This document shows, in pieces, positions 1 to 64,000 of a stretch of 64,000 nucleotides of DNA (position 1 is the stretch's first letter; every line of letters starts with the position of its first letter). Source of the DNA: Aminobacterium sp. MB27-C1 (GTDB lineage Bacteria > Synergistota > Synergistia > Synergistales > Aminobacteriaceae). The stretch spans positions 1,612,001-1,676,000 of the forward strand of contig NZ_CP133089.1 in assembly GCF_030908405.1 (NCBI RefSeq). Reading direction: 5' to 3'. The position numbers and the translations under genes were made by a program. The notes beneath the pieces were generated by a model. The model was not told where the DNA came from, ran no database searches, and saw only the letters and a list, made by a program, of their open reading frames with translations.

Positions 1-233
1 ATAACCCCTCCAAGAATAGTAGGTTTTATCGATAGTTTCACCATATTGAGATCTAAAAGGAAGTATGTGCCAATCATTGCCACAACAATTGTAGAGAGCA
101 TAAATTTAAGAATGGTGAAGTCGAGCAGTCGAAGAGCCCCAAGCTGTTTATCGTAACGAATTACTTCAGACTTTTGAAGCAAAATACCGAAGATAATTCC
201 TGTTACAAGTCCGAAAATAAGATCGGGTTTCAT
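1..233 (-). CDS. YeeE/YedE family membrane protein, second component (partial, runs off window)
   Basis: This is the N-terminal 77 residues of a membrane protein. It begins MKPDLIFGLVTGIIFG and continues with the family signature IRYDKQLGALRLLDFTILKFM. That signature is typical of the second half of two-gene YeeE/YedE transporters, which move sulfur species (thiosulfate) and, in some lineages, are tied to selenium use. Its ATG lies 3 nt after the TAG that ends the upstream component, and its Shine-Dalgarno-like AAGGGGGAG lies inside that component's last codons, so the two are translationally coupled. The C-terminus is outside the window. The family is clear; the substrate is not visible from sequence. 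Confidence 0.8.
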   Translation of the reverse strand, partial: MKPDLIFGLVTGIIFGILLQKSEVIRYDKQLGALRLLDFTILKFMLSTIVVAMIGTYFLLDLNMVKLSIKPTILGGV

Positions 234-236
234 CCA

Positions 237-752
237 CTACTCCCCCTTCCCGTAAAGAATACGAGCAACAATCATGCCTGCCCCAAAGAAACAAACAAGA
301 GCTATCAAACCACTTACTGCTAACTGAAGCGAACCGCTCAGTCCGTGTCCACTCGGTCAGCCATCGGCAAGTCGTGCCCCAAACATGGCAATTACTCCAC
401 CTATAAAAGCCGTTACTGCCCGAGGAAAAATGCGTACGCCAAAACGATCTTCCCAAGAATCAGGTGTCAACTGAATTCTGAACGTTCCAGAAATAAAAGA
501 ACTCATAAGAGCCCCTAAAAAAATACCTACAATAAACATAAGTTGCCAATCTATCTTGGGAGCATACTTCACAAGATACGCAACTTTCAGAAAATGCTCA
601 GAGGCAAATACTTTTTCTACAAACCCTGTAGAACGAACGAAAGAAGTAGAGGCTCCGAAATACTTCCCAGTCAACCACGTAGAAACAACAGACAAAACGC
701 CTGCTAAACTACCTGCTATATACGGGTTCATTGGTCTTATTCTTTGCCGCAT
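237..752 (-). CDS. YeeE/YedE family transporter subunit, candidate selenoprotein (in-frame UGA)
   Basis: The reading frame from the ATG at 752 is interrupted by TGA at 359-357 and then continues to TAG at 239-237, giving 171 residues if UGA is read. The residues around it are FGARLADG-U-PSGHGLSG. The family consensus has Cys at this place (G-C-[TP]-SGHG). The 39 residues after the UGA stay on consensus, with SGHGLSG and a hydrophobic helix up to ARILYGKGE. Conserved cysteines of YeeE/YedE proteins bind the transported sulfur species, so selenocysteine is chemically sensible. The ATG at 752 was chosen because AGGAGG lies just upstream. The next gene starts 3 nt after the TAG and takes its ribosome binding site from the read-through part, so the long form appears to be the real gene. 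Alternatives are a sequencing error in a Cys codon or a recent nonsense mutation. Confidence 0.8.
322..343 (-). promoter_or_regulatory. SECIS-like hairpin downstream of the UGA codon
   Basis: On the minus strand, ACUGAGCG pairs with CGCUUCAGU around a 3-nt loop GUU. This makes an 8-bp stem with one unpaired U on the 3' side. The loop begins 22 nt after the UGA and has G as its first base. This fits what is known of bacterial SECIS elements: a short stem-loop 15-40 nt after UGA, with a G-containing apical loop and often an unpaired U. In the E. coli fdhF element the bulged U is on the 5' side, so this is a variant or a chance hairpin. It was found by eye and not folded computationally. Confidence 0.6.
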
Positions 753-790
753 TACTTTTCCTCCTTTCTCTGTCCTCATTGCATTAATAC

Positions 791-820
791 ATTATAGTTT
801 AAAAATAAAAAATTGTTCAA
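791..820 (-). promoter_or_regulatory. Putative sigma-70 promoter for the YedE pair
   Basis: The minus strand reads TTGAAC, an 18-nt AT-rich spacer, then TATAAT. The -10 ends about 40 nt before the ATG at 752. It lies in the divergent gap shared with the homoserine dehydrogenase gene. Confidence 0.6.
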
Positions 821-904
821 TCATTATTTTAAAATGGCATAAAGAAAATTTCATCTTTTTATGTTAATCTTAAAAAGGTAAATTAAAAGTTTCGGAGGTT
901 TATC

Positions 905-1939
905 ATGCGTGCAGCTCTCGTGGGCTTTGGAGGCGTCGGAAAAGCTTTTGTTGAACTTTTAATTAAAAAGAAAAATTTCTTAAACAGCATTGGATTGACG
1001 CTTACTCTTAAGTCAGTAATAAAAAGTAAAGAAGGTATTTACAATCCTTCTGGAATAAACCTCGAGTGTCTTCTTGAACATGTAAATAACGGAAGTGCAC
1101 TCGAAGATTTTCCTGCAGAAGGGACAAAAGAAGAAACTTTTGAAAGCCTTATTGCCAGACGCGATGTAGACCTGCTCATAGAAGTAACCCCAACCAACAA
1201 TCTTACTGGAGAACCTGGGCTAACTCACATAAAAAGAGCTCTTCAGAGAAGCATTCATGTTGTAACAGCAAATAAAGGACCAGTCTTGCTCGCTTATAAA
1301 GAATTAAATGCTCTAGCTGCACAAAATTACGTTCAATTTGGAGTAGGATGCACCACAGGAGGGGCTTTGCCCACTATTTACGCTGGGTGTATCGACCTTG
1401 CCGGAGCAAAGATTTTATCTATAGAAGGAATTTTGAATGGCACTAGTAATTATATTTTAAGTGAAATGCAAGAAAGAAACTGCACCTATGACGAGGCTCT
1501 TGCTCATGCCCAAGAAATGGGTATAGCAGAAACAGATCCATCTCTTGATGTAGAGGGCTGGGACACGGCTACAAAGCTTGTTATTCTTACAAATATTCTT
1601 ATGTGTAAGGAGTACAAATTAAAAGATGTTAGTGTAGAAGGAATAACGAAGGTTTCATTTAAAGATATAGATAATGCACGCCAAGAAGGAAAGCGCCTCA
1701 AACTTATAGGCAAAACACTAGGAGGATGTTCAGATCTTTCACTGAGTGTAAAAGTTGAGGCTCTGAATTCTGACCATCCCCTCTATAACGTAAATGGAAC
1801 AAATAAAGCTGTTTGTTACAAGACTGATAGTCTTGGTGATTTAACACTCATAGGTGGTGCCTCTGGAACTATTCCTGCAGCTGCATCTATTCTTCGAGAT
1901 ATTATAAATATCCATAAAGGATATCAATTTGCACATTAA
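905..1939 (+). CDS. Homoserine dehydrogenase (short form, no ACT domain)
   Basis: NAD(P)-dependent enzyme that reduces aspartate semialdehyde to homoserine in the Thr/Met branch of aspartate metabolism. At the N-terminus VGFGGVGKAF is the Rossmann dinucleotide loop. EVTPTN and the HVVTANKGP segment near residue 118 are family signatures, and NGTSNYILSEM is the substrate-domain motif. At 344 residues it ends after the catalytic domain, so it lacks the C-terminal ACT domain that gives threonine feedback in longer enzymes. A GGAGG site precedes the ATG. It is divergent from the YedE pair and stands alone, ending in a terminator. A paralogue lies at 25803, and this copy has no leader peptide. Confidence 0.9.
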   Translation: MRAALVGFGGVGKAFVELLIKKKNFLNSIGLTLTLKSVIKSKEGIYNPSGINLECLLEHVNNGSALEDFPAEGTKEETFESLIARRDVDLLIEVTPTNNLTGEPGLTHIKRALQRSIHVVTANKGPVLLAYKELNALAAQNYVQFGVGCTTGGALPTIYAGCIDLAGAKILSIEGILNGTSNYILSEMQERNCTYDEALAHAQEMGIAETDPSLDVEGWDTATKLVILTNILMCKEYKLKDVSVEGITKVSFKDIDNARQEGKRLKLIGKTLGGCSDLSLSVKVEALNSDHPLYNVNGTNKAVCYKTDSLGDLTLIGGASGTIPAAASILRDIINIHKGYQFAH

Positions 1940-1980
1940 AAACATCAGGACGAAATGATTGCCCCGTCCTGATGTTTTTG
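1938..1980. terminator. Bidirectional Rho-independent terminator
   Basis: AAAACATCAGGACG pairs with CGTCCTGATGTTTT around a short loop, followed by T residues. It lies between convergent genes (homoserine dehydrogenase and the aminotransferase) and has A/T tracts on both sides, so it probably serves both. Confidence 0.85.
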
Positions 1981-1993
1981 AGTGGTTCGTCAG

Positions 1994-3196
1994 CTACTCA
2001 AGGTGAAACATGGCTTCTTCTATTCTATCGAGGCCTTCTCGTATTGTTTCTAGAGATTTAGCAAAAACAAAACGTACATACCCTTCATAGCCAAAGGCTA
2101 CACCAGGAACAACTGCAACATGTGCCGCATTGAGGAAAAATTTAGCCACATCTCGATCGTTTTCTATTTTTTCACCCTGAAAACATTTTCCAAACATTTT
2201 TTTTACATTGGCAAAGATATAAAAAGCTCCATCAGGATTAACACATGATAACCCTTCGATAGAGTTTATTCTGCTTACAATATAATCCTTACGTTCTGCA
2301 TATTTCTCAACCATAAAATCAATGTCGTTTTGCGGGCCAGAAAGCGCTTCCACAACAGCTTTTTGAGCTATAGAATTAACATTTCCAGTAAGATGTCCCT
2401 GAAGAGAGTTCATTCCCTTTATAATCTCTTTTGGACCAGCTGCGTATCCTACTCGCCAACCAGTCATTGCATATGTTTTTGAAACGCTATTAACGAGAAC
2501 ACACCAAGGTCGATACTTCTTATCCAAAGAAGCAGGGCTTGTATGTTCAGTCCCGTTATATAACAAATATTCGTAAACTTCGTCTGTGACAACAAATGTT
2601 CCTCTTGCAATGAGAAAATCCATTATTTTCCTCATCTCTTTTTCTTCAAAGACAGCTCCCGTAGGATTACACGGAGAATTAAGCACAAAAACTTTAACTT
2701 TGGGGTTCCAAACTTTTTTTACCTCTTCCAGACAAGGTCGAAATTTGTTTTCTTCCCGTGTCGGCATAAAGACAGGACGAGCACCAGTAAGCCGTATTTG
2801 ATCTACATAACTTACGTAACAAGGGGTGGGAATTATCACTTCATCTCCTGGATCACATAACGTCGCAAAAGCTTCATAAAGAAGTTGTTTGCCACCATTT
2901 CCAACAAGAATTTCGTTCACGTCGTAGTCAAGATTATTTCGACGTTTTAGTTTTTCTACCACGGCTTCACGAAGTTCCCAAATTCCTGGAACATCTGTAT
3001 ATTTTGTGAAACCTTCATCAATAGCTTTGATTGCAGCTTTTTTTATATAATCTGGAGTATCAAAATCTGGTTCACCTTGAGCAAAACTAATAATATCTAT
3101 ACCCTTACGTTTAAGACTATTGGCCAAAAAAGACGTCTCTTCCGTAGGTGATGGTTTAATTCCAGAGACAAGATTTGATAAAACTTTGCGTGCCAT
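1994..3196 (-). CDS. Class I/II pyridoxal-phosphate aminotransferase (aspartate aminotransferase-like)
   Basis: About 400 residues of fold-type I aminotransferase. FAQGEPDFDTPDYI is the N-terminal substrate loop, NSPCNPTGAVF carries the PLP-pyridine Asn, TDEVYEYLLYNG carries the Asp/Tyr contacts, and SVSKTYAMTGWRVGYAAGP holds the Schiff-base lysine. The ATG at 3196 was chosen because GGAGGG lies about 7 nt upstream. It is the last gene of the kor-suc operon, so it likely moves amino groups between fed amino acids and 2-oxoglutarate, making the 2-oxoacid for the oxidoreductase. The exact amino-acid specificity cannot be read. Confidence 0.9.
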   Translation of the reverse strand: MARKVLSNLVSGIKPSPTEETSFLANSLKRKGIDIISFAQGEPDFDTPDYIKKAAIKAIDEGFTKYTDVPGIWELREAVVEKLKRRNNLDYDVNEILVGNGGKQLLYEAFATLCDPGDEVIIPTPCYVSYVDQIRLTGARPVFMPTREENKFRPCLEEVKKVWNPKVKVFVLNSPCNPTGAVFEEKEMRKIMDFLIARGTFVVTDEVYEYLLYNGTEHTSPASLDKKYRPWCVLVNSVSKTYAMTGWRVGYAAGPKEIIKGMNSLQGHLTGNVNSIAQKAVVEALSGPQNDIDFMVEKYAERKDYIVSRINSIEGLSCVNPDGAFYIFANVKKMFGKCFQGEKIENDRDVAKFFLNAAHVAVVPGVAFGYEGYVRFVFAKSLETIREGLDRIEEAMFHLE

Positions 3197-3211
3197 AAGT
3201 TTACCCTCCAT

Positions 3212-3412
3212 CTATACTTCAATAAATAAAGCTAAATCAGGACACGTTTTTTCGCATACTTTGCATCCGACGCACCTTTCTGCATGAAGGGCTGTTACAA
3301 CAGCAAAACCTTTACGATTTGTTTCTCCCGTAATTTCATAAACGTTAACGGGACAAGCATTGGCACAAAGTCCACATCCTTTACATAAATCTTTATCAAT
3401 ATGTATGGTCAT
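3212..3412 (-). CDS. korD: 2-oxoacid:ferredoxin oxidoreductase, ferredoxin-like delta subunit
   Basis: A 66-residue double-cluster ferredoxin. CKGCGLCANACP and CVGCKVCEKTCP are two CxxCxxCxxxCP motifs, each binding a [4Fe-4S] cluster. It passes electrons from the TPP enzyme to soluble ferredoxin. The start at 3412 follows GAGGTG with a 6-nt gap; a start 9 nt earlier is possible. It lies just after sucD in the same operon as the alpha, beta and gamma subunits but is separated from them by sucCD. That position suggests the operon was assembled as one 2-oxoglutarate-to-succinate unit. Confidence 0.88.
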   Translation of the reverse strand: MTIHIDKDLCKGCGLCANACPVNVYEITGETNRKGFAVVTALHAERCVGCKVCEKTCPDLALFIEV

Positions 3413-3417
3413 AAATT

Positions 3418-4284
3418 TCACCTCAATGTACGTATAATCTCAACAACTTCTCTGGGACTTCGAGCAATATGCACTCCGGATTTTTCGAGAGATTCTATTT
3501 TAGAAGCAGCTGTACCTTTGTTTCCTCTTATAATTGCGCCAGCGTGACCCAAAGATTTACCGACAGGAGCTGACCGCCCCACAATAAGAGAAACCACAGG
3601 TTTTGTTACATGTTTTGCAATAAATTCTGCTGCTTTTATCTCAGTTGTTCCGCCAATCTCTCCCAAAAGCAGTATTATTTCTGTTTCTGGATCTTCTTGA
3701 AAAAGCTCAACTATATCTTTTTGATTCATTCCCCAAATAGGTCCTCCGCCTAAAGCCACAACAGTAGATTGCCCAATACCAGCCTCAGTCAATGTTTTAC
3801 CCATTTCGTAAGAAAGAGCGCCGCTCTTGGAAACTACCCCCACATATCCTTCTTTAAACATGCGAGCTGGATGTGCCCCCAATTTGCACTTCCCTGGAGC
3901 TATTAAGCCAGCAGCTCCAGGACCTATCACTTTAGTGTTGTGGGCAGAAGCATAACTTAAAATTTCAAGAACATCCTTTTGAGGAATTCCCTCCATTGTG
4001 AGAACAAGCAGTGGAATTGTACTATCTATAATTTCAAAAGCTGCATCTTTAGCAAAAGCAGGAGGAACAAAACTAATAGCTGCATCCACACCACATGTCA
4101 AAACAGCCTCTTCCACAAAATCAAAGACAGGCACATCGTAAACAGTCAAACCGCCTTTACCAGGAGTAACTCCTGCTACCACACGGGTACCGTAGTCAAT
4201 AAGTGTTTGAGTCTGAAGCGCTCCAGAACGACCAGTAATTCCTTGAATAAGAACCCTTGTCTCGGCATTAACAAGAATAGACAT
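3418..4284 (-). CDS. sucD: Succinyl-CoA synthetase (ADP-forming) alpha subunit
   Basis: A 288-residue alpha subunit. LIQGITGRSGALQTQ is the CoA-binding region at the N-terminus, GVVSKSGALSYEMG lies in the middle, and LGHAGAIIRGNKGTAASK carries the phosphorylated histidine. The start at 4284 (MSILVNAE) follows GGAGGAAA; the longer frame upstream overlaps sucC and is not needed. With the beta subunit it makes ATP from succinyl-CoA in substrate-level phosphorylation. It sits between sucC and korD, with a 1-nt gap to sucC. Confidence 0.93.
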   Translation of the reverse strand: MSILVNAETRVLIQGITGRSGALQTQTLIDYGTRVVAGVTPGKGGLTVYDVPVFDFVEEAVLTCGVDAAISFVPPAFAKDAAFEIIDSTIPLLVLTMEGIPQKDVLEILSYASAHNTKVIGPGAAGLIAPGKCKLGAHPARMFKEGYVGVVSKSGALSYEMGKTLTEAGIGQSTVVALGGGPIWGMNQKDIVELFQEDPETEIILLLGEIGGTTEIKAAEFIAKHVTKPVVSLIVGRSAPVGKSLGHAGAIIRGNKGTAASKIESLEKSGVHIARSPREVVEIIRTLR

Positions 4285-4285
4285 G

Positions 4286-5419
4286 TCATATTTCCTCCGC
4301 TGCCTTGACTGCACAAACAACTGCTTGCTCAAGGTCATCAAAAACAGGAAGGCCCGAGTCTCTCATCATTTTTCTGCCTTCTTCTTCCATTGTTCCGCAT
4401 AATCTAACAAAAAACGGAATAGAAACAGTATGATCCTTTAGATATTGAATAATTCCTTCTGCCATTTCATCCATTCTGTTAAAACCACCAATGAGCACTA
4501 CTAACAAACTTTTAATTTCTGTTTCTGATCGTGTAAAAACAGTCTCCATAGCTTTGTACATAACTTCAGGACTCGTTATTCCTCCCATCTCACAAAAATC
4601 TGCAGCGTCTCCACCAAAATCACGAATAAGGTCTAGAGAAAGCATTCCTGTTCCAGCTCCATCTGAAATAAGTCCGATATTGCCATCGAGAGAAACATAT
4701 GTAATCGTTCCCTCATCCTTTTTTGTATTTTTGTCATCTGCTAGCATTTTTTGTTGTTCGAGAAGTTCTTGAAAAGTCCCTTTTTGCCTATATTTTGCGT
4801 CATCATCAAGATTGATTTTTGAATCGAGAGCAACGAGACCGGAAGGAGTTTTAACAAGAGGATTGATTTCTATCAGACTTGCATCATATTCCTTAAACAA
4901 GGCATACATCGCCTGTAAAACTTTACGCAATGTCTTGATTCCATCATCAAGCTTCAGGAAAGAAGCAACCTTACGGAAATGATAATCAGAAGGGCCAACC
5001 AGGGGATCAAATGGCAACTTAATAATTTTCTGGGGAGCTTCCTCAGCAATTTTTTCTATTTCCATCCCTCCTGCTGCACTTGCAACAATAAGAGGCCGCT
5101 TTAACTCTCCATCGACGACAAAAGAAAGATAAAATTCTTGCAAAATATCAATCTTCTCTTCCGCTAGAAGAGCCGTTACCTTTTCTCCCTTAAGATCAGC
5201 ACCCAATAATCTTCGACCTTCTTGTTGTAATGAAACATTATCATTACATACGACTACGCCCCCAGCTTTTCCACGTCCACCAGAAAGAATCTGAGATTTT
5301 AAAACTAAGGGAGCATTCAGAGATTCTATCTCCTCGATAGAACGGACAAGGATTCTTTGTGGAACAGGGATACCACAGCGTACAAAAAGTTCTTTTCCCT
5401 GAAATTCATAGAGCTTCAT
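4286..5419 (-). CDS. sucC: Succinyl-CoA synthetase (ADP-forming) beta subunit
   Basis: The 377-residue ATP-grasp subunit starts MKLYEFQGKELFVRCGIPVPQ, the usual beta-subunit opening. SGGRGKAGGV is the nucleotide-loop region, EINPLV the metal-binding segment, and the C-terminal flavodoxin-like domain has LISDGAGTGMLSLDLI and GGITSPEVMYKAM. The length fits a bacterial beta subunit. GGAGGAA precedes the ATG. It follows korC by 4 nt and precedes sucD by 1 nt, so the complex is made from one message with the oxidoreductase that would supply succinyl-CoA. Confidence 0.93.
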   Translation of the reverse strand: MKLYEFQGKELFVRCGIPVPQRILVRSIEEIESLNAPLVLKSQILSGGRGKAGGVVVCNDNVSLQQEGRRLLGADLKGEKVTALLAEEKIDILQEFYLSFVVDGELKRPLIVASAAGGMEIEKIAEEAPQKIIKLPFDPLVGPSDYHFRKVASFLKLDDGIKTLRKVLQAMYALFKEYDASLIEINPLVKTPSGLVALDSKINLDDDAKYRQKGTFQELLEQQKMLADDKNTKKDEGTITYVSLDGNIGLISDGAGTGMLSLDLIRDFGGDAADFCEMGGITSPEVMYKAMETVFTRSETEIKSLLVVLIGGFNRMDEMAEGIIQYLKDHTVSIPFFVRLCGTMEEEGRKMMRDSGLPVFDDLEQAVVCAVKAAEEI

Positions 5420-5423
5420 TATT

Positions 5424-5972
5424 CTATTCCTCCGAATTTAGAGCAAATTGAACGCCAGCTTCTACAGCTTTTTTATTCAAATCCCAAAAACGAGGTTTTA
5501 TGTTATCTTGTACTACTTCTAGCAGTTGCTCTTTCGTAAACAGATTTGTTTTCGTCTGAAGATATCCGAGTACCACCATATTGGCTGCCATCTTATTGCC
5601 TAAACCAATCGCAATCTCCGTTGCCGGAATCTTATAAACAGTGATTTGTGAACTAACTTTAGAAAGATCTGGAACAAGCTCACTATCGACAATAAGCAAA
5701 CCATCAGTTTTGAGCCCTGTGATATATGTTTGAAAAGCTGTTTGAAAAAGCGCAACCAGAACATCATTTTTTTCTTGAATGGGAGTCCGAATCGGACTAT
5801 CAGAGATAATCAATTCAGACTGGCACTGCCCTCCTCGTGCTTCTGATCCATAGGATTGTGTTTGCACTGCATAGAGTCCTCGCTTGGTAACAGCAGCTTC
5901 ACCAAGAATAATGGCCGAAAGAATAATCCCCTGGCCACCATAGCCACATAGACGAATGCTTAAAGGCTTCAT
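5424..5972 (-). CDS. korC: 2-oxoacid:ferredoxin oxidoreductase gamma subunit
   Basis: A 182-residue protein with CGYGGQGIILSAIILGEA at the N-terminus, the gamma-domain glycine motif of the PFOR/KOR superfamily, and QTQSYGSEARGGQCQSELIIS, its usual conserved core. The gamma domain helps bind CoA and shape the oxidoreductase complex. Its start overlaps the end of the beta-subunit gene by 4 nt. The operon partners sucCD make 2-oxoglutarate the likeliest substrate; the related pyruvate or branched-chain acid enzymes cannot be excluded from this subunit alone. Confidence 0.88.
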   Translation of the reverse strand: MKPLSIRLCGYGGQGIILSAIILGEAAVTKRGLYAVQTQSYGSEARGGQCQSELIISDSPIRTPIQEKNDVLVALFQTAFQTYITGLKTDGLLIVDSELVPDLSKVSSQITVYKIPATEIAIGLGNKMAANMVVLGYLQTKTNLFTKEQLLEVVQDNIKPRFWDLNKKAVEAGVQFALNSEE

Positions 5973-6784
5973 GCCTGCCCCCCCTCTCGATATACAGAAC
6001 TCCCTTCAAAAATGGGACGTTTTTTATTAACGAATTCTCCCAAGATAGTTTTACCTTTCAGTTCTTCTGAACTCATACTTTCTGTTTGTTTAGAAGTAAC
6101 ACATATAGATCGAACCCAATCAAAAACTTTTTGGGGTTGTCCTGTATTCAAGGCATAACGTCCAAAGTGAGTTGGACATTGTGACAAAATTTCAAGAACC
6201 GAAAAACCTTCATGTAGAAGAGCCACTTTCATTAATTTATTCATAAGAGGCTGGAAAGGGGTCGCTGCTCGAGCAACATAACTTGCTCCAGCAGCTTCTG
6301 CTACTTTACATAAATCGAAAGGAGGTTCCCCACTCCCATAAGGAGTTGTCATTGTGATAGCCGCAGGAGGGGTCATAGGTGCAACTTGCCCGCCTGTCAT
6401 AGCAAAATTAAAGTTATTGACAACAATCATCGTAACGTCAAGATTTCGCCGTGCTGCCTGAAGGAAATGATTACCACCTATTGCCGCAGCGTCACCATCT
6501 CCTGCAAATATAACAATCCTTGTCTGAGGTTTATGAAGTTTTATCCCAGTAGCCCATGCTAGAGTCCTTCCATGTACACCATGCAATACATCTGATTTAA
6601 TATAGACTGGAATACGAGCAGTGCATCCTACTCCGCCTATGGCAACCATGGAATCTAAATCAATTTCAAGCTCGTCAACTACTTGTAAAAAAGTATTTAA
6701 TATCTGACCACATCCACAACCTGGGCAGAACATATGAGGTAATTTCTCTTCTCGAACGTATTTTCGCAAAGGATTTTTTCGCAT
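5969..6784 (-). CDS. korB: 2-oxoacid:ferredoxin oxidoreductase beta subunit (TPP-binding)
   Basis: A 271-residue catalytic subunit. MFCPGCGCGQI near the N-terminus holds cysteines for an internal Fe-S cluster. FAGDGDAAAIGGNHFLQAARRN followed by VVNNFNFAMTGGQ is the thiamine-diphosphate/Mg motif (GDG...NN). It decarboxylates the 2-oxoacid on TPP and hands electrons to the ferredoxin subunit. It overlaps korA by 1 nt and korC by 4 nt. In length and arrangement it matches the KorB/OorB type, not the long fused pyruvate enzyme. Confidence 0.9.
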   Translation of the reverse strand: MRKNPLRKYVREEKLPHMFCPGCGCGQILNTFLQVVDELEIDLDSMVAIGGVGCTARIPVYIKSDVLHGVHGRTLAWATGIKLHKPQTRIVIFAGDGDAAAIGGNHFLQAARRNLDVTMIVVNNFNFAMTGGQVAPMTPPAAITMTTPYGSGEPPFDLCKVAEAAGASYVARAATPFQPLMNKLMKVALLHEGFSVLEILSQCPTHFGRYALNTGQPQKVFDWVRSICVTSKQTESMSSEELKGKTILGEFVNKKRPIFEGSSVYREGGQA

Positions 6785-7941
6785 TATGCCCTGACCTCCT
6801 CTATGGCTGCCAATATTTCTTGCGGAGAATGAATAAGTCCCCTATTACGAGTAGCTCTTATTGTCTTACAGAGCCCTCCACATACTCGCTCTATTTCTCT
6901 TGCATACTTGCCCATATTCATCTCAACAGAAATAACAACACCTACGTTTTTGGCAACTTCCCGTATTGCTTCCTCTGGAACAGGCCAAACTGCATCAAGT
7001 TTAAGAACTCCTACTTTTATTCCCTTATCACGTGCAAGGTCCATTGCATCAAGACACGGCCTTACTTCACTTCCATAAGCTATAAGAGCTATGTCTGCAT
7101 CACCCATGCCAAATTCTTGCGTCGTAGATATGACATGTCTGTTTTCCCAAATTTTCCCCGTTATTCTTTTATATAGTTTTTCAAAAACATCGGGATCCCA
7201 ATCTATGCTTCCACTTTCATCATGGGGATTCAGAGAGTAGATCGTATGATACCCTTCTCCAAGTTCAGCAAAATCAGGAACACCAAAAGGGTCGGCTTTA
7301 AAAGGCATGAATTCTTCAGGGGAAGAGGTTGTTTTTTTCCGATGTACTATGGGAATCTCTGATAGAGCAGGAATAGAAAGCCGTTCTCTCATCAAAGCAA
7401 TAGTTGTTTCAGACATAACCACTACAGGAGTACGATACTCCTCAGCTAAATTAAAAGCTCGAACAGTATAATCAAAAAGCTCTTGTACAGAAGAAGGGGC
7501 TAAAACAATCATTTCGTGATCGCCGCTAACTCCCCATCTCATTTGCATAACGTCAGCTTGCGTCGCAAAATTCTCTCCTCGACAACGTTGAACATCAACA
7601 ATAACAATAGGAGCTTCAACAGCAATAGCATAGCCAATTCCTTCTTGCATATAATTGTAACCGGCACTTGCCGTTGCTGTCATAGCTTTGGCACCTGCCA
7701 GCGACGCTCCTGATATAGCGTAAATAGAACACAACTCATCTTCTCCTTGAAGAAAATGTCCCCCTAAAACAGGCAAACGTCGTGACATTCTCTCTGAAAT
7801 TTCATTGGCCGGAGTAATTGGGTATCCGGCAAAGAAATTACATCCTGCAGCCAAGGCTCCTTCTACGCAGGCGTAATTGCCTAACATGAAGTGAACACCG
7901 GATAAAACTCTGCCTTCCTTGTTTTTATCAAAAGTTCCCAT
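6784..7941 (-). CDS. korA: 2-oxoacid:ferredoxin oxidoreductase alpha subunit
   Basis: About 385 residues. GNYACVEGALAAGCNFFAGYPITPANEISERM is the domain I pyrimidine-binding region, with the YPITP motif seen in KorA/PorA. EDELCSIYAISGASLAGAKAMTATASAGYNYMQEG follows, and the C-terminal half has the domain II transketolase-C-like fold. The start at 7941 (MGTFDKNKEG) follows AAAGGAG with good spacing. It is the first gene of the operon korA-korB-korC-sucC-sucD-korD-aminotransferase and is divergent from the GntR gene, with a strong promoter between them. Confidence 0.9.
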   Translation of the reverse strand: MGTFDKNKEGRVLSGVHFMLGNYACVEGALAAGCNFFAGYPITPANEISERMSRRLPVLGGHFLQGEDELCSIYAISGASLAGAKAMTATASAGYNYMQEGIGYAIAVEAPIVIVDVQRCRGENFATQADVMQMRWGVSGDHEMIVLAPSSVQELFDYTVRAFNLAEEYRTPVVVMSETTIALMRERLSIPALSEIPIVHRKKTTSSPEEFMPFKADPFGVPDFAELGEGYHTIYSLNPHDESGSIDWDPDVFEKLYKRITGKIWENRHVISTTQEFGMGDADIALIAYGSEVRPCLDAMDLARDKGIKVGVLKLDAVWPVPEEAIREVAKNVGVVISVEMNMGKYAREIERVCGGLCKTIRATRNRGLIHSPQEILAAIEEVRA

Positions 7942-8007
7942 AGACAAAGCTCCTTTCACCTTGTTTTTACCGCTATACCTATTTTTAAGCTTTTAATTTC
8001 CGGAATA

Positions 8008-8036
8008 TTCATATCATGTAAAATGCTTAATGTCAA
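8008..8036 (-). promoter_or_regulatory. Promoter of the kor-suc operon
   Basis: The minus strand has TTGACA, a 17-nt spacer, and TATGAA, ending about 65 nt upstream of korA. The spacer overlaps the 11-bp word ATGTAAAATGC (8016-8026), which recurs at 8917-8927 before the next transcription unit, so a repressor could act here. Confidence 0.7.
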
Positions 8037-8170
8037 ATATATTACATACTTTACAGATAATATTTAAAACACTTTGCATTCTTTATTTCTTTGCACTTGA
8101 CATTGCCGCTAAAAAAGACGAAAGTATTGGATAGTTCACGTAGTGAAATTAAATAGGAAGGATGAAGAGC

Positions 8171-8848
8171 ATGGGCGTAAAAGTCTTTCAATCACTTGGA
8201 GACCAAGTTTTTGAAACTCTTAAAGAAAAAATCGTTAGCAACGAGTATAAACCAGGCGAACTCATGCAGATTGACAAATTAGCAAGTGAATTTGGAGTAA
8301 GTACCACTCCTGTTCGGGAAGCGCTACTTCGTTTAGAGGGTGTTGGGCTTGTATCCATCGAAAGAAACAAAGGTGCTATTGTTACACAAATAAGCAAAAA
8401 TTTGGCCCAATATACATGGGAATTTCGCAGACTTCTTGAAGCTCATACATCAAGAGACACTGCAAGCCATTGCTCTGATGCTGAACTAGACTCTATAGAA
8501 AACACTTTAAAAATAGTACTCGAACATCCAAGCGACTTTGAATTGTATAAAAAGTCGGACTTAGCTATTCATGCCCTTTTATCAAAATATACGGCTAACT
8601 ACCTCATTATCAACTCTCTTAACAACCTGAGCATAAATGCAAGAAGGATTCGCTACTTTGCTGAAGAAGGTCCATTCCCTGAAGAAATTATTGTTCCTGT
8701 AACTTACGAACATCTCTCAATCGTAGATGCATTAAAAACGCATAATCCAGACCTTGTAGAACAAAGAGTCAAATCTCACCTTCAAAATGCAGAAAAACGA
8801 ACAATGAATTCCCTCGTTTTTCAAACAAAGAAAGATACTGAAGAATAA
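8171..8848 (+). CDS. GntR-family transcriptional regulator (FCD-type)
   Basis: A 225-residue regulator. The N-terminal winged helix-turn-helix (about residues 10-75) has DKLASEFGVSTTPVREALLRLEGVGLVSIERNKGAIV, the classic GntR recognition helix and wing. The C-terminal helical domain is of the FCD/VanR kind, which binds an acid or amino-acid effector. The ATG at 8171 was chosen because AGGAAGG lies 9 nt upstream; the ATG at 8162 touches that site. It sits between the kor-suc operon and the racemase/TRAP/hydantoinase operon, so it probably controls one or both. Two copies of ATGTAAAATGC flank it and are operator candidates. Confidence 0.88.
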   Translation: MGVKVFQSLGDQVFETLKEKIVSNEYKPGELMQIDKLASEFGVSTTPVREALLRLEGVGLVSIERNKGAIVTQISKNLAQYTWEFRRLLEAHTSRDTASHCSDAELDSIENTLKIVLEHPSDFELYKKSDLAIHALLSKYTANYLIINSLNNLSINARRIRYFAEEGPFPEEIIVPVTYEHLSIVDALKTHNPDLVEQRVKSHLQNAEKRTMNSLVFQTKKDTEE

Positions 8849-8870
8849 CTTTTTAACTTAGATTATGTGG

Positions 8871-8904
8871 ATATGGGAGAAGATTTCTTCTCCCATATTT
8901 TTTT
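8871..8904 (+). terminator. Rho-independent terminator after the GntR gene
   Basis: ATATGGGAGAAG pairs perfectly with CTTCTCCCATAT around a 4-nt loop, followed by a run of T. It isolates the regulator from the downstream operon. Confidence 0.9.
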
Positions 8905-8936
8905 AATATTGAAAATATGTAAAATGCAAAATATTT

Positions 8937-8973
8937 TTGACATTAACAATAACACGTGATATATAATGTCAAT
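8937..8973 (+). promoter_or_regulatory. Promoter with overlapping dyad, upstream of the racemase/TRAP operon
   Basis: TTGACA (8937-8942), a 17-nt spacer and TATATA (8960-8965) form a good promoter. The same stretch holds the inverted arms TTGACATTA and TAATGTCAA, 18-19 nt apart, one at each end of the promoter. The word ATGTAAAATGC lies 10 nt upstream. This is a plausible binding region for the nearby GntR protein. Confidence 0.6.
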
Positions 8974-9068
8974 AACAAATAATATTATTATGCAATTCAG
9001 ATCATAAAAAATATAAAACCTTGCTCGCCTTTTTAGAGTTCGACATATATTTAATGAGGTGATCTACC

Positions 9069-9761
9069 GTGAAAACAATTGGGCTTCTTGGGGGATTAAC
9101 ATGGGAATCAACTAGTGAGTATTACAAAATTATTAACGAAATGACACATGAAAAAATGGGAAGAAGACACTCCGCGTCTATGTTGATTGGGAGTTTCGAT
9201 TTTGATCCTATTAACCAATTTATGGGAAAAGGACAATGGGAAGAAATAACTAACGAAATGACAAATATGGCATTAAAACTAGAAAACAGTGGCGCTGACT
9301 GCATCCTTATTTGTTGCAATACACTCCACAAGGTAGCACAAGACGTCTCAAAGGCGCTAACTAAAGCTCATCTTATAAATATTATTGATGTTGTAGCTAA
9401 AGAAATTATAGACAAACATGTTAATACTGTTGGACTTCTCGGTTCCACTTTTACTATGGAACTCCCTTTCTATAAAGAACATCTTCAGAAATATGGCATC
9501 CATTCTATTATCCCTACCTCAGAAGAAAGAAAATTCATTATGGACACTATTGAAAATGAACTTGGTGTAGGAAAGATAAATCCTAAATCAAGAGAAGAAT
9601 TTTTGAAGATTATAAACAAATTGGTTCAACAAGGAGCGGAAGGAATTATTTTAGGATGTACAGAAATTCCATTGCTTCTTAAGCAAAAAGATACCCTGAT
9701 TCCTCTTTTTGATAGTACTTATCTTCATTCACAGGCAGCTGTTACATTTTCATTGTCATAA
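9069..9761 (+). CDS. Aspartate/glutamate racemase family protein
   Basis: A 230-residue cofactor-independent racemase. KTIGLLGGLTWESTSEYYKIIN is the N-terminal family signature. CILICCNTLHK holds the first catalytic cysteine and GIILGCTEIPLLL the second, the two-cysteine acid/base pair of the superfamily. The start is GTG at 9069 behind TGAGGTGAT. It is the first gene of the transport/hydrolysis operon and may interconvert the D- and L-amino acids released by the downstream enzymes. Aspartate is the usual substrate of this subgroup, but specificity is inferred. Confidence 0.88.
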   Translation: MKTIGLLGGLTWESTSEYYKIINEMTHEKMGRRHSASMLIGSFDFDPINQFMGKGQWEEITNEMTNMALKLENSGADCILICCNTLHKVAQDVSKALTKAHLINIIDVVAKEIIDKHVNTVGLLGSTFTMELPFYKEHLQKYGIHSIIPTSEERKFIMDTIENELGVGKINPKSREEFLKIINKLVQQGAEGIILGCTEIPLLLKQKDTLIPLFDSTYLHSQAAVTFSLS

Positions 9762-9866
9762 AAAATAATAGAAAAGGTGGTGAATAGTGGAAACAATAAG
9801 AATTAGAGTTCAATGTAAAGCGTGAAAAGCATAGCTGATGAGAGAAAATAAAAGGGAGGGCACACA

Positions 9867-10922
9867 ATGAAAAAGATCCTGAAAGTTTTTCTCGTAACTT
9901 TAGTCGCTGTTATATTCTTTTCCGCACCATTTATTAATTCAGCACAAGCTGCAATTGAATTAAAGCTATCTGACCATGACGTTTGCGGTGGCCTTAAAGG
10001 AAAGATTGGGGAATACTGGTTTGATCAAATAGAAAAAGAAACCAATAGCAAGGCAAAAATAAAGGCTTACTGGGGTGGTGTCCTCTTTAATGCTGAGGAA
10101 GAATTGAATGCTCTTTCAGAGGGTATTGTTGACATAGCTGCAATTTATCCTGATTTTTATCCTAAACAACTTCCTCTTTTTGGAGCATTTTGGCTTTTTC
10201 CCAAAGGGCCGGAACAATGGGAAAACATTCGTTGGATATATAAAGAAAGTATAGAAAGAATTCCAGAATTCAAAAGAGAATTAGAAGAAGCTGGAATCAA
10301 AATACTCCTAATGGAAAATGGCCTTCCTATGGCCTATATGGCTCGCTATCCAATAACCTCTCTTAAAGACATTTCAGGTAAAAAATGGAGAGCAGGAGAT
10401 CGCTGGAATTTAAAACTGCTAGAAAATCAAAAAGCTATTGCTGTTTCTATTCCGTGGGGAGATTGCTACATGGCATTGGAAACAGGAACTGTTGATGGAA
10501 TCGTTTCTAATTATGATGGAATGCATCGGCAGAAATTTGATGAACCAGCTAAAAATATACTCACAGGAAAAGCAATCGGTTGGTCGCAACCAATGTTTTA
10601 CTGTGTAAATAAGAAAAAATGGGATTCTTTACCTAAAGATATTCAGGAAGGAATTCTCAGAGCAAGTGAGAATACCGAAAGAGCGTTTGCAGAAATGTAT
10701 GAAGCAGAATTCAACCGCATTGTAGAAGCAGAAAAAGAAGCTGGCTGTACTGTAAATTTCTATTCCACGGAAGATGTGGATAACTGGGCAGATGAAACAT
10801 GCCTCATCGAATTACGAAAAGTTTTCACAAAAGAATTGTCAACAGACGGCGTAGATAATTCTTCTGAAATGTTGGAACAGCTAAAATCCATTATTGAAGA
10901 AGGAATCGCAAAAGAAAAATAA
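9867..10922 (+). CDS. TRAP transporter solute-binding protein (DctP family)
   Basis: A 351-residue periplasmic receptor. A Lys-rich start, hydrophobic core and SAQA cleavage site near residue 28 form a signal peptide. The mature part has the DctP fold with YMARYPITSLKDISGKKWRAG, the segment around the conserved Arg that binds ligand carboxylates, and GDCYMALETGTVDGIVSN. AAGGGAGGG precedes the ATG. The membrane subunits follow. Neighbouring cyclic-amide and D-amino-acid enzymes suggest a carboxylate-bearing hydantoin, ureido or acyl-amino acid as ligand; this is inference. Confidence 0.9.
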   Translation: MKKILKVFLVTLVAVIFFSAPFINSAQAAIELKLSDHDVCGGLKGKIGEYWFDQIEKETNSKAKIKAYWGGVLFNAEEELNALSEGIVDIAAIYPDFYPKQLPLFGAFWLFPKGPEQWENIRWIYKESIERIPEFKRELEEAGIKILLMENGLPMAYMARYPITSLKDISGKKWRAGDRWNLKLLENQKAIAVSIPWGDCYMALETGTVDGIVSNYDGMHRQKFDEPAKNILTGKAIGWSQPMFYCVNKKKWDSLPKDIQEGILRASENTERAFAEMYEAEFNRIVEAEKEAGCTVNFYSTEDVDNWADETCLIELRKVFTKELSTDGVDNSSEMLEQLKSIIEEGIAKEK

Positions 10923-10927
10923 AAAAG

Positions 10928-10957
10928 GAAGGGGAAGTTTTTTGTTTCTTCCCCTTC
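10928..10957 (+). terminator. Intercistronic hairpin between dctP- and dctQ-type genes
   Basis: GAAGGGGAAG pairs with CTTCCCCTTC around a T-rich loop, directly after the binding-protein stop codon. Such hairpins usually protect or partly terminate the message so that more receptor than membrane subunits is made. There is no long T tract after it, so full termination is unlikely. Confidence 0.6.
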
Positions 10958-10997
10958 TTCAATAGTTTATGGGGGAAAGAAAGGGAGTTTCTTAAAA

Positions 10998-11522
10998 ATG
11001 AAGAATTTTTTAAAACAACTTAATGCAATGCTTGCTGAATTAGGTGGACTACTTATGACCATCATGATGTTACTTTTCCTCATTAATATAATTACACGAG
11101 AAATTAATAAACCTATACAAGGGTTATTGCAACTTGCTGTTTTCGCCATGGTCATTCTAATATACCTCGGGCTAGCTCATACAGAGGAAAACGACCAACA
11201 CGTTCGACTAGAAGTTATCACAGACAGAGTATCACCAAGAATAAAAAACAAAATGCGTTTTGTCACTCACTGTATAGAGTGGATTATCATAAACATTTGT
11301 CTCTTAGCTGTATATAGAGACGCCCTTCGGGCTTTTATAAAAAAAGCATCCGTTACAGGAATAGTTCCCATGCCCCTTTGGCCAGTAAAATGGATTATGG
11401 TAATAGGTTTAATCATATATTGGCTTCAATTAGCAACCTGTGTTATCGAAGATTATAAGAAAATTAAAAGCACAGATTTTATTGTTGATACTCCTCACGA
11501 ACTAGACCATACGAATGCTTAA
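10998..11522 (+). CDS. TRAP transporter small permease (DctQ family)
   Basis: A 174-residue membrane protein with four hydrophobic helices, the DctQ layout. LNAMLAELGGLLMTIMMLLFLINIITREINKPIQG opens the first helix, and VFAMVILIYLGLAHTEENDQHVRLEV is the conserved region after helix 2 with the acidic/His cluster. It partners the large permease encoded 24 nt downstream and the binding protein upstream. Confidence 0.88.
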   Translation: MKNFLKQLNAMLAELGGLLMTIMMLLFLINIITREINKPIQGLLQLAVFAMVILIYLGLAHTEENDQHVRLEVITDRVSPRIKNKMRFVTHCIEWIIINICLLAVYRDALRAFIKKASVTGIVPMPLWPVKWIMVIGLIIYWLQLATCVIEDYKKIKSTDFIVDTPHELDHTNA

Positions 11523-11546
11523 TTTGTAAATTGAGGTGACTAAAAT

Positions 11547-12872
11547 ATGGAGCCTACTACTTTAGGATTGTTTTCTATAGTTTTTCTACTAACGGCCATG
11601 GGATTTGGTTTATCCATTGGACTTGCTTTTATTTTAGTAAGTTTTATTACATCAATGTTTTTGTTAGGGGGTTTAGGCTCTGCCCTTTCTATTCTGGGAC
11701 AAACTATGTACCACTGTATTGCTGCCCCAAGCTGGTGCTCCATTCCCCTTTTTATTCTGATGGGAGCCTTTGCAACTATCGCAGGATTCGGAACTTATAT
11801 TTACGATGGTGTATATAAACTTACTCGCCGATGGCCAGGAGCGTTAGCAATTGCTACGTGTTTTGGCTCTGCTATATTTGGAGCAATATCCGGTTCTTCA
11901 TTAGCTAATACTGCTATTTTCGGAAAACTTGTTCTGCCAGAAATGGATCGATACAAATATGATAGAAGTTTTTCGATTGCATGTGTAGCTTCTGCTGGTA
12001 CTTTTGCTAATATGATCCCTCCAAGTATTAATTTTATTATTTTCGCTCTTTTTACTGAACAATCTATAGCAAGGTTATTTGCTGCAGGCGTAATTCCAGG
12101 TATACTTACTGCCTTCGTTTACTCTGTATCAATTATTTATCGCGTCAAAAAACATCCTGAACTGGCCCCCCTCGAAATAAACAAAGCGAAACTTACCATG
12201 AAAGAAAAAAGCGATGCATTCAAAAATCTCTTGCCAATTCTCCTTGTTGTAGGAGTAGTTTTCATAGGGATGTACTCAGGAGTTTTCAGCCCGACAGAAG
12301 CTGCAGCAGCAGGTTGTTTAGTAACACTTGTTACGGGAGTTCTTAAAAAAAGTATTACTCATATAAAAGATTTGAGAGATCCTTTGAGAGATTCTGCCAA
12401 TACTACAGCTATGATGTTTATCATAAATGTAGGGGCGCTCCTGTTTTCAAGAATATTTGCTCTTACGGATATTCCTCAAAACATGGCGCTATTTGTTCAA
12501 AATTGGGATGTTCCTAGATTTGTTATCTTACTCGGAATTTTACTTATTTATTTCTTCCTTGGAATGATTATGGTTGAAATAGGCATCTATGCTCTAACCC
12601 TTCCAATACTTATGCCCATCATAATCTCTCTCGGATATGATCCCATATGGTTTGGCGTTATCGTCCTTAAGCTCAGTGAAATAGCAGCAATAACCCCACC
12701 CGTAGGGCTTAATGTTTATATGGCAAAAGCAGTTGCCGGAAAAGGAGTAACACTAGAACAAATTTTTAAGGGAATTTGGCCTTTCTGTCTGTGTGACATC
12801 GTAGTACTGATTCTGTTGATAGCTTTCCCTCAAATTTCACTATGGCTTCCGAATCTTCTCATGGGTAAATAA
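11547..12872 (+). CDS. TRAP transporter large permease (DctM family)
   Basis: A 441-residue, roughly 12-helix sodium-coupled permease. FGSAIFGAISGSSLANTAIFGKLVLPEM is the DctM signature, ASAGTFANMIPPSINFIIFA the first re-entrant loop motif, and SGVFSPTEAAAAGCLVTL with ITPPVGLNVYMAKAVAG the second-repeat motifs. GAGGTGA precedes the ATG. It forms the channel part of the uptake system with the DctP and DctQ proteins just upstream. Confidence 0.92.
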   Translation: MEPTTLGLFSIVFLLTAMGFGLSIGLAFILVSFITSMFLLGGLGSALSILGQTMYHCIAAPSWCSIPLFILMGAFATIAGFGTYIYDGVYKLTRRWPGALAIATCFGSAIFGAISGSSLANTAIFGKLVLPEMDRYKYDRSFSIACVASAGTFANMIPPSINFIIFALFTEQSIARLFAAGVIPGILTAFVYSVSIIYRVKKHPELAPLEINKAKLTMKEKSDAFKNLLPILLVVGVVFIGMYSGVFSPTEAAAAGCLVTLVTGVLKKSITHIKDLRDPLRDSANTTAMMFIINVGALLFSRIFALTDIPQNMALFVQNWDVPRFVILLGILLIYFFLGMIMVEIGIYALTLPILMPIIISLGYDPIWFGVIVLKLSEIAAITPPVGLNVYMAKAVAGKGVTLEQIFKGIWPFCLCDIVVLILLIAFPQISLWLPNLLMGK

Positions 12873-12890
12873 CTTGGAGGTGTTCATGGA

Positions 12891-14252
12891 ATGTACGATC
12901 TCGTTATAGAAAATGGAACACTAGTAACATCACAAGGCGAATATAAAGGCAAGATAGCTGTTAAAGACGGGAAAATAGCAGCTATTCTCTCAAGCGAATC
13001 TACCATTTCAGCATCTGAATATATCGATGCCCAAGATCACCTCGTTATGCCTGGTCTTGTTGATACACATGTTCATTGCGGTCATGGAACGCCTGAAAGA
13101 GAAAATTTTGAATGTGTAACTAAAGCCGCAGCAGCAGGAGGAATAACGACTATAGTTGATATGCCTCTCTCTGAACCTAGTACTGTAACAGTTGATGCTC
13201 TTGAAGAAAAGAAAAAATCTGCTTTTCCTCAAGTTGTTGTTGATTTCTCTTTGTATAGTGGAATTATTCCCCATCATATGAACGATATAGAGGCCACTTT
13301 TGAAGCTGGAGCTCAATGTTATAAGATTTTCACCTGTAGATGTTCAAACTACCCTATGACTTACGATGGCTTACTTCTCAAAGGAATGAAAAAAATAGGC
13401 CAGTTAGGTGGAATGGTTTGTGCACATGCAGAGAACGACACTCTTATACAAGAGTTAGTTGATGATTTTCTGCTATCTGGCCGTGATGACGCACAAGCTT
13501 ATTTAGAGTCTCACCCTGAATATTCAGAGTTAGAAGCAGTAAAGAGATTTATCTTCCTCTCTTCCCTTGTTCCTAATTGCAAAACACATATATGCCATCT
13601 CAGTATTGCAAGTGGAGCCGAAGCACTAAGAGAAGCTCGAGGACACGGCATAACCAATATAACAGCCGAAACTTGTCCTCAATATCTCGCTCTAGATGAA
13701 GAAGATCTCATTCGAGATGGTGCTTTATTAAAATGTGATCCTCCCGTCAGGTCTCGTGAAAATGTAGAACGACTTTGGGAAATGGTTTTAAATGGCACTA
13801 TTGACATGATTGTTTCAGACCATTCTCCACATTCTTTTGAGAAAAAAACTCCTCAAAATAATAATTTCTGGACCGTATCAGAAGGATGTACAGGTGTCCA
13901 GACACTCTTACCTGTCGTTGCTACAGAGGGACGAAAAAGAGGACTCTCTTGGACTCAACTAGTTAAACTTTGCGCCACACAGCCAGCTAGACGATTTGGA
14001 TTAGGTTATGCAAAAGGTGATATCCAGATAGGATACGATGCAGACCTTATTCTTTTTGACCCTCTTAAAGAATGGGTGCAAGATGATAGTAAGCTTTTCT
14101 ACCTCAATAAATGGAGTCCTTATAAAAACAAAAAATTCAAAGGACAAATAAAACGCACTATCATACGAGGTAAAACAGTGTTTATAGACGGCAAAATACA
14201 GGTAAAGCCAGGCTATGGGCATTATTACAAAATGGATATTGCAGCAAAATAG
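12891..14252 (+). CDS. Cyclic amidohydrolase (dihydroorotase/hydantoinase/allantoinase family)
   Basis: A 453-residue metal-dependent TIM-barrel hydrolase. All the binuclear-metal ligands are visible: HVHCGHG after VMPGLVDT near residue 58 (HxH), the lysine of CYKIFTC (carbamylated bridging Lys), HAEND, THICHLS (His ligands) and the Asp of SDHSPHS. It opens a cyclic amide ring such as hydantoin, dihydropyrimidine or allantoin. The residue pattern is closest to AllB-like allantoinases, but the neighbours (hydantoin-type racemase, N-acyl-D-amino-acid deacylase) fit a hydantoin or cyclic imide equally well. GGAGG precedes the ATG, and the dctM gene ends 18 nt before it. Confidence 0.88.
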   Translation: MYDLVIENGTLVTSQGEYKGKIAVKDGKIAAILSSESTISASEYIDAQDHLVMPGLVDTHVHCGHGTPERENFECVTKAAAAGGITTIVDMPLSEPSTVTVDALEEKKKSAFPQVVVDFSLYSGIIPHHMNDIEATFEAGAQCYKIFTCRCSNYPMTYDGLLLKGMKKIGQLGGMVCAHAENDTLIQELVDDFLLSGRDDAQAYLESHPEYSELEAVKRFIFLSSLVPNCKTHICHLSIASGAEALREARGHGITNITAETCPQYLALDEEDLIRDGALLKCDPPVRSRENVERLWEMVLNGTIDMIVSDHSPHSFEKKTPQNNNFWTVSEGCTGVQTLLPVVATEGRKRGLSWTQLVKLCATQPARRFGLGYAKGDIQIGYDADLILFDPLKEWVQDDSKLFYLNKWSPYKNKKFKGQIKRTIIRGKTVFIDGKIQVKPGYGHYYKMDIAAK

Positions 14253-14272
14253 TCAGGAGGCATGAAATAGAA

Positions 14273-14950
14273 ATGAGGATATTAGCGATCAATCCTAATT
14301 CTGATGAAAAATTTACCCAATTGATTTATCAATCAGCAATAAAAATAGCCTCTTTGGGCACAGAAATAATATGTAAAGCAGTTTTTGATGCCCCGCCCTT
14401 AATAGAAGATTTCATTGATGAAATTATGTGCGGTCCTGGATTATTAAAAATCGTAAAAGAAAACGAATCGCAAATTGACGCTATCGTTCTTTGTTGTACT
14501 TGTGACGTAAACATTCATATTCTCAGAGAATGCACGACAAAACCTGTTGTAGGCATTGGAGAAGCCTCAATGTTGGCAGCTATGACATTGGGCCATAAAT
14601 TTTCTGTTATTCAAATGTCGCAACGGTCTCTACCAATGAAACAGCGGATGATTCACAATCTTGGTTTTGGATATCGTTGTGCATCTGTTCGTGTTATGGA
14701 CGATTCGATTAAAGGAAGCTTGGCAGACAAAATAGCACCTGCTGCTCTTAAAGCCATAGAAGAAGATGGCGCAGAGGTAATAACTCTCGGATGCGCTGCT
14801 CTTTCTGGATTAGATACAGAACTTTCTCAACGCATAGGTGTACCTGTTATAGACGGAATTCCCTATGCGATACGCTTAGCAGAAACTCATGTAAAAACAC
14901 ATTCTAAAACAAGCAAAAAAGGTCTTTTTGGTCCTTCTACGTGGAGGTGA
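14273..14950 (+). CDS. Hydantoin racemase-like protein (Asp/Glu racemase superfamily)
   Basis: A 225-residue protein opening MRILAINPNSDEKFT, the hydantoin-racemase signature (INPNS). VLCCTCDVNIHIL and ITLGCAALSGLD hold the two cysteines expected to act as acid and base. VGIGEASMLAAMTLG in the middle is also typical. It would racemise the alpha-carbon of a 5-substituted hydantoin so that both isomers reach the ring-opening enzyme encoded 20 nt upstream. Activity on other compounds such as allantoin or maleate is possible in this superfamily. Confidence 0.85.
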   Translation: MRILAINPNSDEKFTQLIYQSAIKIASLGTEIICKAVFDAPPLIEDFIDEIMCGPGLLKIVKENESQIDAIVLCCTCDVNIHILRECTTKPVVGIGEASMLAAMTLGHKFSVIQMSQRSLPMKQRMIHNLGFGYRCASVRVMDDSIKGSLADKIAPAALKAIEEDGAEVITLGCAALSGLDTELSQRIGVPVIDGIPYAIRLAETHVKTHSKTSKKGLFGPSTWR

Positions 14951-14955
14951 CATCG

Positions 14956-16560
14956 TTGTTAGATACCATTATACGAAATGCATTAATAGTTGATGGCACA
15001 GGCAAAAAACCGTACAAAGGTGAGGTCGGAATATTGAATGGGAAAATTGTTCTTATAAAAGAAGAATATCTTTCTAAACTGCCCTCGGAAGCCAAAGAAA
15101 TTATAGATGCTAATGGTCACATTGTATGCCCTGGTTTTATCGACATGCACAGTCATTCTGATTTACAGATTTTTTCTGATTCTCCATCGGACGCTAAAAT
15201 ACGCCAAGGAATTACGACTGAAGTTTTAGGGCAAGATGGTCTTGGTCCTGCCCCAATAAATGACACAAGTATTTCCACTATCAGAGAACTTCTTGCAGGT
15301 CTTGACGGAATCCTATCTGAATCAAAATGGACATGGAACAGTTTTGGAAGCTATCTAAATGCCATAGAAAAAGCAGCTCCATATAACAATATGGCCGTAC
15401 TTTTATGCCAAGGACCAGTACGAATTGCAGCTATGGGAATGGATGAACGTCAACCAACAGCATCCGAACTTAGCAGCATGAAATCTATTGTTCGCGAAAG
15501 TATGGAAGAAGGCGCTTTTGGCTTATCGTCTGGCCTTATTTACCCGCCTTGTCCCTTTGCAGATACAGAGGAACTTATAGAACTGAACAAAGAAGTTGCC
15601 GCTTTCGACGGAATATATGTAGTACATCAAAGAGACGAAGGTTTTTATCTCTCACGTTCCTTTGATGAGGTAACACGCATAACACAGGAATCGGGAGTCG
15701 CACTCCAAGTTTCACACTTACAAGCTTATGGAAAGGTAAATTGGCCAATCATAGATGAGGTTTTAGAAAAAGCAGATCACCTTATAGATAGAGGTTTGCG
15801 CATATCTTGGGATAGATATCCTTACTTAGCAGGTTGCACAGTTTTAACAGCCGTCCTTCCAAATTGGACTTTTAATGAAGGAACCGAAGCTTTGGTTCGC
15901 AACCTTAAAAAGCAAGATTTTCGAGAAAAAATTCATCAAGATTTTACCAAGGGATTAGATGTTTGGCACAATAGACAAATCTCAGTAGGTTGGGAAAATA
16001 TTATTGTTACAGCAGTACAAATTCCTGACAACAAATGGATGGAAGGCAAAAGCTGCCAAGAAATAGCAGACACTCTTAAAAAAGATCCCATCGATATGGT
16101 TATGGACCTTCTCGCAGAAGAAAAGCTTGCTGTAACTATGATAAGTTTCTATGGTTCTGAAAACGTCCTAGAAAAAGTTATTACTCACCCACACGGGACA
16201 GTTGGAACAGATGGAATATTCGGAGGGAAACCCCATCCAAGGCTCTACGGGACATATCCTCGATATCTGAAATCTTTCGCTCTCGAGGAAAAACGGCTTA
16301 CGCTTCAAGAAGCTATACGCAAGGTTACTTCCTATCCAGCCTCTATTCTTGGAATTCATGATAGAGGAACCATAAAAGAAGGTTATTGGGCAGATCTCGT
16401 TATTTTTGATCCCAAAACAATAAGTGATTGCTCTACGTACGAGAACCCAACAGCTTACCCCACAGGTATTGATGCAGTTTTTATAAATGGAACCCTAGTT
16501 GTAAATAAACAAGGGTTTACAGGAAATCGACCTGGAAAGGTTCTCCGTCATGGAAAATAA
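14956..16560 (+). CDS. N-acyl-D-amino-acid deacylase (D-aminoacylase) family amidohydrolase
   Basis: A 534-residue amidohydrolase. IIRNALIVDGTGKKP opens the beta-sandwich, PGFIDMHSHSDLQIF gives the HxH metal pair, VSHLQAYGK a His ligand, HPHGTVGTDG the catalytic Asp loop, and the C-terminus rejoins the sandwich (LGIHDRGTIKEGYWADLVIFDP). It hydrolyses N-acyl or N-carbamoyl-like D-amino acids. The TTG at 14956 is preferred because GGAGGTGA lies 5 nt upstream; the GTG at 14941 overlaps that site. It follows the racemase in the same operon and completes a ring-opening, racemisation and deacylation set. Confidence 0.88.
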   Translation: MLDTIIRNALIVDGTGKKPYKGEVGILNGKIVLIKEEYLSKLPSEAKEIIDANGHIVCPGFIDMHSHSDLQIFSDSPSDAKIRQGITTEVLGQDGLGPAPINDTSISTIRELLAGLDGILSESKWTWNSFGSYLNAIEKAAPYNNMAVLLCQGPVRIAAMGMDERQPTASELSSMKSIVRESMEEGAFGLSSGLIYPPCPFADTEELIELNKEVAAFDGIYVVHQRDEGFYLSRSFDEVTRITQESGVALQVSHLQAYGKVNWPIIDEVLEKADHLIDRGLRISWDRYPYLAGCTVLTAVLPNWTFNEGTEALVRNLKKQDFREKIHQDFTKGLDVWHNRQISVGWENIIVTAVQIPDNKWMEGKSCQEIADTLKKDPIDMVMDLLAEEKLAVTMISFYGSENVLEKVITHPHGTVGTDGIFGGKPHPRLYGTYPRYLKSFALEEKRLTLQEAIRKVTSYPASILGIHDRGTIKEGYWADLVIFDPKTISDCSTYENPTAYPTGIDAVFINGTLVVNKQGFTGNRPGKVLRHGK

Positions 16561-16954
16561 AAAAAAATTTGATTCCCAAATAACCTTCTTATATTTTAAA
16601 AATTTGAATGAAGCTATCCCTTTTTTTGAAGAGGCTTTGAACCTTGAGCTTGTAGATGATCAAGGAACAGCCCGTTTATACCGACTTTCTACAGGGGCTT
16701 TTATAGGAATCGTAGATGAAAAAACTGGTCACTGTAAAGCTCTAAATAAAAATGCAGTGCTCATAACTCTCGTTACAGACAACTTGCAAGTATGGTATGA
16801 ACGATTAAAAAATTACAACATACAATTAGAAACCGCTATTCAACGCCCTAAAGATTTCCCTGTTGAATGCTTCTTTTTCAAAGGACCAGGCGGTTATGAA
16901 TTTGAAATACAAAAATTTCTTAAAGAAGATACTCGTAAAGTTTTTCATAAATAA
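16550..16954 (+). CDS. VOC (glyoxalase/bleomycin-resistance fold) family protein
   Basis: A 134-residue protein with the paired beta-alpha-beta-beta-beta layout of the vicinal oxygen chelate fold. TFLYFKNLNEAIPFFEEALNLELVDDQGTARLYRL is the first module and PKDFPVECFFFKGPGGYEFEIQKF the second, ending in the typical Glu. Its ATG overlaps the deacylase stop region by 11 nt, so it is the last gene of the operon. Family members are metal-dependent isomerases, lyases or dioxygenases; no specific reaction can be assigned. Confidence 0.75.
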   Translation: MENKKKFDSQITFLYFKNLNEAIPFFEEALNLELVDDQGTARLYRLSTGAFIGIVDEKTGHCKALNKNAVLITLVTDNLQVWYERLKNYNIQLETAIQRPKDFPVECFFFKGPGGYEFEIQKFLKEDTRKVFHK

Positions 16955-16983
16955 AATTCAAACCTAAACTCCTTCATCTTATT

Positions 16984-17015
16984 TTTAAAGGGCTGCCTAT
17001 TAGGCAACCCTTTAA
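16984..17015 (+). terminator. Terminator of the TRAP/hydantoinase operon
   Basis: TTAAAGGGCTGCCT and AGGCAACCCTTTAA form a stem with one internal mismatch around ATT. The T tract is weak, but the position just after the VOC gene and before the next riboswitch supports the call. Confidence 0.65.
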
Positions 17016-17074
17016 ATTATTCTTCTCTGCTGATATCATGATAATGTAAGAAAATTTAAAATATTAAATAACGT

Positions 17075-17190
17075 TTTCCGAGTTGTATGACCTTCCTCTT
17101 TATTGAGATGGCCACCAACCGTCAGGGTATAGCTGGAAACGGCCATGCCTCCCATTCTTGGAAAGGAAAACCTATCCAGGGAGGGATGTA
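17075..17190 (+). promoter_or_regulatory. Molybdenum/tungsten cofactor riboswitch (moco/tuco motif)
   Basis: The leader carries GGCCACCA and then GCCTCCCATTCTTGGAAAGG, which match conserved segments of the moco RNA motif known from E. coli moaA. TGGCC (17109-17113) pairs with GGCCA (17141-17145). CCTCCC (17148-17153) pairs with GGGAGG (17179-17184), which is the Shine-Dalgarno of the next gene, so ligand binding could directly block translation. The downstream gene is a tungsten/molybdopterin enzyme, as expected. The 5' boundary is approximate, and I cannot tell the tungsten from the molybdenum variant. Confidence 0.82.
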
Positions 17191-17192
17191 AA

Positions 17193-19061
17193 GTGTTTAA
17201 TGTTTACACGGGTAAAATTTTGAACATTGACCTGACCAATAGCAAACACTGGATTGACGATCTTCCTGAAAACTGGATCAAAAATTATATTGGCGGAGAA
17301 GGTTTCGGAACACTTTATCTCGCGGAAAACCTAAAATCACGAATCGACCCCCTTTCAAAAGACAATAAATTACTCTTTATTTGTGGTCCTCTCACAGACA
17401 CAAAAGCCCCCTGTTCGGGGCGTACTGTTGTCATGTTTAAATCTCCTCTGACAGGAACAATTAGTGCATCAAATGCAGGTGGGGCCTGGGCGCCTCAACT
17501 TAAAAGAGCTGGTTATGACATGCTCGTTATTCATGGTTGTGCTCAAAAACCCACATATATATTTATTAATGACGAAGAAATTCATCTTTATTCTGCTGAA
17601 AAATTATGGGGACGAGACACACATGAGACAGAGCGTTTGATACGAGAAGAGATCGATAACTCAAAAGCAGAAGTGACAAGTATCGGAATTGCTGGAGAAA
17701 AAAAGGTTCGCTATGCAACGGTTATGATGGGACGTGACCATGCAGCTGGACGAGGTGGGGGCGGAGCTGTAATGGGGAGTAAAAATCTTAAGGCCATAGC
17801 CGTATATGGTTCTTCTCTTCCCCTCACCCCTCATAACCCAGAAAGATTTAATGAAAATGTAAAAGAAGCAATACAGGATTTACATAATGAAGCTTTTGTA
17901 AGAGAAGAAATGATGAAATTTGGTACTCCTTCCTTCTTTGATGCCATGAACGATCTTGGACTTGTTCCTGCCTATAACTGGCAACATACAACAACAGATT
18001 TCAATCAATATCTAGGACATCAAGCGTATCATGAAAAGCTAGACGTCCAACAAGATCGTTGCTATAACTGCCCCATTGGCTGCGTTCGTAAAACAACTAT
18101 TCCAGAGGGGAAATATAAGGGGCTCTCGGGAAGTGGCCCCGAATACGAAACAGTAGCAGCTTACGGACAAAAACTCGGCAATACTGACTTACACTCTATT
18201 ACAGCTGCAAATTATATTTCGAATAATCTTGGTCTTGACGTCATATCTACAGGTCAAGTCATAGCTACTGCCATGGAATGGTATGAAAAGGGAATTATCA
18301 ATAAGGAAGCCACAGACGGTCTTGATTTAACATGGGGGAATAGTGAAGCTATAGTCAAACTCGTAGAACGAATAGCGTATCGACAGGGTGATTTTGCAAC
18401 CTTGTTAGGAGAAGGCTCATTGCGCGCAGCTCAGACCCTCGGAGGAGAGGCCATAAAATATGTAATGCACGTAAAAGGACAAGAAATGGCCGCCGACGGC
18501 GTAAGAGCAAGCAAGGCAGAAGCTCTCTCTCACATGATTTCTCCTCGTGGTGCAGATCACCTTAGGCCTTATGGAGCTACGATAGACGCGTTTGGATATG
18601 TAGAAGAAGAGTTAGGAGTTAAAGAACAAGTGAATCCTCTCAGCGAAGAAAACAAAGATTGGGTTAAGCCTTTAGAAGAATTATCTATGTCCACGAATCT
18701 TCTAGGGGTATGCCTTTTTGCAAGCATAACCATCGCTATAAAGGGGAAACGGTGGGCAGAACTTTTTAGCAATGCCACTGGATTAAGCTATACCTACGCT
18801 GATCTGTTCAAAGTCAGTGAACGCGTTATTAATTTAGAAAGGCTCTTTAACATCCGAGAAGGATTTACACGAAAAGATGACTACCTTCCTGAACGCTTTA
18901 GCCAAGAATCAGCGGAAGAAGGACCAGGCAAAGGACAAGTCGTTGACCAAGAACGCCTTCTTGATCTTATCTACACTGTAAAAGGCTGGGACAAGCAAGG
19001 TATTCCAACAAAAGAAAAACTTAAGGAACTTGGTCTGACCGAGATAGCCCAGAAAATGTAA
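17193..19061 (+). CDS. Aldehyde:ferredoxin oxidoreductase (tungsten-pterin enzyme)
   Basis: About 622 residues, the usual length of the AOR family. The N-terminal domain VYTGKILNIDLTNSK...YIGGEGFGTLYLAENL is typical. APCSGRTVVMFKSPLTGTISASNAGGAWAPQLK and GRDHAAGRGGGGAVMGSKNLKAIAVYG are pterin-binding stretches. CYNCPIGCVRKT begins the [4Fe-4S] motif. The enzyme oxidises aldehydes, such as those from 2-oxoacid breakdown, to acids with ferredoxin. The GTG at 17193 was chosen because GGGAGGG lies 8 nt before it and is part of the riboswitch. The gene is monocistronic, with a riboswitch before it and a terminator after. Confidence 0.92.
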   Translation: MFNVYTGKILNIDLTNSKHWIDDLPENWIKNYIGGEGFGTLYLAENLKSRIDPLSKDNKLLFICGPLTDTKAPCSGRTVVMFKSPLTGTISASNAGGAWAPQLKRAGYDMLVIHGCAQKPTYIFINDEEIHLYSAEKLWGRDTHETERLIREEIDNSKAEVTSIGIAGEKKVRYATVMMGRDHAAGRGGGGAVMGSKNLKAIAVYGSSLPLTPHNPERFNENVKEAIQDLHNEAFVREEMMKFGTPSFFDAMNDLGLVPAYNWQHTTTDFNQYLGHQAYHEKLDVQQDRCYNCPIGCVRKTTIPEGKYKGLSGSGPEYETVAAYGQKLGNTDLHSITAANYISNNLGLDVISTGQVIATAMEWYEKGIINKEATDGLDLTWGNSEAIVKLVERIAYRQGDFATLLGEGSLRAAQTLGGEAIKYVMHVKGQEMAADGVRASKAEALSHMISPRGADHLRPYGATIDAFGYVEEELGVKEQVNPLSEENKDWVKPLEELSMSTNLLGVCLFASITIAIKGKRWAELFSNATGLSYTYADLFKVSERVINLERLFNIREGFTRKDDYLPERFSQESAEEGPGKGQVVDQERLLDLIYTVKGWDKQGIPTKEKLKELGLTEIAQKM

Positions 19062-19069
19062 AACCAAAA

Positions 19070-19108
19070 AGCGGAGTTGCATCGCTACAACGCAGCTCCG
19101 CTCACTTT
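19070..19108. terminator. Bidirectional terminator between AOR and the 5-oxoprolinase operon
   Basis: AGCGGAGTTGC pairs with GCAGCTCCGCT (one G-T pair) around an 11-nt loop, with T-rich sequence on the plus side and A-rich sequence on the other. It lies between convergent transcription units. Confidence 0.85.
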
Positions 19109-19125
19109 TCTCCTATAATCTTTCT

Positions 19126-19923
19126 TTAAAATACCGCATAAGAAGAATCCATTGGATCAGCAATAAACATATGTCCAGGAGCATGGGTAATAGCCAAAGG
19201 CGGTTTACTCGCCATAAGTGCTGCTTGTGGAGTAACACCACAAGCCCAGAATACAGGCACTTCATTATCGTAAATCGGTACAGCATCTCCAAAGTCCGGA
19301 GAATTGACATCTTTAATTCCAATAGCTTCTGGATTGCCAATATGAATAGGCGCCCCATGTACTGCCGGGAACCGGCCTGTCGACAGGACAGCGGTGGACA
19401 CCTGATTGTAAGGAATGGGACGCATACTGACTACCATAGGTCCAGATAAACGTCCAGCAGGCTTGCACTGAATATTTGTAATATACATGGGGACATTAGA
19501 ACCTTTTTCTATATGTCGCACTGGAATTTTGGCGTCAAGCAAAGCGCTTTCAAAGGTAAAAGAACAACCTAGAAGAAAGGCGACAAAATCATCTCGCCAA
19601 TATTTAAGAATATCTTTAGGTTCATCAACACATTGACCATCTATCCAGACTCGATATTTGGGAATATCTGTTCTTATATCTGCACCTGGAGCAACTATTT
19701 TAGGTTCTGGATCTCCAGGCTCCGTCACGTCTAACACAGGACAAGGTTTGGGATTTCGCTGGGCAAAAACCAAAAAATCGTATGCCCAATCTTTAGGCAA
19801 TACTACAAGATTAGCTTGTACATGACCTTTTGCCATTCCAGGGGTAGGAAGGTCATAATCGCCTTTTCGTATTATTTCTCGAACTTGCTGCGGAGAGTAT
19901 TCTGAAAACGCCGATCCTTTCAT
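19126..19923 (-). CDS. DUF1445 protein, putative hydro-lyase / D-glutamate cyclase (YcsI-like)
   Basis: A 265-residue DUF1445 protein. [39 protein letters not shown] is the N-terminal signature, [26 protein letters not shown] the middle, and [21 protein letters not shown] the C-terminal His/Asp motif. Mammalian D-glutamate cyclase carries this domain and forms 5-oxo-D-proline from D-glutamate. Here it overlaps the PxpA gene by 4 nt at the end of a 5-oxoprolinase operon, the arrangement of Bacillus ycsI. A role in making or using 5-oxoproline is likely; the exact reaction is inferred. Confidence 0.85.
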
Positions 19924-20693
19924 GCTCTCAACACCTCCCTAATACTTCGAATAGCAATCCCCTCTTTAAGAAGAGTTTCCCTTATAGATGCGGCCATTGC
20001 AACAGCACTTGGTGTATCACCATGAAGGCATATAGAATGAGGCCTCAGGTGAATAGTTGTTCCATCTATAGCTTCTATAGCACCTTCTGTTACCATCTTA
20101 ATAACACGTTTCGCAGCTATCTCTATATCATGAATAACAGCTCCCGGTTGTTTGCGAGGAACTAGTGAACCATCTGCCTGATATGCTCTGTCAGCAAAAG
20201 CTTCAATTGCAAAGGGTACATCTAGTTTGTTAGCAGCCTTTTCAAAGGATGAGTTTGCCAACCCCAGCAGAATAAGATCATCGCCTGCATCTTTTACTGC
20301 CTGAGCAATCGCTTCAGCTAAAGACAAATCCTTAGCAGCCTGATTATACATAGCTCCATGAGGTTTTACGTGTTGCAAGGAAGCCCCGCGTGCTTTGCAG
20401 GCAGCCTGAATAGCTCCTACCTGATATAGGCAATAGGCATACACCTCATCTGCAGAACACGCCATATTTCTTCGCCCAAATCCCATAAGATCTGGATATC
20501 CCGGATGAGCTCCTACCGCAACGTTACTATTAACGGCTTCTTCTACTGTTTTTAACATAACTTGAGGGTCTCCAGCATGGAACCCGCAGGCGATATTAGC
20601 AGAACTGATGCTTTTCATAACATCTCTATCGTGCCCTAAAACATATGTTCCAAAACTTTCACCCAAGTCGCTATTTAAATCTACAGAGAACAT
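19920..20693 (-). CDS. pxpA: 5-oxoprolinase subunit A (LamB/YcsF family)
   Basis: A 257-residue TIM-barrel-like subunit. [11 protein letters not shown] at the N-terminus, [11 protein letters not shown] and [16 protein letters not shown] are the LamB/YcsF signatures. HGAMYNQA and [13 protein letters not shown] follow. With PxpB and PxpC it opens 5-oxo-L-proline to glutamate using ATP. The start at 20693 (MFSVDLNSD) follows AAGGGATGATT; an earlier in-frame start adds ten charged residues and has no binding site. The adjoining genes are PxpC upstream and DUF1445 downstream, overlapping the latter by 4 nt. Confidence 0.92.
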
Positions 20694-20719
20694 GGAATCA
20701 TCCCTTCTTCTCGTAAAAA

Positions 20720-21799
20720 TCAATTTTCAATGCGTTCCCAGTCAACCATATAAGAATGTCCGTCCACAGTAAGCTTCCACGTACCAGACGAAACTGGCAT
20801 TTCCGATTTATGCCCAATTGTGGAAGTTGGGATTCTTGTAATCCAGGTTGCTACATTTTGCTTTAGTTTGGAAACTTGACCAGCCTCTTTTTGGGTAATC
20901 AAAACAGCCTCTTCAAAGGATACTTGTTTAAAAGAAACCTTTTCTCCTGGCAAACGTTGTGCAATCGCCGAAATATCGGGAGAACATAGAACAGCTATTT
21001 TCGTATATCCCCCTGTCGTCTGACGATCAGCAAGCATCACAATTGGCTGTCCATGTCCAGGAACTTGAATAGAGCCAAGTGGAATAGCATCAGAAATAAT
21101 GTCTGCTCCCTCTAGGTGCTCAACAACAGGTCCTTCCAAACGGTATCCCATTCTATCTGCAGAATCAGTAATTTTATATGATTCAGACAGAAATGTTTCT
21201 ACTCCCTTAGGGGAAAATGCATCATTTTGAGGACCTAGAACTACACGAAGGGGTTGACCTTCTCTCCGCTCAGGCAAAACATCGGAAGGACATTTGAAAT
21301 CTATAAACCGCTGCCACAAAATATGAGGTTCACCAGTATTAAGAACGTCACCCTTTACAAGTGCGCGTCCATCAAAGCCACCTATATGAGCTCTAAGGTA
21401 TGTTGAGCGGCTCCCCATAATAATAGGAACATCTATTCCGCCTGAAAAAACGACATATGCACGACATCCATTACCTTTCATGCCGCTAAAAGAAAGGATA
21501 TCGCCTTCTTTAACTTTATAAACCGTGTTACAACACGAAGCTATTCCGTTGATAGAGAAACCAAGATCAGCACCTGTAACAACTACAGCCCCCTCCCCTT
21601 CTAACACCGATAAGGTAGGGCCTAATACTGTCACTTCAAGACATGCAGCATCTTTATTGTTTCCCACCATAACATTGCCAATTTTCAAAGCAAAAAGATC
21701 CATAGCACCAGCAACTGGCATTCCTTTGCCTTGAAATCCCCATCTTCCCACATCTTGAACAGTCGTAAGCATTCCCGGCTGTATAATTTTTATCTTCAT
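20720..21799 (-). CDS. pxpC: 5-oxoprolinase subunit C (KipA / carboxyltransferase-like)
   Basis: A 359-residue AHS2-domain protein. IIQPGMLTTVQDVGRWGFQGKGMPVAGAMD is the exact family opening, followed by EVTVLGPTL and GHGQPIVMLADRQTTGGYTKIA toward the C-terminus. It is often mis-annotated as biotin-dependent carboxyltransferase or urea-amidolyase; the PxpA/PxpB neighbours favour 5-oxoprolinase. It overlaps the PxpB gene by 4 nt. Confidence 0.9.
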   Translation of the reverse strand: MKIKIIQPGMLTTVQDVGRWGFQGKGMPVAGAMDLFALKIGNVMVGNNKDAACLEVTVLGPTLSVLEGEGAVVVTGADLGFSINGIASCCNTVYKVKEGDILSFSGMKGNGCRAYVVFSGGIDVPIIMGSRSTYLRAHIGGFDGRALVKGDVLNTGEPHILWQRFIDFKCPSDVLPERREGQPLRVVLGPQNDAFSPKGVETFLSESYKITDSADRMGYRLEGPVVEHLEGADIISDAIPLGSIQVPGHGQPIVMLADRQTTGGYTKIAVLCSPDISAIAQRLPGEKVSFKQVSFEEAVLITQKEAGQVSKLKQNVATWITRIPTSTIGHKSEMPVSSGTWKLTVDGHSYMVDWERIEN

Positions 21800-22548
21800 G
21801 CCGGAACCTCTCCTTTATTGAACATTTCGGGAGTATATGTTCCATGAGCAACCTGTATTTCGATATTTTTATACTCTTCCTCCGAAATGGGCTGAAAACG
21901 TATCCACAACCCGGCATCAACTAATGTGGGAGGCTCATGGCCTGCATCAAACATACGCAAAGGTGTTCGTCCTATAAGCTGCCATCCACCAGGGCTATCA
22001 ATCGGATAAATTCCTGTCTGCTTACCGGCTATTCCCACACTTCCAGCAGGAATTTTTTCTCGAGGTTCCTTCAAACGAGGTGTCGCAATTGTTTCATCCA
22101 TTCCACCAAGATATGAGAAACCAGGAGTAAAACCAAGCATATAACAGTAATAATCTGGAGAAGAATGCCGATTTATAATTTCTTCTTCCGTTAGTCCTGT
22201 ATGATGAACAACATTATCAAGGTCCGGTCCAAAATCACGACCGTAACAGACAGGGATAATGATACCAACCCCTTTTTCAACACCTGACTCTGACTCTGCA
22301 GCAATTGCCAAACGCTTTAAAAGAGAAAGAAAATGCATTGGTTGTTCTACCTTTACAGGATCAAAGTAAATTGCAAGAGAGCGATATGTAGGAACGAACT
22401 CATGCACTCCGGAAATTTTTCTTTTTTCCAAAATACGCCGCAAAGCCTGAACTCTAGCATTGATTTCCAATCCAATGGAATTGCCGTATTCCACAATTAT
22501 GCAACTATCACCAGCAAGAAGAACTTTCGGCCACTGTTGGTCTTCCAA
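21796..22548 (-). CDS. pxpB: 5-oxoprolinase subunit B (KipI family)
   Basis: A 250-residue AHS1-domain protein. GDSCIIVEYGNSIGLEINARVQALRRIL is the N-terminal motif, PVCYGRDFGPDLDNVVHHTGLTEEEII the central one, and GFTPGFSYLGGMDETIATPRLKEPREKIPAGSVGIAGKQTGIYPIDSPGGWQLIGRTP the strongly conserved end. With PxpC it probably phosphorylates or handles 5-oxoproline for PxpA. It is the second gene of the operon after the NRAMP-like carrier. Confidence 0.92.
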   Translation of the reverse strand: MEDQQWPKVLLAGDSCIIVEYGNSIGLEINARVQALRRILEKRKISGVHEFVPTYRSLAIYFDPVKVEQPMHFLSLLKRLAIAAESESGVEKGVGIIIPVCYGRDFGPDLDNVVHHTGLTEEEIINRHSSPDYYCYMLGFTPGFSYLGGMDETIATPRLKEPREKIPAGSVGIAGKQTGIYPIDSPGGWQLIGRTPLRMFDAGHEPPTLVDAGLWIRFQPISEEEYKNIEIQVAHGTYTPEMFNKGEVPA

Positions 22549-22580
22549 ATTACATTCACCTCCAACAGATCAGAATAGTT

Positions 22581-23807
22581 TTAAGAGAAAAGAGTAAAGA
22601 TTTTTGTAAATGATTTTATACCCATCCAAAGAGTAAAAGCTGCCACTACATATCCTAAAACTGTCATCCATATTGGATGATGATAAGAACCCACTACCTC
22701 TTTCTTATAAGCAGCAAGAAGTACTGATACAAGAGACAGAGGAAGAATAAGCCCGTTAATTGAACCTGCAAAAATAAGAAGGGTGACTGGCTGTCCAATT
22801 GTAGAAAAAATAGTTGTTGAAACTACTATAAACCCAATCATCCACCATCTAAGATGTGTTTCTACTGTACTAAAGAGCGTTTTAAGAAAAGATATTGACG
22901 TGTATGAAGCGCCAATTACCGAAGTAATTCCAGCTGCCCATATAACTACACCAAAAACTTTATAACCTAACTCGCCCGCTCCAAGACGAAAAGCTGATGC
23001 AGGTGGATTAGCAGGGTCAAGTGTTTGCCCAGTAGCGACAACACCTAATACAGCAAGGAAAAGCAAAATACGCATAATACCTGTAATACCTATAGCATTA
23101 GAAGCCCCTCGTGTAATCGCTCCCAAATTTTCTTGCCCTACAATACCTGCGTCTATAATACGATGTGCCCCGGCAAAAGTAATGTATCCTCCTACCGTTC
23201 CACCTATTAGAGTTAAAATAATCATCCAATCAATTTTAGAAGGAAGGATTGCTTCTTTTACAGCAAGGGCAACTGGTGGTTTTGTGTTGAAAACCATATA
23301 CAACACTAACGCAATCATCATAAAGCCAAGGATCTTGGTAAAAGTATCCATAGCTTTGCCAAGCTCTTTACGCAAGAAAAGGAGAACAGCGATAGCAGCA
23401 CTAACGACAGCTCCTATTTTTAACGGAACGCCTGCTACTACATTCAGACCCATGGCAGCACCTGCAATATTCCCTATATTGAAAACAAGTCCCCCCAATG
23501 CTACAGCAAAGGCCAAAAAGTAACCGAGTCCAGGTAGCACCTTATTAGCAACATCTTGCGCACGCATGCCTGATACGGCAAGGATTCTCCAAATGTTGAT
23601 CTGCACAATAAAACTTAAGATAAGAGAAAGAATTATTCCAAACGAAAAGGCGGCTTTTAAATTCTGCGTAAAAACCGCAGATTGTGTTAGAAACCCTGGT
23701 CCTATTGCTGAAGTAGCCATGAGAAAAGCAGCTCCCAACAAAACACTTAATGTTCCTTTCTTGTCCAGAGCTTTTTTTTCTCCCATCTCTTTCGTTGTAC
23801 CGTTCAT
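22581..23807 (-). CDS. NRAMP-like LeuT-fold transporter (YcsG type), probable organic substrate
   Basis: About 408 residues with some 11 hydrophobic helices and overall NRAMP family shape. True NRAMP metal carriers have DPGN in helix 1 and a Met-bearing MPHN segment in helix 6. Here the helix-1 place reads IGPGFLTQ, with Asp and Asn both lost, and the helix-6 region reads GITSVIGASYTSISF without the Met. It leads an operon with PxpB, PxpC, PxpA and DUF1445, the same gene set as Bacillus ycsFGI-kipIA, so it may carry 5-oxoproline or a related acid instead of manganese. The start at 23807 follows GGAGGTGG. Confidence 0.8.
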   Translation of the reverse strand: MNGTTKEMGEKKALDKKGTLSVLLGAAFLMATSAIGPGFLTQSAVFTQNLKAAFSFGIILSLILSFIVQINIWRILAVSGMRAQDVANKVLPGLGYFLAFAVALGGLVFNIGNIAGAAMGLNVVAGVPLKIGAVVSAAIAVLLFLRKELGKAMDTFTKILGFMMIALVLYMVFNTKPPVALAVKEAILPSKIDWMIILTLIGGTVGGYITFAGAHRIIDAGIVGQENLGAITRGASNAIGITGIMRILLFLAVLGVVATGQTLDPANPPASAFRLGAGELGYKVFGVVIWAAGITSVIGASYTSISFLKTLFSTVETHLRWWMIGFIVVSTTIFSTIGQPVTLLIFAGSINGLILPLSLVSVLLAAYKKEVVGSYHHPIWMTVLGYVVAAFTLWMGIKSFTKIFTLFS

Positions 23808-23983
23808 AAGCACCACCTCCAAGTCAATTTAATTTAATAGTATCATAAAGAAAAGTCAGGCTAGATTTTTTTATTTTATTTTTATAGAATTTTAAGGGAA
23901 ATTTATGATAAATACTTTTTATATATAAATAAGTAGTTTTTAAATAAAAAATAGATAGATTTGAAAGGAAAAACCGAAGAACT

Positions 23984-25024
23984 TCAATGTTGCTTTTCTT
24001 TATATTCAACCTTAAGTATAAGTAAAAGATGATAATAGCCTTTATTTTGAGATATATGTATAGACTCTTCAATTTCGTTACATGTAGATCGGCGGACAAT
24101 AGATTGAAAAGCCATAATATCGTGAGCCTGAGGAGGTTTCCTAAATTTTAACCACATATTGAGCACTTCTCCATGCTGCTCTATTAATTTTATGAGAGAT
24201 TTACTTTTGAGAAGAATTTGAGAAAGGCTATACGTGCATGTTTCTTTAACTGCTAGTTCCGTAGATTGCTCTTTATTTTCTACTTCAATAGGTAAAACAT
24301 GGCGGTATACCCCCTGAAAAGCTCCTTGTTTTTTTGTTTGAAGAACGAAAGGAGGAGTTTGAACATGAAGATGACCAAAATACCATTTTTGAAAATGAAG
24401 ACGAGGAATTAACGTATCAAAATAAATGGCTACTGGATCTCGAGGAACGTGACACGGATTGATCTGAACCCCAATATATTTTGTTCGTAGCAACTCTATT
24501 AAAACAGATAAAGGTGCCATATGAGTAAATACATAATCGACATTCCAGTGTACGGCTTCTAAAGACTGCCATCCTCGTACAATTTCCTCCTCGGAAGGTA
24601 TTTCTCTCTCCCACCATGAAAGGCCAGGCCTTCGAAAACATCTGTCTAAACTCAGTGCTCCTCCAAACGCAAAACACGAGTAACCAGCGATGGTATATAT
24701 ATAACCTCGCCTCAGATGAAATATTTTTTTGTCTTTTACTACTCCAACAGGGTTTCCAAAACGTATCTCAGTGGGAAGGGCGTCAAGTCTTGTAAAATTC
24801 TCGTGATTCCCATCTATAAAAAGAGTCGTCCATGGCGCGGACGAAAGCCAATCCATCCATTGTATTTCTTTTTCTGTCGGTTCTGGAGCAAAAAGAAGGC
24901 CAAAATCACCTGCAATGAGCAAATAATCTTGCGCATTTAAATTTTTACCTATCGCATGATAAAAAGGTAACAACTCATCCATTTCTATGACTCCGTGCTT
25001 ATCGCCGGTGACATAAAGGGACAT
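23984..25024 (-). CDS. Metallophosphoesterase (calcineurin-like)
   Basis: 346 residues; the first 215 or so form a calcineurin-like domain. The metal motifs are YVTGDKHG (GDxH), LIAGDFG (GD), FIDGNHEN (GNHE), FTHMAP (H) and FGHLHVQTP (GHxH). The C-terminal 110 residues are not recognised. The substrate is unknown; relatives split phosphoesters in nucleotides, proteins or nucleic acids. AAAGGAGG precedes the ATG. It lies 176 nt upstream of the NRAMP-like gene on the same strand, with an AT-rich gap between. Confidence 0.82.
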   Translation of the reverse strand: MSLYVTGDKHGVIEMDELLPFYHAIGKNLNAQDYLLIAGDFGLLFAPEPTEKEIQWMDWLSSAPWTTLFIDGNHENFTRLDALPTEIRFGNPVGVVKDKKIFHLRRGYIYTIAGYSCFAFGGALSLDRCFRRPGLSWWEREIPSEEEIVRGWQSLEAVHWNVDYVFTHMAPLSVLIELLRTKYIGVQINPCHVPRDPVAIYFDTLIPRLHFQKWYFGHLHVQTPPFVLQTKKQGAFQGVYRHVLPIEVENKEQSTELAVKETCTYSLSQILLKSKSLIKLIEQHGEVLNMWLKFRKPPQAHDIMAFQSIVRRSTCNEIEESIHISQNKGYYHLLLILKVEYKEKQH

Positions 25025-25118
25025 GAATGCCTCCTTTTTTTACAAACTATATTTTTTAATTATTATCACTGAAAAGGACATCAAACACCAGAGAAAATCT
25101 CAAAAAAAGATATAAAAA

Positions 25119-25143
25119 AAGACGCCCTTGAAGGGCGTCTTTA
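25119..25143. terminator. Terminator after the cold-shock gene
   Basis: AAAGACGCCC and GGGCGTCTTT form a tight stem around TTGA, with A and T runs on both sides. Read on the minus strand it ends the csp message, with a long T run. Confidence 0.9.
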
Positions 25144-25177
25144 ACTATCTTCTGCCTAAAATCAATGTAAAATTATC

Positions 25178-25378
25178 TTACAGAGGTTTAACGTTGGCAG
25201 CCTGAGGACCTTTCTTGCCGGTCTCAATATCGAAAGAAACCTGCTGTCCCTCATCAAGAGTCTTAAAACCATCAACCTGGATGGCGCTAAAATGAACGAA
25301 ATAATCCTTTCCGTCCTCACCTGTGATAAAACCATAGCCCTTTGTGCCGTTAAACCATTTTACTGTTCCTTGTGTCAA
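25178..25378 (-). CDS. Cold-shock domain protein (CspA family)
   Basis: A 66-residue OB-fold protein. [30 protein letters not shown] contains both RNA-binding motifs (KGYGFI and VFVHF-like). [24 protein letters not shown] is the standard end. The start is TTG at 25378, seven nt after AGGAGG; no ATG gives a sensible product. Members melt RNA structure and aid translation at low temperature or in growth. It has its own promoter, a roughly 50-nt leader and a terminator. Confidence 0.93.
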
Positions 25379-25427
25379 GATGTTGCCTCCTAAAATGTTT
25401 TTACTGCGACTTTTCTGCAGCTTGGTA

Positions 25428-25456
25428 AGCATACAGGTTTTCTGTATATTTGTCAA
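25428..25456 (-). promoter_or_regulatory. Promoter of the cold-shock gene
   Basis: The minus strand has TTGACA, a 17-nt spacer and TATGCT, about 50 nt before the TTG start. The spacing is ideal and the match strong. Confidence 0.8.
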
Positions 25457-25627
25457 GAAATTTTTTTCAATCAATAAAATATCCCAATTTCATCTTTTAC
25501 AAATACATATATCACCTGGACACATTACTTCCTCATACTTCAATAAATCAACGACATTCCAATTGACATGAATCAAACATTATGTTACCTTCTTTAAAAT
25601 TTTTAACGTCTGAAAGGAGGAGTATTC

Positions 25628-25711
25628 GTGTTTCAGTTACATAACAATAACAACGTAACAATAACTACTATGACGACATGCGGAACCCCTCCTGGAGTGG
25701 CGGGCGATTAG
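25628..25711 (+). CDS. Thr-rich leader peptide of the homoserine dehydrogenase operon
   Basis: A 27-codon frame starting GTG behind AAAGGAGG reads VFQLHNNNNV, then TITTMTTCGT, then PPGVAGD and stop. It has six Thr codons and one Ile within ten codons. It is directly followed by a strong terminator and then a homoserine dehydrogenase gene. Leader peptides rich in the end-product amino acid are the hallmark of transcription attenuation, as in the E. coli thr operon. The segment just after the Thr codons (GGAACCCC, 25682-25689) can pair with GGGGTCTCC in the terminator's 5' arm, giving the rival antiterminator. Confidence 0.82.
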   Translation: MFQLHNNNNVTITTMTTCGTPPGVAGD

Positions 25712-25733
25712 TTCGCTCTGCTTCGAAACTTCA

Positions 25734-25778
25734 GCCGGGGGTCTCCGCTTTATATGGAGATCCCCGGCTTTTTTATTT
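25734..25778 (+). terminator. Attenuator terminator in the homoserine dehydrogenase leader
   Basis: GCCGGGGGTCTCC (25734-25746) pairs with GGAGATCCCCGGC (25756-25768) around a 9-nt loop, followed by a T-rich tract. It lies between the leader peptide stop and the structural gene. Its 5' arm can instead pair with GGAACCCC in the leader, so ribosome position at the Thr codons should decide termination. Confidence 0.88.
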
Positions 25779-25802
25779 TACGATGAAAAGAGGAATGAAA
25801 TT

Positions 25803-26816
25803 ATGAAGGTTTGGGGACTATGTTTTATTGGCTTTGGCAATGTAGGTCAAGGACTTGCACGTATTTTAGTACGAGAAGAAGAAAACCTTTTTAGCCACTT
25901 TGGATTCCGTTTCAAGACAATAGCCGTAGTTACAAAAAGTAAGGGAAGCCGTGTTGATCCTAATGGGTTGTCACTATCCAAACTTCTTGATGAAATAAAC
26001 CATGATCAAACTCTCGGACCTTGTACTATTACCCCTGAAGAAACCGTTTGTCTACCTGAAGTAGATATTGTAATAGACGTAACTCCAACTAATTTAAAAA
26101 GCGGTGAACCAGGGCTGTCTGTTACAAAAAAAGCGTTACAAAGAGGACGTCACGTTGTTACAAGTAATAAAGGTCCGGCATCTTTAGCTTTGAAAGACCT
26201 TTTAAAAATTGCTTCTGAACATAAAAGCAAGTATCGTTTTGAAGGAACAGTTTTAAGTGGCACACCAGCAATCAATTTAGCGAGAGAATCCATGGCTGGA
26301 TGCCATATTACTGAGGTGCAAGGTATCGTTAACGGAACAACAAACTACATTCTTACACGCATGGAAGAAGGGCTGGAATATGACGATGCCCTTAAAGAAG
26401 CTCAAGCTCTCGGATATGCAGAAGCAAATCCTGAAGGTGATGTTGATGGCTGGGATGCTGCCGTAAAAGTTCAAATTATTGCGAGTGTCTTCATGGGAAA
26501 ATATATCTCCCTAAAAGATATATCCCGAGTGGGGATTTCTGGCTTGAAACGAAAAGATATAGAAAAAGCTCTTTCCCAAAACGAACGTATAAAGCTTGTA
26601 GCGAAAATAGTACAAAATTCGGGGCAGATTTTTGCCTCCGTCGCTCCTGTCTCCCTTCCCTTTTCCCATCCTCTATCGGGAGTTAATGGTGCAACAAACG
26701 CAATAACACTGACAACTGATAATCTTAAGGATGTAACAATAATAGGGCCTGGGGCGGGGAGAGAAGAGACAGGACAAGCTCTTCTTTCTGACATTATTTC
26801 GATTGTTACTCACTAA
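25803..26816 (+). CDS. Homoserine dehydrogenase, attenuator-controlled copy
   Basis: A 337-residue short homoserine dehydrogenase. FIGFGNVGQGLARIL is the dinucleotide loop, DVTPTN and RHVVTSNKGPASLALKDL carry the catalytic region, and NGTTNYILTRMEEG with EANPEGDVDGWDAAVKVQIIA form the substrate domain. There is no ACT domain, so the enzyme itself probably lacks threonine feedback. Control appears to come from the Thr leader and terminator just upstream. It is clearly related to the copy at 905-1939. The next gene, 110 nt downstream, may be cotranscribed. Confidence 0.92.
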   Translation: MKVWGLCFIGFGNVGQGLARILVREEENLFSHFGFRFKTIAVVTKSKGSRVDPNGLSLSKLLDEINHDQTLGPCTITPEETVCLPEVDIVIDVTPTNLKSGEPGLSVTKKALQRGRHVVTSNKGPASLALKDLLKIASEHKSKYRFEGTVLSGTPAINLARESMAGCHITEVQGIVNGTTNYILTRMEEGLEYDDALKEAQALGYAEANPEGDVDGWDAAVKVQIIASVFMGKYISLKDISRVGISGLKRKDIEKALSQNERIKLVAKIVQNSGQIFASVAPVSLPFSHPLSGVNGATNAITLTTDNLKDVTIIGPGAGREETGQALLSDIISIVTH

Positions 26817-26926
26817 GGATTTTTGTAATATCTACTATTACTTGTTAAAATTAAGCTATTAATAATTTTTCTGAATAGTCTGGCTTCATAGGGAATGTCA
26901 TTTCATATGTGAGGAGGAGTTTAGAT

Positions 26927-28183
26927 ATGACCCACCAAGAATTCAGTATCACCCCTGCTATTCTTGAGGATATTAATAACTTTCTCACTGATCCACACAA
27001 TGCTTCTTTATCTGATCTACGCAGAGTCGTTTCCAAATATGGAACAGTAGCTGAGATCAACGAAAAAGCATGCGAAGCTGGAAAAATCGATACCCTTGTT
27101 AAAAAACTGGAACGAATTCAATGTTCTTATGTCAAAGATTTGGAGTGGCTTGCAGGCATCAAAGAGGAAGGGCGCTTTATTTCTCTTTCGGAGTATCGTT
27201 CTCGTATAGCTCCTGATCGTCCAGTTTGGAGTTATGACGAAACAAAAGCCCCGACATTAGAGATTAGTGCCCTTCAATATTTTCCATGGCTCATAGCAGA
27301 AGCAAAACAAGCGATAGAAAAAGGAGAGATTCTTCCAGGTCGATTTATTCGCGTTCGAAAAATGAAAGAACAAGAAGCAGATAATGGAGATTTGCCAGCT
27401 GTCAGAGCAGCCATAAAAATATTGGGGGCAAGTTGCGTAGAAACATTAGATACAAAAGGAACAGACGGTTCTAACATTCACTTAGGAGGACCAGCTACTA
27501 TTACGGGATATTTTGGTGGTATCGGACAGCCTAATGGGCATCCTCTTAAATGGATAGATGAAGTTCTTTATTATTACGTAAATTACGGAGTAGATGAAGT
27601 TCTGAACATCAATCCCGGAACGGTTTTTCTCGGATATCTCCTCTATAAATTGGGAGTAAACATTCGATTTAAAATTTCCGTTTTTATGGGAAATGATAAT
27701 CCCTATGCAGTTTTGTGGACATTATTAGCAGCTCGACTTTTCGCGAGAGAAGATGGATCAACGCCACTCGCTGGCTTTAATCTTTCTAACTCTATCGATG
27801 TTGAACATCTTGCTAAAGCAGCTGCTATCCGCAAAGAGCTTAAACTTGAAGAGCAAGTTCGGATAGAACACCACATTACTGAAACGTGGAAAAGTATCGT
27901 CCTACAACCTTATAACAGAAGAGAGGATTTACTTAAACTCGTGGAAACTATACCTAATATCTCTGCCAAACATGAGGGTGGAAACCCAGAAGACGAAGAA
28001 CAGCTTACTCATCCATCAGACATTCTGGATTATTTCAGAGATAAAAAGGAAATTGAAGCTTCTGGAGATTGGAATGCCCTTTCTTTAAACTATCTTTTAA
28101 AACATAAAGCAGTAAACAGCACTGCAGAAGCATTGACCAAGGCTGGTTTCTCATTTATTGCAGCAGGAGTACATCGTCTCTAG
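26927..28183 (+). CDS. Unrecognised 418-aa protein, probably an alpha/beta enzyme
   Basis: I do not recognise a family. It is soluble, with no signal peptide or membrane helix. The start at 26927 (MTHQEF) follows GAGGAGG. Stretches that look like active-site loops are CVETLDTKGTDGSNIHLGG, GGIGQPNGHPLKWIDEVLYYY, EVLNINPGTVFLGYLLY, KISVFMGNDNPYAV, GFNLSNSIDVEHL and ISAKHEGGNPEDEE. The run of strand-loop-helix units with conserved-looking Gly, Asn and His at strand ends resembles a TIM barrel. It lies behind the Thr-attenuated homoserine dehydrogenase with no visible terminator between, so a role in homoserine or threonine metabolism is possible. Confidence 0.7.
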   Translation: MTHQEFSITPAILEDINNFLTDPHNASLSDLRRVVSKYGTVAEINEKACEAGKIDTLVKKLERIQCSYVKDLEWLAGIKEEGRFISLSEYRSRIAPDRPVWSYDETKAPTLEISALQYFPWLIAEAKQAIEKGEILPGRFIRVRKMKEQEADNGDLPAVRAAIKILGASCVETLDTKGTDGSNIHLGGPATITGYFGGIGQPNGHPLKWIDEVLYYYVNYGVDEVLNINPGTVFLGYLLYKLGVNIRFKISVFMGNDNPYAVLWTLLAARLFAREDGSTPLAGFNLSNSIDVEHLAKAAAIRKELKLEEQVRIEHHITETWKSIVLQPYNRREDLLKLVETIPNISAKHEGGNPEDEEQLTHPSDILDYFRDKKEIEASGDWNALSLNYLLKHKAVNSTAEALTKAGFSFIAAGVHRL

Positions 28184-28203
28184 CAATTTACTATATAAAT
28201 AAA

Positions 28204-28227
28204 GGAGGCCGTTCCTAAACGGCCTCC
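28204..28227. terminator. Bidirectional hairpin between convergent genes
   Basis: GGAGGCCGTT pairs perfectly with AACGGCCTCC around CCTA. It lies between the convergent 418-aa gene and the C45 hydrolase gene. T tracts are short, so efficiency is uncertain. Confidence 0.7.
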
Positions 28228-28237
28228 CATAGAACTT

Positions 28238-29365
28238 TTATATAAACTTCCAAAAGTCTGAATCTGCTTTTTCAAGAGGGATGGAGACCTCATATAGTCG
28301 CGGCAAAGAATTAAAATTAATATGATATCTTGGGTTTTTTACAGGGGAACCAAAAGAAACGAATAATCCCTTTTCCGTTGCATCATAAATCACAGATCTC
28401 AATGTTCCTAGGTACTCGTCATAGAAATGAAGGCAAAGTCCCTCTGGATAAGGTGTGGATAATAAGTTCTCGATATCCGAGTACCCTATTCCTTCTTTTC
28501 TTCTCTCGAAGAAATTCTTTATGATATTAAATCGTACCAAAGAATTCTCCATAATTTTATCATCGCACTTTGCCATTTCAGACGAAATATAGTGATTTGT
28601 CGAGAACAACCCGAGAAATGGAGATGCATCATCTTTAACAACGTGTGTAACATGTTTTTGAGCTCCATAATATTCAATTATTGCAGCATTTCCTTCTTCG
28701 TCGGCAATTAAAAAAATAGTATTCCCACAAAGAGAAATATCCTGAGAAAGCTCAATTGCCTCTTCCACTGTTGCACATCGTTCAAGTAATGTTCGTATAA
28801 GAACCCAAAATTGAACCCCTGTTTGAAGTGGCGGGCGAGGAGGAACACCTGCTCCAACAGGAATACCTCCAGCTGTCATAGTAATAGTAAGACCATGCTC
28901 ATTTATGCCTTCTTGATAACCGAATAACATTACAGAGAAACCTATAAAAGCGTAGCAACCAGCTGATTTTACGGTGCAAAGCATCAAATCATCACATTTA
29001 TCTGTAAAATCATAGTTGCGACCGACAAGAACGTGATTATTTAAAGTCTGAGAGGGGGAAACATATAGCTGACTACAATGACATCTTTTTAAATATGAGG
29101 CATTATAGAATGTTACATCACGAGGAGATATATGAAGTTCATCTGCCATTCCCATAATTTCCTCATTCAACCCTGGACAACTACATTCTATTAGTTTGTG
29201 TGATTCTTTAAATTCTTCTTCCGTCATCTTAAGACGACCTGAAGACATGCAACGTACTAATTCCTTGTTATGTCGTATTAAATCTGCTTTTTGCCGGCCT
29301 ATTTCATAATGGGATCCTTCTAAAATAACATGCCTAAATTCTGTGCGCCTTACTCTTGGTTGCAC
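28238..29365 (-). CDS. C45-family autoproteolytic acyltransferase/hydrolase (Ntn fold)
   Basis: About 375 residues like the isopenicillin-N acyltransferase / C45 group. ILEGSHYEIGRQKADLI is the N-terminal signature (G-x-x-YEIG). YNASYLKRCHCSQLYVSPSQTLNNHVLVGRNYDFTD carries the likely nucleophile Cys, exposed by self-cleavage just before CSQL, and the GRNYDF motif. GINEHGLTITMTAGG follows. Such enzymes hydrolyse or transfer amide-linked acyl groups; no substrate is visible. The start is GTG at 29365, 8 nt after AAGGAGG. A cytoplasmic protein is expected since there is no signal peptide. Confidence 0.82.
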   Translation of the reverse strand: MQPRVRRTEFRHVILEGSHYEIGRQKADLIRHNKELVRCMSSGRLKMTEEEFKESHKLIECSCPGLNEEIMGMADELHISPRDVTFYNASYLKRCHCSQLYVSPSQTLNNHVLVGRNYDFTDKCDDLMLCTVKSAGCYAFIGFSVMLFGYQEGINEHGLTITMTAGGIPVGAGVPPRPPLQTGVQFWVLIRTLLERCATVEEAIELSQDISLCGNTIFLIADEEGNAAIIEYYGAQKHVTHVVKDDASPFLGLFSTNHYISSEMAKCDDKIMENSLVRFNIIKNFFERRKEGIGYSDIENLLSTPYPEGLCLHFYDEYLGTLRSVIYDATEKGLFVSFGSPVKNPRYHINFNSLPRLYEVSIPLEKADSDFWKFI

Positions 29366-29476
29366 ATATAACGCCTCCTTCAATCATTTTTAACAATACA
29401 CATGGTAGAAGAAAGACGTTTCTATTGCTTTACGATTTTTGCTATTAATTTTGCCTTTCTTGCTAAACTCTTTCCT

Positions 29477-30358
29477 TTAAATAGGTTTAAGTGGAATACA
29501 TACCTCTATGGTATAAGTATAACCATTTTCTTCACTCGGAAGAGCCCGATAAAGTTCATACGAAAAAGTATCTGCTGGCTGATACCCATTTTCTGGAAAC
29601 CACTTTCCGTAAAGATATCTATAAGCAAGACGTATCTCTTCTGCATGGCAAACTGCACGACCAACAGCATATTCGCCAGAAGGAATATACTCTTTTCCTA
29701 CTCCCCTATCGCTCTCACTAATAGCTACATTATCAGGAACAACAACACATGCATGGTAGCGACATTTTTCTTCTTGCGTAATTGTAGGATCATCAAAAGA
29801 TACACCGATCATAGTTGTACTGTCTAGCAAACAACGTTCCCTTCCCCAAGACATCAATTTATTCCATGCCTTACAAATGGAAGAGAGGGAATATCCTTTC
29901 AAATTAGCAACATAGGCGACAGTGTATCCGGGAAGATTCTCTATACTAACTTGAAGGTGTATCTTTTTCTCTATAGCTTCCGCATCAAAGGTAAAAGCAT
30001 GCTGTTTCCCTTGTACTTCTCCACCAGAATCTCTATATTTCGATCCGGAAACACCATAATATTTTTTAAATGCTCTTGCAAAAGTTGCAGGCGACGAAAA
30101 ACCACATGAGAAAGCAATTTGGGTTATAGATAAATTATTCATCTTTGTAAGCATATTTGCAGCTTTTTCTAGTCGTAAACGAGTTATATATTCATAGGGA
30201 GTTTCTCCCACAATAGACGTAAAAATTCTGTGAAAATGATATGGAGAAAAACACGCTATTTGAGAAATATCCTGCAACTTCAGTTCTTCGGAAAGATGTT
30301 GCTCAATATATGCAATTGTTTTCTCTATTCGATATACGTAATTGGAAGAACCAGACAT
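29477..30358 (-). CDS. AraC-family regulator with GyrI-like effector domain
   Basis: 293 residues. The N-terminal 100 residues are the double HTH of AraC/XylS: KLQDISQIACFSPYHFHRIFTSIVGETPYEYITRLRLEKAANML, then ITQIAFSCGFSSPATFARAFKKYYGVSGSKYRD. The C-terminal 160 residues match the GyrI/Rob-type ligand-binding domain (IENLPGYTVAYVANLKGY... EYAVGRAVCHAEEI... YELYRALP). MarA/Rob-like proteins of this kind often sense hydrophobic drugs. It lies 27 nt after the MacB-like permease gene and likely controls that exporter. Confidence 0.88.
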   Translation of the reverse strand: MSGSSNYVYRIEKTIAYIEQHLSEELKLQDISQIACFSPYHFHRIFTSIVGETPYEYITRLRLEKAANMLTKMNNLSITQIAFSCGFSSPATFARAFKKYYGVSGSKYRDSGGEVQGKQHAFTFDAEAIEKKIHLQVSIENLPGYTVAYVANLKGYSLSSICKAWNKLMSWGRERCLLDSTTMIGVSFDDPTITQEEKCRYHACVVVPDNVAISESDRGVGKEYIPSGEYAVGRAVCHAEEIRLAYRYLYGKWFPENGYQPADTFSYELYRALPSEENGYTYTIEVCIPLKPI

Positions 30359-30384
30359 TTCATCACACGCCTTACTTTTACTAT

Positions 30385-31608
30385 TTATTCATATCTCAGC
30401 GCTTCTATAGGGTTAAGTAAGGAAGCTTTATATGCCGGATAAAAGCCAAAAAATATACCTACGCATCCGGAAAACCCAAAAGAAAGGACTATAGAAAGAA
30501 TCGAAATATCAACAGTCCACCCTAATATTTTTGAAAGAGCTTGTGCGCCAGCAATGCCAAGAATAATTCCTGAAACACCTCCTAAAAGGGAAAGAGTCAG
30601 TGCTTCGACGAGAAATTGCAATCTGATATCTGTTCTTTTTGCACCTATCGCCATACGGATTCCTATTTCGCGAGTTCGTTCGGTTACAGATACCAGCATT
30701 ATGTTCATTATCCCAATACCACCAACTAAAAGAGAAACACCTGCCACCGCAGTCAGAAGTAAGCTCATTACTCGTGTTGCACTCTTTGCATTTTCAACCA
30801 TTTGCGCCAAATTTCGAACTGTGAAATCATTTTCCTCTCCTGGTCTTATACGATGTCGCTGAGCTAAAAGAGCTTCTATCTGCTCTTGTGCAACCTCTAA
30901 GTGTTGACTAGATAGAGCTTTCACAGAAATAGATGATGTCATCCCCATTTTAGGTGGACTCACCAATCTTCTTTGTACCGTTGTTATGGGAACAAGAACA
31001 ACATCATCTTCGTCTCGTCCCATTGCACTTTCACCTATTTTATCTATAACACCAATAACAACCATGGGAACCCCTTTCAAACGAATGATTTTCCCGATGG
31101 GATCTTCTGTAATAAAAAGATTATCGACAATTGTCTGCCCGATAATACATACTTTCGTTGCACTCCGTACATCTTGCTCTGTAAAAGTTCTTCCAGAAGC
31201 GAGAGTCCAATCCCTAACGAAGAGGTAATCCGACGTTGTACCTATAATCCTCGCTGGATAATTTTCATTGCCATAAACCGACTGAAAACTTCCGCCGTAG
31301 TATGGAGCAACATATGAAACAGCACTACATTCAGTTCGAATTGCATCTGCATCACCTATCGTTAAAGTATATGCAGTGTAACTTCGAGACCCTCCTACTG
31401 CACTTGTTTCAGGACGAACAATTATCATATTGCTTCCCAAACTTGAAAAACGAGCCGCTATCTCCTTGTTGGCCCCACTCCCTACAGCAAACATAATTAT
31501 CACGGCCATAACGCCAATAACAATACCCAGCATTGTTAATGCAGATCTGGTCTTATTAGCTCGAAGAGAACGAAAGGAAATTTTTGCTGTTTCAAATACG
31601 CTTAACAT
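30385..31608 (-). CDS. ABC exporter permease, MacB/FtsX type
   Basis: 407 residues. The N-terminus FRSLRANKTRSALTMLGIVIGVMAVIIMFAVGSGAN is the first helix with the MacB signature. A large periplasmic domain follows (about residues 50-270). Then come three helices with LLVGGIGIMNIMLVSVTERTREIGIRMAIGAKRTDIRLQFLVEAL, the FtsX coupling motif, ending in GFYPAYKASLLNPIEALRYE. It works with the ATPase, whose gene overlaps by 7 nt, and with MacA- and TolC-like partners upstream to export peptides, drugs or lipids. Confidence 0.9.
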   Translation of the reverse strand: MLSVFETAKISFRSLRANKTRSALTMLGIVIGVMAVIIMFAVGSGANKEIAARFSSLGSNMIIVRPETSAVGGSRSYTAYTLTIGDADAIRTECSAVSYVAPYYGGSFQSVYGNENYPARIIGTTSDYLFVRDWTLASGRTFTEQDVRSATKVCIIGQTIVDNLFITEDPIGKIIRLKGVPMVVIGVIDKIGESAMGRDEDDVVLVPITTVQRRLVSPPKMGMTSSISVKALSSQHLEVAQEQIEALLAQRHRIRPGEENDFTVRNLAQMVENAKSATRVMSLLLTAVAGVSLLVGGIGIMNIMLVSVTERTREIGIRMAIGAKRTDIRLQFLVEALTLSLLGGVSGIILGIAGAQALSKILGWTVDISILSIVLSFGFSGCVGIFFGFYPAYKASLLNPIEALRYE

Positions 31609-32297
31609 AACGATTCCACTCTTTCGTCTTTTATAAGGATTCCATCTTTGAGAGTAATTATTCTTGAACCAAATTGGGCCATATCGCGCTCGTGGGTTAC
31701 TTGGATAATAGTTTTTCCTGACTCTCTATTGAGACGAACAAAAAGATTCATAACATCTATTCCCGTTTTACTATCGAGATTTCCTGTTGGCTCGTCTGCA
31801 AGTATAAGAGGAGCATCATTTGCCAAGGCTCTTGCTATAGCTACTCTTTGTTGTTGTCCACCAGAAAGCTGCTGTGGTTGATGATCTGCCCTGTCTTCCA
31901 GACCAACTATGCTGAGAGCATGATGAGCACGTTCATGACGTTCTTTTGTAGGAATCCCGTTATAGAGCATAGGAAGCTCCACATTTTCAAGAGCAGACAT
32001 TCGAGCAAGTAAATTAAACCCTTGAAAAACAAAACCTATAGTGTACTTGCGTATATCTGCCAATTGGTTCTCATCAAGTGTTGCTACGTCCTCTCCATTA
32101 AGATAATAATGACCTTGAGAAGGAACATCGAGACATCCGAGAATGTTCATGAGTGTTGACTTTCCAGACCCAGAGGCTCCCATAATGGAAAGGAATTCCC
32201 CTTTCTCTACAGAAAAAGATACCTCTTTAAGTGCTGTTACTTCTACTTCTCCTAAAACATACTTCTTACTAATATTATCGACGCGGACCAGGCACAA
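31602..32297 (-). CDS. ABC exporter ATPase, MacB/LolD type
   Basis: 231 residues with all ABC motifs. GASGSGKSTLMNIL is Walker A, QLSGGQQQRVAIARALAN the signature and LILADEPTGNLDS Walker B, followed by the H-loop TH. The start is TTG at 32297, inside the end of the MacA-like gene (23-nt overlap) and behind GGAGGAGGG. A separate ATPase and permease is the usual Gram-positive-like or split MacB form. The operon order is TolC, MacA, ATPase, permease. Confidence 0.92.
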   Translation of the reverse strand: MCLVRVDNISKKYVLGEVEVTALKEVSFSVEKGEFLSIMGASGSGKSTLMNILGCLDVPSQGHYYLNGEDVATLDENQLADIRKYTIGFVFQGFNLLARMSALENVELPMLYNGIPTKERHERAHHALSIVGLEDRADHQPQQLSGGQQQRVAIARALANDAPLILADEPTGNLDSKTGIDVMNLFVRLNRESGKTIIQVTHERDMAQFGSRIITLKDGILIKDERVESLC

Positions 32298-33450
32298 AGG
32301 GAGACCCTCCTCCGTTACTCTTTCCAGCCATTACACTCGTAACAACATTCATCCCTTCTTGAACCTCTCCTGAAATTTCAGTGTATAACCCGTCAGAGAT
32401 ACCAATTGTTACATTAAGTGGTTTAAAAATATCTCTCTCATAAACCCAGAGTGTCCTTTGAGACGTTCCATTTCCATTTTTTCCATTTGAGGCAAGAACA
32501 TCAGAACTCGGTTTAAATCGGAGCGCCGCATTTGAAACCTTCAAAACACCCATTTTCTTTTCAACAATAACAGAAACATTAGCTGTCATTCCTGGCATAA
32601 GCTTCAGTAGAGGATTTTCTACCATTACGATAACAGTATATGTCACGATGTTTCCATCAGTATTTGGAGCAAGCCTGATTTCCTTTATTTTTCCTTCAAA
32701 AGAAAGATCTGAATACGCATCAACTGTAAATTCAACGTTTTGGCCAGCTTTTATATAGCCAATGTCTGCTTCATCTATGTCTGCCTCTACCTTCATTTGT
32801 GTCAAGTCTTCCGCAATCGTAAAGAGTGTAGGAGCAGATTGGCTTGCATTGACAGTTTGACCAACTTCTACAGCCTTGTCGATGATAACGCCATTAATAG
32901 GTGAATTTATTTTTGTATGCCCTAAGTTAATCTCTTTATTTTTTAAATTTGCTCGAGACTGAGCTAAACTTGCGTATGCGGCATTTAACGAGGCAAGAGC
33001 AGTATCTAACTCTGTTTGTGCCGTATCAAGTTCACTTTCGGCTATAAGATTTCGCGTAAATAATTCTTTGTTTCTATCTCTTGTCTTTCGTGCATTTTTC
33101 ACAGTAGCTTCAGCCTTTGCAATATTTGCCTGAGCTGCAAGGACATCAGCCTTCGCAGTTTCCACAGCAGCCTCAAGGAGAGCCGGATCTATTTCAGCTA
33201 TGAGTTCTCCTTTTTTAACGATAGTATTGAAATCTACATAAATCGCTTTGATGGTTCCAGAAACTTGGCTTCCTACATTGACAGTATTTACTGCCTGAAG
33301 GCTTCCTGTAGCAGATACCGTCTTTAAAAGATTGCCGCGAATTATGGGAACAGTTTCTACTGTAGTTGCTTTAGAAGAATCTTTTCTAAAGAAGAAAAAA
33401 GCCCCTGAAATCAATACAATTAATACAAAAAGAGATAACCATTTTTTCAT
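32275..33450 (-). CDS. Periplasmic membrane-fusion protein (MacA/HlyD family)
   Basis: About 391 residues. One N-terminal membrane anchor (WLSLFVLIVLISGAFFFF), then SATGSLQAVNTVNVGSQVSGTIKAIYVDFNTIVKKGELIAEIDP, the lipoyl/barrel start. A long helical hairpin (about residues 90-165, rich in Ala, Glu and Lys heptads) follows, and then the second lipoyl half NKEINLGHTKINSPINGVIIDKAVEVGQTVN. It bridges the inner-membrane ABC complex and the TolC-like channel. The start at 33450 (MKKW) follows GGAGGA. Confidence 0.9.
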   Translation of the reverse strand: MKKWLSLFVLIVLISGAFFFFRKDSSKATTVETVPIIRGNLLKTVSATGSLQAVNTVNVGSQVSGTIKAIYVDFNTIVKKGELIAEIDPALLEAAVETAKADVLAAQANIAKAEATVKNARKTRDRNKELFTRNLIAESELDTAQTELDTALASLNAAYASLAQSRANLKNKEINLGHTKINSPINGVIIDKAVEVGQTVNASQSAPTLFTIAEDLTQMKVEADIDEADIGYIKAGQNVEFTVDAYSDLSFEGKIKEIRLAPNTDGNIVTYTVIVMVENPLLKLMPGMTANVSVIVEKKMGVLKVSNAALRFKPSSDVLASNGKNGNGTSQRTLWVYERDIFKPLNVTIGISDGLYTEISGEVQEGMNVVTSVMAGKSNGGGSPFVPGPRR

Positions 33451-34721
33451 TCCCAACTTCCTCCTACAGCTTTTTCAAGAGCCGCCAACGCTCTACGATG
33501 AGAATAGAGAGCAGACCAATACCCTAACTTCGCTTCTTTATATTTTTCAGTAGCATCTGCTACCTCAATAGGTGAACCTACTCCGACTTTATACCTATTT
33601 TGTGCTATGTCTAGATTTTCCTCAGCCTGTTTTACAGTTTGTAGAGCTACTGCCAAAACATGGTGCGAATCTGTAAATTCCAAGTAAGCTTGTTCTACTT
33701 CCTTATAAATTTCTAAGCGAATAGCCTCATTTTCTGCTTCACTTATAACTATTTCCGATTTTGCTTGCTCTATTTTAGCCGCTTCAAGACCACCATCCAA
33801 AATTGGAAACTGAAGAGAAACTCCAACAGACCAATCCTCTTCCCCACTAAAACGTTCACCACCAAACGAATATTTACCTGACGCTTTTATCTCTGGGGAA
33901 TTTTCTTTTGCCGTTAACTTCAGATTTTTCTGCGCAGCGAGAAGACTACTGTCACTCGCCAAAAGGTCTGGCCGTCTTTTCAAAGCCATAGTCTGAACAT
34001 CATTAAGAGAGAGAGCAAGTGAAGCCTCTTCTTCTATATCCTCAAGAGTATAAGTAGGAGCATTTGAAAGTCCCATAGCATTGTTAAGAGTTGTTATTGC
34101 AGTTTTAATTACCGTCTGAGCTTTAGCAACTTCAAGTTCAGCTTTACTTTCCTCAACCTCAGCAGTCGTTACATCATATTTTGATACAGATCCTACATCA
34201 TAAAAAGCTTGCGCTTGTTCACGCAGCAAGGTATATAGCCTCAAAGTCTCTTCTGCTACATCCAACTTTTTCTGAGCTTCCAAAGCATCAAAGTATGCAT
34301 TTTTCACGTCATATACAACTTGTTCTTCCGTCGTTCTGGCTTTCTGCTCACTGCCCTCCCGACCTATTTGTGCAACCTTTTTCTTCAACGCGGTCTTTCC
34401 AGAATCAGATATTAATTGTGAAAGATTTAAATTTGAGGAATAAGCATGATCTCTCTGAGTTCCTGAAGCATCTTGCCGACTATAGCTACTGGAGAAATCA
34501 AGACCTGGCCTTTCTTGTGAAAGAACCTGTTCAACCTGACTATCAGCAACGTTAATCTCTGCAAGGGCTTTTTTAATATCAGGATGGTGAGTTTTAGCTA
34601 TAGAAAGACATTGTTCAAGGTCTAGAGATGAGGGAAAAGAAGAGATACTCCCTCCAAGCGAAACGGAAGGATTATATACACATAAAAACGCCGTTAAGAT
34701 CAAGCAAAAATACCTTTTCAC
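33447..34721 (-). CDS. Outer-membrane efflux channel (TolC family)
   Basis: About 424 residues. A signal peptide (CLILTAFLCVYNPSVSLGG) is followed by SLDLEQCLSIAKTHHPDIKKALAEINVADSQVEQV, the standard first helix. Two similar halves rich in Ala/Gln/Glu helices follow, with AKSEIVISEAENEAIRLEIYKEVEQAYLEFTDS in the second. The start is GTG at 34721 after GGAGGAA. It overlaps the MacA-like gene by 4 nt and is the first gene of the export operon. It is evidence that the host has an outer membrane. Confidence 0.9.
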   Translation of the reverse strand: MKRYFCLILTAFLCVYNPSVSLGGSISSFPSSLDLEQCLSIAKTHHPDIKKALAEINVADSQVEQVLSQERPGLDFSSSYSRQDASGTQRDHAYSSNLNLSQLISDSGKTALKKKVAQIGREGSEQKARTTEEQVVYDVKNAYFDALEAQKKLDVAEETLRLYTLLREQAQAFYDVGSVSKYDVTTAEVEESKAELEVAKAQTVIKTAITTLNNAMGLSNAPTYTLEDIEEEASLALSLNDVQTMALKRRPDLLASDSSLLAAQKNLKLTAKENSPEIKASGKYSFGGERFSGEEDWSVGVSLQFPILDGGLEAAKIEQAKSEIVISEAENEAIRLEIYKEVEQAYLEFTDSHHVLAVALQTVKQAEENLDIAQNRYKVGVGSPIEVADATEKYKEAKLGYWSALYSHRRALAALEKAVGGSWE

Positions 34722-34823
34722 ACGAGATTCCTCCAAGAAAAATTATTAGTGTACCAGACTGGAAGCCACACCCCTTTTATACAATAAGATATCTGAAATA
34801 CAATAAGTGAATTTGCCGATTAA

Positions 34824-34862
34824 TCAAAAAAGAGGTTGGCCAAAATAATCAGCACAACCTCT
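34824..34862 (-). terminator. Terminator after the cupin gene
   Basis: On the minus strand AGAGGTTG pairs with CAACCTCT around a 16-nt loop, followed by TTTTTT. It ends the cupin transcript before the export operon's promoter region. Confidence 0.8.
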
Positions 34863-34889
34863 CAGGCTCCAAAGTTATAGAAGAGATAT

Positions 34890-35219
34890 TTATGAACGAA
34901 TCATTACAAGAGCCATTTTAAAGCTCTCAACAGCCCTTAAACCATGAGGGATCTCTGCCGGCATAATAAGCCATTCACCTTGTTCAAGAATTTGTGATAC
35001 TCCATTAAGGCTTATCTCTACTTTCCCCGAAATAATTTCTACTAAAGCATCGTAAGGAGCTGTATGTTCACTGAGAGCCTGACCTTTATCAAAGGCAAAG
35101 AGTGTTACCGTACCAGTAGGGTGATCTACAAGAGTTCGGCTCACAATAGCTCCATCTTGAACTTCAACCATTTTTTCTGCTTCAAACTTTTTTCCCTTTT
35201 CAAACGTTCTCTGACTCAT
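34890..35219 (-). CDS. Cupin-domain protein
   Basis: A 109-residue single cupin. TVTLFAFDKGQALSEHTAPYDALVEIISGKVEISLNG resembles motif 1 (only one His visible, in SEHTAPYDALVEIISG), and GEWLIMPAEIPHGLRAVESFKMALVMI is motif 2 with its His. The fold usually binds one metal for sensing or small-molecule conversion. It stands alone, divergent from the M20 peptidase gene. No function can be named. Confidence 0.8.
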   Translation of the reverse strand: MSQRTFEKGKKFEAEKMVEVQDGAIVSRTLVDHPTGTVTLFAFDKGQALSEHTAPYDALVEIISGKVEISLNGVSQILEQGEWLIMPAEIPHGLRAVESFKMALVMIRS

Positions 35220-35366
35220 CTTGTCACTCCTTCACTAAATAGGCTAAAACCAGTACGTTTAAATTATGCTAGCATAAATCCTACTATTTTTGTAGTGTTT
35301 GATTCCCATTTATACTCATGCTATATTGATGAAATCAAAAATCAGTTCAAAGGGGTGTTCAATATA

Positions 35367-36485
35367 ATGCAACTTTTCGATGAACAACAGTTCCTTAAAG
35401 ATCTGGAAAATCTGGTCAATATAGATAGCGGAACCGCTTATGTTTCTGGTGTCGAGCGCGTCGCAACCTTTTTTAAAAACGAGTTTGAAAAGTTGGGATG
35501 GAATGTACGCGCCCATAACTTTGATCCGTCAGTCGGTCCATGCCTTGAAATAAGCAATACAACATCTTCTAACTACGATGTTATGCTTTTAGGACATATG
35601 GATACGGTATTTCCAGAAGGAACTGCAAGTGAACGTCCTTTCAAAATAGAAGACGGCAAAGCTTTTGGACCTGGAGTCGTTGACATGAAATCTGGGTGTC
35701 TTTTTGCCCTGTATGCAGCAAAAGTATTTCAAAAATGTGATAAGGTCCCTTCTATTTGTGTCGCTTTCAATAGTCACGAAGAAGTTGGTTCTAAATTTGC
35801 CCGCAAGTGGATTGAGGACACCGCCGCAAAAAGCAAAAATGTTATCGTTCTTGAACCGGCGAGGGCTAATGGTAATTTAGTTAATCAGCGAAAGGGAATT
35901 GGTCGTTATACTGTTGATATCCTTGGTAAAGCCGCCCATGCAGGAGTTGAACCGGAAAAAGGTATTAGCGCCACTCAGGAATTAGCCCACTGGATTTTAG
36001 AAATACATAAACTTTCAGATCCTAAAAAAGGAACAAATCTTAACGCTGGTTGCGTCACTGGAGGTACCGCTGCTAATGTTGTACCGGAAAAGGCACAGGT
36101 CGTATTCGATATGCGAGTAAAATCCGCTGAAGAAGCAACTAAAGTCGCAGAAAAATTTGAGTACCTTCAAAGAAACCCCTTCTCCGACGGAATAAAGATC
36201 GAAGTTACGGGAGGCATGACAAGACCTCCTATGAACCCAAGTCTTTTGACTCTTGAGCTATGTCAGAAAGTAGAAGAAATAGCAGCTACTCTTGACATCT
36301 CATTCCAGTGGCAATCCACAGGCGGGGGCTCAGACGGTAACTTCACAGCAGCTATGGGGATTCCAACTATAGATGGAATGGGCCCCGTCGGAGGCAGAAC
36401 TCATAGCGTAGATGAATACATGGACGTAAAAAGTCTTAATGACAGATTTACACTCTTGATTCAACTTCTAAAAGATTTAGCATAG
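35367..36485 (+). CDS. M20-family metallopeptidase (glutamate carboxypeptidase-like)
   Basis: 372 residues. LLGHMDTVFPEGTASERPF has the first metal His/Asp, GPGVVDMKSG the bridging Asp, NSHEEVGS the catalytic Glu pair, LEPAR a metal ligand, and SDGNFTAAMGIPTIDGMGPVGGRTHSVDEY the final His. This pattern is closest to carboxypeptidase G2 and related enzymes that release glutamate or amino acids from N-acyl forms. No signal peptide is seen, so it acts in the cytoplasm. The start at 35367 follows AAAGGGG with a slightly long gap; longer frames upstream read into non-coding sequence. Confidence 0.9.
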   Translation: MQLFDEQQFLKDLENLVNIDSGTAYVSGVERVATFFKNEFEKLGWNVRAHNFDPSVGPCLEISNTTSSNYDVMLLGHMDTVFPEGTASERPFKIEDGKAFGPGVVDMKSGCLFALYAAKVFQKCDKVPSICVAFNSHEEVGSKFARKWIEDTAAKSKNVIVLEPARANGNLVNQRKGIGRYTVDILGKAAHAGVEPEKGISATQELAHWILEIHKLSDPKKGTNLNAGCVTGGTAANVVPEKAQVVFDMRVKSAEEATKVAEKFEYLQRNPFSDGIKIEVTGGMTRPPMNPSLLTLELCQKVEEIAATLDISFQWQSTGGGSDGNFTAAMGIPTIDGMGPVGGRTHSVDEYMDVKSLNDRFTLLIQLLKDLA

Positions 36486-36503
36486 TATAAAGGGTTCTTG
36501 TTG

Positions 36504-36536
36504 GGGATGGTACGCAAATACCTGCCATCCCTTTTT
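36504..36536 (+). terminator. Terminator after the M20 peptidase gene
   Basis: GGGATGG pairs with CCATCCC around a 14-nt loop, followed by TTTTT. It touches the stop codon of the convergent B3/B4 gene. Confidence 0.85.
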
Positions 36537-37206
36537 AAGGATATATAGTTAACAATTCGACAATAGAGCGAGGAGAAAAGAGAAGAACATTATTTTTTAT
36601 GTCGTTGAGATGGACTAAGGTGTTTTCCTTATCTATACCTTTGGGTGCATAAACTGTAAAGAGAACATTTTTCGTTTCTGTAGAAATAGAAGTGCGCTTA
36701 TCTGGTCCATAAATAACGCTAGAAATAACGCCTGTATCGTCACACATGAGCATATCATTATCACAGGCAACTTTCTCTTTTTCATTCATCAATGTATAGC
36801 AAATGTCTCCATTTCCAATATCAACGTTTATTGGGAAGTCAATTTTATCAAGATCATGACCTGCAGTGAGCAACATATTTTTTAGTTCTGCCATAAACAT
36901 AGCTGTAACAAGACAATTAACAATAGGAATGTTTTTTCCTTTTGAAGCAATCGACTCAATTTGATAGAGCACCGGATAATTTTGACCGAATGACTTAAAA
37001 TATGCGTCGTAAACATCGAGAATAGGCTGGTTTCGCAGTTCTGACCGAGACATATTACCGTATTTTTTTCGTAAGTTTTCTTCGAGGTCCACTCGTATCT
37101 TGTCAAGACAATCATGGCATGAGGCATTTGTTACTCCCTTAAGAATCAAAAAGCCAACATAAGATTGAGGAAACCTTCTCCGGAATGAGTCTGTTAATGT
37201 AATCAT
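36535..37206 (-). CDS. B3/B4 tRNA-binding-domain protein
   Basis: About 223 residues resembling the stand-alone B3/B4 domain found in the PheRS beta subunit. SYVGFLILKGVTNASCHDCLDKIRVDLEENLRKKYG begins it. NQPILDVYDAYFKSFGQNYPVLYQIESIASKGKNIPIVNCLVTAMFMAELKNMLLTAGHDLDKI is the conserved core with P-x-N-x-x-V. Stand-alone forms are thought to act on mischarged tRNA or related substrates, but this is not established. The start at 37206 follows GGGGGG; a start two codons earlier is possible. Confidence 0.78.
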   Translation of the reverse strand: MITLTDSFRRRFPQSYVGFLILKGVTNASCHDCLDKIRVDLEENLRKKYGNMSRSELRNQPILDVYDAYFKSFGQNYPVLYQIESIASKGKNIPIVNCLVTAMFMAELKNMLLTAGHDLDKIDFPINVDIGNGDICYTLMNEKEKVACDNDMLMCDDTGVISSVIYGPDKRTSISTETKNVLFTVYAPKGIDKENTLVHLNDIKNNVLLFSPRSIVELLTIYP

Positions 37207-37308
37207 ACACATCCCCCCCTGATTTAATCCTCATAAATAGTGTAACATAACGATTAAATAGATTATATATTGAAGAAAAAGTTCCTACATCGAAAGGAGT
37301 TTTTATCT

Positions 37309-39090
37309 ATGGTATTTCTGATAGTACTATGCGCCTCTATTCTATTGATTTCTTTTTTTTCTTCACAAAAAGCTTATGGGTGCAGCGGTCTAGTTTTAGG
37401 CAAAAATATTTCTCCAACAGGTCGAGTTCTTGTGGCTCATAATGAAGATGACAGTAATAGGCTTCTTGTTCGGCATGGGCTTATCCCATCACGACAGTAT
37501 ACTTCTGACAGTATTATTATTGCCGAAGAAGAATCTGCCCGCATTCCACAAACCCCTTCCACCTTCGGACTATTTTGGACAGAGGTACGAAATGAAAGAG
37601 GACTTTCAAATGCTGACTTTTTTTATAACGACCATGGTGTAGGAATCTTTAGTGACAGTTGTAGACAAATTAGAGCTGATCACGAACCTGATATCGCATA
37701 TGGTGGAATTGGCTACTCACTTCGCCGCATCATTGCAGAACGAGCTACAAGTGCCAATCATGGAGTAGAAATTGCCATAGAACTTATCGAGAAATATGGA
37801 TATCGAGATTCTGGCCGTTGCTACATTATCGCCGATGCCAATGATGCATGGATGGTTCAAATACCTCATGGACAACACTATTGCGCTGTTCGAATAGATG
37901 ACAATGAAGCGGCCTTTATTCCTAACCATTTCACTATACGAGCTGGAGTTTTAGAGAACAGACCCTTCTATTGTTCCAAAGACCTACTTAACTATGTAAA
38001 AAGGAAAGGCTGGGTTTCTGCGGAAATATGCCAAGAAAAAGAATTGGACTTTGCAAAGGCCTTTCAACATCCTGATCGATGGCGCCATCCATTTAACACT
38101 TTCCGCCATCGTCATGCATTAGAAATTCTTACGCAACGAGAATGGCTTTGCGACGAAGAGCTTCCTTTCGCAATAAAGCCCGAAGAGAAAATAACCATAT
38201 CTCAAGTAAAAGCTATTTTGCGTTCTCATTATGAAAATACTCCCGATTACTCAACAACGAATTTCGCGGGGAATTCCCCTCATCACAGTTCTTTACGAAA
38301 AATCTGTGCTGGAACAACTATCGAAGGTATCATCGCAGATTTAAATCCAATAGCTGAACTTACATGCCTTTGGATTGCCATGGGGCGACCCTGTTCACAA
38401 CTGTTTATTCCTATTCATGGAGGGGTTAATACACTTCCCGAAGAATTCACCCCTATAGAAAATCCAGAAACAGCCTTAGAAAAACATTGCCAAAGAGATA
38501 GCGATTTACTTAACATTGATGACAAAAATTGGTGGAATATTACGCAGCGCCAGACATGTATCGATCTATATCATGAGGAAATCCACTCGTTACTACAAGA
38601 AAAACTTAACCTTTGGGAAAAAGAACTTAAAGAAAAAGAAGAACAAATTCGTAATAAGGCCCAAAAACTCATCAAAGAAGAGAAAAAAGGGGAAGCTTCC
38701 AATATCCTTACCTCTTGGGCTCGCCAAATAGCCCTAGAATCAGAAACTAAAATGAAAGAGGTTCTTTCTTCATTTCCTATTTATGTAGCTGAACCTCATA
38801 TGAAAGAGATAAGAAAAGATGACTATTCTTCTGAACTTGAAATAGAAATACCTCTTCGGGAGGAACCTCTTGAGAACTCTATTCGCATGGGACAAGGAGG
38901 ACTTAGTACTGAAGTTTGGGCAAGACCCATAAAAGGTAGCCTTATGAAAACAGATCAAGGATGGTCTCTGAAATTTAGAGTTAGAGAATTAGCAGAAAAA
39001 GCACATATCTGTCGTGCCGATTTTTGGCTGGCTGGACGCAACATAAATGAGAAAATCTTTGTTGCTAAGAGTGTTATTACTGTAAAGTAG
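37309..39090 (+). CDS. C69-family dipeptidase (exported)
   Basis: About 593 residues. MVFLIVLCASILLISFFSSQKAYG is a signal peptide, with the catalytic Cys at CSGLVLGKNISPTGRVLVAHNEDD, the C69 N-terminal signature. GVGIFSDSCRQIRADH and GRCYIIADANDAWMVQIPHG are later motifs. The last 160 residues hold a charged coiled-coil (EKLNLWEKELKEKEEQIRNKAQKLIKEEKK) and a beta-rich end. The ATG at 37309 was chosen because AAAGGAG lies 9 nt before it. Secreted C69 enzymes cut dipeptides, supplying amino acids. If the Cys becomes N-terminal after cleavage it is the nucleophile, as in the family. Confidence 0.88.
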   Translation: MVFLIVLCASILLISFFSSQKAYGCSGLVLGKNISPTGRVLVAHNEDDSNRLLVRHGLIPSRQYTSDSIIIAEEESARIPQTPSTFGLFWTEVRNERGLSNADFFYNDHGVGIFSDSCRQIRADHEPDIAYGGIGYSLRRIIAERATSANHGVEIAIELIEKYGYRDSGRCYIIADANDAWMVQIPHGQHYCAVRIDDNEAAFIPNHFTIRAGVLENRPFYCSKDLLNYVKRKGWVSAEICQEKELDFAKAFQHPDRWRHPFNTFRHRHALEILTQREWLCDEELPFAIKPEEKITISQVKAILRSHYENTPDYSTTNFAGNSPHHSSLRKICAGTTIEGIIADLNPIAELTCLWIAMGRPCSQLFIPIHGGVNTLPEEFTPIENPETALEKHCQRDSDLLNIDDKNWWNITQRQTCIDLYHEEIHSLLQEKLNLWEKELKEKEEQIRNKAQKLIKEEKKGEASNILTSWARQIALESETKMKEVLSSFPIYVAEPHMKEIRKDDYSSELEIEIPLREEPLENSIRMGQGGLSTEVWARPIKGSLMKTDQGWSLKFRVRELAEKAHICRADFWLAGRNINEKIFVAKSVITVK

Positions 39091-39094
39091 CTAC

Positions 39095-39625
39095 TTATTC
39101 TTTAATAGTAACAAGTACTCCTGGCTGAATGCGTTTTACTAGAAGTTCAATGTGCTCATTAAGCAATCGAACACATCCTTCTGTTGTTTTTTTACCTATA
39201 GAATCTGGAGCGTGAGTGCCATGTATGCCAATTCCAGACCATCCTGTTTTTAGGCGAATAAACCATGGGCCGTACGCACCTTTAATCGGGCCTTTGCCAT
39301 CTTTGAAATCATGAACCCAATGGCGAGAGTCATGAATGCTCTCTACTACAAAATGTCCTGTAGGAGTACGCATGTCTCCGCCTTTTTTTTTATTACCTGA
39401 ATATAACCCGACGGCGATGGGGAAAGAAAAAACAGCTGTTCTCCCCTCATAAAAAGAAAGTAAAAACTTACTTTTTTCAATAACTATCTGAGGGGAAGGC
39501 TCCACATGAGAAGCAAAAGCTTCCCGCATCTCAAAAAAGCTGCAAATGACACCTAGCATAAGTATTAGCAATAATTGGCACAAATAACGAGCAGCCTCCA
39601 ATTCTCTTTCAAGAAACATATGCAT
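39095..39625 (-). CDS. L,D-transpeptidase (YkuD domain)
   Basis: About 176 residues. One N-terminal hydrophobic segment (LCQLLLILMLGVICSF) anchors or exports it. The YkuD catalytic motif is GIGIHGTHAPDSIGKKTTEGCVRLLNEHIELL, with His, and Cys in EGCVR. The enzyme links peptidoglycan stem peptides or attaches proteins in the periplasm. It is short for the family, having only the catalytic domain. It is convergent with the dipeptidase gene, with a 4-nt gap. Confidence 0.9.
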   Translation of the reverse strand: MHMFLERELEAARYLCQLLLILMLGVICSFFEMREAFASHVEPSPQIVIEKSKFLLSFYEGRTAVFSFPIAVGLYSGNKKKGGDMRTPTGHFVVESIHDSRHWVHDFKDGKGPIKGAYGPWFIRLKTGWSGIGIHGTHAPDSIGKKTTEGCVRLLNEHIELLVKRIQPGVLVTIKE

Positions 39626-39739
39626 ATTGTTCACCACCTTGCAAAAATTTTAACACCTTAAGAACCAACATAAATTAACTTGTTTGTTTTATCTAAATTG
39701 TATATATTTAGATAACGATAAATATTTGAGGGGGTTTCT

Positions 39740-40645
39740 ATGAATAATGCCGTAAAAATAAAACAAGCAAATACACATACCTACTATAAAGGGGCATTTG
39801 CAGCTCTTTTATCTGCATTTTTATTCGGTTTTATTCCTATTCTGGCAGTTTTTGCCTACAAAAATGGTATCAGCGTAATGACATTCCATTTTATGAGATT
39901 CACAATTGCTTCTATAGCTCTTTTCAGCCTTATTATTTTTCGAATGGGATACGAAGTAATACGAATAGGAAAGAAAAATCTTTTACAACTATTTATACTT
40001 GGAGGAGTATTTTTCACACTTACCAGTTTCAGTTACTTCTCAAGTTTTCAGTATATTCCCGCATCAATGGCGCCGCTTATCTTTTATACATATCCAGCCA
40101 TAGTAGCAATAACTTCTTCATATGTTAATAAAGAACCTCTTACAATAATGCTTTTGCTCTCTATCGCTTTATCTTTTTTGGGATTGATCTTTCTTTCAGG
40201 GAAAGCTGTCGCTACTATAAATATGAAAGGTGTTTTCTTAGCGGGTCTCGCTGCTATTTCTTATACTTCGTATATACTCTATGGAAATTCCATCATGAAA
40301 AAAACGCCATATCAAATTGTGGTTGCCTACGTCTGTTTCTTTTCTGCATTATCCTTTTTCACAATTGGGACGATAACTCGTAATTTACTCTTCCCTCGAT
40401 CAACATCGACATGGTTTCTATTTTGCATCATTTCTTTTGTTTCTCTCTTGGGATTCCTCTCATTTTTCTTAGGTGTAAAATTGACAAATCCAGCGAAAGC
40501 TGCCGTACTAAGTATGGCTGAACCATTGGTAACGGTAATTCTCTCTCTTTTATTTTTCAAAGAATACCTTGCTATTCCTCAATATATAGGAGGCACATTT
40601 ATTCTCTTTGGATCTTTATTAGCATTATTAAGTAGAAAGCAATAA
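39740..40645 (+). CDS. EamA/DMT-family transporter
   Basis: 301 residues with ten hydrophobic helices in two EamA repeats. ALLSAFLFGFIPILAVFAYKNGISVMTFHFMRFTIASIALFSLI is the first repeat's opening. SSFQYIPASMAPLIFYTYPAIVAITSSYVNKEPL is the helix 3-4 motif, and AAVLSMAEPLVTVILSLLFFKEYLAIPQYIGGTFILFG the second. These carriers export amino acids or metabolites; direction and substrate are not visible. GAGGGGG precedes the ATG. Confidence 0.88.
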   Translation: MNNAVKIKQANTHTYYKGAFAALLSAFLFGFIPILAVFAYKNGISVMTFHFMRFTIASIALFSLIIFRMGYEVIRIGKKNLLQLFILGGVFFTLTSFSYFSSFQYIPASMAPLIFYTYPAIVAITSSYVNKEPLTIMLLLSIALSFLGLIFLSGKAVATINMKGVFLAGLAAISYTSYILYGNSIMKKTPYQIVVAYVCFFSALSFFTIGTITRNLLFPRSTSTWFLFCIISFVSLLGFLSFFLGVKLTNPAKAAVLSMAEPLVTVILSLLFFKEYLAIPQYIGGTFILFGSLLALLSRKQ

Positions 40646-40672
40646 TTTACATCTTCTACTAGATTGCTACTT

Positions 40673-41275
40673 CTAATTTATACGATTTAGAATGGATTGT
40701 AATGATATCTTCAATAATTGCGCTAAAAACTCCTTATCTGCATCAAGGATTTTATCCGAATTTTCCAAAAACTCCCTGAGGACTAAAACTACATCTGGAT
40801 CTTGTGCTGCAAGCATTTTTATAAGATTCTCTAAATCAATGGCACTCTGTTTTTGCCTTTTTAAAAAATCAATATCTCCTTCTATGTGGGCCATATAGAG
40901 ACCGTAATATTTATATAACGATATTTTTTCACTTAAAGAAACCTGTGCTTCGTTATGCTCTATATATTCCATTTTTTCTTTAGAAAGACCTAAATAATGC
41001 GCTACTTCGTCTAATCTAAGCCCTAAATGCTGTCTGAGAGAACGTAAAACTTCGCAAGATCTTGGTGAAAAATTCGAACTTTCTTCGCTTCCTAAAAGGT
41101 AGGATGCTGTCGTTCCTAAAGCTCTTGCCAAGGCAAGAAGCATTTCAGCATTTGGACAACGCTCTTCTCTCTCCCAACGTGAAATGGTCAGTTTTGTAAC
41201 ACCTATTTGTTCTGCTAATTCTTGTTGTGTCATTCTTTCTCTTTGACGAAGCTCTTTTAGTCTAAAACCAATCAT
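40673..41275 (-). CDS. XRE-family regulator with two helix-turn-helix domains
   Basis: About 200 residues. The first HTH is RLKELRQRERMTQQELAEQIGVTKLTISRWEREERCPNAEMLLALARALGTTASYLL, and a second weaker one is VLRSLRQHLGLRLDEVAHYLGLSKEKMEYIEHNEAQVS. The C-terminal 70 residues are helical with no named domain. The start at 41275 follows GAGGAGA with a 5-nt gap; a start 57 nt earlier has no ribosome binding site. The 12-nt region upstream of 41376 holds an inverted repeat and suggests self-regulation. Targets are unknown. Confidence 0.82.
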   Translation of the reverse strand: MIGFRLKELRQRERMTQQELAEQIGVTKLTISRWEREERCPNAEMLLALARALGTTASYLLGSEESSNFSPRSCEVLRSLRQHLGLRLDEVAHYLGLSKEKMEYIEHNEAQVSLSEKISLYKYYGLYMAHIEGDIDFLKRQKQSAIDLENLIKMLAAQDPDVVLVLREFLENSDKILDADKEFLAQLLKISLQSILNRIN

Positions 41276-41332
41276 TTCATTCTCCTCTTCGACCAAAGCT
41301 TTCATACTCTGTTCATAATCTACTGTATCCAT

Positions 41333-41688
41333 CGAGATAGATAACTCAATACTCTCTTTTGTTACTATGAGTTATCTCTTATGATATTTTTTTAAGCATA
41401 TAAATTTAACCTCTTGTATTTATCCGTATTGTTGTTTAATATTAATAAAATCGGATAATTAAATAAAAACACACATATAAAGGGGCATTTTACTCTAAAA
41501 GATACAAGTTGATCTCTATAAATAATCAATAATGATTAGGGGAAAAGTCAAAAACCTGCTTATTATCAAGGTCTTTAAGATAGGATATTAGGTCTTAAGA
41601 CACATAAAAGCACATCACTTTTACATTTTTATTCAGGGAATTCAATACTAAAAGTAAAAAATGTAAAATTAGCAAAGAGGGAAGATAC
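41333..41688. promoter_or_regulatory. Divergent intergenic region with inverted and direct repeats
   Basis: No gene is seen in these 356 nt. GATAACTC (41340-41347) and GAGTTATC (41369-41376) form an inverted repeat beside the double-HTH gene. AGGTCTTTAAGA (41569-41580) and AGGTCTTAAGA (41590-41600) are near-identical direct repeats 21 nt apart. TTTTACATTTTT (41619-41630) and AAAAATGTAAAA (41658-41669) are a perfect inverted repeat just before the EAL gene's ribosome binding site. All are candidate operators or, for the last, a leader hairpin. Confidence 0.5.
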
Positions 41689-42990
41689 ATGCCGAATGAA
41701 TCAATCCTCCAAGAAACACTGGAAAGAATAATGTCGCAAAATGAATCTGTCGTCTTCACCCTATTAAGTCTTGACATGTTTCGAACCTTAAACGAAGGAT
41801 GGGGATACTTTACTGGTGGTAAAGTTTATAAAGAAGCTTCTTGGGCAATACAAAGCTTTCTTACGGAAAAAGACACTTTTTTTACGATTGACCATAATAA
41901 ATTTGCAATTATTACTCCAACGTCTTTAAAAACAAGACAATATCATAAACTTCTTAAGGATATGAAAAACTTCTTTACCCATCCCATTACTATTGATCAC
42001 GAAATATTTGAAGTAACCGCTAGCATTGGCATTAGCTCGTATCCTAAAGATGGGATTAAAGCGTCAGATATAATTGAAAGTGCAAATATAGCTCTACAGT
42101 GGGCCCGAATTTCTGAGAGTCACGTTAATGCTGCTTTTTACACGGGCACTGTAAGAGATCACCAGAAAAATTACACTAAACTAAAACGAGACCTTCATTA
42201 TGCAGCAGATAGAGGAGAACTTTTTTTGGAATATCAGCCACAAGTTGATATGAAAAACAACAATATTGTGGGAGTTGAAGCTCTTCTCAGGTGGAAAAGA
42301 GAAGATGGGAAAATTATTGCTCCTATGTTGTTTATTCCCTTAGCTGAAAGCTCTGGCAATATTACAAATTTAGGAGACTGGGTTATAAAAGAAGTTTGTC
42401 TACAAGCTACAAAGTGGAGAAACAAAGGAATAAATCTTCGACTCTCTATAAATATTTCTCCTGTTCAAATATACAGCGATTACTACTTTTTTACTAAGTT
42501 GCAACGTGAACTTTCAAACGCATCAATACCAACATCCATAGTAGACCTTGAAGTTACTGAAAAAATCTTACAAGATCATTGTGGCTTTTTAGAGAAATTT
42601 ATAAAGCAAGCTCAATTTATGGGAATGAGGGTCTATTTGGATGATTTTGGTAAAGGCAGATCTTCTATTGATTTTTTAAGAAAATTTCATTTTGACGGAA
42701 TCAAAATTGATCGCTCAATTATTACGGATATCGCTGACTCTTCAAGAAACAAAAAATTCGCAAATTCCCTTATCCAACTTGCCGGAAGTATAGCAAACTA
42801 TATTGTAATAGAGGGGGTCGAATCCAACGCCCAACTAGAAGCTCTTCATATAGACGAAGGGAAAACCATTATTCAAGGTTTCTTGTTTAGTAAGCCTTTA
42901 AGACCAGAATATATTCCAAGTTTCATTTCTCAGTATAAAAAGCAGCCCTCTTTCGAGGGCTGTCAAAAGCTATCAAATTTAACGATATGA
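41689..42990 (+). CDS. Cyclic-di-GMP phosphodiesterase (EAL) with degenerate GGDEF domain
   Basis: 433 residues, cytoplasmic. About residues 15-165 form a GGDEF fold in which the active motif reads DHNKF, so cyclase activity is not expected. From about 180 the EAL domain is intact: GVEALLRWKRE (EAL motif Glu), NISPVQ, DLEVTEKIL, DDFGKGRSSIDFL (DDFG Asp pair), IKIDRSII (Lys) and IEGVES. It should cleave c-di-GMP, possibly sensing GTP with the dead domain. The final 20 codons carry a terminator hairpin of the opposite strand. Confidence 0.88.
   Translation: MPNESILQETLERIMSQNESVVFTLLSLDMFRTLNEGWGYFTGGKVYKEASWAIQSFLTEKDTFFTIDHNKFAIITPTSLKTRQYHKLLKDMKNFFTHPITIDHEIFEVTASIGISSYPKDGIKASDIIESANIALQWARISESHVNAAFYTGTVRDHQKNYTKLKRDLHYAADRGELFLEYQPQVDMKNNNIVGVEALLRWKREDGKIIAPMLFIPLAESSGNITNLGDWVIKEVCLQATKWRNKGINLRLSINISPVQIYSDYYFFTKLQRELSNASIPTSIVDLEVTEKILQDHCGFLEKFIKQAQFMGMRVYLDDFGKGRSSIDFLRKFHFDGIKIDRSIITDIADSSRNKKFANSLIQLAGSIANYIVIEGVESNAQLEALHIDEGKTIIQGFLFSKPLRPEYIPSFISQYKKQPSFEGCQKLSNLTI
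42936..42962 (-). terminator. Minus-strand terminator inside the EAL gene's 3' end
   Basis: On the minus strand CAGCCCTC, GAAA and GAGGGCTG make an 8-bp stem with a stable GNRA-type loop, then CTTTTT. It ends the small gene at 42979-43191 and lies within coding sequence of the convergent EAL gene. Confidence 0.8.
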
Positions 42991-43191
42991 CCCAAAAGAA
43001 GAAGGGCCCGTATAACAAAAACGTTCATTAAGCAAAAATCGGACTCTATCAGTACAAAGATCCCATGCTTCCGGCTCTTTGTTCAAAAGAGTAACCATTT
43101 CATTAAGGAGTCCATCAATCACAGCGTTTGAAACGTTGGGATCTTTTCCTGTCTCTTCAATTTTATCTACAATCTCTTGTGCTTTGCTCAT
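42979..43191 (-). CDS. Small conserved-looking protein of unknown function
   Basis: A 70-residue, acidic, mostly helical protein beginning MSKAQEIVDKIEETGKDPNVSNAVIDGLLNEM. No motif or family was recognised. It is likely real because AAAGGAGG precedes the ATG at a fitting distance and a strong terminator follows. It overlaps the end of the EAL gene by 12 nt. No signal peptide or membrane helix is present. Confidence 0.7.
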   Translation of the reverse strand: MSKAQEIVDKIEETGKDPNVSNAVIDGLLNEMVTLLNKEPEAWDLCTDRVRFLLNERFCYTGPSSFGSYR

Positions 43192-43269
43192 CGTGACTAA
43201 CCTCCTTTCAAGAAAACATAGAGAGGATTATATCACCTGAGCAAAATAATAAAAACCTAATCGAATAAA

Positions 43270-44262
43270 TTATATAGCGAAATCAAATGTCTCTCCTACT
43301 CCTTCTTTTTCCGCCTTCTGCAAGACAACAGAAGCTACAGCAACATCCATAGCCCCCGTTCCTATAGGAACACAAAGAATACGCGAAGATGATGAGGTAG
43401 AAATATGTCTCGCTCCTACCGCCAATTCACCTAACGTTGCAGTAATATTTTCTTGAGAGACTTTACCTGCTTCAGCTAAATCTTTTAATGCGCCACGGTG
43501 AAAACATTGCGCCACATGATCTACAACGATAAAATCAGCAGCCAGAAGAGCTTCATCATCACACTCTTTATAGGATCCCATGGGGAAAAGCACCGTTCCG
43601 GGTTCAAACCATGATTTTTTAAAGAAACCATCTTTTGCATGAGTCACCGTTATGACAGCATTACCCTGCGCAGCTTCTTGGGGCTGAGTACAAATTGTAA
43701 TTTTCCCAGCCACCTTATTAGCCATCTCTTTTGCAAATAATTTAGCCGCTTCAGGCATAACATCATATATCTTCAATTCGTCTATATTAAAAACTTCTGA
43801 AATAGCAGCTATTTGAGTACGCCCTTGGACACCTGCTCCAAAAAGCCCTACTGTCAAAGAGCGTTGTCCAGGATAAAGATATTTCAAAGCAACAGCTGTC
43901 TGGGCTCCAGTTCTCATGTTCGTAATTAATGTACCATCAAGAACTCCAGTAAAGACACCATTTCTGGGGTTAACTAAAACTATAATGGCACTTACATAAG
44001 GTAACCCCTGCTTGGGGTTATCCATCCAACCACCTGCCCATTTAATGCCAGCCGTATCCACCCATCCCACATATGCAGGCATAGAGTTAATATCTGCATG
44101 ATAAGGGGGATATGGGGAACTTTCTCCTAAATCCAATGTTCCTTTTGTTGGATTGATAACTGTTCCCTCTCCCATTCCTTTGTATGTTTTGTCAATTATT
44201 TCTACCACATCGTGCATTGTAATCATTTTTTCAATCTGGGACTGACACAACAACCGAGCCAT
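43270..44262 (-). CDS. Ornithine cyclodeaminase / mu-crystallin family enzyme
   Basis: About 330 residues of the OCD family. GWVDTAGIKWAGGWMDNP carries the substrate-binding Lys region. TNMRTGAQTAVALKYLYPGQRSLTVGLFGAGVQGRTQIAAI includes the Arg-Thr-Gly motif and the Rossmann loop GAGVQG. VVDHVAQCFHRGALKDL is the C-terminal conserved part. Members convert ornithine to proline, or act as alanine or opine-type reductases. It is preceded by an amino-acid-binding protein gene (16 nt), which suggests a basic or small amino-acid substrate. Confidence 0.85.
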   Translation of the reverse strand: MARLLCQSQIEKMITMHDVVEIIDKTYKGMGEGTVINPTKGTLDLGESSPYPPYHADINSMPAYVGWVDTAGIKWAGGWMDNPKQGLPYVSAIIVLVNPRNGVFTGVLDGTLITNMRTGAQTAVALKYLYPGQRSLTVGLFGAGVQGRTQIAAISEVFNIDELKIYDVMPEAAKLFAKEMANKVAGKITICTQPQEAAQGNAVITVTHAKDGFFKKSWFEPGTVLFPMGSYKECDDEALLAADFIVVDHVAQCFHRGALKDLAEAGKVSQENITATLGELAVGARHISTSSSSRILCVPIGTGAMDVAVASVVLQKAEKEGVGETFDFAI

Positions 44263-44277
44263 TTTATCCACTTCTCC

Positions 44278-45054
44278 TTAGTCCATTTGGTATTTTTTCT
44301 TAAGCTCCAAAAGCTTTCCACTTTTTTTCATTTCATCCATAGCTTCATTAATAGCTTCCTTAAGATGTACATCTCCTTTGGGAATAGCCAAAGCTATGCC
44401 TTCTCCCTGTTTATGGATAAAGTTACGGAAGGCAATTTTCAACTTTCCACCAAACACTTCATTATTTCGAAGATATGCATTGGCAACGGTAAGATTTACA
44501 ACGCAAAAATCAGCACGCTCTAATAAGACTTCTCTCAAGGCATCATCATTTTTTTGAAAACGTTTTATTTCTTTGGGAAGTTTCGTATTTGTAATAAATG
44601 TATCTTGGGCAGTTCCTATCTGAACTGTAGCTACTTTACCGGTAAAGTCCTCTATCTTTGATATGGATGCATCATCGGCCTTTGTAACGAAAGCATTTTC
44701 TATTTCATAATAAACATCTGAAAAATCAACTTTTTTTCTGCGTTCTTCCGTGTTTGTCATTCCAGCAGCTATCATATCTATTTTACCTGTAAGTAAGGCA
44801 GGAATAAGACCGTCAAAAGCCATATCTACAAGTTCAACTTTTTTCCCTAAATGAGCTCCAAGAGCCTTAACAACGTCAATGTCATAGCCTGTAATTTCAT
44901 TTTTTTCATTTCTGTACTCAAAGGGAGGATATGTTGCTTCTGTTCCCACACGAATTACATCGCTATCCATAACAGATTGCGCTGCTATGGAAGGAGCCGC
45001 AACCATCAAAGATATGGCGACACTTAAAATAAAAATTTTAGATATTTTCAACAT
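44278..45054 (-). CDS. Amino-acid ABC transporter substrate-binding protein (family 3)
   Basis: About 258 residues with a signal peptide (MLKISKIFILSVAISLMVAAPSIAA). IRVGTEATYPPFEYRNEKNEITGYDIDVVKALGAHLGKKVEL is the family 3 signature and AAGMTNTEERRKKVDFSDVYYEIENAFV the core. Relatives bind basic or polar amino acids. No permease or ATPase gene is adjacent, so it is an orphan receptor or uses a distant transporter. The start at 45054 follows GGAGGTG. Confidence 0.88.
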   Translation of the reverse strand: MLKISKIFILSVAISLMVAAPSIAAQSVMDSDVIRVGTEATYPPFEYRNEKNEITGYDIDVVKALGAHLGKKVELVDMAFDGLIPALLTGKIDMIAAGMTNTEERRKKVDFSDVYYEIENAFVTKADDASISKIEDFTGKVATVQIGTAQDTFITNTKLPKEIKRFQKNDDALREVLLERADFCVVNLTVANAYLRNNEVFGGKLKIAFRNFIHKQGEGIALAIPKGDVHLKEAINEAMDEMKKSGKLLELKKKYQMD

Positions 45055-45110
45055 TTGTAGCACCTCCATATATGGTAGTATATTTTTTGTAAAAAACTAA
45101 AGAGGAGTTT

Positions 45111-45139
45111 ATTATAACTTGGTTTTATTTTATAGTCTA
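45111..45139 (-). promoter_or_regulatory. Putative promoter of the binding-protein/OCD pair
   Basis: The minus strand has TAGACT, a 17-nt spacer and a perfect TATAAT about 57 nt before the ATG at 45054. The -35 is weak. Confidence 0.5.
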
Positions 45140-45187
45140 TAATTGTAATTTAGTTTATTCTACAGTTTTAGAATGGAGGTCGTAACC

Positions 45188-46267
45188 GTGACTAAAATAA
45201 CTGTACTTGGAGCCGGAAATGGAGGACAAGCTCTCGCAGGAGATCTCGCCTCTCAAAATTTTGAAGTAACGCTTTTTGAACATCCTCAACTAGAAGATAA
45301 AATAACCGATTTAAAAAAAGAAAAAACAATTACGTTAACAGGAATAATGGATAAAAAAGGCCATCTGGCGAAAGTAACCACATGTGCTGAAGAAGCAATA
45401 CGAGGAGCTCAGATTATATATTTTTTAGCTCCGAGTTTCGCTCAAAAACCTATTTTGGAGTCAATAGCCCCTTATATAGAAGACAACCAAAAACTCGTGC
45501 TCATGCCAGGAAATTTCGGTTCACTTGTTTTTAAAAATTACCTTAAAAAAATCGGAAACATCGCTACCATAGAGATGGCAGAAGCTGATACTATGCCTTA
45601 CGCATGTCGATTAGAGGCAGCTGGAAGAGTCAATATATGGGGAATTAAACAACATCTTTCTTTAGCTGCGTTACCTGGTCACTACACTGAAACTTTTATA
45701 TCCCAAATACAACATGCTTTCCCTATTCGATTAAAAGCTGCTCCTAACGTTATAGCTATCGGCTTGTATAACACAAACATGATTCTCCACTGCCCTACTA
45801 TGATTATGAATGCAGGAAGAATAGAATCTGAAAATGGAAATTTCAGATTCTATGGTGATGGAATGACAGAAGCTGTATGCAGCGTCATGGAAGCTATGGA
45901 TAAAGAGCGGATACTTATTGGGAACGTACTGGGAATCAAACTTCTATCCACTATGGATGATATGAAAAAGTTATATAATCTAGAAGGAAAGACATTAAGA
46001 GAGACTATTTTGAATAATGTAGTTTACTGCGGACATGGAACAGATGCCCCTACGTCTATGACATATCGGTATCTCTCTGAAGACGTGCCATATCTTCTCG
46101 TTCCTGTTGCATCTCTGGCTCAAAAGTTGGGAATCTCTACACCTACAATTAATAGTATTATTCATTTGGCAAGCATTGTTAATGGGCAAAATTATTTTGA
46201 AACAGGAATAGGTTTAAAAGAACTTGGCCTTGAAAAGGCATCTGTAGAAGAAATACGAGCATTATAA
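45188..46267 (+). CDS. NAD/NADP octopine/nopaline (opine) dehydrogenase family protein
   Basis: 359 residues. KITVLGAGNGGQALAGDLASQNFEVTLFEHP is the N-terminal Rossmann loop. MPGNFGSLVFKNYL and IEMAEADTMPYACRLE are the opine dehydrogenase signatures. NVIAIGLYNTNMILHCPTMIMNAGRIESENGNFRFYGDGMTEAV holds the conserved His-Cys/Asn region of the C-terminal domain. These enzymes reductively join an amino acid and a 2-oxoacid, or split the product. The GTG at 45188 follows GGAGG. The gene is divergent from the binding-protein/OCD pair, so it may share the substrate. Confidence 0.85.
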   Translation: MTKITVLGAGNGGQALAGDLASQNFEVTLFEHPQLEDKITDLKKEKTITLTGIMDKKGHLAKVTTCAEEAIRGAQIIYFLAPSFAQKPILESIAPYIEDNQKLVLMPGNFGSLVFKNYLKKIGNIATIEMAEADTMPYACRLEAAGRVNIWGIKQHLSLAALPGHYTETFISQIQHAFPIRLKAAPNVIAIGLYNTNMILHCPTMIMNAGRIESENGNFRFYGDGMTEAVCSVMEAMDKERILIGNVLGIKLLSTMDDMKKLYNLEGKTLRETILNNVVYCGHGTDAPTSMTYRYLSEDVPYLLVPVASLAQKLGISTPTINSIIHLASIVNGQNYFETGIGLKELGLEKASVEEIRAL

Positions 46268-46308
46268 AAAGACTCCGGTGCTGAACAGAACAGCACCGGA
46301 GTCTTTTT
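46266..46308. terminator. Bidirectional terminator
   Basis: AAAAAGACTCCGGTGCT pairs perfectly with AGCACCGGAGTCTTTTT around a 9-nt loop. It serves the opine dehydrogenase gene and the convergent desulfidase gene. Confidence 0.93.
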
Positions 46309-46334
46309 ATGTTTTGTTGATATATGTAAAAAAC

Positions 46335-47621
46335 TTAAGAGTATCGAGATCTTTCTTTTTCTCTTTCAATTATGATACGGGCCATTACCTCATCTGTATC
46401 AATCATTCCCTCTTGAGCTATTCTCCCAACTGCTTGTATGGTTTCATCTGCAGAATCACCAACAAGGCCATCACCTGGGCGAATTGAAACGCCTTCTTTT
46501 GCCATAAACGCTGATTCGATAGCAACTCCTGCAGCATGAGCCAATTTCAAAGCACATCCATATTTTGCACCATCACAAAGGATGCCACCGATACTTCCTA
46601 CAACACTATTAATCGCCCTTTCTGCCTCTTCATAGTCCCCGTCAAGGAGAAGAGTCATCCCTGATGTCGTTCCTAAACTTGATGCTATGGAACAAGCACA
46701 TATAGCAGATAAACGACCGATATGACTTTTAACATAAATAACCATTAAGAAACTCAATGCCAGAGCTCGCAGCAATTTTTCCTCTGGAATATTCTTTCTC
46801 CTTGCAAAAACAATAAGAGGAAGCGAAGAAGAAATTCCTACATTTCCACTGGTAGCACAACTCATAGCAGGAAGATTCAATCCTGCCATTCGCGCATCTG
46901 AAGCAGCAGCTGTTACAGCTTTGATTTCAAAAAGGATATTATCTTCTCCAAATGACTTGAAAGTCTGCCCAAAATTTGAGCCAATATTTCCATCAAATCC
47001 CGCTTTAGCTAAAGCACTATTAAGCGAAATAGCTTCTTTAAGAAAAACAAGCTCGTCTGCGGAAACATCTTTAGCAAAATTGAAAAAATCTTTAACCGTA
47101 TACTGTCTTATCGTATCTTTCTTGTAATCTATCTGGTTAGAAATATCTTTTTCGGAATCAAGTAATACTTTGTTATTAACTTCTTTAAAGACAATATTTG
47201 TGTGCGTTTTTCGAACTATAACATGACCTACGCCATTCTCTGTTTCAACAAAAGCTTCATTATAAAGACCAACGCCTTTAAGATCCCACTTTATATCAAC
47301 TTGAACAAAGGGAAGAAAATCTCGCGCTTTTTTCTCATCACTTGGTGTAATATCTTTCAAAACTTCAAGTCCATACGAAGATTTTCCTGCCAAAGCCCCT
47401 AAAGCAGCAGCTATTTCAAGACCAAAAAGAGACGTCCCTGGAATGCCAACTGCGATAGAATTTTTATAACCGTCCTTATCCATAATGATTCGAACACGAC
47501 GCGGTGTTCCTCCAACAACATCTTTTGCTGCTGCAGCCGCGAAGGAAACCGAAGTGGGTCCAGTGCATCCCAAAGCTGGTGATATTTCTTGATGTAAGAT
47601 AGATAGAAGTTCTTTATCCAT
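46335..47621 (-). CDS. L-cysteine desulfidase family protein (CyuA/UPF0597)
   Basis: 428 residues. ALGCTGPTSVSFAAAAAKDVVGG is the N-terminal signature with the catalytic/cluster Cys. NLPAMSCATSGNVGISSSLPLI and GAKYGCALKLAHAAGVA carry the others that bind the [4Fe-4S] cluster. The enzyme breaks L-cysteine to pyruvate, ammonia and sulfide; some relatives act on serine-like amino acids. It is downstream of a TRAP system on the same strand, so that system may import the substrate or a related compound. Confidence 0.88.
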   Translation of the reverse strand: MDKELLSILHQEISPALGCTGPTSVSFAAAAAKDVVGGTPRRVRIIMDKDGYKNSIAVGIPGTSLFGLEIAAALGALAGKSSYGLEVLKDITPSDEKKARDFLPFVQVDIKWDLKGVGLYNEAFVETENGVGHVIVRKTHTNIVFKEVNNKVLLDSEKDISNQIDYKKDTIRQYTVKDFFNFAKDVSADELVFLKEAISLNSALAKAGFDGNIGSNFGQTFKSFGEDNILFEIKAVTAAASDARMAGLNLPAMSCATSGNVGISSSLPLIVFARRKNIPEEKLLRALALSFLMVIYVKSHIGRLSAICACSIASSLGTTSGMTLLLDGDYEEAERAINSVVGSIGGILCDGAKYGCALKLAHAAGVAIESAFMAKEGVSIRPGDGLVGDSADETIQAVGRIAQEGMIDTDEVMARIIIEREKERSRYS

Positions 47622-47727
47622 GTGCTTTGCCCTCTCATTTCTACTAGGATCTTAATTCTTATAACTCGTTTCATCGGAACGTGGAGAGAAAAACATATCT
47701 CCCCACGCCTTCTTACTTAAACTGATG

Positions 47728-48750
47728 CTATTTCTCCTCTATGTACTTTAAACACCCATCTATAAGCTCTGCTCCAATATCTTCTTTGAGTTGTGGCCAA
47801 ATTTTACTTCTGCTATTTTCAGCAAAAGCCCCCAGTTCTTCGGAAGAAAACTTTACTATTTCTACGCCCCTTTCAGCAAGCATGTTCATATAGTTTCCCT
47901 CTTCTTTTTCCGCTTCCATAAATCTCTTATTGTGCAGTTCTTTTGCATACTTCATAATCAAGTTTTTGTCATCTTCTGAAAGCGATTCCCACAGATCTTT
48001 GTTCATAATGAGGAACCAGTTTTCAAAGTGATCATTAACAGCATAATAGTACTTAATAATATCTCTAAAATTAGAATAATAGCCTTCTGCACCAGCGCCT
48101 ATAGCCCCATCTACAATCCCAGTCTGCATGGAAGTGAATAAATCAGCCCAGGGAATAGGAGTTCCTTGGTATCCCCATTCGCGCGTCAGGAGTGTAAATA
48201 CACGAATAGAAGGAACTCTGATCTTTGTCATTTTATTTGCCCCAATTGTTGCAGGATCTTGAGCAGCTTTTACAGTAGCTATACCCCCAAAATAGACAGG
48301 CCAATTAACAAGACCGACAACATCCTCTTTGAGGAGCATATCCTGAATAGATTTAATGACAGGGCTATCTGCTCCAAAAACGACCTTCGCCTCTTCCCAG
48401 TCTTTCGCCAAATACGGCATGTATTGAATCTGGAGCTTAGGATTTCTTGATGTGCTTAGACTTTGACACGCCATCTCTATAGCACCAACACTGACTCTTT
48501 CCTGAACTACTGTATAATCTCCAAGTTGGTTTGCAGGGTAAACATCAATTGTTATTCTGCCATCAGAAGCTTCGTAAATCTGATCTGCAAACCAATGAAG
48601 ATCCTTGTCAATAGTTGCACCTTCTGGGCGCATATGAGAAATTTTCCAATGGTATTTTTTTTCTCTTGCTAACGCTGGATTAGAAAAAGCAACTACTGTC
48701 AAAGCAATTACGACTAAAATTCCTAAAGTAGTACAAAATCCTTTTTTCAT
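47728..48750 (-). CDS. TRAP transporter solute-binding protein (DctP family), second system
   Basis: 340 residues. MKKGFCTTLGILVVIALTVVAFSNPALA is a signal peptide. KYHWKISHMRPEGATIDKDLHWFADQIYEASDGRITIDVYPANQLGDYTVVQERVSVGAIEMA is the DctP N-lobe. KMTKIRVPSIRVFTLLTREWGYQGTPIPWADLFTSMQTGIVDGAIGAG holds the ligand Arg and the conserved second strand. The gene order here is Q, M, P, so the receptor comes last. No ligand can be named; the adjoining cysteine desulfidase hints at a sulfur or hydroxy amino-acid derivative. Confidence 0.9.
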   Translation of the reverse strand: MKKGFCTTLGILVVIALTVVAFSNPALAREKKYHWKISHMRPEGATIDKDLHWFADQIYEASDGRITIDVYPANQLGDYTVVQERVSVGAIEMACQSLSTSRNPKLQIQYMPYLAKDWEEAKVVFGADSPVIKSIQDMLLKEDVVGLVNWPVYFGGIATVKAAQDPATIGANKMTKIRVPSIRVFTLLTREWGYQGTPIPWADLFTSMQTGIVDGAIGAGAEGYYSNFRDIIKYYYAVNDHFENWFLIMNKDLWESLSEDDKNLIMKYAKELHNKRFMEAEKEEGNYMNMLAERGVEIVKFSSEELGAFAENSRSKIWPQLKEDIGAELIDGCLKYIEEK

Positions 48751-48803
48751 AAAAAAACCTCCTCTTCATTTTTTGTATATCTCTATGTATGTAGCCAGGG
48801 GAA

Positions 48804-50111
48804 TTAATGTATATACCCAGCTAACTTAGGCAAGAAAAGAGAAAGATCTGGCCAAAATGTCGTAAGAAAGACAACAGGAAGATATCCCAAGCAAAGGAAA
48901 GTCATTGCAGGTTTCAGGATGTCAAGAAACTCAACTTTACCAATGCGCATTCCCAGATATAAAAGACTTGCATACGGAGGAGTTACACCCCCCATAGCCA
49001 AATTAACTCCCATAATGGCAGCAAACTGTATCGGGGAAATTCCTAACTCTATAACGAGAGGTAAAAGCATAGGAGCAGCAAGCACCATTCCTGTTACGTC
49101 GTTTACAATCATGCCAATGAGAAAAAGTAACAAATTAATGAGAATAAGAAGCACAACTCTATTTTCAGTTAAACCAAACATTATTTTTATAATCGCTTGT
49201 GGAACCCGCAAGAAGATGAACGTTTGACTTAACATCAGACAAAAAACAATCATAGACATAATGGCCCCTACGGAAGTAGCAGAATCAACAATAGACTCTT
49301 TCAATTTGTTTTTAGTCAATCCCTTATAGACACCAAACCCCACGGGAAGAGAGTAGATTACTGAGACAGCAGCAGCTTCTGTTGGAGTAAAGACACCACC
49401 ATAAATTCCACCGAGTATAATGACAGGCATCATTAATGCAGGAAGAGCTTTCCAAGTCTTTCTAAGTGCAACTTTTCGTCTCTGACCTTTAGGGAGCTTC
49501 TTAACTAATGTTAGGTTGGGCAAGCGATGTGCATAAACCAAGTTAAGAATAGAAAACAGACACATTATCAATAGTCCTGGACCTATCGTAGCTAAAAAAC
49601 AGGCTAAAATGGACGTTTCTGTAACCCAGCCATAAATTATCATTATGACACTGGGAGGAATAAGAAGCCCCAGAATAGATGAAACTGTAATTAATGCAGT
49701 TGCATATCCTCTAGGATATCCTTCTTCGACCATCCGAGGGATAAGAATGGGACCAGTTGCGGCTACACCAGTAAAACCACTTCCAGATATGGCGCCTATA
49801 ATCGCACATGTTATGACAGCAACTACTCCCAAAGCACCTTTAACTCTTCCTACAAAAACATTCACAAAGTCTAAAAGGCTTCTTGCTATTCCACTTTCAC
49901 TCATTAAGTTACCTGCAAGAATAAACAGAGGAATACAAAGTAAAACGGGGTTTGCCAACTGATTGAACCCCCACATCATCATACCTTTCATGGTAACTCC
50001 GCCTAAAGCAGTCATGGTCAGCAGGCTTCCACCAAAACAGTAAGGAAGAGGAACACCTAAAACAAGCAAAACAACGAGAACAATCATTGCTAAAAGAACA
50101 ACGTCTAGCAT
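48804..50111 (-). CDS. TRAP transporter large permease (DctM family), second system
   Basis: 435 residues with about 12 hydrophobic helices. VVAVITCAIIGAISGSGFTGVAATGPILIPRMVEEGYPRGYA is the DctM signature. LGLLIPPSVIMIIYGWVTETSILACFLATIGPGLLIM and GGVFTPTEAAAVSVIYSLPVG follow, and GVTPPYASLLYLGMRIG is the late repeat motif. It overlaps the small permease gene by 7 nt. Confidence 0.92.
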   Translation of the reverse strand: MLDVVLLAMIVLVVLLVLGVPLPYCFGGSLLTMTALGGVTMKGMMMWGFNQLANPVLLCIPLFILAGNLMSESGIARSLLDFVNVFVGRVKGALGVVAVITCAIIGAISGSGFTGVAATGPILIPRMVEEGYPRGYATALITVSSILGLLIPPSVIMIIYGWVTETSILACFLATIGPGLLIMCLFSILNLVYAHRLPNLTLVKKLPKGQRRKVALRKTWKALPALMMPVIILGGIYGGVFTPTEAAAVSVIYSLPVGFGVYKGLTKNKLKESIVDSATSVGAIMSMIVFCLMLSQTFIFLRVPQAIIKIMFGLTENRVVLLILINLLLFLIGMIVNDVTGMVLAAPMLLPLVIELGISPIQFAAIMGVNLAMGGVTPPYASLLYLGMRIGKVEFLDILKPAMTFLCLGYLPVVFLTTFWPDLSLFLPKLAGYIH

Positions 50112-50632
50112 GATGAAACAGCCTCCTCTTCTCTATTGAAACGAAATTGCTTTATGTTTTTAAGTAATTCGACAAACGTATAAACAGACATGAGAACAAG
50201 TCCTACCAAAAAGGCACTTTCAGCAAAAAACATGGGGATATATAAAGAGGCACTTAACTTCCATGCTTTGAAAGAATACAGAAAATAATCCCACGCCCAA
50301 TATGTCAGCCATAAAACAACGGCTAAAGACAAAATCGACATTATTGTTCTTTCCAGATACAACGAACTCTTTTTCTTAATAAAGACTTCTAACACTTTGG
50401 CCGTAATGTGACTTTCGTCTCTTGAAGCGTTAACAGCCCCCAAAAAGTAAAGCCAAATGGTTGGAAAAACGAGAATTTCTTCAGTTCCCATTAAAGGGGC
50501 ACAAAAAACATAACGAAGTAAAACTTGGACAACGATGAGAACAGCTGTTGCCAAAAAAAGAAGATACAAAGACATTTTCAATATTTTTTCAATGTAAAAA
50601 TCCATGAAAGAAAAAATACTATTTATCTTCAA
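50105..50632 (-). CDS. TRAP transporter small permease (DctQ family), second system
   Basis: About 175 residues with four hydrophobic helices. LLFLATAVLIVVQVLLRYVFCAPLMGTEEILVFPTIWLYFLGAVNASRDESHITAKVL is the DctQ signature, with the W-E-rich loop and the acidic-His segment. The probable start is TTG at 50632, which follows GGAGGTGG with a 5-nt gap. It leads the Q-M-P operon, and the cysteine desulfidase gene follows on the same strand. Confidence 0.85.
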   Translation of the reverse strand: MKINSIFSFMDFYIEKILKMSLYLLFLATAVLIVVQVLLRYVFCAPLMGTEEILVFPTIWLYFLGAVNASRDESHITAKVLEVFIKKKSSLYLERTIMSILSLAVVLWLTYWAWDYFLYSFKAWKLSASLYIPMFFAESAFLVGLVLMSVYTFVELLKNIKQFRFNREEEAVSSC

Positions 50633-50730
50633 AAGTACCACCTCCACCTAAGTCTATATGTCCTACTTATAGACTTAAAGAGGTTATTTGTCAATAAAAA
50701 AAGTTAATTCAATAAACGTATAATGTATAA

Positions 50731-50776
50731 AATATAAAGAGCTGGGCTCCTGTTCAGAAGTCCAGCTCTTTATATT
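50731..50776. terminator. Terminator between the GntR gene and the second TRAP operon
   Basis: AATATAAAGAGCTGG pairs perfectly with CCAGCTCTTTATATT around a 16-nt loop. It is in the right place to end the GntR transcript (minus strand), with an AT-rich tail. Confidence 0.88.
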
Positions 50777-50817
50777 TATATTAAATTCTTCTACTCAAAC
50801 TATACTTTAATAGCTTT

Positions 50818-51582
50818 CTAGGCATCCTCCATACTAGATAGTAGTTCTTCGTAACTTTCACGCAATCCCAGTTTATTTTCTTCGTCCATTCCTAAGATAA
50901 CAATTCCATTTAAAACATCTCTGAACATAGCATCACTAGCTTTACGCGGATTTTTCTCGATAATATATTTCAAGATTAGCTCGTGATTTTTCATCATTTG
51001 CGCCCATTGTTCAATAGGAATTCTTAAATACTTTTGCCGTTGAGTATCAATTTCTCCACTAATGGAATTTAACAAGCGAACTAAAAGTTCATTACGAGCT
51101 ATCCTCAATACTGTCGAGTGAAATTTTGTTGGGGTATCGAGATCTCGCACCAACAAATCTTTTTCATCTTTCAAGAGAGCATTTTCCTTGTCTACAATCT
51201 GTTTAAGCTCTTCAATATCGTCAGGCGTTGCCTTTTGTGCTGCCAAGAAAGCCGTCTGGGCTTCTAATAACAATCGTACTTCTAACAAGTCCATCAAAGA
51301 AGAATCATCATTAAACTGGCGTAAAAGTTCCGTATTTTCTATACGACGAATTGCATTAGCACACACAAACGTTCCTTGTCCTGACACTGCTTCAATAACC
51401 CCAAACCACGTTAAAGTTTTAAGGGCTTCACGAACACAATTTCGGCTGACGTTTAACTGTTTTGCCAAATCAACTTCACGCGGCAACTTTTCTCCAGGTA
51501 AATAGTCCCCCCGCTTAATTGTTTCTATAAGTTGTTTCAAAACACTCTCGAATAACTTCAGTTTCTGAACAGGCTCAACCAT
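50818..51582 (-). CDS. GntR-family regulator (FadR/FCD type)
   Basis: 254 residues. The N-terminal winged HTH is YLPGEKLPREVDLAKQLNVSRNCVREALKTLTWFGVIEAVSGQGTFV. The C-terminal FCD domain has LLEVRLLLEAQTAFLAAQKATPDDIEELKQIVDKENALL and FHSTVLRIARNELLVRLLNSI, with the metal/effector His and Arg. The start at 51582 (MVEPVQ) follows GGGAGG. It sits between a TctCBA operon and a TRAP operon on the same strand, so it likely controls uptake of an organic acid by one of them. Confidence 0.88.
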   Translation of the reverse strand: MVEPVQKLKLFESVLKQLIETIKRGDYLPGEKLPREVDLAKQLNVSRNCVREALKTLTWFGVIEAVSGQGTFVCANAIRRIENTELLRQFNDDSSLMDLLEVRLLLEAQTAFLAAQKATPDDIEELKQIVDKENALLKDEKDLLVRDLDTPTKFHSTVLRIARNELLVRLLNSISGEIDTQRQKYLRIPIEQWAQMMKNHELILKYIIEKNPRKASDAMFRDVLNGIVILGMDEENKLGLRESYEELLSSMEDA

Positions 51583-51754
51583 TTTTACCTCCCGATCTAA
51601 AGACATAAAACATGTTCACTTTATTTCTAATTATTTAAACAAGTAACTTCACAATAATAAATTAATCACATTCATTTACAAAATGCAATTTTAAACAGGA
51701 TACTTATTGTAAAAATTTGTCGTTTTTACGTTGCTGAAGTCTCCTCTGGAGCTA

Positions 51755-53233
51755 TTAACTTTTTTTAAAGGATTTAAGAAGTGCTATAAAACGATGTCCA
51801 AAAAAGACGAAAAGAATTAATATTATAAGGGAAAAACAGATGGGATCAGCTATAAATGGAAGTAAGCTTCCATGGCTTTTAAGCAAACCGACACGAAGAT
51901 TGTCTTCAATCATTGGTCCTAAAATTATACCTAAAATCATAGGTGCAAGAGGAATATCCATGTATTCAAAGAAAAAGCCAGTAACACCAAAAATAACCAT
52001 AATGTAAATATCAAAAAAACTATTTCGTATAGCATAAGATCCTATGACAGAGAAAATTAAAACTATGACCATAACAATATTTCTCGGGAGCCTCAATATA
52101 GCACCATACACCTTTATTCCAATAAGACCTACAGGAATGAGCAATAATTGCGAAATAAAAGCGATAGAAAAAATTCCATGCACAAGGTCTAAATTCTCCT
52201 GAAAAATAAGAGGACCAGGCCTCAGTCCATACATCAACATAGCTCCTAGAACAATCGCAGTAATAGAATCTCCTGGAACACCAAAGACTAACGCGGGAAT
52301 CCACGTTCCACCAAGAGCCGCATTATTAGCACTCGTAGGAGCAATAATTCCACCAATCGCCCCTTTTCCAAACTTTTCCGGTTCCTTTGATGTTTTTTTC
52401 TCCATTCCATATGCAACCCACGCTGCTATATCAGCACCAGCACCAGGAAGAGCTCCTACAAATGTCCCAATTAAAGCCGATTTAAAAAGAACCATTTTAT
52501 ATTTCATCACTGTTTTCATTGTCTGTAAAAGTGATATTTTTTCTGGACGACCTATGCTGCTTTTTTTGAGAAGTTCAATATTAGTAACATTTTTCAGCAC
52601 TTCCGAAAGTCCAAAAAGGCCGACCATAGCCGGAATAAAACTAATACCTCCCATGAGTTCCATACTGCCAAACGTAAAGCGGGGAAACCCTGTTGTAATA
52701 TCGATACCTACGGTAGAAACAAGCAATCCCAATGCTGCAGAAATAACACCATTTACAGAATTACCAGTACTTAAAGCAGCACTCATGCTAAGGCCGAAAA
52801 CTCCAAGCCAGAAATATTGAAAATGAGTAAATTTAAGAGCAAAACGAGCCAATGGAGGTGCCACTAGAATAAGAACCAAAACACCAATAGTGCCCCCCAA
52901 AGAAGAACAGACAAGATCTAAAGAAAGAGCTTCCATTCCCCTTCCCTGCTTGGAAAGTTCATATCCATCCAAAACAGCGGCACCTGATGCAGGAGTCCCT
53001 GGTATTCTCAAAAGAGTCGCAGGAATATCGCCGGTAAAAATAGCTGTGAAGGAAACTCCAATAATCATAGCTAATCCAGCCAAGGGAGGAAGGTAGTAAC
53101 TTACAGGAACAATAAGAGCCACAGCCATGGTTGCAGTAAGACCCGGAGTTCCTCCAACCAAAACGCCAAAAGCCATAGAAAGAAGCCACGGAACCAAAAT
53201 GCCAGGTTTAAAAACTGATAGTAACGTACTCAT
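51755..53233 (-). CDS. Tripartite tricarboxylate transporter large permease (TctA family)
   Basis: 492 residues, about 12 helices. FGVLVGGTPGLTATMAVALIVPVSYYLPPLAGLAMIIGVSFTAIFTGDIPATLLRIPGTPASGAAVLDGYE is the TctA signature, including the GxxPG motifs. FVGALPGAGADIAAWVAYGMEKKTS and FGVPGDSITAIVLGAMLMYGLRPGP are the second-repeat matches. It works with TctB and the periplasmic TctC, in the gene order TctC-TctB-TctA. Confidence 0.93.
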   Translation of the reverse strand: MSTLLSVFKPGILVPWLLSMAFGVLVGGTPGLTATMAVALIVPVSYYLPPLAGLAMIIGVSFTAIFTGDIPATLLRIPGTPASGAAVLDGYELSKQGRGMEALSLDLVCSSLGGTIGVLVLILVAPPLARFALKFTHFQYFWLGVFGLSMSAALSTGNSVNGVISAALGLLVSTVGIDITTGFPRFTFGSMELMGGISFIPAMVGLFGLSEVLKNVTNIELLKKSSIGRPEKISLLQTMKTVMKYKMVLFKSALIGTFVGALPGAGADIAAWVAYGMEKKTSKEPEKFGKGAIGGIIAPTSANNAALGGTWIPALVFGVPGDSITAIVLGAMLMYGLRPGPLIFQENLDLVHGIFSIAFISQLLLIPVGLIGIKVYGAILRLPRNIVMVIVLIFSVIGSYAIRNSFFDIYIMVIFGVTGFFFEYMDIPLAPMILGIILGPMIEDNLRVGLLKSHGSLLPFIADPICFSLIILILFVFFGHRFIALLKSFKKS

Positions 53234-53245
53234 TATTCCCGCCTC

Positions 53246-53713
53246 CTACCAAGGCAACCCTAAAACTCCCATGGGCAATTGAATTCTAAAAACCTGACCG
53301 AAAATCAAAACTATAAAAATAGTCACAACTACAGAAACCGTAATTCCTGAAATCCAGCTCGCCTTCATTCTCACCATGAGCAAAATAGAAAAAAGCAATG
53401 TAGAAATAACGTATCCCAGCACTCCCATTAACAAGCCATAAACGATCAAGGCTGCAACTATAATAACAATGTTAAGACTGCCCCAGCTCCATTTGAAGGG
53501 AGTCTTGTTTGAATCTGTTATTCTCTTGGCTTCCCCAAATTGATACAAACCTCCCAAGAAGAGAATAACACCTAAAAGAGTAGGGAAAAATCCTGGTCCA
53601 GGAATCCTTTTTCCGCCTGAAACAGAAGAGGGGAAGGTGTAACTTATAGAAATAACTAAAATAGCCACTATAATTAACAAAATGCCAAAGCATATTTTTA
53701 CTTTTCGCTGCAT
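53246..53713 (-). CDS. Tripartite tricarboxylate transporter small permease (TctB family)
   Basis: 155 residues with four hydrophobic helices. FGILLIIVAILVISISYTFPSSVSGGKRIPGPGFFPTLLGVILFLGGLY is the TctB start (PGPGFFP). It ends with a helix and FRIQLPMGVLGLPW. It lies 12 nt before the large permease gene and supports it in the membrane. Confidence 0.85.
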   Translation of the reverse strand: MQRKVKICFGILLIIVAILVISISYTFPSSVSGGKRIPGPGFFPTLLGVILFLGGLYQFGEAKRITDSNKTPFKWSWGSLNIVIIVAALIVYGLLMGVLGYVISTLLFSILLMVRMKASWISGITVSVVVTIFIVLIFGQVFRIQLPMGVLGLPW

Positions 53714-53746
53714 AAAAAAACCTCCCCCTCCTCAAATATTTAGGTG

Positions 53747-54712
53747 CTACTTGAGATAGCCTCCGAGTTCCATTACTCGTTTGAGGTCTGCGTCTTGCTG
53801 TTTAACAAATTCTGCAAAAGCCGCAGAATCTCTTACTTTTACTCCAAAGCCATTTTTCTCCATAAAGCTCTTATATTCTTCTGATTCAACAATTTTCTTA
53901 AGCGCCATATATAGATCATCAATAATTTCCTTGGGAGTTCCCTTCGGAACGGCAAATCCCCTCCACGTGCCTAAAGACCAATCCACACCCTGCTCTTTTA
54001 GTGTAGGAACATCAGGATAGTTAGCTGCTCTTTCATCATCCATAATAGCCAGAGGACGTACTTCCTTGGCTGCTATTTGAGAAGCTGCCTCTGGAAGGCT
54101 GCACGTCACCACATCAACATGGCCCCCTAAGAGTTCGATAATGGAAGGCGCCGCTCCTTTTGTAGGAATCCAATCTACGGATTTAACATCAAGACCTGCC
54201 TTATCAAGCATGCCTATACGAGCAAGATCCCAAACTCCGCCAGCTGCAGTTCCTGAGAATTTAAAGGTACCGGGCTTACTCTTTATATCGTTAAGAAGAT
54301 CTTGTAGATTAGCCCAAGGGGCATCTGCCTTTACAGTAACACCCGCTGGATCTTGATTAAGCTGAATAACGTAGTCAAAATCTGCATAGTTCAACTCTGT
54401 TAGCCCCATCCAATGCATCGTCGCCAATTCAAGGGTCACCATAGTAATAGTGTACCCATCGGGCTTAGCATAGGCTCCAGCAGAGTGTCCTACAGCGCCA
54501 TTCCCCCCTGTTTTGTTAACAACAGTAAAAGGTTTACCATATGCCAACTCCAGTTGAGAAGCCATAAATCGCGTTAATCGATCAGTACCGCCACCTGCTC
54601 CCCAAGGGCATACAACAGTGACACTACGTGTCGGATATGCTGCAAAAGCAACAGATGCTGTTAAAACAAGAACGATTGCCACTGAAAGAATGACACATAA
54701 CTTTCTTCTCAT
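53747..54712 (-). CDS. Tripartite tricarboxylate transporter binding protein (TctC/BugT family)
   Basis: About 321 residues. A signal peptide (MRRKLCVILSVAIVLVLTASVAFAA) is followed by YPTRSVTVVCPWGAGGGTDRLTRFMASQLELAYGKPFTVVNKTGGNGAVG, the BugT signature. GTFKFSGTAAGGVWDLARIGML is the ligand loop and VDVVTCSLPEAASQIAAKEVRPLAIMDDERAANYPDVPTLKEQGVDW a classic strand. These receptors bind carboxylates. It is the first gene of the operon. The start at 54712 follows AAAGGATG. Confidence 0.92.
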   Translation of the reverse strand: MRRKLCVILSVAIVLVLTASVAFAAYPTRSVTVVCPWGAGGGTDRLTRFMASQLELAYGKPFTVVNKTGGNGAVGHSAGAYAKPDGYTITMVTLELATMHWMGLTELNYADFDYVIQLNQDPAGVTVKADAPWANLQDLLNDIKSKPGTFKFSGTAAGGVWDLARIGMLDKAGLDVKSVDWIPTKGAAPSIIELLGGHVDVVTCSLPEAASQIAAKEVRPLAIMDDERAANYPDVPTLKEQGVDWSLGTWRGFAVPKGTPKEIIDDLYMALKKIVESEEYKSFMEKNGFGVKVRDSAAFAEFVKQQDADLKRVMELGGYLK

Positions 54713-54800
54713 AAGTAAACACATCCTTTCTATGTTTTACAAACCGTCCCTTCCTATTCAACTTCAACCATATTGTCTCAATATTCTGTTATGCGTAGCA

Positions 54801-54829
54801 AGAGTATTTCATTCTTATCTTACTGTCAA
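54801..54829 (-). promoter_or_regulatory. Promoter of the TctCBA operon
   Basis: The minus strand has TTGACA, a 17-nt spacer and TACTCT, giving a long leader of about 80 nt before the binding-protein gene. Confidence 0.7.
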
Positions 54830-55062
54830 TGAAAACTCTTTTGCATTATCTAAAAAGGCGCCATTATTTTTATCATTCTTTTTTCTTAAAATTTATTTAT
54901 TAAATAGTATTTTTATTGTATTACAACTTTTAAAATGATACTATGCAGAAATAAAAGCAATTTAAACATTATTTTTTATTTTATTTATATTAAGCAGCTT
55001 TATTTCAAACAAAGGAGGGTAATTTAAATCTAATCAACAAATATATTTGGAGGTGTTTAGTA
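54830..55062 (+). promoter_or_regulatory. Divergent intergenic region with putative symporter promoter
   Basis: The gap 54713-55062 is 350 nt, strongly AT-rich, with no gene. On the plus strand TTGTAT (54916-54921), 17 nt and TACTAT (54939-54944) may be the promoter of the symporter gene. AAAGGAGGG near 55012 has no start codon after it. I see no clear riboswitch or repeat. Confidence 0.5.
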
Positions 55063-56463
55063 TTGCTCATGGATATTGTGAAGTTTGCTAATGGAATCCT
55101 ATGGGGGAAACTCATGACATGGCTCCTCTTGGGTACAGGTATTTTTTACAGCATCAGACTTGGCTTACCTCAATTTCGCCGCTTTGGACATACATTCAAA
55201 GTCCTTTTTGGAAGTCGTAAGTCTGAAACAGGGGGCATTACTTCCTTTCAGGCTTTATGTACGGGTTTAGCCGCACAAGTAGGAACAGGAAATATCGCTG
55301 GAGTAGCAACAGCTCTCGCATCTGGTGGACCTGGTGCCGTATTCTGGATGTGGGTTACTGCTCTTTTAGGAATGGCAACAATATTCGGAGAAGCCGTTCT
55401 TGCCCAGCTTTTCAGGGTAAAAAACGACGATGGAACATATCGTGGCGGCCCTGCTTACTATCTCGAAAAAGGCCTTGGACAACGATGGATGGGAATATTG
55501 TTTGCCATAAGTATTATTGTCGCCATGCCCTTTGTCTTTAATGCTGTACAATGCAACTCTATTGTCGCAGGAATACGAGGTGCATTTTTCCCAAACACCA
55601 ACGGAGGCAATACAGAACTTTACCTTGGGATTATTGTTGCAGCTGTTACTGCTGCCGTTATTTTCGGTGGCCTAAAAAGGATAGCCCACGTAGCGGAAAT
55701 TACTGTTCCCTTCATGGCCGCTATTTACATTATTATTGCCATTATCGTTGTTGTATTAAATATACATGAACTCCCCACGATCATAGCAGATATTTTCAAG
55801 AGTGCTTTTGGTGCCAAACAAGTAGCAGGAGGTGTTTTAGGACATACCGTTGCGAAAGCATTCCGATATGGAATGGCTCGAGGGCTATTTTCTAACGAAG
55901 CTGGTATGGGATCCACTCCTAACGCTCATGCAACAGCAGACGTCAAACATCCAGCCCGACAGGGATTTATAGCCATGTTCGGCGTCTTCACTGATACTAT
56001 TATCATTTGTACGGTTACAGCCTCTTTAATTCTCATTTCTGGACAACTTGGCAGTGGGAAAACAGGAGTTGAATTAACTCAACTCTCTTTAAAAACAACA
56101 TTGGGTACGTGGGGACCGACATTTATAGCTATAGCGTTAACTTTTTTCGCATGGACAACCATCCTCGGAAACTACTACTATGGAGAAAGCAACCTCATGT
56201 ATCTTTTCCCTAATGCGCAAAAAAGCTCCATACTTTTAGTGTATAGAATCGCTGTATTAGGTATGATTATATTTGGAGCTGTTAGTTCCGTTCCTTTCGT
56301 ATGGGAGCTTGCCGACTTCTTTAATGGGTTGATGGCCTTGTTAAACCTCATCGGTATACTTCTTTTGTCCGGTATTGTTGTTAAAGTTCTCAAAGATTAC
56401 GAAAATCAGTTAAAGCTGCACCCTAATGTAGAACCAGTATATAGGAACCCCGAATCGAAGTAA
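55063..56463 (+). CDS. Alanine/glycine:cation symporter (AGCS family)
   Basis: 466 residues, about 10-11 helices. SIRLGLPQFRRFGHTFKVLFG and GGITSFQALCTGLAAQVGTGNIAGVATALASGGPGAVFWMWVTALLGMATIFGEAVLAQLFRVKN are the AGCS signatures, with Na+ and substrate sites. KAFRYGMARGLFSNEAGMGSTPNAHATADVKHPARQGFIAMFGVFTDT is the second. It imports alanine, glycine or glutamine with Na+. The start is TTG at 55063 or the ATG six nt later, behind GGAGG. The glutaminase gene 67 nt downstream points to glutamine. Confidence 0.92.
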   Translation: MLMDIVKFANGILWGKLMTWLLLGTGIFYSIRLGLPQFRRFGHTFKVLFGSRKSETGGITSFQALCTGLAAQVGTGNIAGVATALASGGPGAVFWMWVTALLGMATIFGEAVLAQLFRVKNDDGTYRGGPAYYLEKGLGQRWMGILFAISIIVAMPFVFNAVQCNSIVAGIRGAFFPNTNGGNTELYLGIIVAAVTAAVIFGGLKRIAHVAEITVPFMAAIYIIIAIIVVVLNIHELPTIIADIFKSAFGAKQVAGGVLGHTVAKAFRYGMARGLFSNEAGMGSTPNAHATADVKHPARQGFIAMFGVFTDTIIICTVTASLILISGQLGSGKTGVELTQLSLKTTLGTWGPTFIAIALTFFAWTTILGNYYYGESNLMYLFPNAQKSSILLVYRIAVLGMIIFGAVSSVPFVWELADFFNGLMALLNLIGILLLSGIVVKVLKDYENQLKLHPNVEPVYRNPESK

Positions 56464-56530
56464 TCTTCCTCTGCTTTTTGCCCGCTACCCTTAGCGATAG
56501 CGTTTGGTTTGATAGGAGGGGAAATAAGAA

Positions 56531-57448
56531 ATGAGAGAAAGATTAACCGAAATTATAGACAAATGCAGACCATTATACACACAAGGAAAAGTCGCTCGAT
56601 ATATTCCAGATCTGGCAAAGGCAGATCCAAAGATACTCGGCGCATCTGTTTCAAATCTCGAAGGGGATATATTTAGTGCAGGAGATAGAGACTTTCGTTT
56701 TTCCATGCAATCTGTCTCTAAACTTCTTTCTTTAGCCCTAGCATTAGAGCTTCTTGGAGAAGAAACTGTTTTTTCTCATGTAGGGATGAATCCCATCGCC
56801 GATTCTTTTAACTCTATAGTACGTCTTGAAATAGACTATCCACATATTCCTCATAACCCTTTAATCAATGCTGGAGCAATAGTAATCGTATCAATATTGC
56901 CCTATGAAAGTGCTAAGGAGTGTTTTGAAGCTATCCTTAATCTCTCTCGGGAAATGACAGGAAACTACAATTTAAAAATTAATGAGAAGACATTTCTGTC
57001 TGAAAAAGCGACAGGGGATCGTAACAGATCACTTGCCTTCTTTATGAAAAGTGTAGGAACATTAAAAGGCAATATAGAAGACATTCTAGATGTGTATTTT
57101 AGAGAATGCAGCATAGAAGCTACCACTGAAGATCTCGCGATAATGGGAGCTACAATTGCCTCTGGAGGAATTAACCCCAAAACTAAGAAACACGTTCTTT
57201 CTGATAAAACGTGTAAAATTTTGAGATCTCTTATGGCTACATGCGGTATGTACAATGCTTCTGGAGAGTTTGCCGTTCGCGTAGGAGTACCTGCTAAAAG
57301 CGGTGTAAGCGGAGTCATTCTTGCTACTGTACCTCATCGCGGAGGAATCGCAGTAGTAGGTCCCCCCCTTGACTCAAAAGGGAACTCTGTCACTGGCATA
57401 CGTGTCTTAGAAGATATCGTAAACGAATTTAATTTACGCATTCTCTAA
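56531..57448 (+). CDS. glsA: Glutaminase
   Basis: 305 residues of the serine-dependent beta-lactamase-like glutaminase. GKVARYIPDLAKADP, FSMQSVSKLLSLALAL (Ser-x-x-Lys pair in QSVSK), LINAGAIVI, the Tyr/Lys region and AVRVGVPAKSGVSGVILATVPHRGGIAVVGPPLDSKGNS are all present. It hydrolyses glutamine to glutamate. The preceding symporter gene ends 67 nt upstream, so import and deamidation are coupled, and glutamate can go to the kor-suc pathway. GGAGGGG precedes the ATG. Confidence 0.93.
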   Translation: MRERLTEIIDKCRPLYTQGKVARYIPDLAKADPKILGASVSNLEGDIFSAGDRDFRFSMQSVSKLLSLALALELLGEETVFSHVGMNPIADSFNSIVRLEIDYPHIPHNPLINAGAIVIVSILPYESAKECFEAILNLSREMTGNYNLKINEKTFLSEKATGDRNRSLAFFMKSVGTLKGNIEDILDVYFRECSIEATTEDLAIMGATIASGGINPKTKKHVLSDKTCKILRSLMATCGMYNASGEFAVRVGVPAKSGVSGVILATVPHRGGIAVVGPPLDSKGNSVTGIRVLEDIVNEFNLRIL

Positions 57449-57454
57449 GACGAC

Positions 57455-57486
57455 AAGAGAGGGCCCTTTTCATCGGGCCCTCTCTT
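57455..57486. terminator. Bidirectional terminator after the glutaminase gene
   Basis: AAGAGAGGGCCC pairs perfectly with GGGCCCTCTCTT around an 8-nt loop, with T residues on the plus side. It lies between convergent genes. Confidence 0.9.
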
Positions 57487-57490
57487 TATC

Positions 57491-58132
57491 CTATTGTCGA
57501 CCATAGCCTTTGAATTTAAGAACAATCTTCTCCATTTCTTCATCTGATAGAATCACAGGATTACCAATACATTTAGTTCTGTAATAGATTTCAGCTACCA
57601 ACTCTATTTCTTCTGCCGTTCCAAAAGCCTGTGGTATGGAAGAACCAACAGCTAATAATCCATGATTTTCCATAAGAACGGCATTATAATGACCAATACT
57701 TTCAGCTACATTACGAGCCAATTCTGAAGTTCCATAGGTAGCATACGGTGCCAAGGGAACTTTGTTCCCTGAAAATCCTACTAGATAATGTACTGCTGGC
57801 AACTCCCAACGTAGACACGCTATAGTTGTCGCAAAAACAGAATGAGTATGGACTATAGCATTAATATCCTTTCTTTTTTTGTAAAGAGTCATATGCATTG
57901 CCGTCTCACTAGATGGTTTTCGAGTTCCTTCTATAATATTTTCGTCTATATCCATAATGAGGACGTCTTCTGCTTTCATTTCAAAATAATCAACACCAGT
58001 AGGTGTAATTGCAACCTCTCCCGTTTCTCTATTATAAAAACTCATATTCCCGCCAGTTCCTGTAGTTAACCTAGCCGTAACCATTTTTTGACAATATTCC
58101 ACGATCATTTCTCGTTCTTTCTGAAGCCGCAT
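57491..58132 (-). CDS. Class II aldolase/adducin family protein (L-fuculose-phosphate aldolase-like)
   Basis: 213 residues. TTGTGGNMSFYNRETGEVAITPTGVDYFEMKAEDVLIMDIDENIIEG is the N-terminal signature. KPSSETAMHMTLYKKRKDINAIVHTHSVFATTIACL has the acid/base Glu and the two Zn-binding His of HTH, and NAVLMENHGLLAVG has the third His. It splits a phosphorylated sugar acid or deoxy-sugar into dihydroxyacetone phosphate or a related product. The start at 58132 follows GGGAGGCG. It stands alone; the substrate cannot be read. Confidence 0.88.
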   Translation of the reverse strand: MRLQKEREMIVEYCQKMVTARLTTGTGGNMSFYNRETGEVAITPTGVDYFEMKAEDVLIMDIDENIIEGTRKPSSETAMHMTLYKKRKDINAIVHTHSVFATTIACLRWELPAVHYLVGFSGNKVPLAPYATYGTSELARNVAESIGHYNAVLMENHGLLAVGSSIPQAFGTAEEIELVAEIYYRTKCIGNPVILSDEEMEKIVLKFKGYGRQ

Positions 58133-58241
58133 TCTTTCGCCTCCCAATACTGTTTCACATTGAGCTTTTTATCATAGTACACTATAGAAAGTATTAGGGT
58201 AAAATAAAGAAAATTGTTTTATAAAAAAGGAGGTATAACGT

Positions 58242-58856
58242 ATGGAGAAGGTAAAATGTGCCATCATTTATTACAGTATGACGGGAACAAACTATCAAAT
58301 GGCTACCTGGGCAGCCGAAGCTGCAGAAATGGCAGGCGCCGATGTTCGCATACGCAAGGTACAAGAGCTTGCTCCTGAATCGGTAATCTCCGAAAATCAC
58401 GCATGGAAAGCACATGTAGAGGTAACAAAAGACGTTAAAGTAGCCTCTTCAGAAGATGTAGACTGGGCTGATGTAATAATTTTCAGCACTCCTACTCGCT
58501 TTGGTAACGTTGCTGCACAGATGAAACAATTTATAGATCTCCAGGGAGAATTATGGGCTCAGGGAAAACTTGCAAACAAAGTTGTGAGTGCCATGTCTTC
58601 TGCTCAAAACCCACACGGAGGACAAGAAGCAACCATAAAAAATCTGTATATATCAATGATGCACTGGGGAGCTATAATCGTTCCACCTGGCTATACAGAC
58701 AGCTCTATTTTCAAGGCTGGAGGAAACCCATATGGAACATCCGTTACTCAAAGCTCAAAATTAGGAATGGTTGAAGATGTTAAAGATGCCATCTTTCATC
58801 AGGCAAAAAGAACAGTAGAAGTTGCTATGTGGCTAAAGAAAGGACGTGAAATATGA
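58242..58856 (+). CDS. WrbA-like NAD(P)H:quinone oxidoreductase (flavodoxin fold)
   Basis: 204 residues. CAIIYYSMTGTNYQMATWAAEAAEMAGADVRIRKVQELAP is the FMN phosphate loop, TPTRFGNVAAQMKQFIDLQGELWAQGKLANKVVSAMSSAQNPHGGQEATIKNLY the WrbA middle, and GNPYGTS the end. It reduces quinones by two electrons using FMN. AAAGGAGG precedes the ATG, and its stop overlaps the MGMT start by 4 nt, so the pair is translationally coupled, probably as a stress or detoxification unit. Confidence 0.9.
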   Translation: MEKVKCAIIYYSMTGTNYQMATWAAEAAEMAGADVRIRKVQELAPESVISENHAWKAHVEVTKDVKVASSEDVDWADVIIFSTPTRFGNVAAQMKQFIDLQGELWAQGKLANKVVSAMSSAQNPHGGQEATIKNLYISMMHWGAIIVPPGYTDSSIFKAGGNPYGTSVTQSSKLGMVEDVKDAIFHQAKRTVEVAMWLKKGREI

Positions 58857-59323
58857 AAAATATATTCTTTTATCATACCCCACTTGGAAAAATCGCAATC
58901 GCTGAAAACGAAGGCGCAATTACAAACCTTTATTTCGAAAAAGAAATTCCTGAAGGGGCACCTTTTCACGAAACAAAGTTACTTAAAAAAGCAGGAGAAC
59001 AATTACACAACTATTTCTTAGGAAAACTCAAAGAATTTGATATTCCTCTTGCTCCGACTGGTACAGACTTTATGAAAAATGTATGGGAGAGCCTTTGCCA
59101 CATACCTTATGGAGAAACACGTAGTTATCAACAAATTGCCGAAAGCATCGGAAATAAAAAAGCTTCACGAGCTGTAGGAATCGCTAATAATCGGAATCCT
59201 ATTCCCATCTTTATTCCTTGCCATCGAGTTATCGGTGCAAACGGCAAGTTAGTTGGATACGGAGGCGGTCTGGAAATAAAATCGTTTCTTTTAGATCTAG
59301 AAAAAAAACATAAAAGCAATTAG
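58853..59323 (+). CDS. ogt: Methylated-DNA--protein-cysteine S-methyltransferase
   Basis: 156 residues. The N-terminal ribonuclease-like part is followed by the DNA-binding domain VWESLCHIPYGETRSYQQIAESIGNKKASRAVGIANNRNPIPIFIPCHRVIGANGKLVGYGGGLEIKSFLL. It includes the alkyl-acceptor Cys in IPCHRV and the RAVG helix. It removes O6-alkyl groups from guanine in one turnover. The ATG overlaps the WrbA stop by 4 nt. Confidence 0.95.
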   Translation: MKNIFFYHTPLGKIAIAENEGAITNLYFEKEIPEGAPFHETKLLKKAGEQLHNYFLGKLKEFDIPLAPTGTDFMKNVWESLCHIPYGETRSYQQIAESIGNKKASRAVGIANNRNPIPIFIPCHRVIGANGKLVGYGGGLEIKSFLLDLEKKHKSN

Positions 59324-59326
59324 CAT

Positions 59327-60067
59327 TTATGCTTGTTTTCCTGCCTTAGAAAAAGAATATGAAATAACTTTTCTAGGGCAAATGTCTACGCATGCGCCGC
59401 AAGAAATACACTCATGGGAATACATGTTTTCTGAGCGAACCATGGCATTGACATCCAAGCTCATGGGACAACTTTTTGTGCATAATTTGCAATCAATACA
59501 TTTAGACGAATCTGCCTCAAGATGTAAGTGAGGCATTTTTGTTTTTGTGGCTGCCCACTTTCCAGCAATCATAAAAGGGGCAAGTAAACAGCCATAATGA
59601 CAAAAAGGTCTTCTCCCTATAAGAAGAGACAATATAACGATAGCCCCCATGGCAATATAAAACATTAGATATGATGTAGATGTTCTGAGAGAAAACCCTC
59701 CTTCTATACCATATAATGGTTTAATAGCCATTATTCCCCCGGCTTTTACAAATAAGAACATAAGAATAGCAAGCCAGATCATAGCTATGCCATATTTAAT
59801 GAAATCATATTTGCCACCAACTACTCTACGATCGTTTGCAGGAAAAAGAACTTCTTGTACTGCCCCACCGGGACAAATCCATCCACAAAAAATCCGCCCT
59901 GCAAAAAAAGCAATAATAGCTGAAATAACCACAAAAAGAAGACTTGAGGTCACAATACCCCTCAATGCCCCCTGCAAAGTGAGTAGAGGTGAAAGGTAGA
60001 ACATTGTTATAGGAAGAGAGAGAATAAAAATAACTAGCAAAGTCTTACGTATATTTTGACGTTTCAT
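59327..60067 (-). CDS. NapH/MauN-type iron-sulfur membrane protein
   Basis: 246 residues. About five hydrophobic helices start with TLLVIFILSLPITMFYLSPLLTL. FCGWICPGGAVQEVLFP is the cytoplasmic Cys-Pro motif of NapH-like proteins, and two C-terminal ferredoxin motifs follow: CIDCKLCTKSCPMSLDV and CISCGACVDICP. It probably takes electrons from ferredoxin or quinol to a periplasmic reductase or sulfur carrier. The promoter region carries a CsoR/CstR-like operator. The gene is convergent with MGMT (3-nt gap). Confidence 0.88.
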   Translation of the reverse strand: MKRQNIRKTLLVIFILSLPITMFYLSPLLTLQGALRGIVTSSLLFVVISAIIAFFAGRIFCGWICPGGAVQEVLFPANDRRVVGGKYDFIKYGIAMIWLAILMFLFVKAGGIMAIKPLYGIEGGFSLRTSTSYLMFYIAMGAIVILSLLIGRRPFCHYGCLLAPFMIAGKWAATKTKMPHLHLEADSSKCIDCKLCTKSCPMSLDVNAMVRSENMYSHECISCGACVDICPRKVISYSFSKAGKQA

Positions 60068-60090
60068 ATAATCCCTCCTTACTTTAAACG

Positions 60091-60118
60091 ACTATACCAC
60101 AAATACCCACTTGGGTAT
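60091..60118 (-). promoter_or_regulatory. Putative CsoR/CstR-like operator over the promoter of the Fe-S gene
   Basis: ATACCC-ACTT-GGGTAT (60103-60118) is a perfect inverted repeat with a four-base centre, the form used by CsoR-family copper or persulfide repressors. It lies just upstream of a good -10 (TATAGT on the minus strand, 60091-60096) and covers the -35. It may act on the divergent methyltransferase/ABC side as well. No CsoR gene is in the window. Confidence 0.55.
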
Positions 60119-60199
60119 ATACAAGAACAATAGTAACACAAAAAACAAAAAATGTGCTACCATTACAAGGCAATAACTACCTCATCTTTGGAGGACCTC

Positions 60200-60883
60200 A
60201 TGAATATATTTAAATCTCAAGAAAAAACTTCTGAAAAAATAGCATCATACTGGAGTTGGCGATCTAAGGTATACGACAACGCATGCTCAAAACATCATCA
60301 ATGGCATGATATTTTTCTTACTCCTTTCAAAGGGAAGCAACCTCTTGATCTTCTTGATATGGGTTCTGGAACAGGATTTCTTGCTATCGGATTTGCCCAA
60401 AAAGGTCATAAAGTTATAGGCATAGATCTCTCTCCAGAGATGGTAAGCTTCGCAAAAAATGAAGCTAAAAAACAGAATCTCTCCGTTGAATTCTTTCTTG
60501 GGAATGCAGAGGAACCGCCTTATTTTCCCAATCTATTCGATGGAATAACCTGTCGAAATCTCTTATGGACCCTTCCAAATCCGTTGCAAGCTCTTACCTC
60601 CTGGAAAAAGCTCTTGAAGCCACATGGACAACTTGTTATAGCAGATGGTTTGTGGGAGCCCCGACTTTATCTTGCAAAGGAAGAGCCCGTCACTATGAAA
60701 TTCAAAGAAGCTTATTCTGAAATAAGAGAGCAGCTTCCATTTTTTCTTGGTCTCTCTGTAGAAAATGGCATTTCCCTATTAAAGCAAGCTGGTTTTTCCC
60801 AAATCAAAAGATATGATCATCTTTTCTCTGAAAATCCTTATGAGTATAAAAACAAATTTTTTGTTTTATCAGCCAAAATATAG
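60200..60883 (+). CDS. Class I SAM-dependent methyltransferase
   Basis: 227 residues. LDLLDMGSGTGFLAIGFAQKGHKVIGIDLSPEMVSFAKNEAKKQNLSVEFFLGNAEEPPYFPNLFDGITCRNLLWTLPNPLQALTSWKKLLKPHGQLVIADGLW is the complete SAM-binding core (motifs I to III). The substrate is unknown. The ATG at 60200 follows GGAGG. It lies 14 nt before a Nik/Opp-type binding-protein gene, so it is likely part of that transport operon; methylating a metallophore or the carried compound is one idea. Confidence 0.88.
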   Translation: MNIFKSQEKTSEKIASYWSWRSKVYDNACSKHHQWHDIFLTPFKGKQPLDLLDMGSGTGFLAIGFAQKGHKVIGIDLSPEMVSFAKNEAKKQNLSVEFFLGNAEEPPYFPNLFDGITCRNLLWTLPNPLQALTSWKKLLKPHGQLVIADGLWEPRLYLAKEEPVTMKFKEAYSEIREQLPFFLGLSVENGISLLKQAGFSQIKRYDHLFSENPYEYKNKFFVLSAKI

Positions 60884-60897
60884 GGAGGGTAATATAT

Positions 60898-62436
60898 ATG
60901 AGAAGAAATATTTGCTTAATTTTTTGTTTTATCTTTATGTTGTTATTTTTTTCTGGATCTCCGGCTTCAAGCGCTCAAGGGCAACCACTTACTATTGTTT
61001 CTGCATGGGAAGCTTCTACAATAGATCCTGTTGTTTCAGGATTTGTTTTTACCCGTATGGGATGTCTTGAAACTCTTGTAACATCTGATAAAAAAGGTGG
61101 GATTGAACCTCGTCTTGCTACAACATGGAAAGTTTCTGAAGATGGGCTTATATGGGTTTTCGAACTTCGTAAAGGAGTTATTTTTCATGATGGAACTCCG
61201 CTTACAGGAGAAGTTGCTGCCGCTTCATTAAATCGGACTCTCGCCAAAGGCAGCCTCTTTAAAGGAACGCCTATTCAAAGTTTTTCAGGAGAAGGAATGA
61301 ACGTTATAGTAACAACAGAACGTCCTTTTTCTGCTCTACCTGCGTACCTTGTTCATTATGCTTCAGCTATTTGCGCTCCTTCCTCTTTCGACAAAGAAGG
61401 TAAAGTTGTAAAAGTGGTAGGAACAGGATTTTATCGCTTGACATCTTTTCAGGAAGGGAAAGTTATTGACTTCGAAAGCTTTAATGATTATTGGGGAGAC
61501 AACGCATCAATCTCTCATGCCCGATATTTCGCCGTTCCTAATCCTGAAACTCGAGTTCTCCTTGCGGAATCAGGAGAAGGAGATATTGTTGTAGACATTC
61601 CTGCTGATGCAGCTTTGCGGCTTCGAGAAAATAAAAATCTTACAGTTATAAGTGACCCCTTACCTCGCGTTCGTCTTCTCACAGTGAATGCTAAACTCCC
61701 CTTTTTCTCAAGTAGCCGTTTGCGCCATGCCCTTTCGTATCTCATCGATAGGGAAGGCATCGCAAAAGCACTATTAAAAAACAACAAATCAGGTGCAACT
61801 CAACTTTTTCCAACTGTTTCTGCTTGGCATAATCCCAAACTGACGCCCTTAAATTACGATCCTGAAAAAGGACGTAAGATACTTAAAGAAGAAGGCTGGC
61901 TTCCTGAAGGAAAACAAAAAATTCTAACTAAAAATGGACAACCGTTTGTTTTTGAAATATTAACGTATTCAAGCCGTCCAGACCTTCCTGTTATTGCAGA
62001 GGTCATTCAGCAAGCACTTCGGAATGAGGGAATTATTGTAAAAATCAGAGTTGAAAAATCGGGAATGGTTCCCGAAGGAAACAAAAACGGAACACTTGAA
62101 TCTGCTTTCATTGCTAGAAATTTTGGTTTTGTTGCCGATCCTATAGGTACATTAACCTCAGACTTCGGCCCTGAGAAAGGGCGAGGTGGATGGGGAGCTA
62201 TCAACTGGAATTCAACAACATTTGATGAAGCAGTTAAAACGTACATAGAAACATTCGAAACTGAAAGACAAGTTTCGTTACGGAAAACTATGACAAGCAT
62301 TCTACAAGAAGAGCTCCCCGCTATTCCAATAGCGTGGTATGACAACCATGTTACGGTTAATCATAGGATTCAAGGAGTCTCTCTTGATCCTTCAGAAGTA
62401 AGGCCTTATCCAGAAGGGGTAGAATGGGCAAAATAA
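60898..62436 (+). CDS. ABC transporter binding protein, NikA/OppA family (solute family 5)
   Basis: 512 residues. MRRNICLIFCFIFMLLFFSGSPASSA is a signal peptide. IVSAWEASTIDPVVSGFVFTRMGCLETLVTSDKKGGIEPRLATTWKVSEDGLIWVFELRKGVIFHDGTPLTGEVAAASLNR is the family 5 signature. VGTGFYRLTSFQEGKVIDFESFNDYWG and LRHALSYLIDREGIAKALL follow. The last region has AIPIAWYDNHVTV. Nickel, a metal chelate or a peptide are all possible; NikA-likeness rests on the partners and overall fit, not on visible metal ligands. GGGAGGG precedes the ATG. Confidence 0.85.
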   Translation: MRRNICLIFCFIFMLLFFSGSPASSAQGQPLTIVSAWEASTIDPVVSGFVFTRMGCLETLVTSDKKGGIEPRLATTWKVSEDGLIWVFELRKGVIFHDGTPLTGEVAAASLNRTLAKGSLFKGTPIQSFSGEGMNVIVTTERPFSALPAYLVHYASAICAPSSFDKEGKVVKVVGTGFYRLTSFQEGKVIDFESFNDYWGDNASISHARYFAVPNPETRVLLAESGEGDIVVDIPADAALRLRENKNLTVISDPLPRVRLLTVNAKLPFFSSSRLRHALSYLIDREGIAKALLKNNKSGATQLFPTVSAWHNPKLTPLNYDPEKGRKILKEEGWLPEGKQKILTKNGQPFVFEILTYSSRPDLPVIAEVIQQALRNEGIIVKIRVEKSGMVPEGNKNGTLESAFIARNFGFVADPIGTLTSDFGPEKGRGGWGAINWNSTTFDEAVKTYIETFETERQVSLRKTMTSILQEELPAIPIAWYDNHVTVNHRIQGVSLDPSEVRPYPEGVEWAK

Positions 62437-63353
62437 TATTTTTCGCTCGGACATACTTTTTTCGTATGGTAATAGTTGCTCTGGGAGTGAGTACTCTGTG
62501 CTTTCTTGCAGTGGAATTCGCTCCCGGAGACCGAGCTCTTGATGTCGCTATGGCTCGTTATGGTCTAGACGGTGCAACAGCTTCTGCTGTTGAATATGTT
62601 CGTACTAGCGAAGGACTAGAGAAACATCCCTTTATTCGCTACAAGGCCTGGCTTTTTTCAGTCATTCAGGGGAGATGGGGGCATTCTCTTGTAGGAGGCG
62701 AAGAAATTTTCCCTATGCTGTTACGCTCTTTCAAACGTACAACCCTTTTAGCAGGATTTTCGTTACTCTTGTCTTTCTTATTTGCCTTTCCTCTCGGAAT
62801 CTATTGTGGACGTCACCCTGGCCATTACGTTGATATCCTCTCTTCTTTGGCATCGAGTGTTCTTGTTTCCTTCCCTTCTTTTGTCAGAGGAGCCTTTCTT
62901 ATACTCTTGTTGGCTGTCAATTTTCACTTTTTTCCTGTCGCCGGTTTTTCTTCTTTTTCCCACATGGTATTGCCTGCTATTACACTTGCCATCGGCCTTG
63001 CAGCAACTTCATCACGAGTCATAGCGTCATCCATTCAGCAAGCCTGCCAAACTGAGCATTATAAATTCGCACAACACAAAGGACTTTGTGGAAAGAACCT
63101 CTTCTTCCCTCATGGTCTTCTCAATGCTTCTGTTCCCATCGTAACTTACGTAGGATTACAAGCGGCAGGTCTTCTTGACGGCGTTGTGGTTATTGAAACG
63201 CTTTTTGCCTGGCCTGGTTTAGGAAGTTTACTTTTAGACGCTCTCCGTTCTGGAGATATTCTTGTTATTCAAGGTGCTGGATTATTGTTAGGCTGGATTT
63301 ATGTTACGGTAAACACATTAACAGATTGGTTATCAGAGGGGTTCATTCTATGA
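62424..63353 (+). CDS. ABC transporter permease, NikB/OppB type
   Basis: 309 residues, about six helices. GVSTLCFLAVEFAPGDRALDVAMARYG is the start, SFKRTTLLAGFSLLLSFLFAFPLGIYCG the loop before the core, and VLPAITLAIGLAATSSRVIASSIQQACQTEHYKFAQHKGL the EAA-like contact region with the ATPase. FAWPGLGSLLLDALRSGDILVIQGAGLLLGWIYVTVNTLTDW is the NikB/DppB C-terminus. It overlaps the binding-protein gene by 13 nt and the next permease by 4 nt. Confidence 0.9.
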   Translation: MGKIIFFARTYFFRMVIVALGVSTLCFLAVEFAPGDRALDVAMARYGLDGATASAVEYVRTSEGLEKHPFIRYKAWLFSVIQGRWGHSLVGGEEIFPMLLRSFKRTTLLAGFSLLLSFLFAFPLGIYCGRHPGHYVDILSSLASSVLVSFPSFVRGAFLILLLAVNFHFFPVAGFSSFSHMVLPAITLAIGLAATSSRVIASSIQQACQTEHYKFAQHKGLCGKNLFFPHGLLNASVPIVTYVGLQAAGLLDGVVVIETLFAWPGLGSLLLDALRSGDILVIQGAGLLLGWIYVTVNTLTDWLSEGFIL

Positions 63354-64000
63354 CAAGAAAACAAAAAGGAGCGATCCTGATTCTCATTGTCCTAATTTTG
63401 GGTTTAGTGTTTCTCTTTTTAAGAAATTCGAATCCTTTTGCTCAAAATCTTTTACATACGTTGGAATCTTCGTCTAAATCTCATATTTTAGGAACGGATC
63501 ATTTGGGAAGAGACCTTGGTGCTCGCATCGCAAAAGGGGCTTTCAATTCTATTCTTTTGTCTGCTATATGTGTCTTGGGGTCTTTATTTATAGGGCTATC
63601 TCTCGGTTCTCTCGCAGCATACAAAAAATCAAATATTGAAAAGGGGCTTTTAATATTTACAGACATTGTTATGGCTTTCCCTGGAATTGTCTTGGCAATT
63701 GTATTAAGCGCTCTTACTCAAGGAGGACCTTGCGCAGTTGTCATTGCTCTTATCTTTACAGGATGGCCTCAATATTTTCGAATGGTACGCAACCTACTTA
63801 AGGGAATTTTAGGAAGCCCTTACGTTGAAGCCGCTCAAATAGCAGGGTTTCCAACCCCTATTCTTTTAGGGAAATACGTATTTCCAAAACTTGTTCCTAC
63901 CATTGGTGTAATGGCTGCTCTTGCATGGGGAAAGACTATTCTAGAAATATCTTCTTTAGGTTTTTTAGGAATTGGGATGGCACCACCAGAACCAGAATTA
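63350..64000 (+). CDS. ABC transporter permease, NikC/OppC type (partial, runs off window)
   Basis: The first 217 residues of a second permease. HILGTDHLGRDLGARIAKGAFNSILLSAICVLGSLFIGLSLG is the OppC/NikC signature. TDIVMAFPGIVLAIVLSAL and YFRMVRNLLKGILGSPYVEAAQIAGFPTPILLGKYVFPKLVPTIGVMAALAWGKTILEISSLGFLGIGMAPPEPE is the ATPase-contact motif and end. The gene starts ATGA across the upstream stop. The stop codon, and probably the ATPase genes, lie outside the window. Confidence 0.9.
   Translation, partial: MTRKQKGAILILIVLILGLVFLFLRNSNPFAQNLLHTLESSSKSHILGTDHLGRDLGARIAKGAFNSILLSAICVLGSLFIGLSLGSLAAYKKSNIEKGLLIFTDIVMAFPGIVLAIVLSALTQGGPCAVVIALIFTGWPQYFRMVRNLLKGILGSPYVEAAQIAGFPTPILLGKYVFPKLVPTIGVMAALAWGKTILEISSLGFLGIGMAPPEPEL

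Follow-up and report, generated by a model that had tools for sequence, protein, structure and literature searches.

Does the short open reading frame that precedes a homoserine dehydrogenase (HSD) gene in this genome act as a threonine sensor, and is such a device an isolated case? According to the original prediction, which concerned one site in the window (the whole stretch of 64,000 nucleotides that was analysed), a GTG-initiated leader of 27 codons with six Thr codons and one Ile codon packed in ten is followed by a terminator and then by the HSD gene. This description agrees with the sequence. The ORF starts with GTG at 25628, ends with TAG and is preceded by a Shine-Dalgarno (SD) sequence, and its codons 11-20 (ACA ATA ACT ACT ATG ACG ACA TGC GGA ACC) contain the six Thr and the Ile; the order of leader, terminator and gene was recovered by sequence reading, a terminator scan and Pfam/NCBIfam assignments (Table 1). 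Upstream of the leader, TTGACA occupies the same position in all aligned relatives with upstream DNA; the -10 box is weak and a consensus promoter scan was not passed. The features by which an attenuator is recognized are present, namely a translatable SD-led ORF preceding the first gene, clustered codons for an amino acid whose synthesis involves the regulated gene, an intrinsic terminator between this ORF and the gene, and an alternative antiterminator that uses the 5' arm of the terminator and exhibits compensatory changes.

Table 1. Features of the leader region and of the two genes that follow it (window coordinates).
Feature	Position	Strand	Basis or remark
Putative promoter	25563..25591	+	TTGACA 25563-25568, 17-nt spacer, TACCTT 25586-25591
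Leader Shine-Dalgarno AAGGAGG	25614..25620	+	Sequence; SD also in close relatives; no-ribosome fold
Leader peptide ORF, MFQLHNNNNVTITTMTTCGTPPGVAGD and stop	25628..25711	+	Sequence; homologous leaders across the family
Control codon block T I T T M T T C G T	25658..25687	+	Sequence; same-genus ortholog; class statistics
Antiterminator strand 1, GGAACCCCUCCUGGAG	25682..25697	+	Duplex and hairpin folds; co-evolution with strand 2
Antiterminator apical stem, leader stop codon (25709-25711) in the loop	25698..25728	+	Close-relative folds; covariation
Antiterminator strand 2, CUUCAGCCGGGGGUCUCC	25729..25746	+	Overlaps the terminator 5' arm; duplex and state folds; co-evolution
Intrinsic terminator hairpin and T tail	25733..25775	+	Folding; terminator scan
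Homoserine dehydrogenase (HSD), regulated gene	25803..26816	+	Pfam PF00742, 1.7e-59; NCBIfam PRK06270 above cut-off
Gene X, 418 aa	26927..28183	+	Follows HSD here; own Met-type leaders in relatives

The terminator consists of a 15-bp hairpin with a T tail (25733-25769), a type of site of which the shuffled region gives 0.2, and the leader has a folding z-score of -4.8. The predicted pairing of GGAACCCC (25682-25689) with the terminator 5' arm was found as well, the pairing segment being longer than claimed and covering the whole of strand 1. Among the 14 strong terminator-like hairpins of the window, only the one at the HSD leader is closely preceded by the end of a short SD-led ORF; the corresponding antiterminator duplex reaches -22.6 kcal/mol compared to -12.4 for the next best of the 14. 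The further claim that a ribosome stalled for Thr-tRNA frees this segment and that a ribosome moving on covers it is supported by folding in three states, with ribosome footprints assumed from general knowledge. When the ribosome stalls at the first Thr codon and the RNA extends up to the terminator loop, the most favourable structure is the antiterminator (-39.5 kcal/mol); when it stands at the stop codon, it covers positions 25691-25721, and the terminator becomes the most favourable structure after synthesis of its 3' arm; when no ribosome is present and strand 2 is not yet made, strand 1 is predicted to pair with the leader SD region, CCUCCU being the partner of AAGGAGG. The equilibrium fold of the whole leader is the terminator state, and regulation must therefore be kinetic, as it is in known attenuators.

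A BLASTn search with positions 25560-25810 against 188 genomes of the phylum group retrieved a homologous leader directly before the HSD ortholog of one same-genus genome, and homologous leaders before aspartokinase, HSD or the ortholog of the next gene (gene X) in other genera. The Thr codons and the pairing segments, on whose conservation in close relatives the original prediction depended, are kept in the same-genus ortholog, which encodes a 68% identical HSD and exhibits the leader block VTTTTTMTTC and shares the pairing strands. All aligned relatives share the plan TTGACA, SD, ORF, control block, strand 1, stop, strand 2, terminator and gene, with GACCCUCCUGGAG and CUUCAGCCGGGGGUC as the close-relative consensus of strands 1 and 2, respectively. 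Their antiterminator comprises about 13-15 bp with a CC bulge and is capped by an apical stem whose loop holds the stop codon; the hairpin amounts to -27 to -35 kcal/mol among close relatives and the terminator to -20 to -32. Strand 1 undergoes GGAG/GAGG exchanges that retain the pairing to CUUC, and the apical stem presents two-sided changes among close relatives.

The leader also belongs to a larger family. A covariance model (R1) built with terminator pairs only gave full-model matches at many loci per genome, and these loci carry SD-led leaders with a stop codon at a near-constant place and a control block that varies with the gene. At E<=0.01, a second covariance model (R2) matched 146 of the 188 genomes, and no fewer than 150 of its matches reached 48 bits, compared to best scores of 31.8 and 31.2 bits in two control phyla searched with the same model (187 genomes each, 374 in total); E-values of such home-made models are approximate, differences in bit score are more reliable, and R2 matches below about 35 bits are not to be trusted. 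Since the control phyla reach at most 31.8 bits, the family is confined to Synergistota among the phyla compared. Most of the loci that were read came from the models, the first relatives having been obtained by plain BLAST. The HSD locus, which is part of the R1 training set but was first tied to its relatives by plain BLAST, exhibits a full-length model match, an SD-led ORF, a stop about 40 nt into the model and pairing of its cognate strands. About eight family members are present in the genome of the window. The original prediction of a thr-type attenuator holds, with the amendment that Thr is one of several specificities of a phylum-wide family. Second family-like matches of 35-41 bits were observed near other members, at L116:582-675 (-), L217:541-707 (+) and L109:461-551 (-).

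The control block corresponds to the gene that it precedes. Methionine genes are preceded by Met-type blocks (MMMCMC before metN, MMM-rich before metQ and metY) and branched-chain genes by VLVLII-type blocks (ilvN/ilvC/ilvD), LLLL (leuA) or VVVVV (panB); IIII precedes an ilvA-type dehydratase and IIIII a 2-oxoacid oxidoreductase gamma subunit. Aromatic blocks are found before a substrate-binding-protein-like gene (FFFSFFF) and a PaaK-like ligase (YYY or YYF), Thr blocks before HSD, and blocks of Thr and Met before aspartokinase. Genes were identified with NCBIfam, aspartokinase and some orthologs by direct sequence likeness. With one entry per gene class and genus, blocks of 12 codons contain 6.20 matched residues vs. 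3.08 after permutation (0 of 100,000 permutations as high), class labels having been given by gene family, yet with the leaders already seen when the list was drawn up. The mean numbers of residues out of 12 are 8.0 Val/Ile/Leu for branched-chain genes, 4.6 Met for methionine genes, 4.0 Thr for HSD, 2.4 Thr and 2.1 Met for aspartokinase, and 5.0 Phe/Tyr/Trp for aromatic-type genes, some of which (PaaK-like and SBP-like) owe the aromatic label to likeness; firm families underlie the branched-chain, Met and Thr classes.

Such mixed blocks bear on which amino acids are read at the HSD leader. The Thr block of aspartokinase leaders is reduced to MTMT or MMMMT, and the aspartate family as a whole therefore does not have Thr as its sole signal. 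A multivalent attenuator reading Thr, Ile and Met would be a refinement of the threonine attenuator, compatible with it, and is a possibility that we regard as rather unlikely: the HSD block includes a single Ile and a single Met codon, Met and Thr are mixed in aspartokinase leaders, and gene X leaders are Met-rich, but Thr accounts for six of the ten codons of the HSD block and for seven of the eight codons of the same-genus block TTTTTMTT, the eighth being Met.

The two antiterminator strands co-evolve, as established by an alignment-free permutation test in which strand 1 is paired either with its own strand 2 or with swapped partners and the energies are compared. Cognate pairing averaged -23.7 vs. 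-18.5 kcal/mol for swapped partners among 33 representatives below 75% identity, and -23.3 vs. -18.6 kcal/mol among 53 representatives below 70% identity, values that no swap equalled in 100,000 permutations each. When swaps were allowed only within a genome (51 members, 12 genomes), the means were -23.7 vs. -19.7 kcal/mol (0 of 20,000 permutations), which argues against base composition and lineage as an explanation. Column-wise pair counting on a 55-member alignment detected slight covariation, because the strand positions are shifted in register in that alignment. Anatomy, conservation, strand co-evolution and the family-wide match of control codons to gene function are established directly.

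These data also weigh on rival explanations. The C-terminal G-x-P-P-G of the leader peptide might act as a nascent-chain or polyproline stall sensing something other than tRNA charge, and PPG or PPE does occur in most leaders, that of HSD included. We nevertheless hold this to be improbable, as the residues drift (SSP, DPS, SLS, VLP, GPYW, FLSG) while base pairing persists, and as the nucleotides are accounted for by strand 1 pairing; PPG stalling as a necessary, conserved principle was rejected on the same grounds, although a pause at the leader Pro-Pro could still aid timing. That an ordinary intrinsic terminator merely follows an unrelated small ORF, with a coincidental Thr run and pairing, is highly improbable: terminators are common, but the anatomy is kept across the phylum, the strands co-evolve within genomes, the codon block tracks the gene and no similar terminator is found elsewhere in the window.

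Equally hard to credit is a riboswitch or T-box-like RNA that would bind a metabolite or tRNA directly, the ORF being incidental; T-box and SAM elements are indeed present in these genomes, but no Rfam family matches the locus at its gathering score, no aptamer-like domain is seen, and the gene-dependent part is a codon block inside an SD-led ORF. Compared to Rfam at E<=10, the HSD leader produced chance-level matches only. The T-box model RF00230 has no match at the HSD locus, the T-boxes of this genome being located elsewhere, and T-boxes and SAM riboswitches are present at other places in Synergistota genomes; the idea that the leader family replaces T-boxes in the phylum was rejected accordingly. 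A molybdenum cofactor riboswitch (RF01055, 67 bits) is found at 17064-17184 of the window.

The mechanism invoked by the original prediction, that of E. coli thr, fits in its mode of working. Membership of the Thr_leader RNA family does not hold: RF00506 exceeds its curated cut-off (55 bits) in none of the 188 genomes and in one of 14 control genomes, and has no match up to E=10 at the HSD locus. Like the E. coli thrL leader, the HSD leader combines a Thr/Ile codon block, a short leader peptide, alternative antiterminator and terminator structures and a downstream aspartate-pathway gene. Unlike in thrL, strand 1 is contained in the ORF, behind the block, the apical loop of the antiterminator holds the stop codon, and the scaffold also serves many other operons. 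Classic attenuators are known as separate families, one per operon, most of them operon-specific devices described from Proteobacteria and Actinobacteria, whereas the Synergistota scaffold is common to Thr, Met, branched-chain and aromatic operons. It shares ribosome-mediated attenuation and control codons fitting the operon with the his, leu, ilv, trp and phe leaders of Proteobacteria and the ilvB and similar leaders of Actinobacteria (PMC1262725, PMC11857589, PMC10272879). The cysS uORF motif uORFC-8-2 of Rhodobacterales is likewise a conserved uORF with control codons for which ribosome-mediated attenuation was proposed (PMC8632094), but it concerns one gene in one order and has a different structure. 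In Synergistetes, regulation by HisR was described (PMC9413887), and the main text of an intergenic scan of Thermovirga lienii presents one SLH motif (PMC6429828). No earlier description of the Synergistota attenuator family was found in the main texts of the open-access papers searched. T-boxes bind uncharged tRNA directly. The Synergistota leaders resemble them (RF00230) in that a single scaffold, widespread in a phylum, accepts exchangeable amino-acid specifiers, and differ from them in that the specifier is a run of translated codons.

Taken as a whole, the region is very probably a ribosome-mediated transcription attenuator that controls HSD, and probably gene X too, by the charge of tRNA-Thr; that the leader is transcribed, that ribosomes stall on it and in which direction it responds are parts of the model that we infer by comparison. 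Transcription would start near 25598 and a ribosome would load on the leader ORF at once. Under scarcity of Thr-tRNA, the ribosome would stall on the Thr block, leaving strand 1 free to pair with strand 2, and the terminator 5' arm would be held so that RNA polymerase continues into the HSD gene. With plentiful Thr-tRNA, the ribosome would advance beyond strand 1 as far as the apical-loop stop codon, where it would mask part of strand 1 and the apical stem, allowing the terminator to form. In the absence of translation, strand 1 may pair with the leader SD, a predicted interaction that would favour termination.

The genome encodes two more HSD paralogs (window 905-1939 and G000:C1:1919814-1920833), which are 37-40% identical to the regulated HSD, and a search of named genomes for close relatives of the latter retrieved distant phyla only. 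Gene X is well conserved across the phylum and has no relative in Pfam, NCBIfam or PDB; its single-sequence structure prediction was uninformative (pLDDT 37). Because the family leaders that precede it at 12 loci have mostly Met-rich control blocks (MMMC, MMMR), gene X is predicted to serve methionine metabolism. Membrane proteins or transporters at G000:C1:53615, 764368 and 848314 are found behind FFFGFWY, YFYFWF and LLLLV-type leaders, which predicts aromatic or leucine-type substrates. Behind branched-chain leaders without an evident enzyme, a tRNA gene was sought and none was found; a tiny conserved ORF is present instead. This ORF of 39-75 aa ends with (W/F)RGPFEG(Y/L/V)R-stop, the motif being doubled in some genera, and was observed at L103 (G000:C1:2166598-2166697, -) and 21 other loci (e.g., L105, L109, L114, L116, L130, L137, L163). 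It has no Pfam or NCBIfam match and is predicted to be a small protein under branched-chain control.

What seems new is a single phylum-wide scaffold with exchangeable codon blocks, methionine-sensing versions included. We consider it likely that a homologous scaffold was duplicated over operons throughout the phylum and re-specified by swaps of its codon block, leading to about eight sensors in one genome, among which ribosome-based sensors of methionine with Met/Cys codons. If true, this reading suggests that gene X encodes a new enzyme related to methionine and that the tiny protein with the RGPFEGYR end is controlled by branched-chain amino acids. Many amino-acid operons across Synergistota appear to rely on one scaffold, as a translated counterpart of the T-box idea, and the codon block of this scaffold would provide a simple rule for assigning an amino-acid specificity to uncharacterised transporters and enzymes of the phylum, gene X being methionine-related and several transporters branched-chain or aromatic under this rule.
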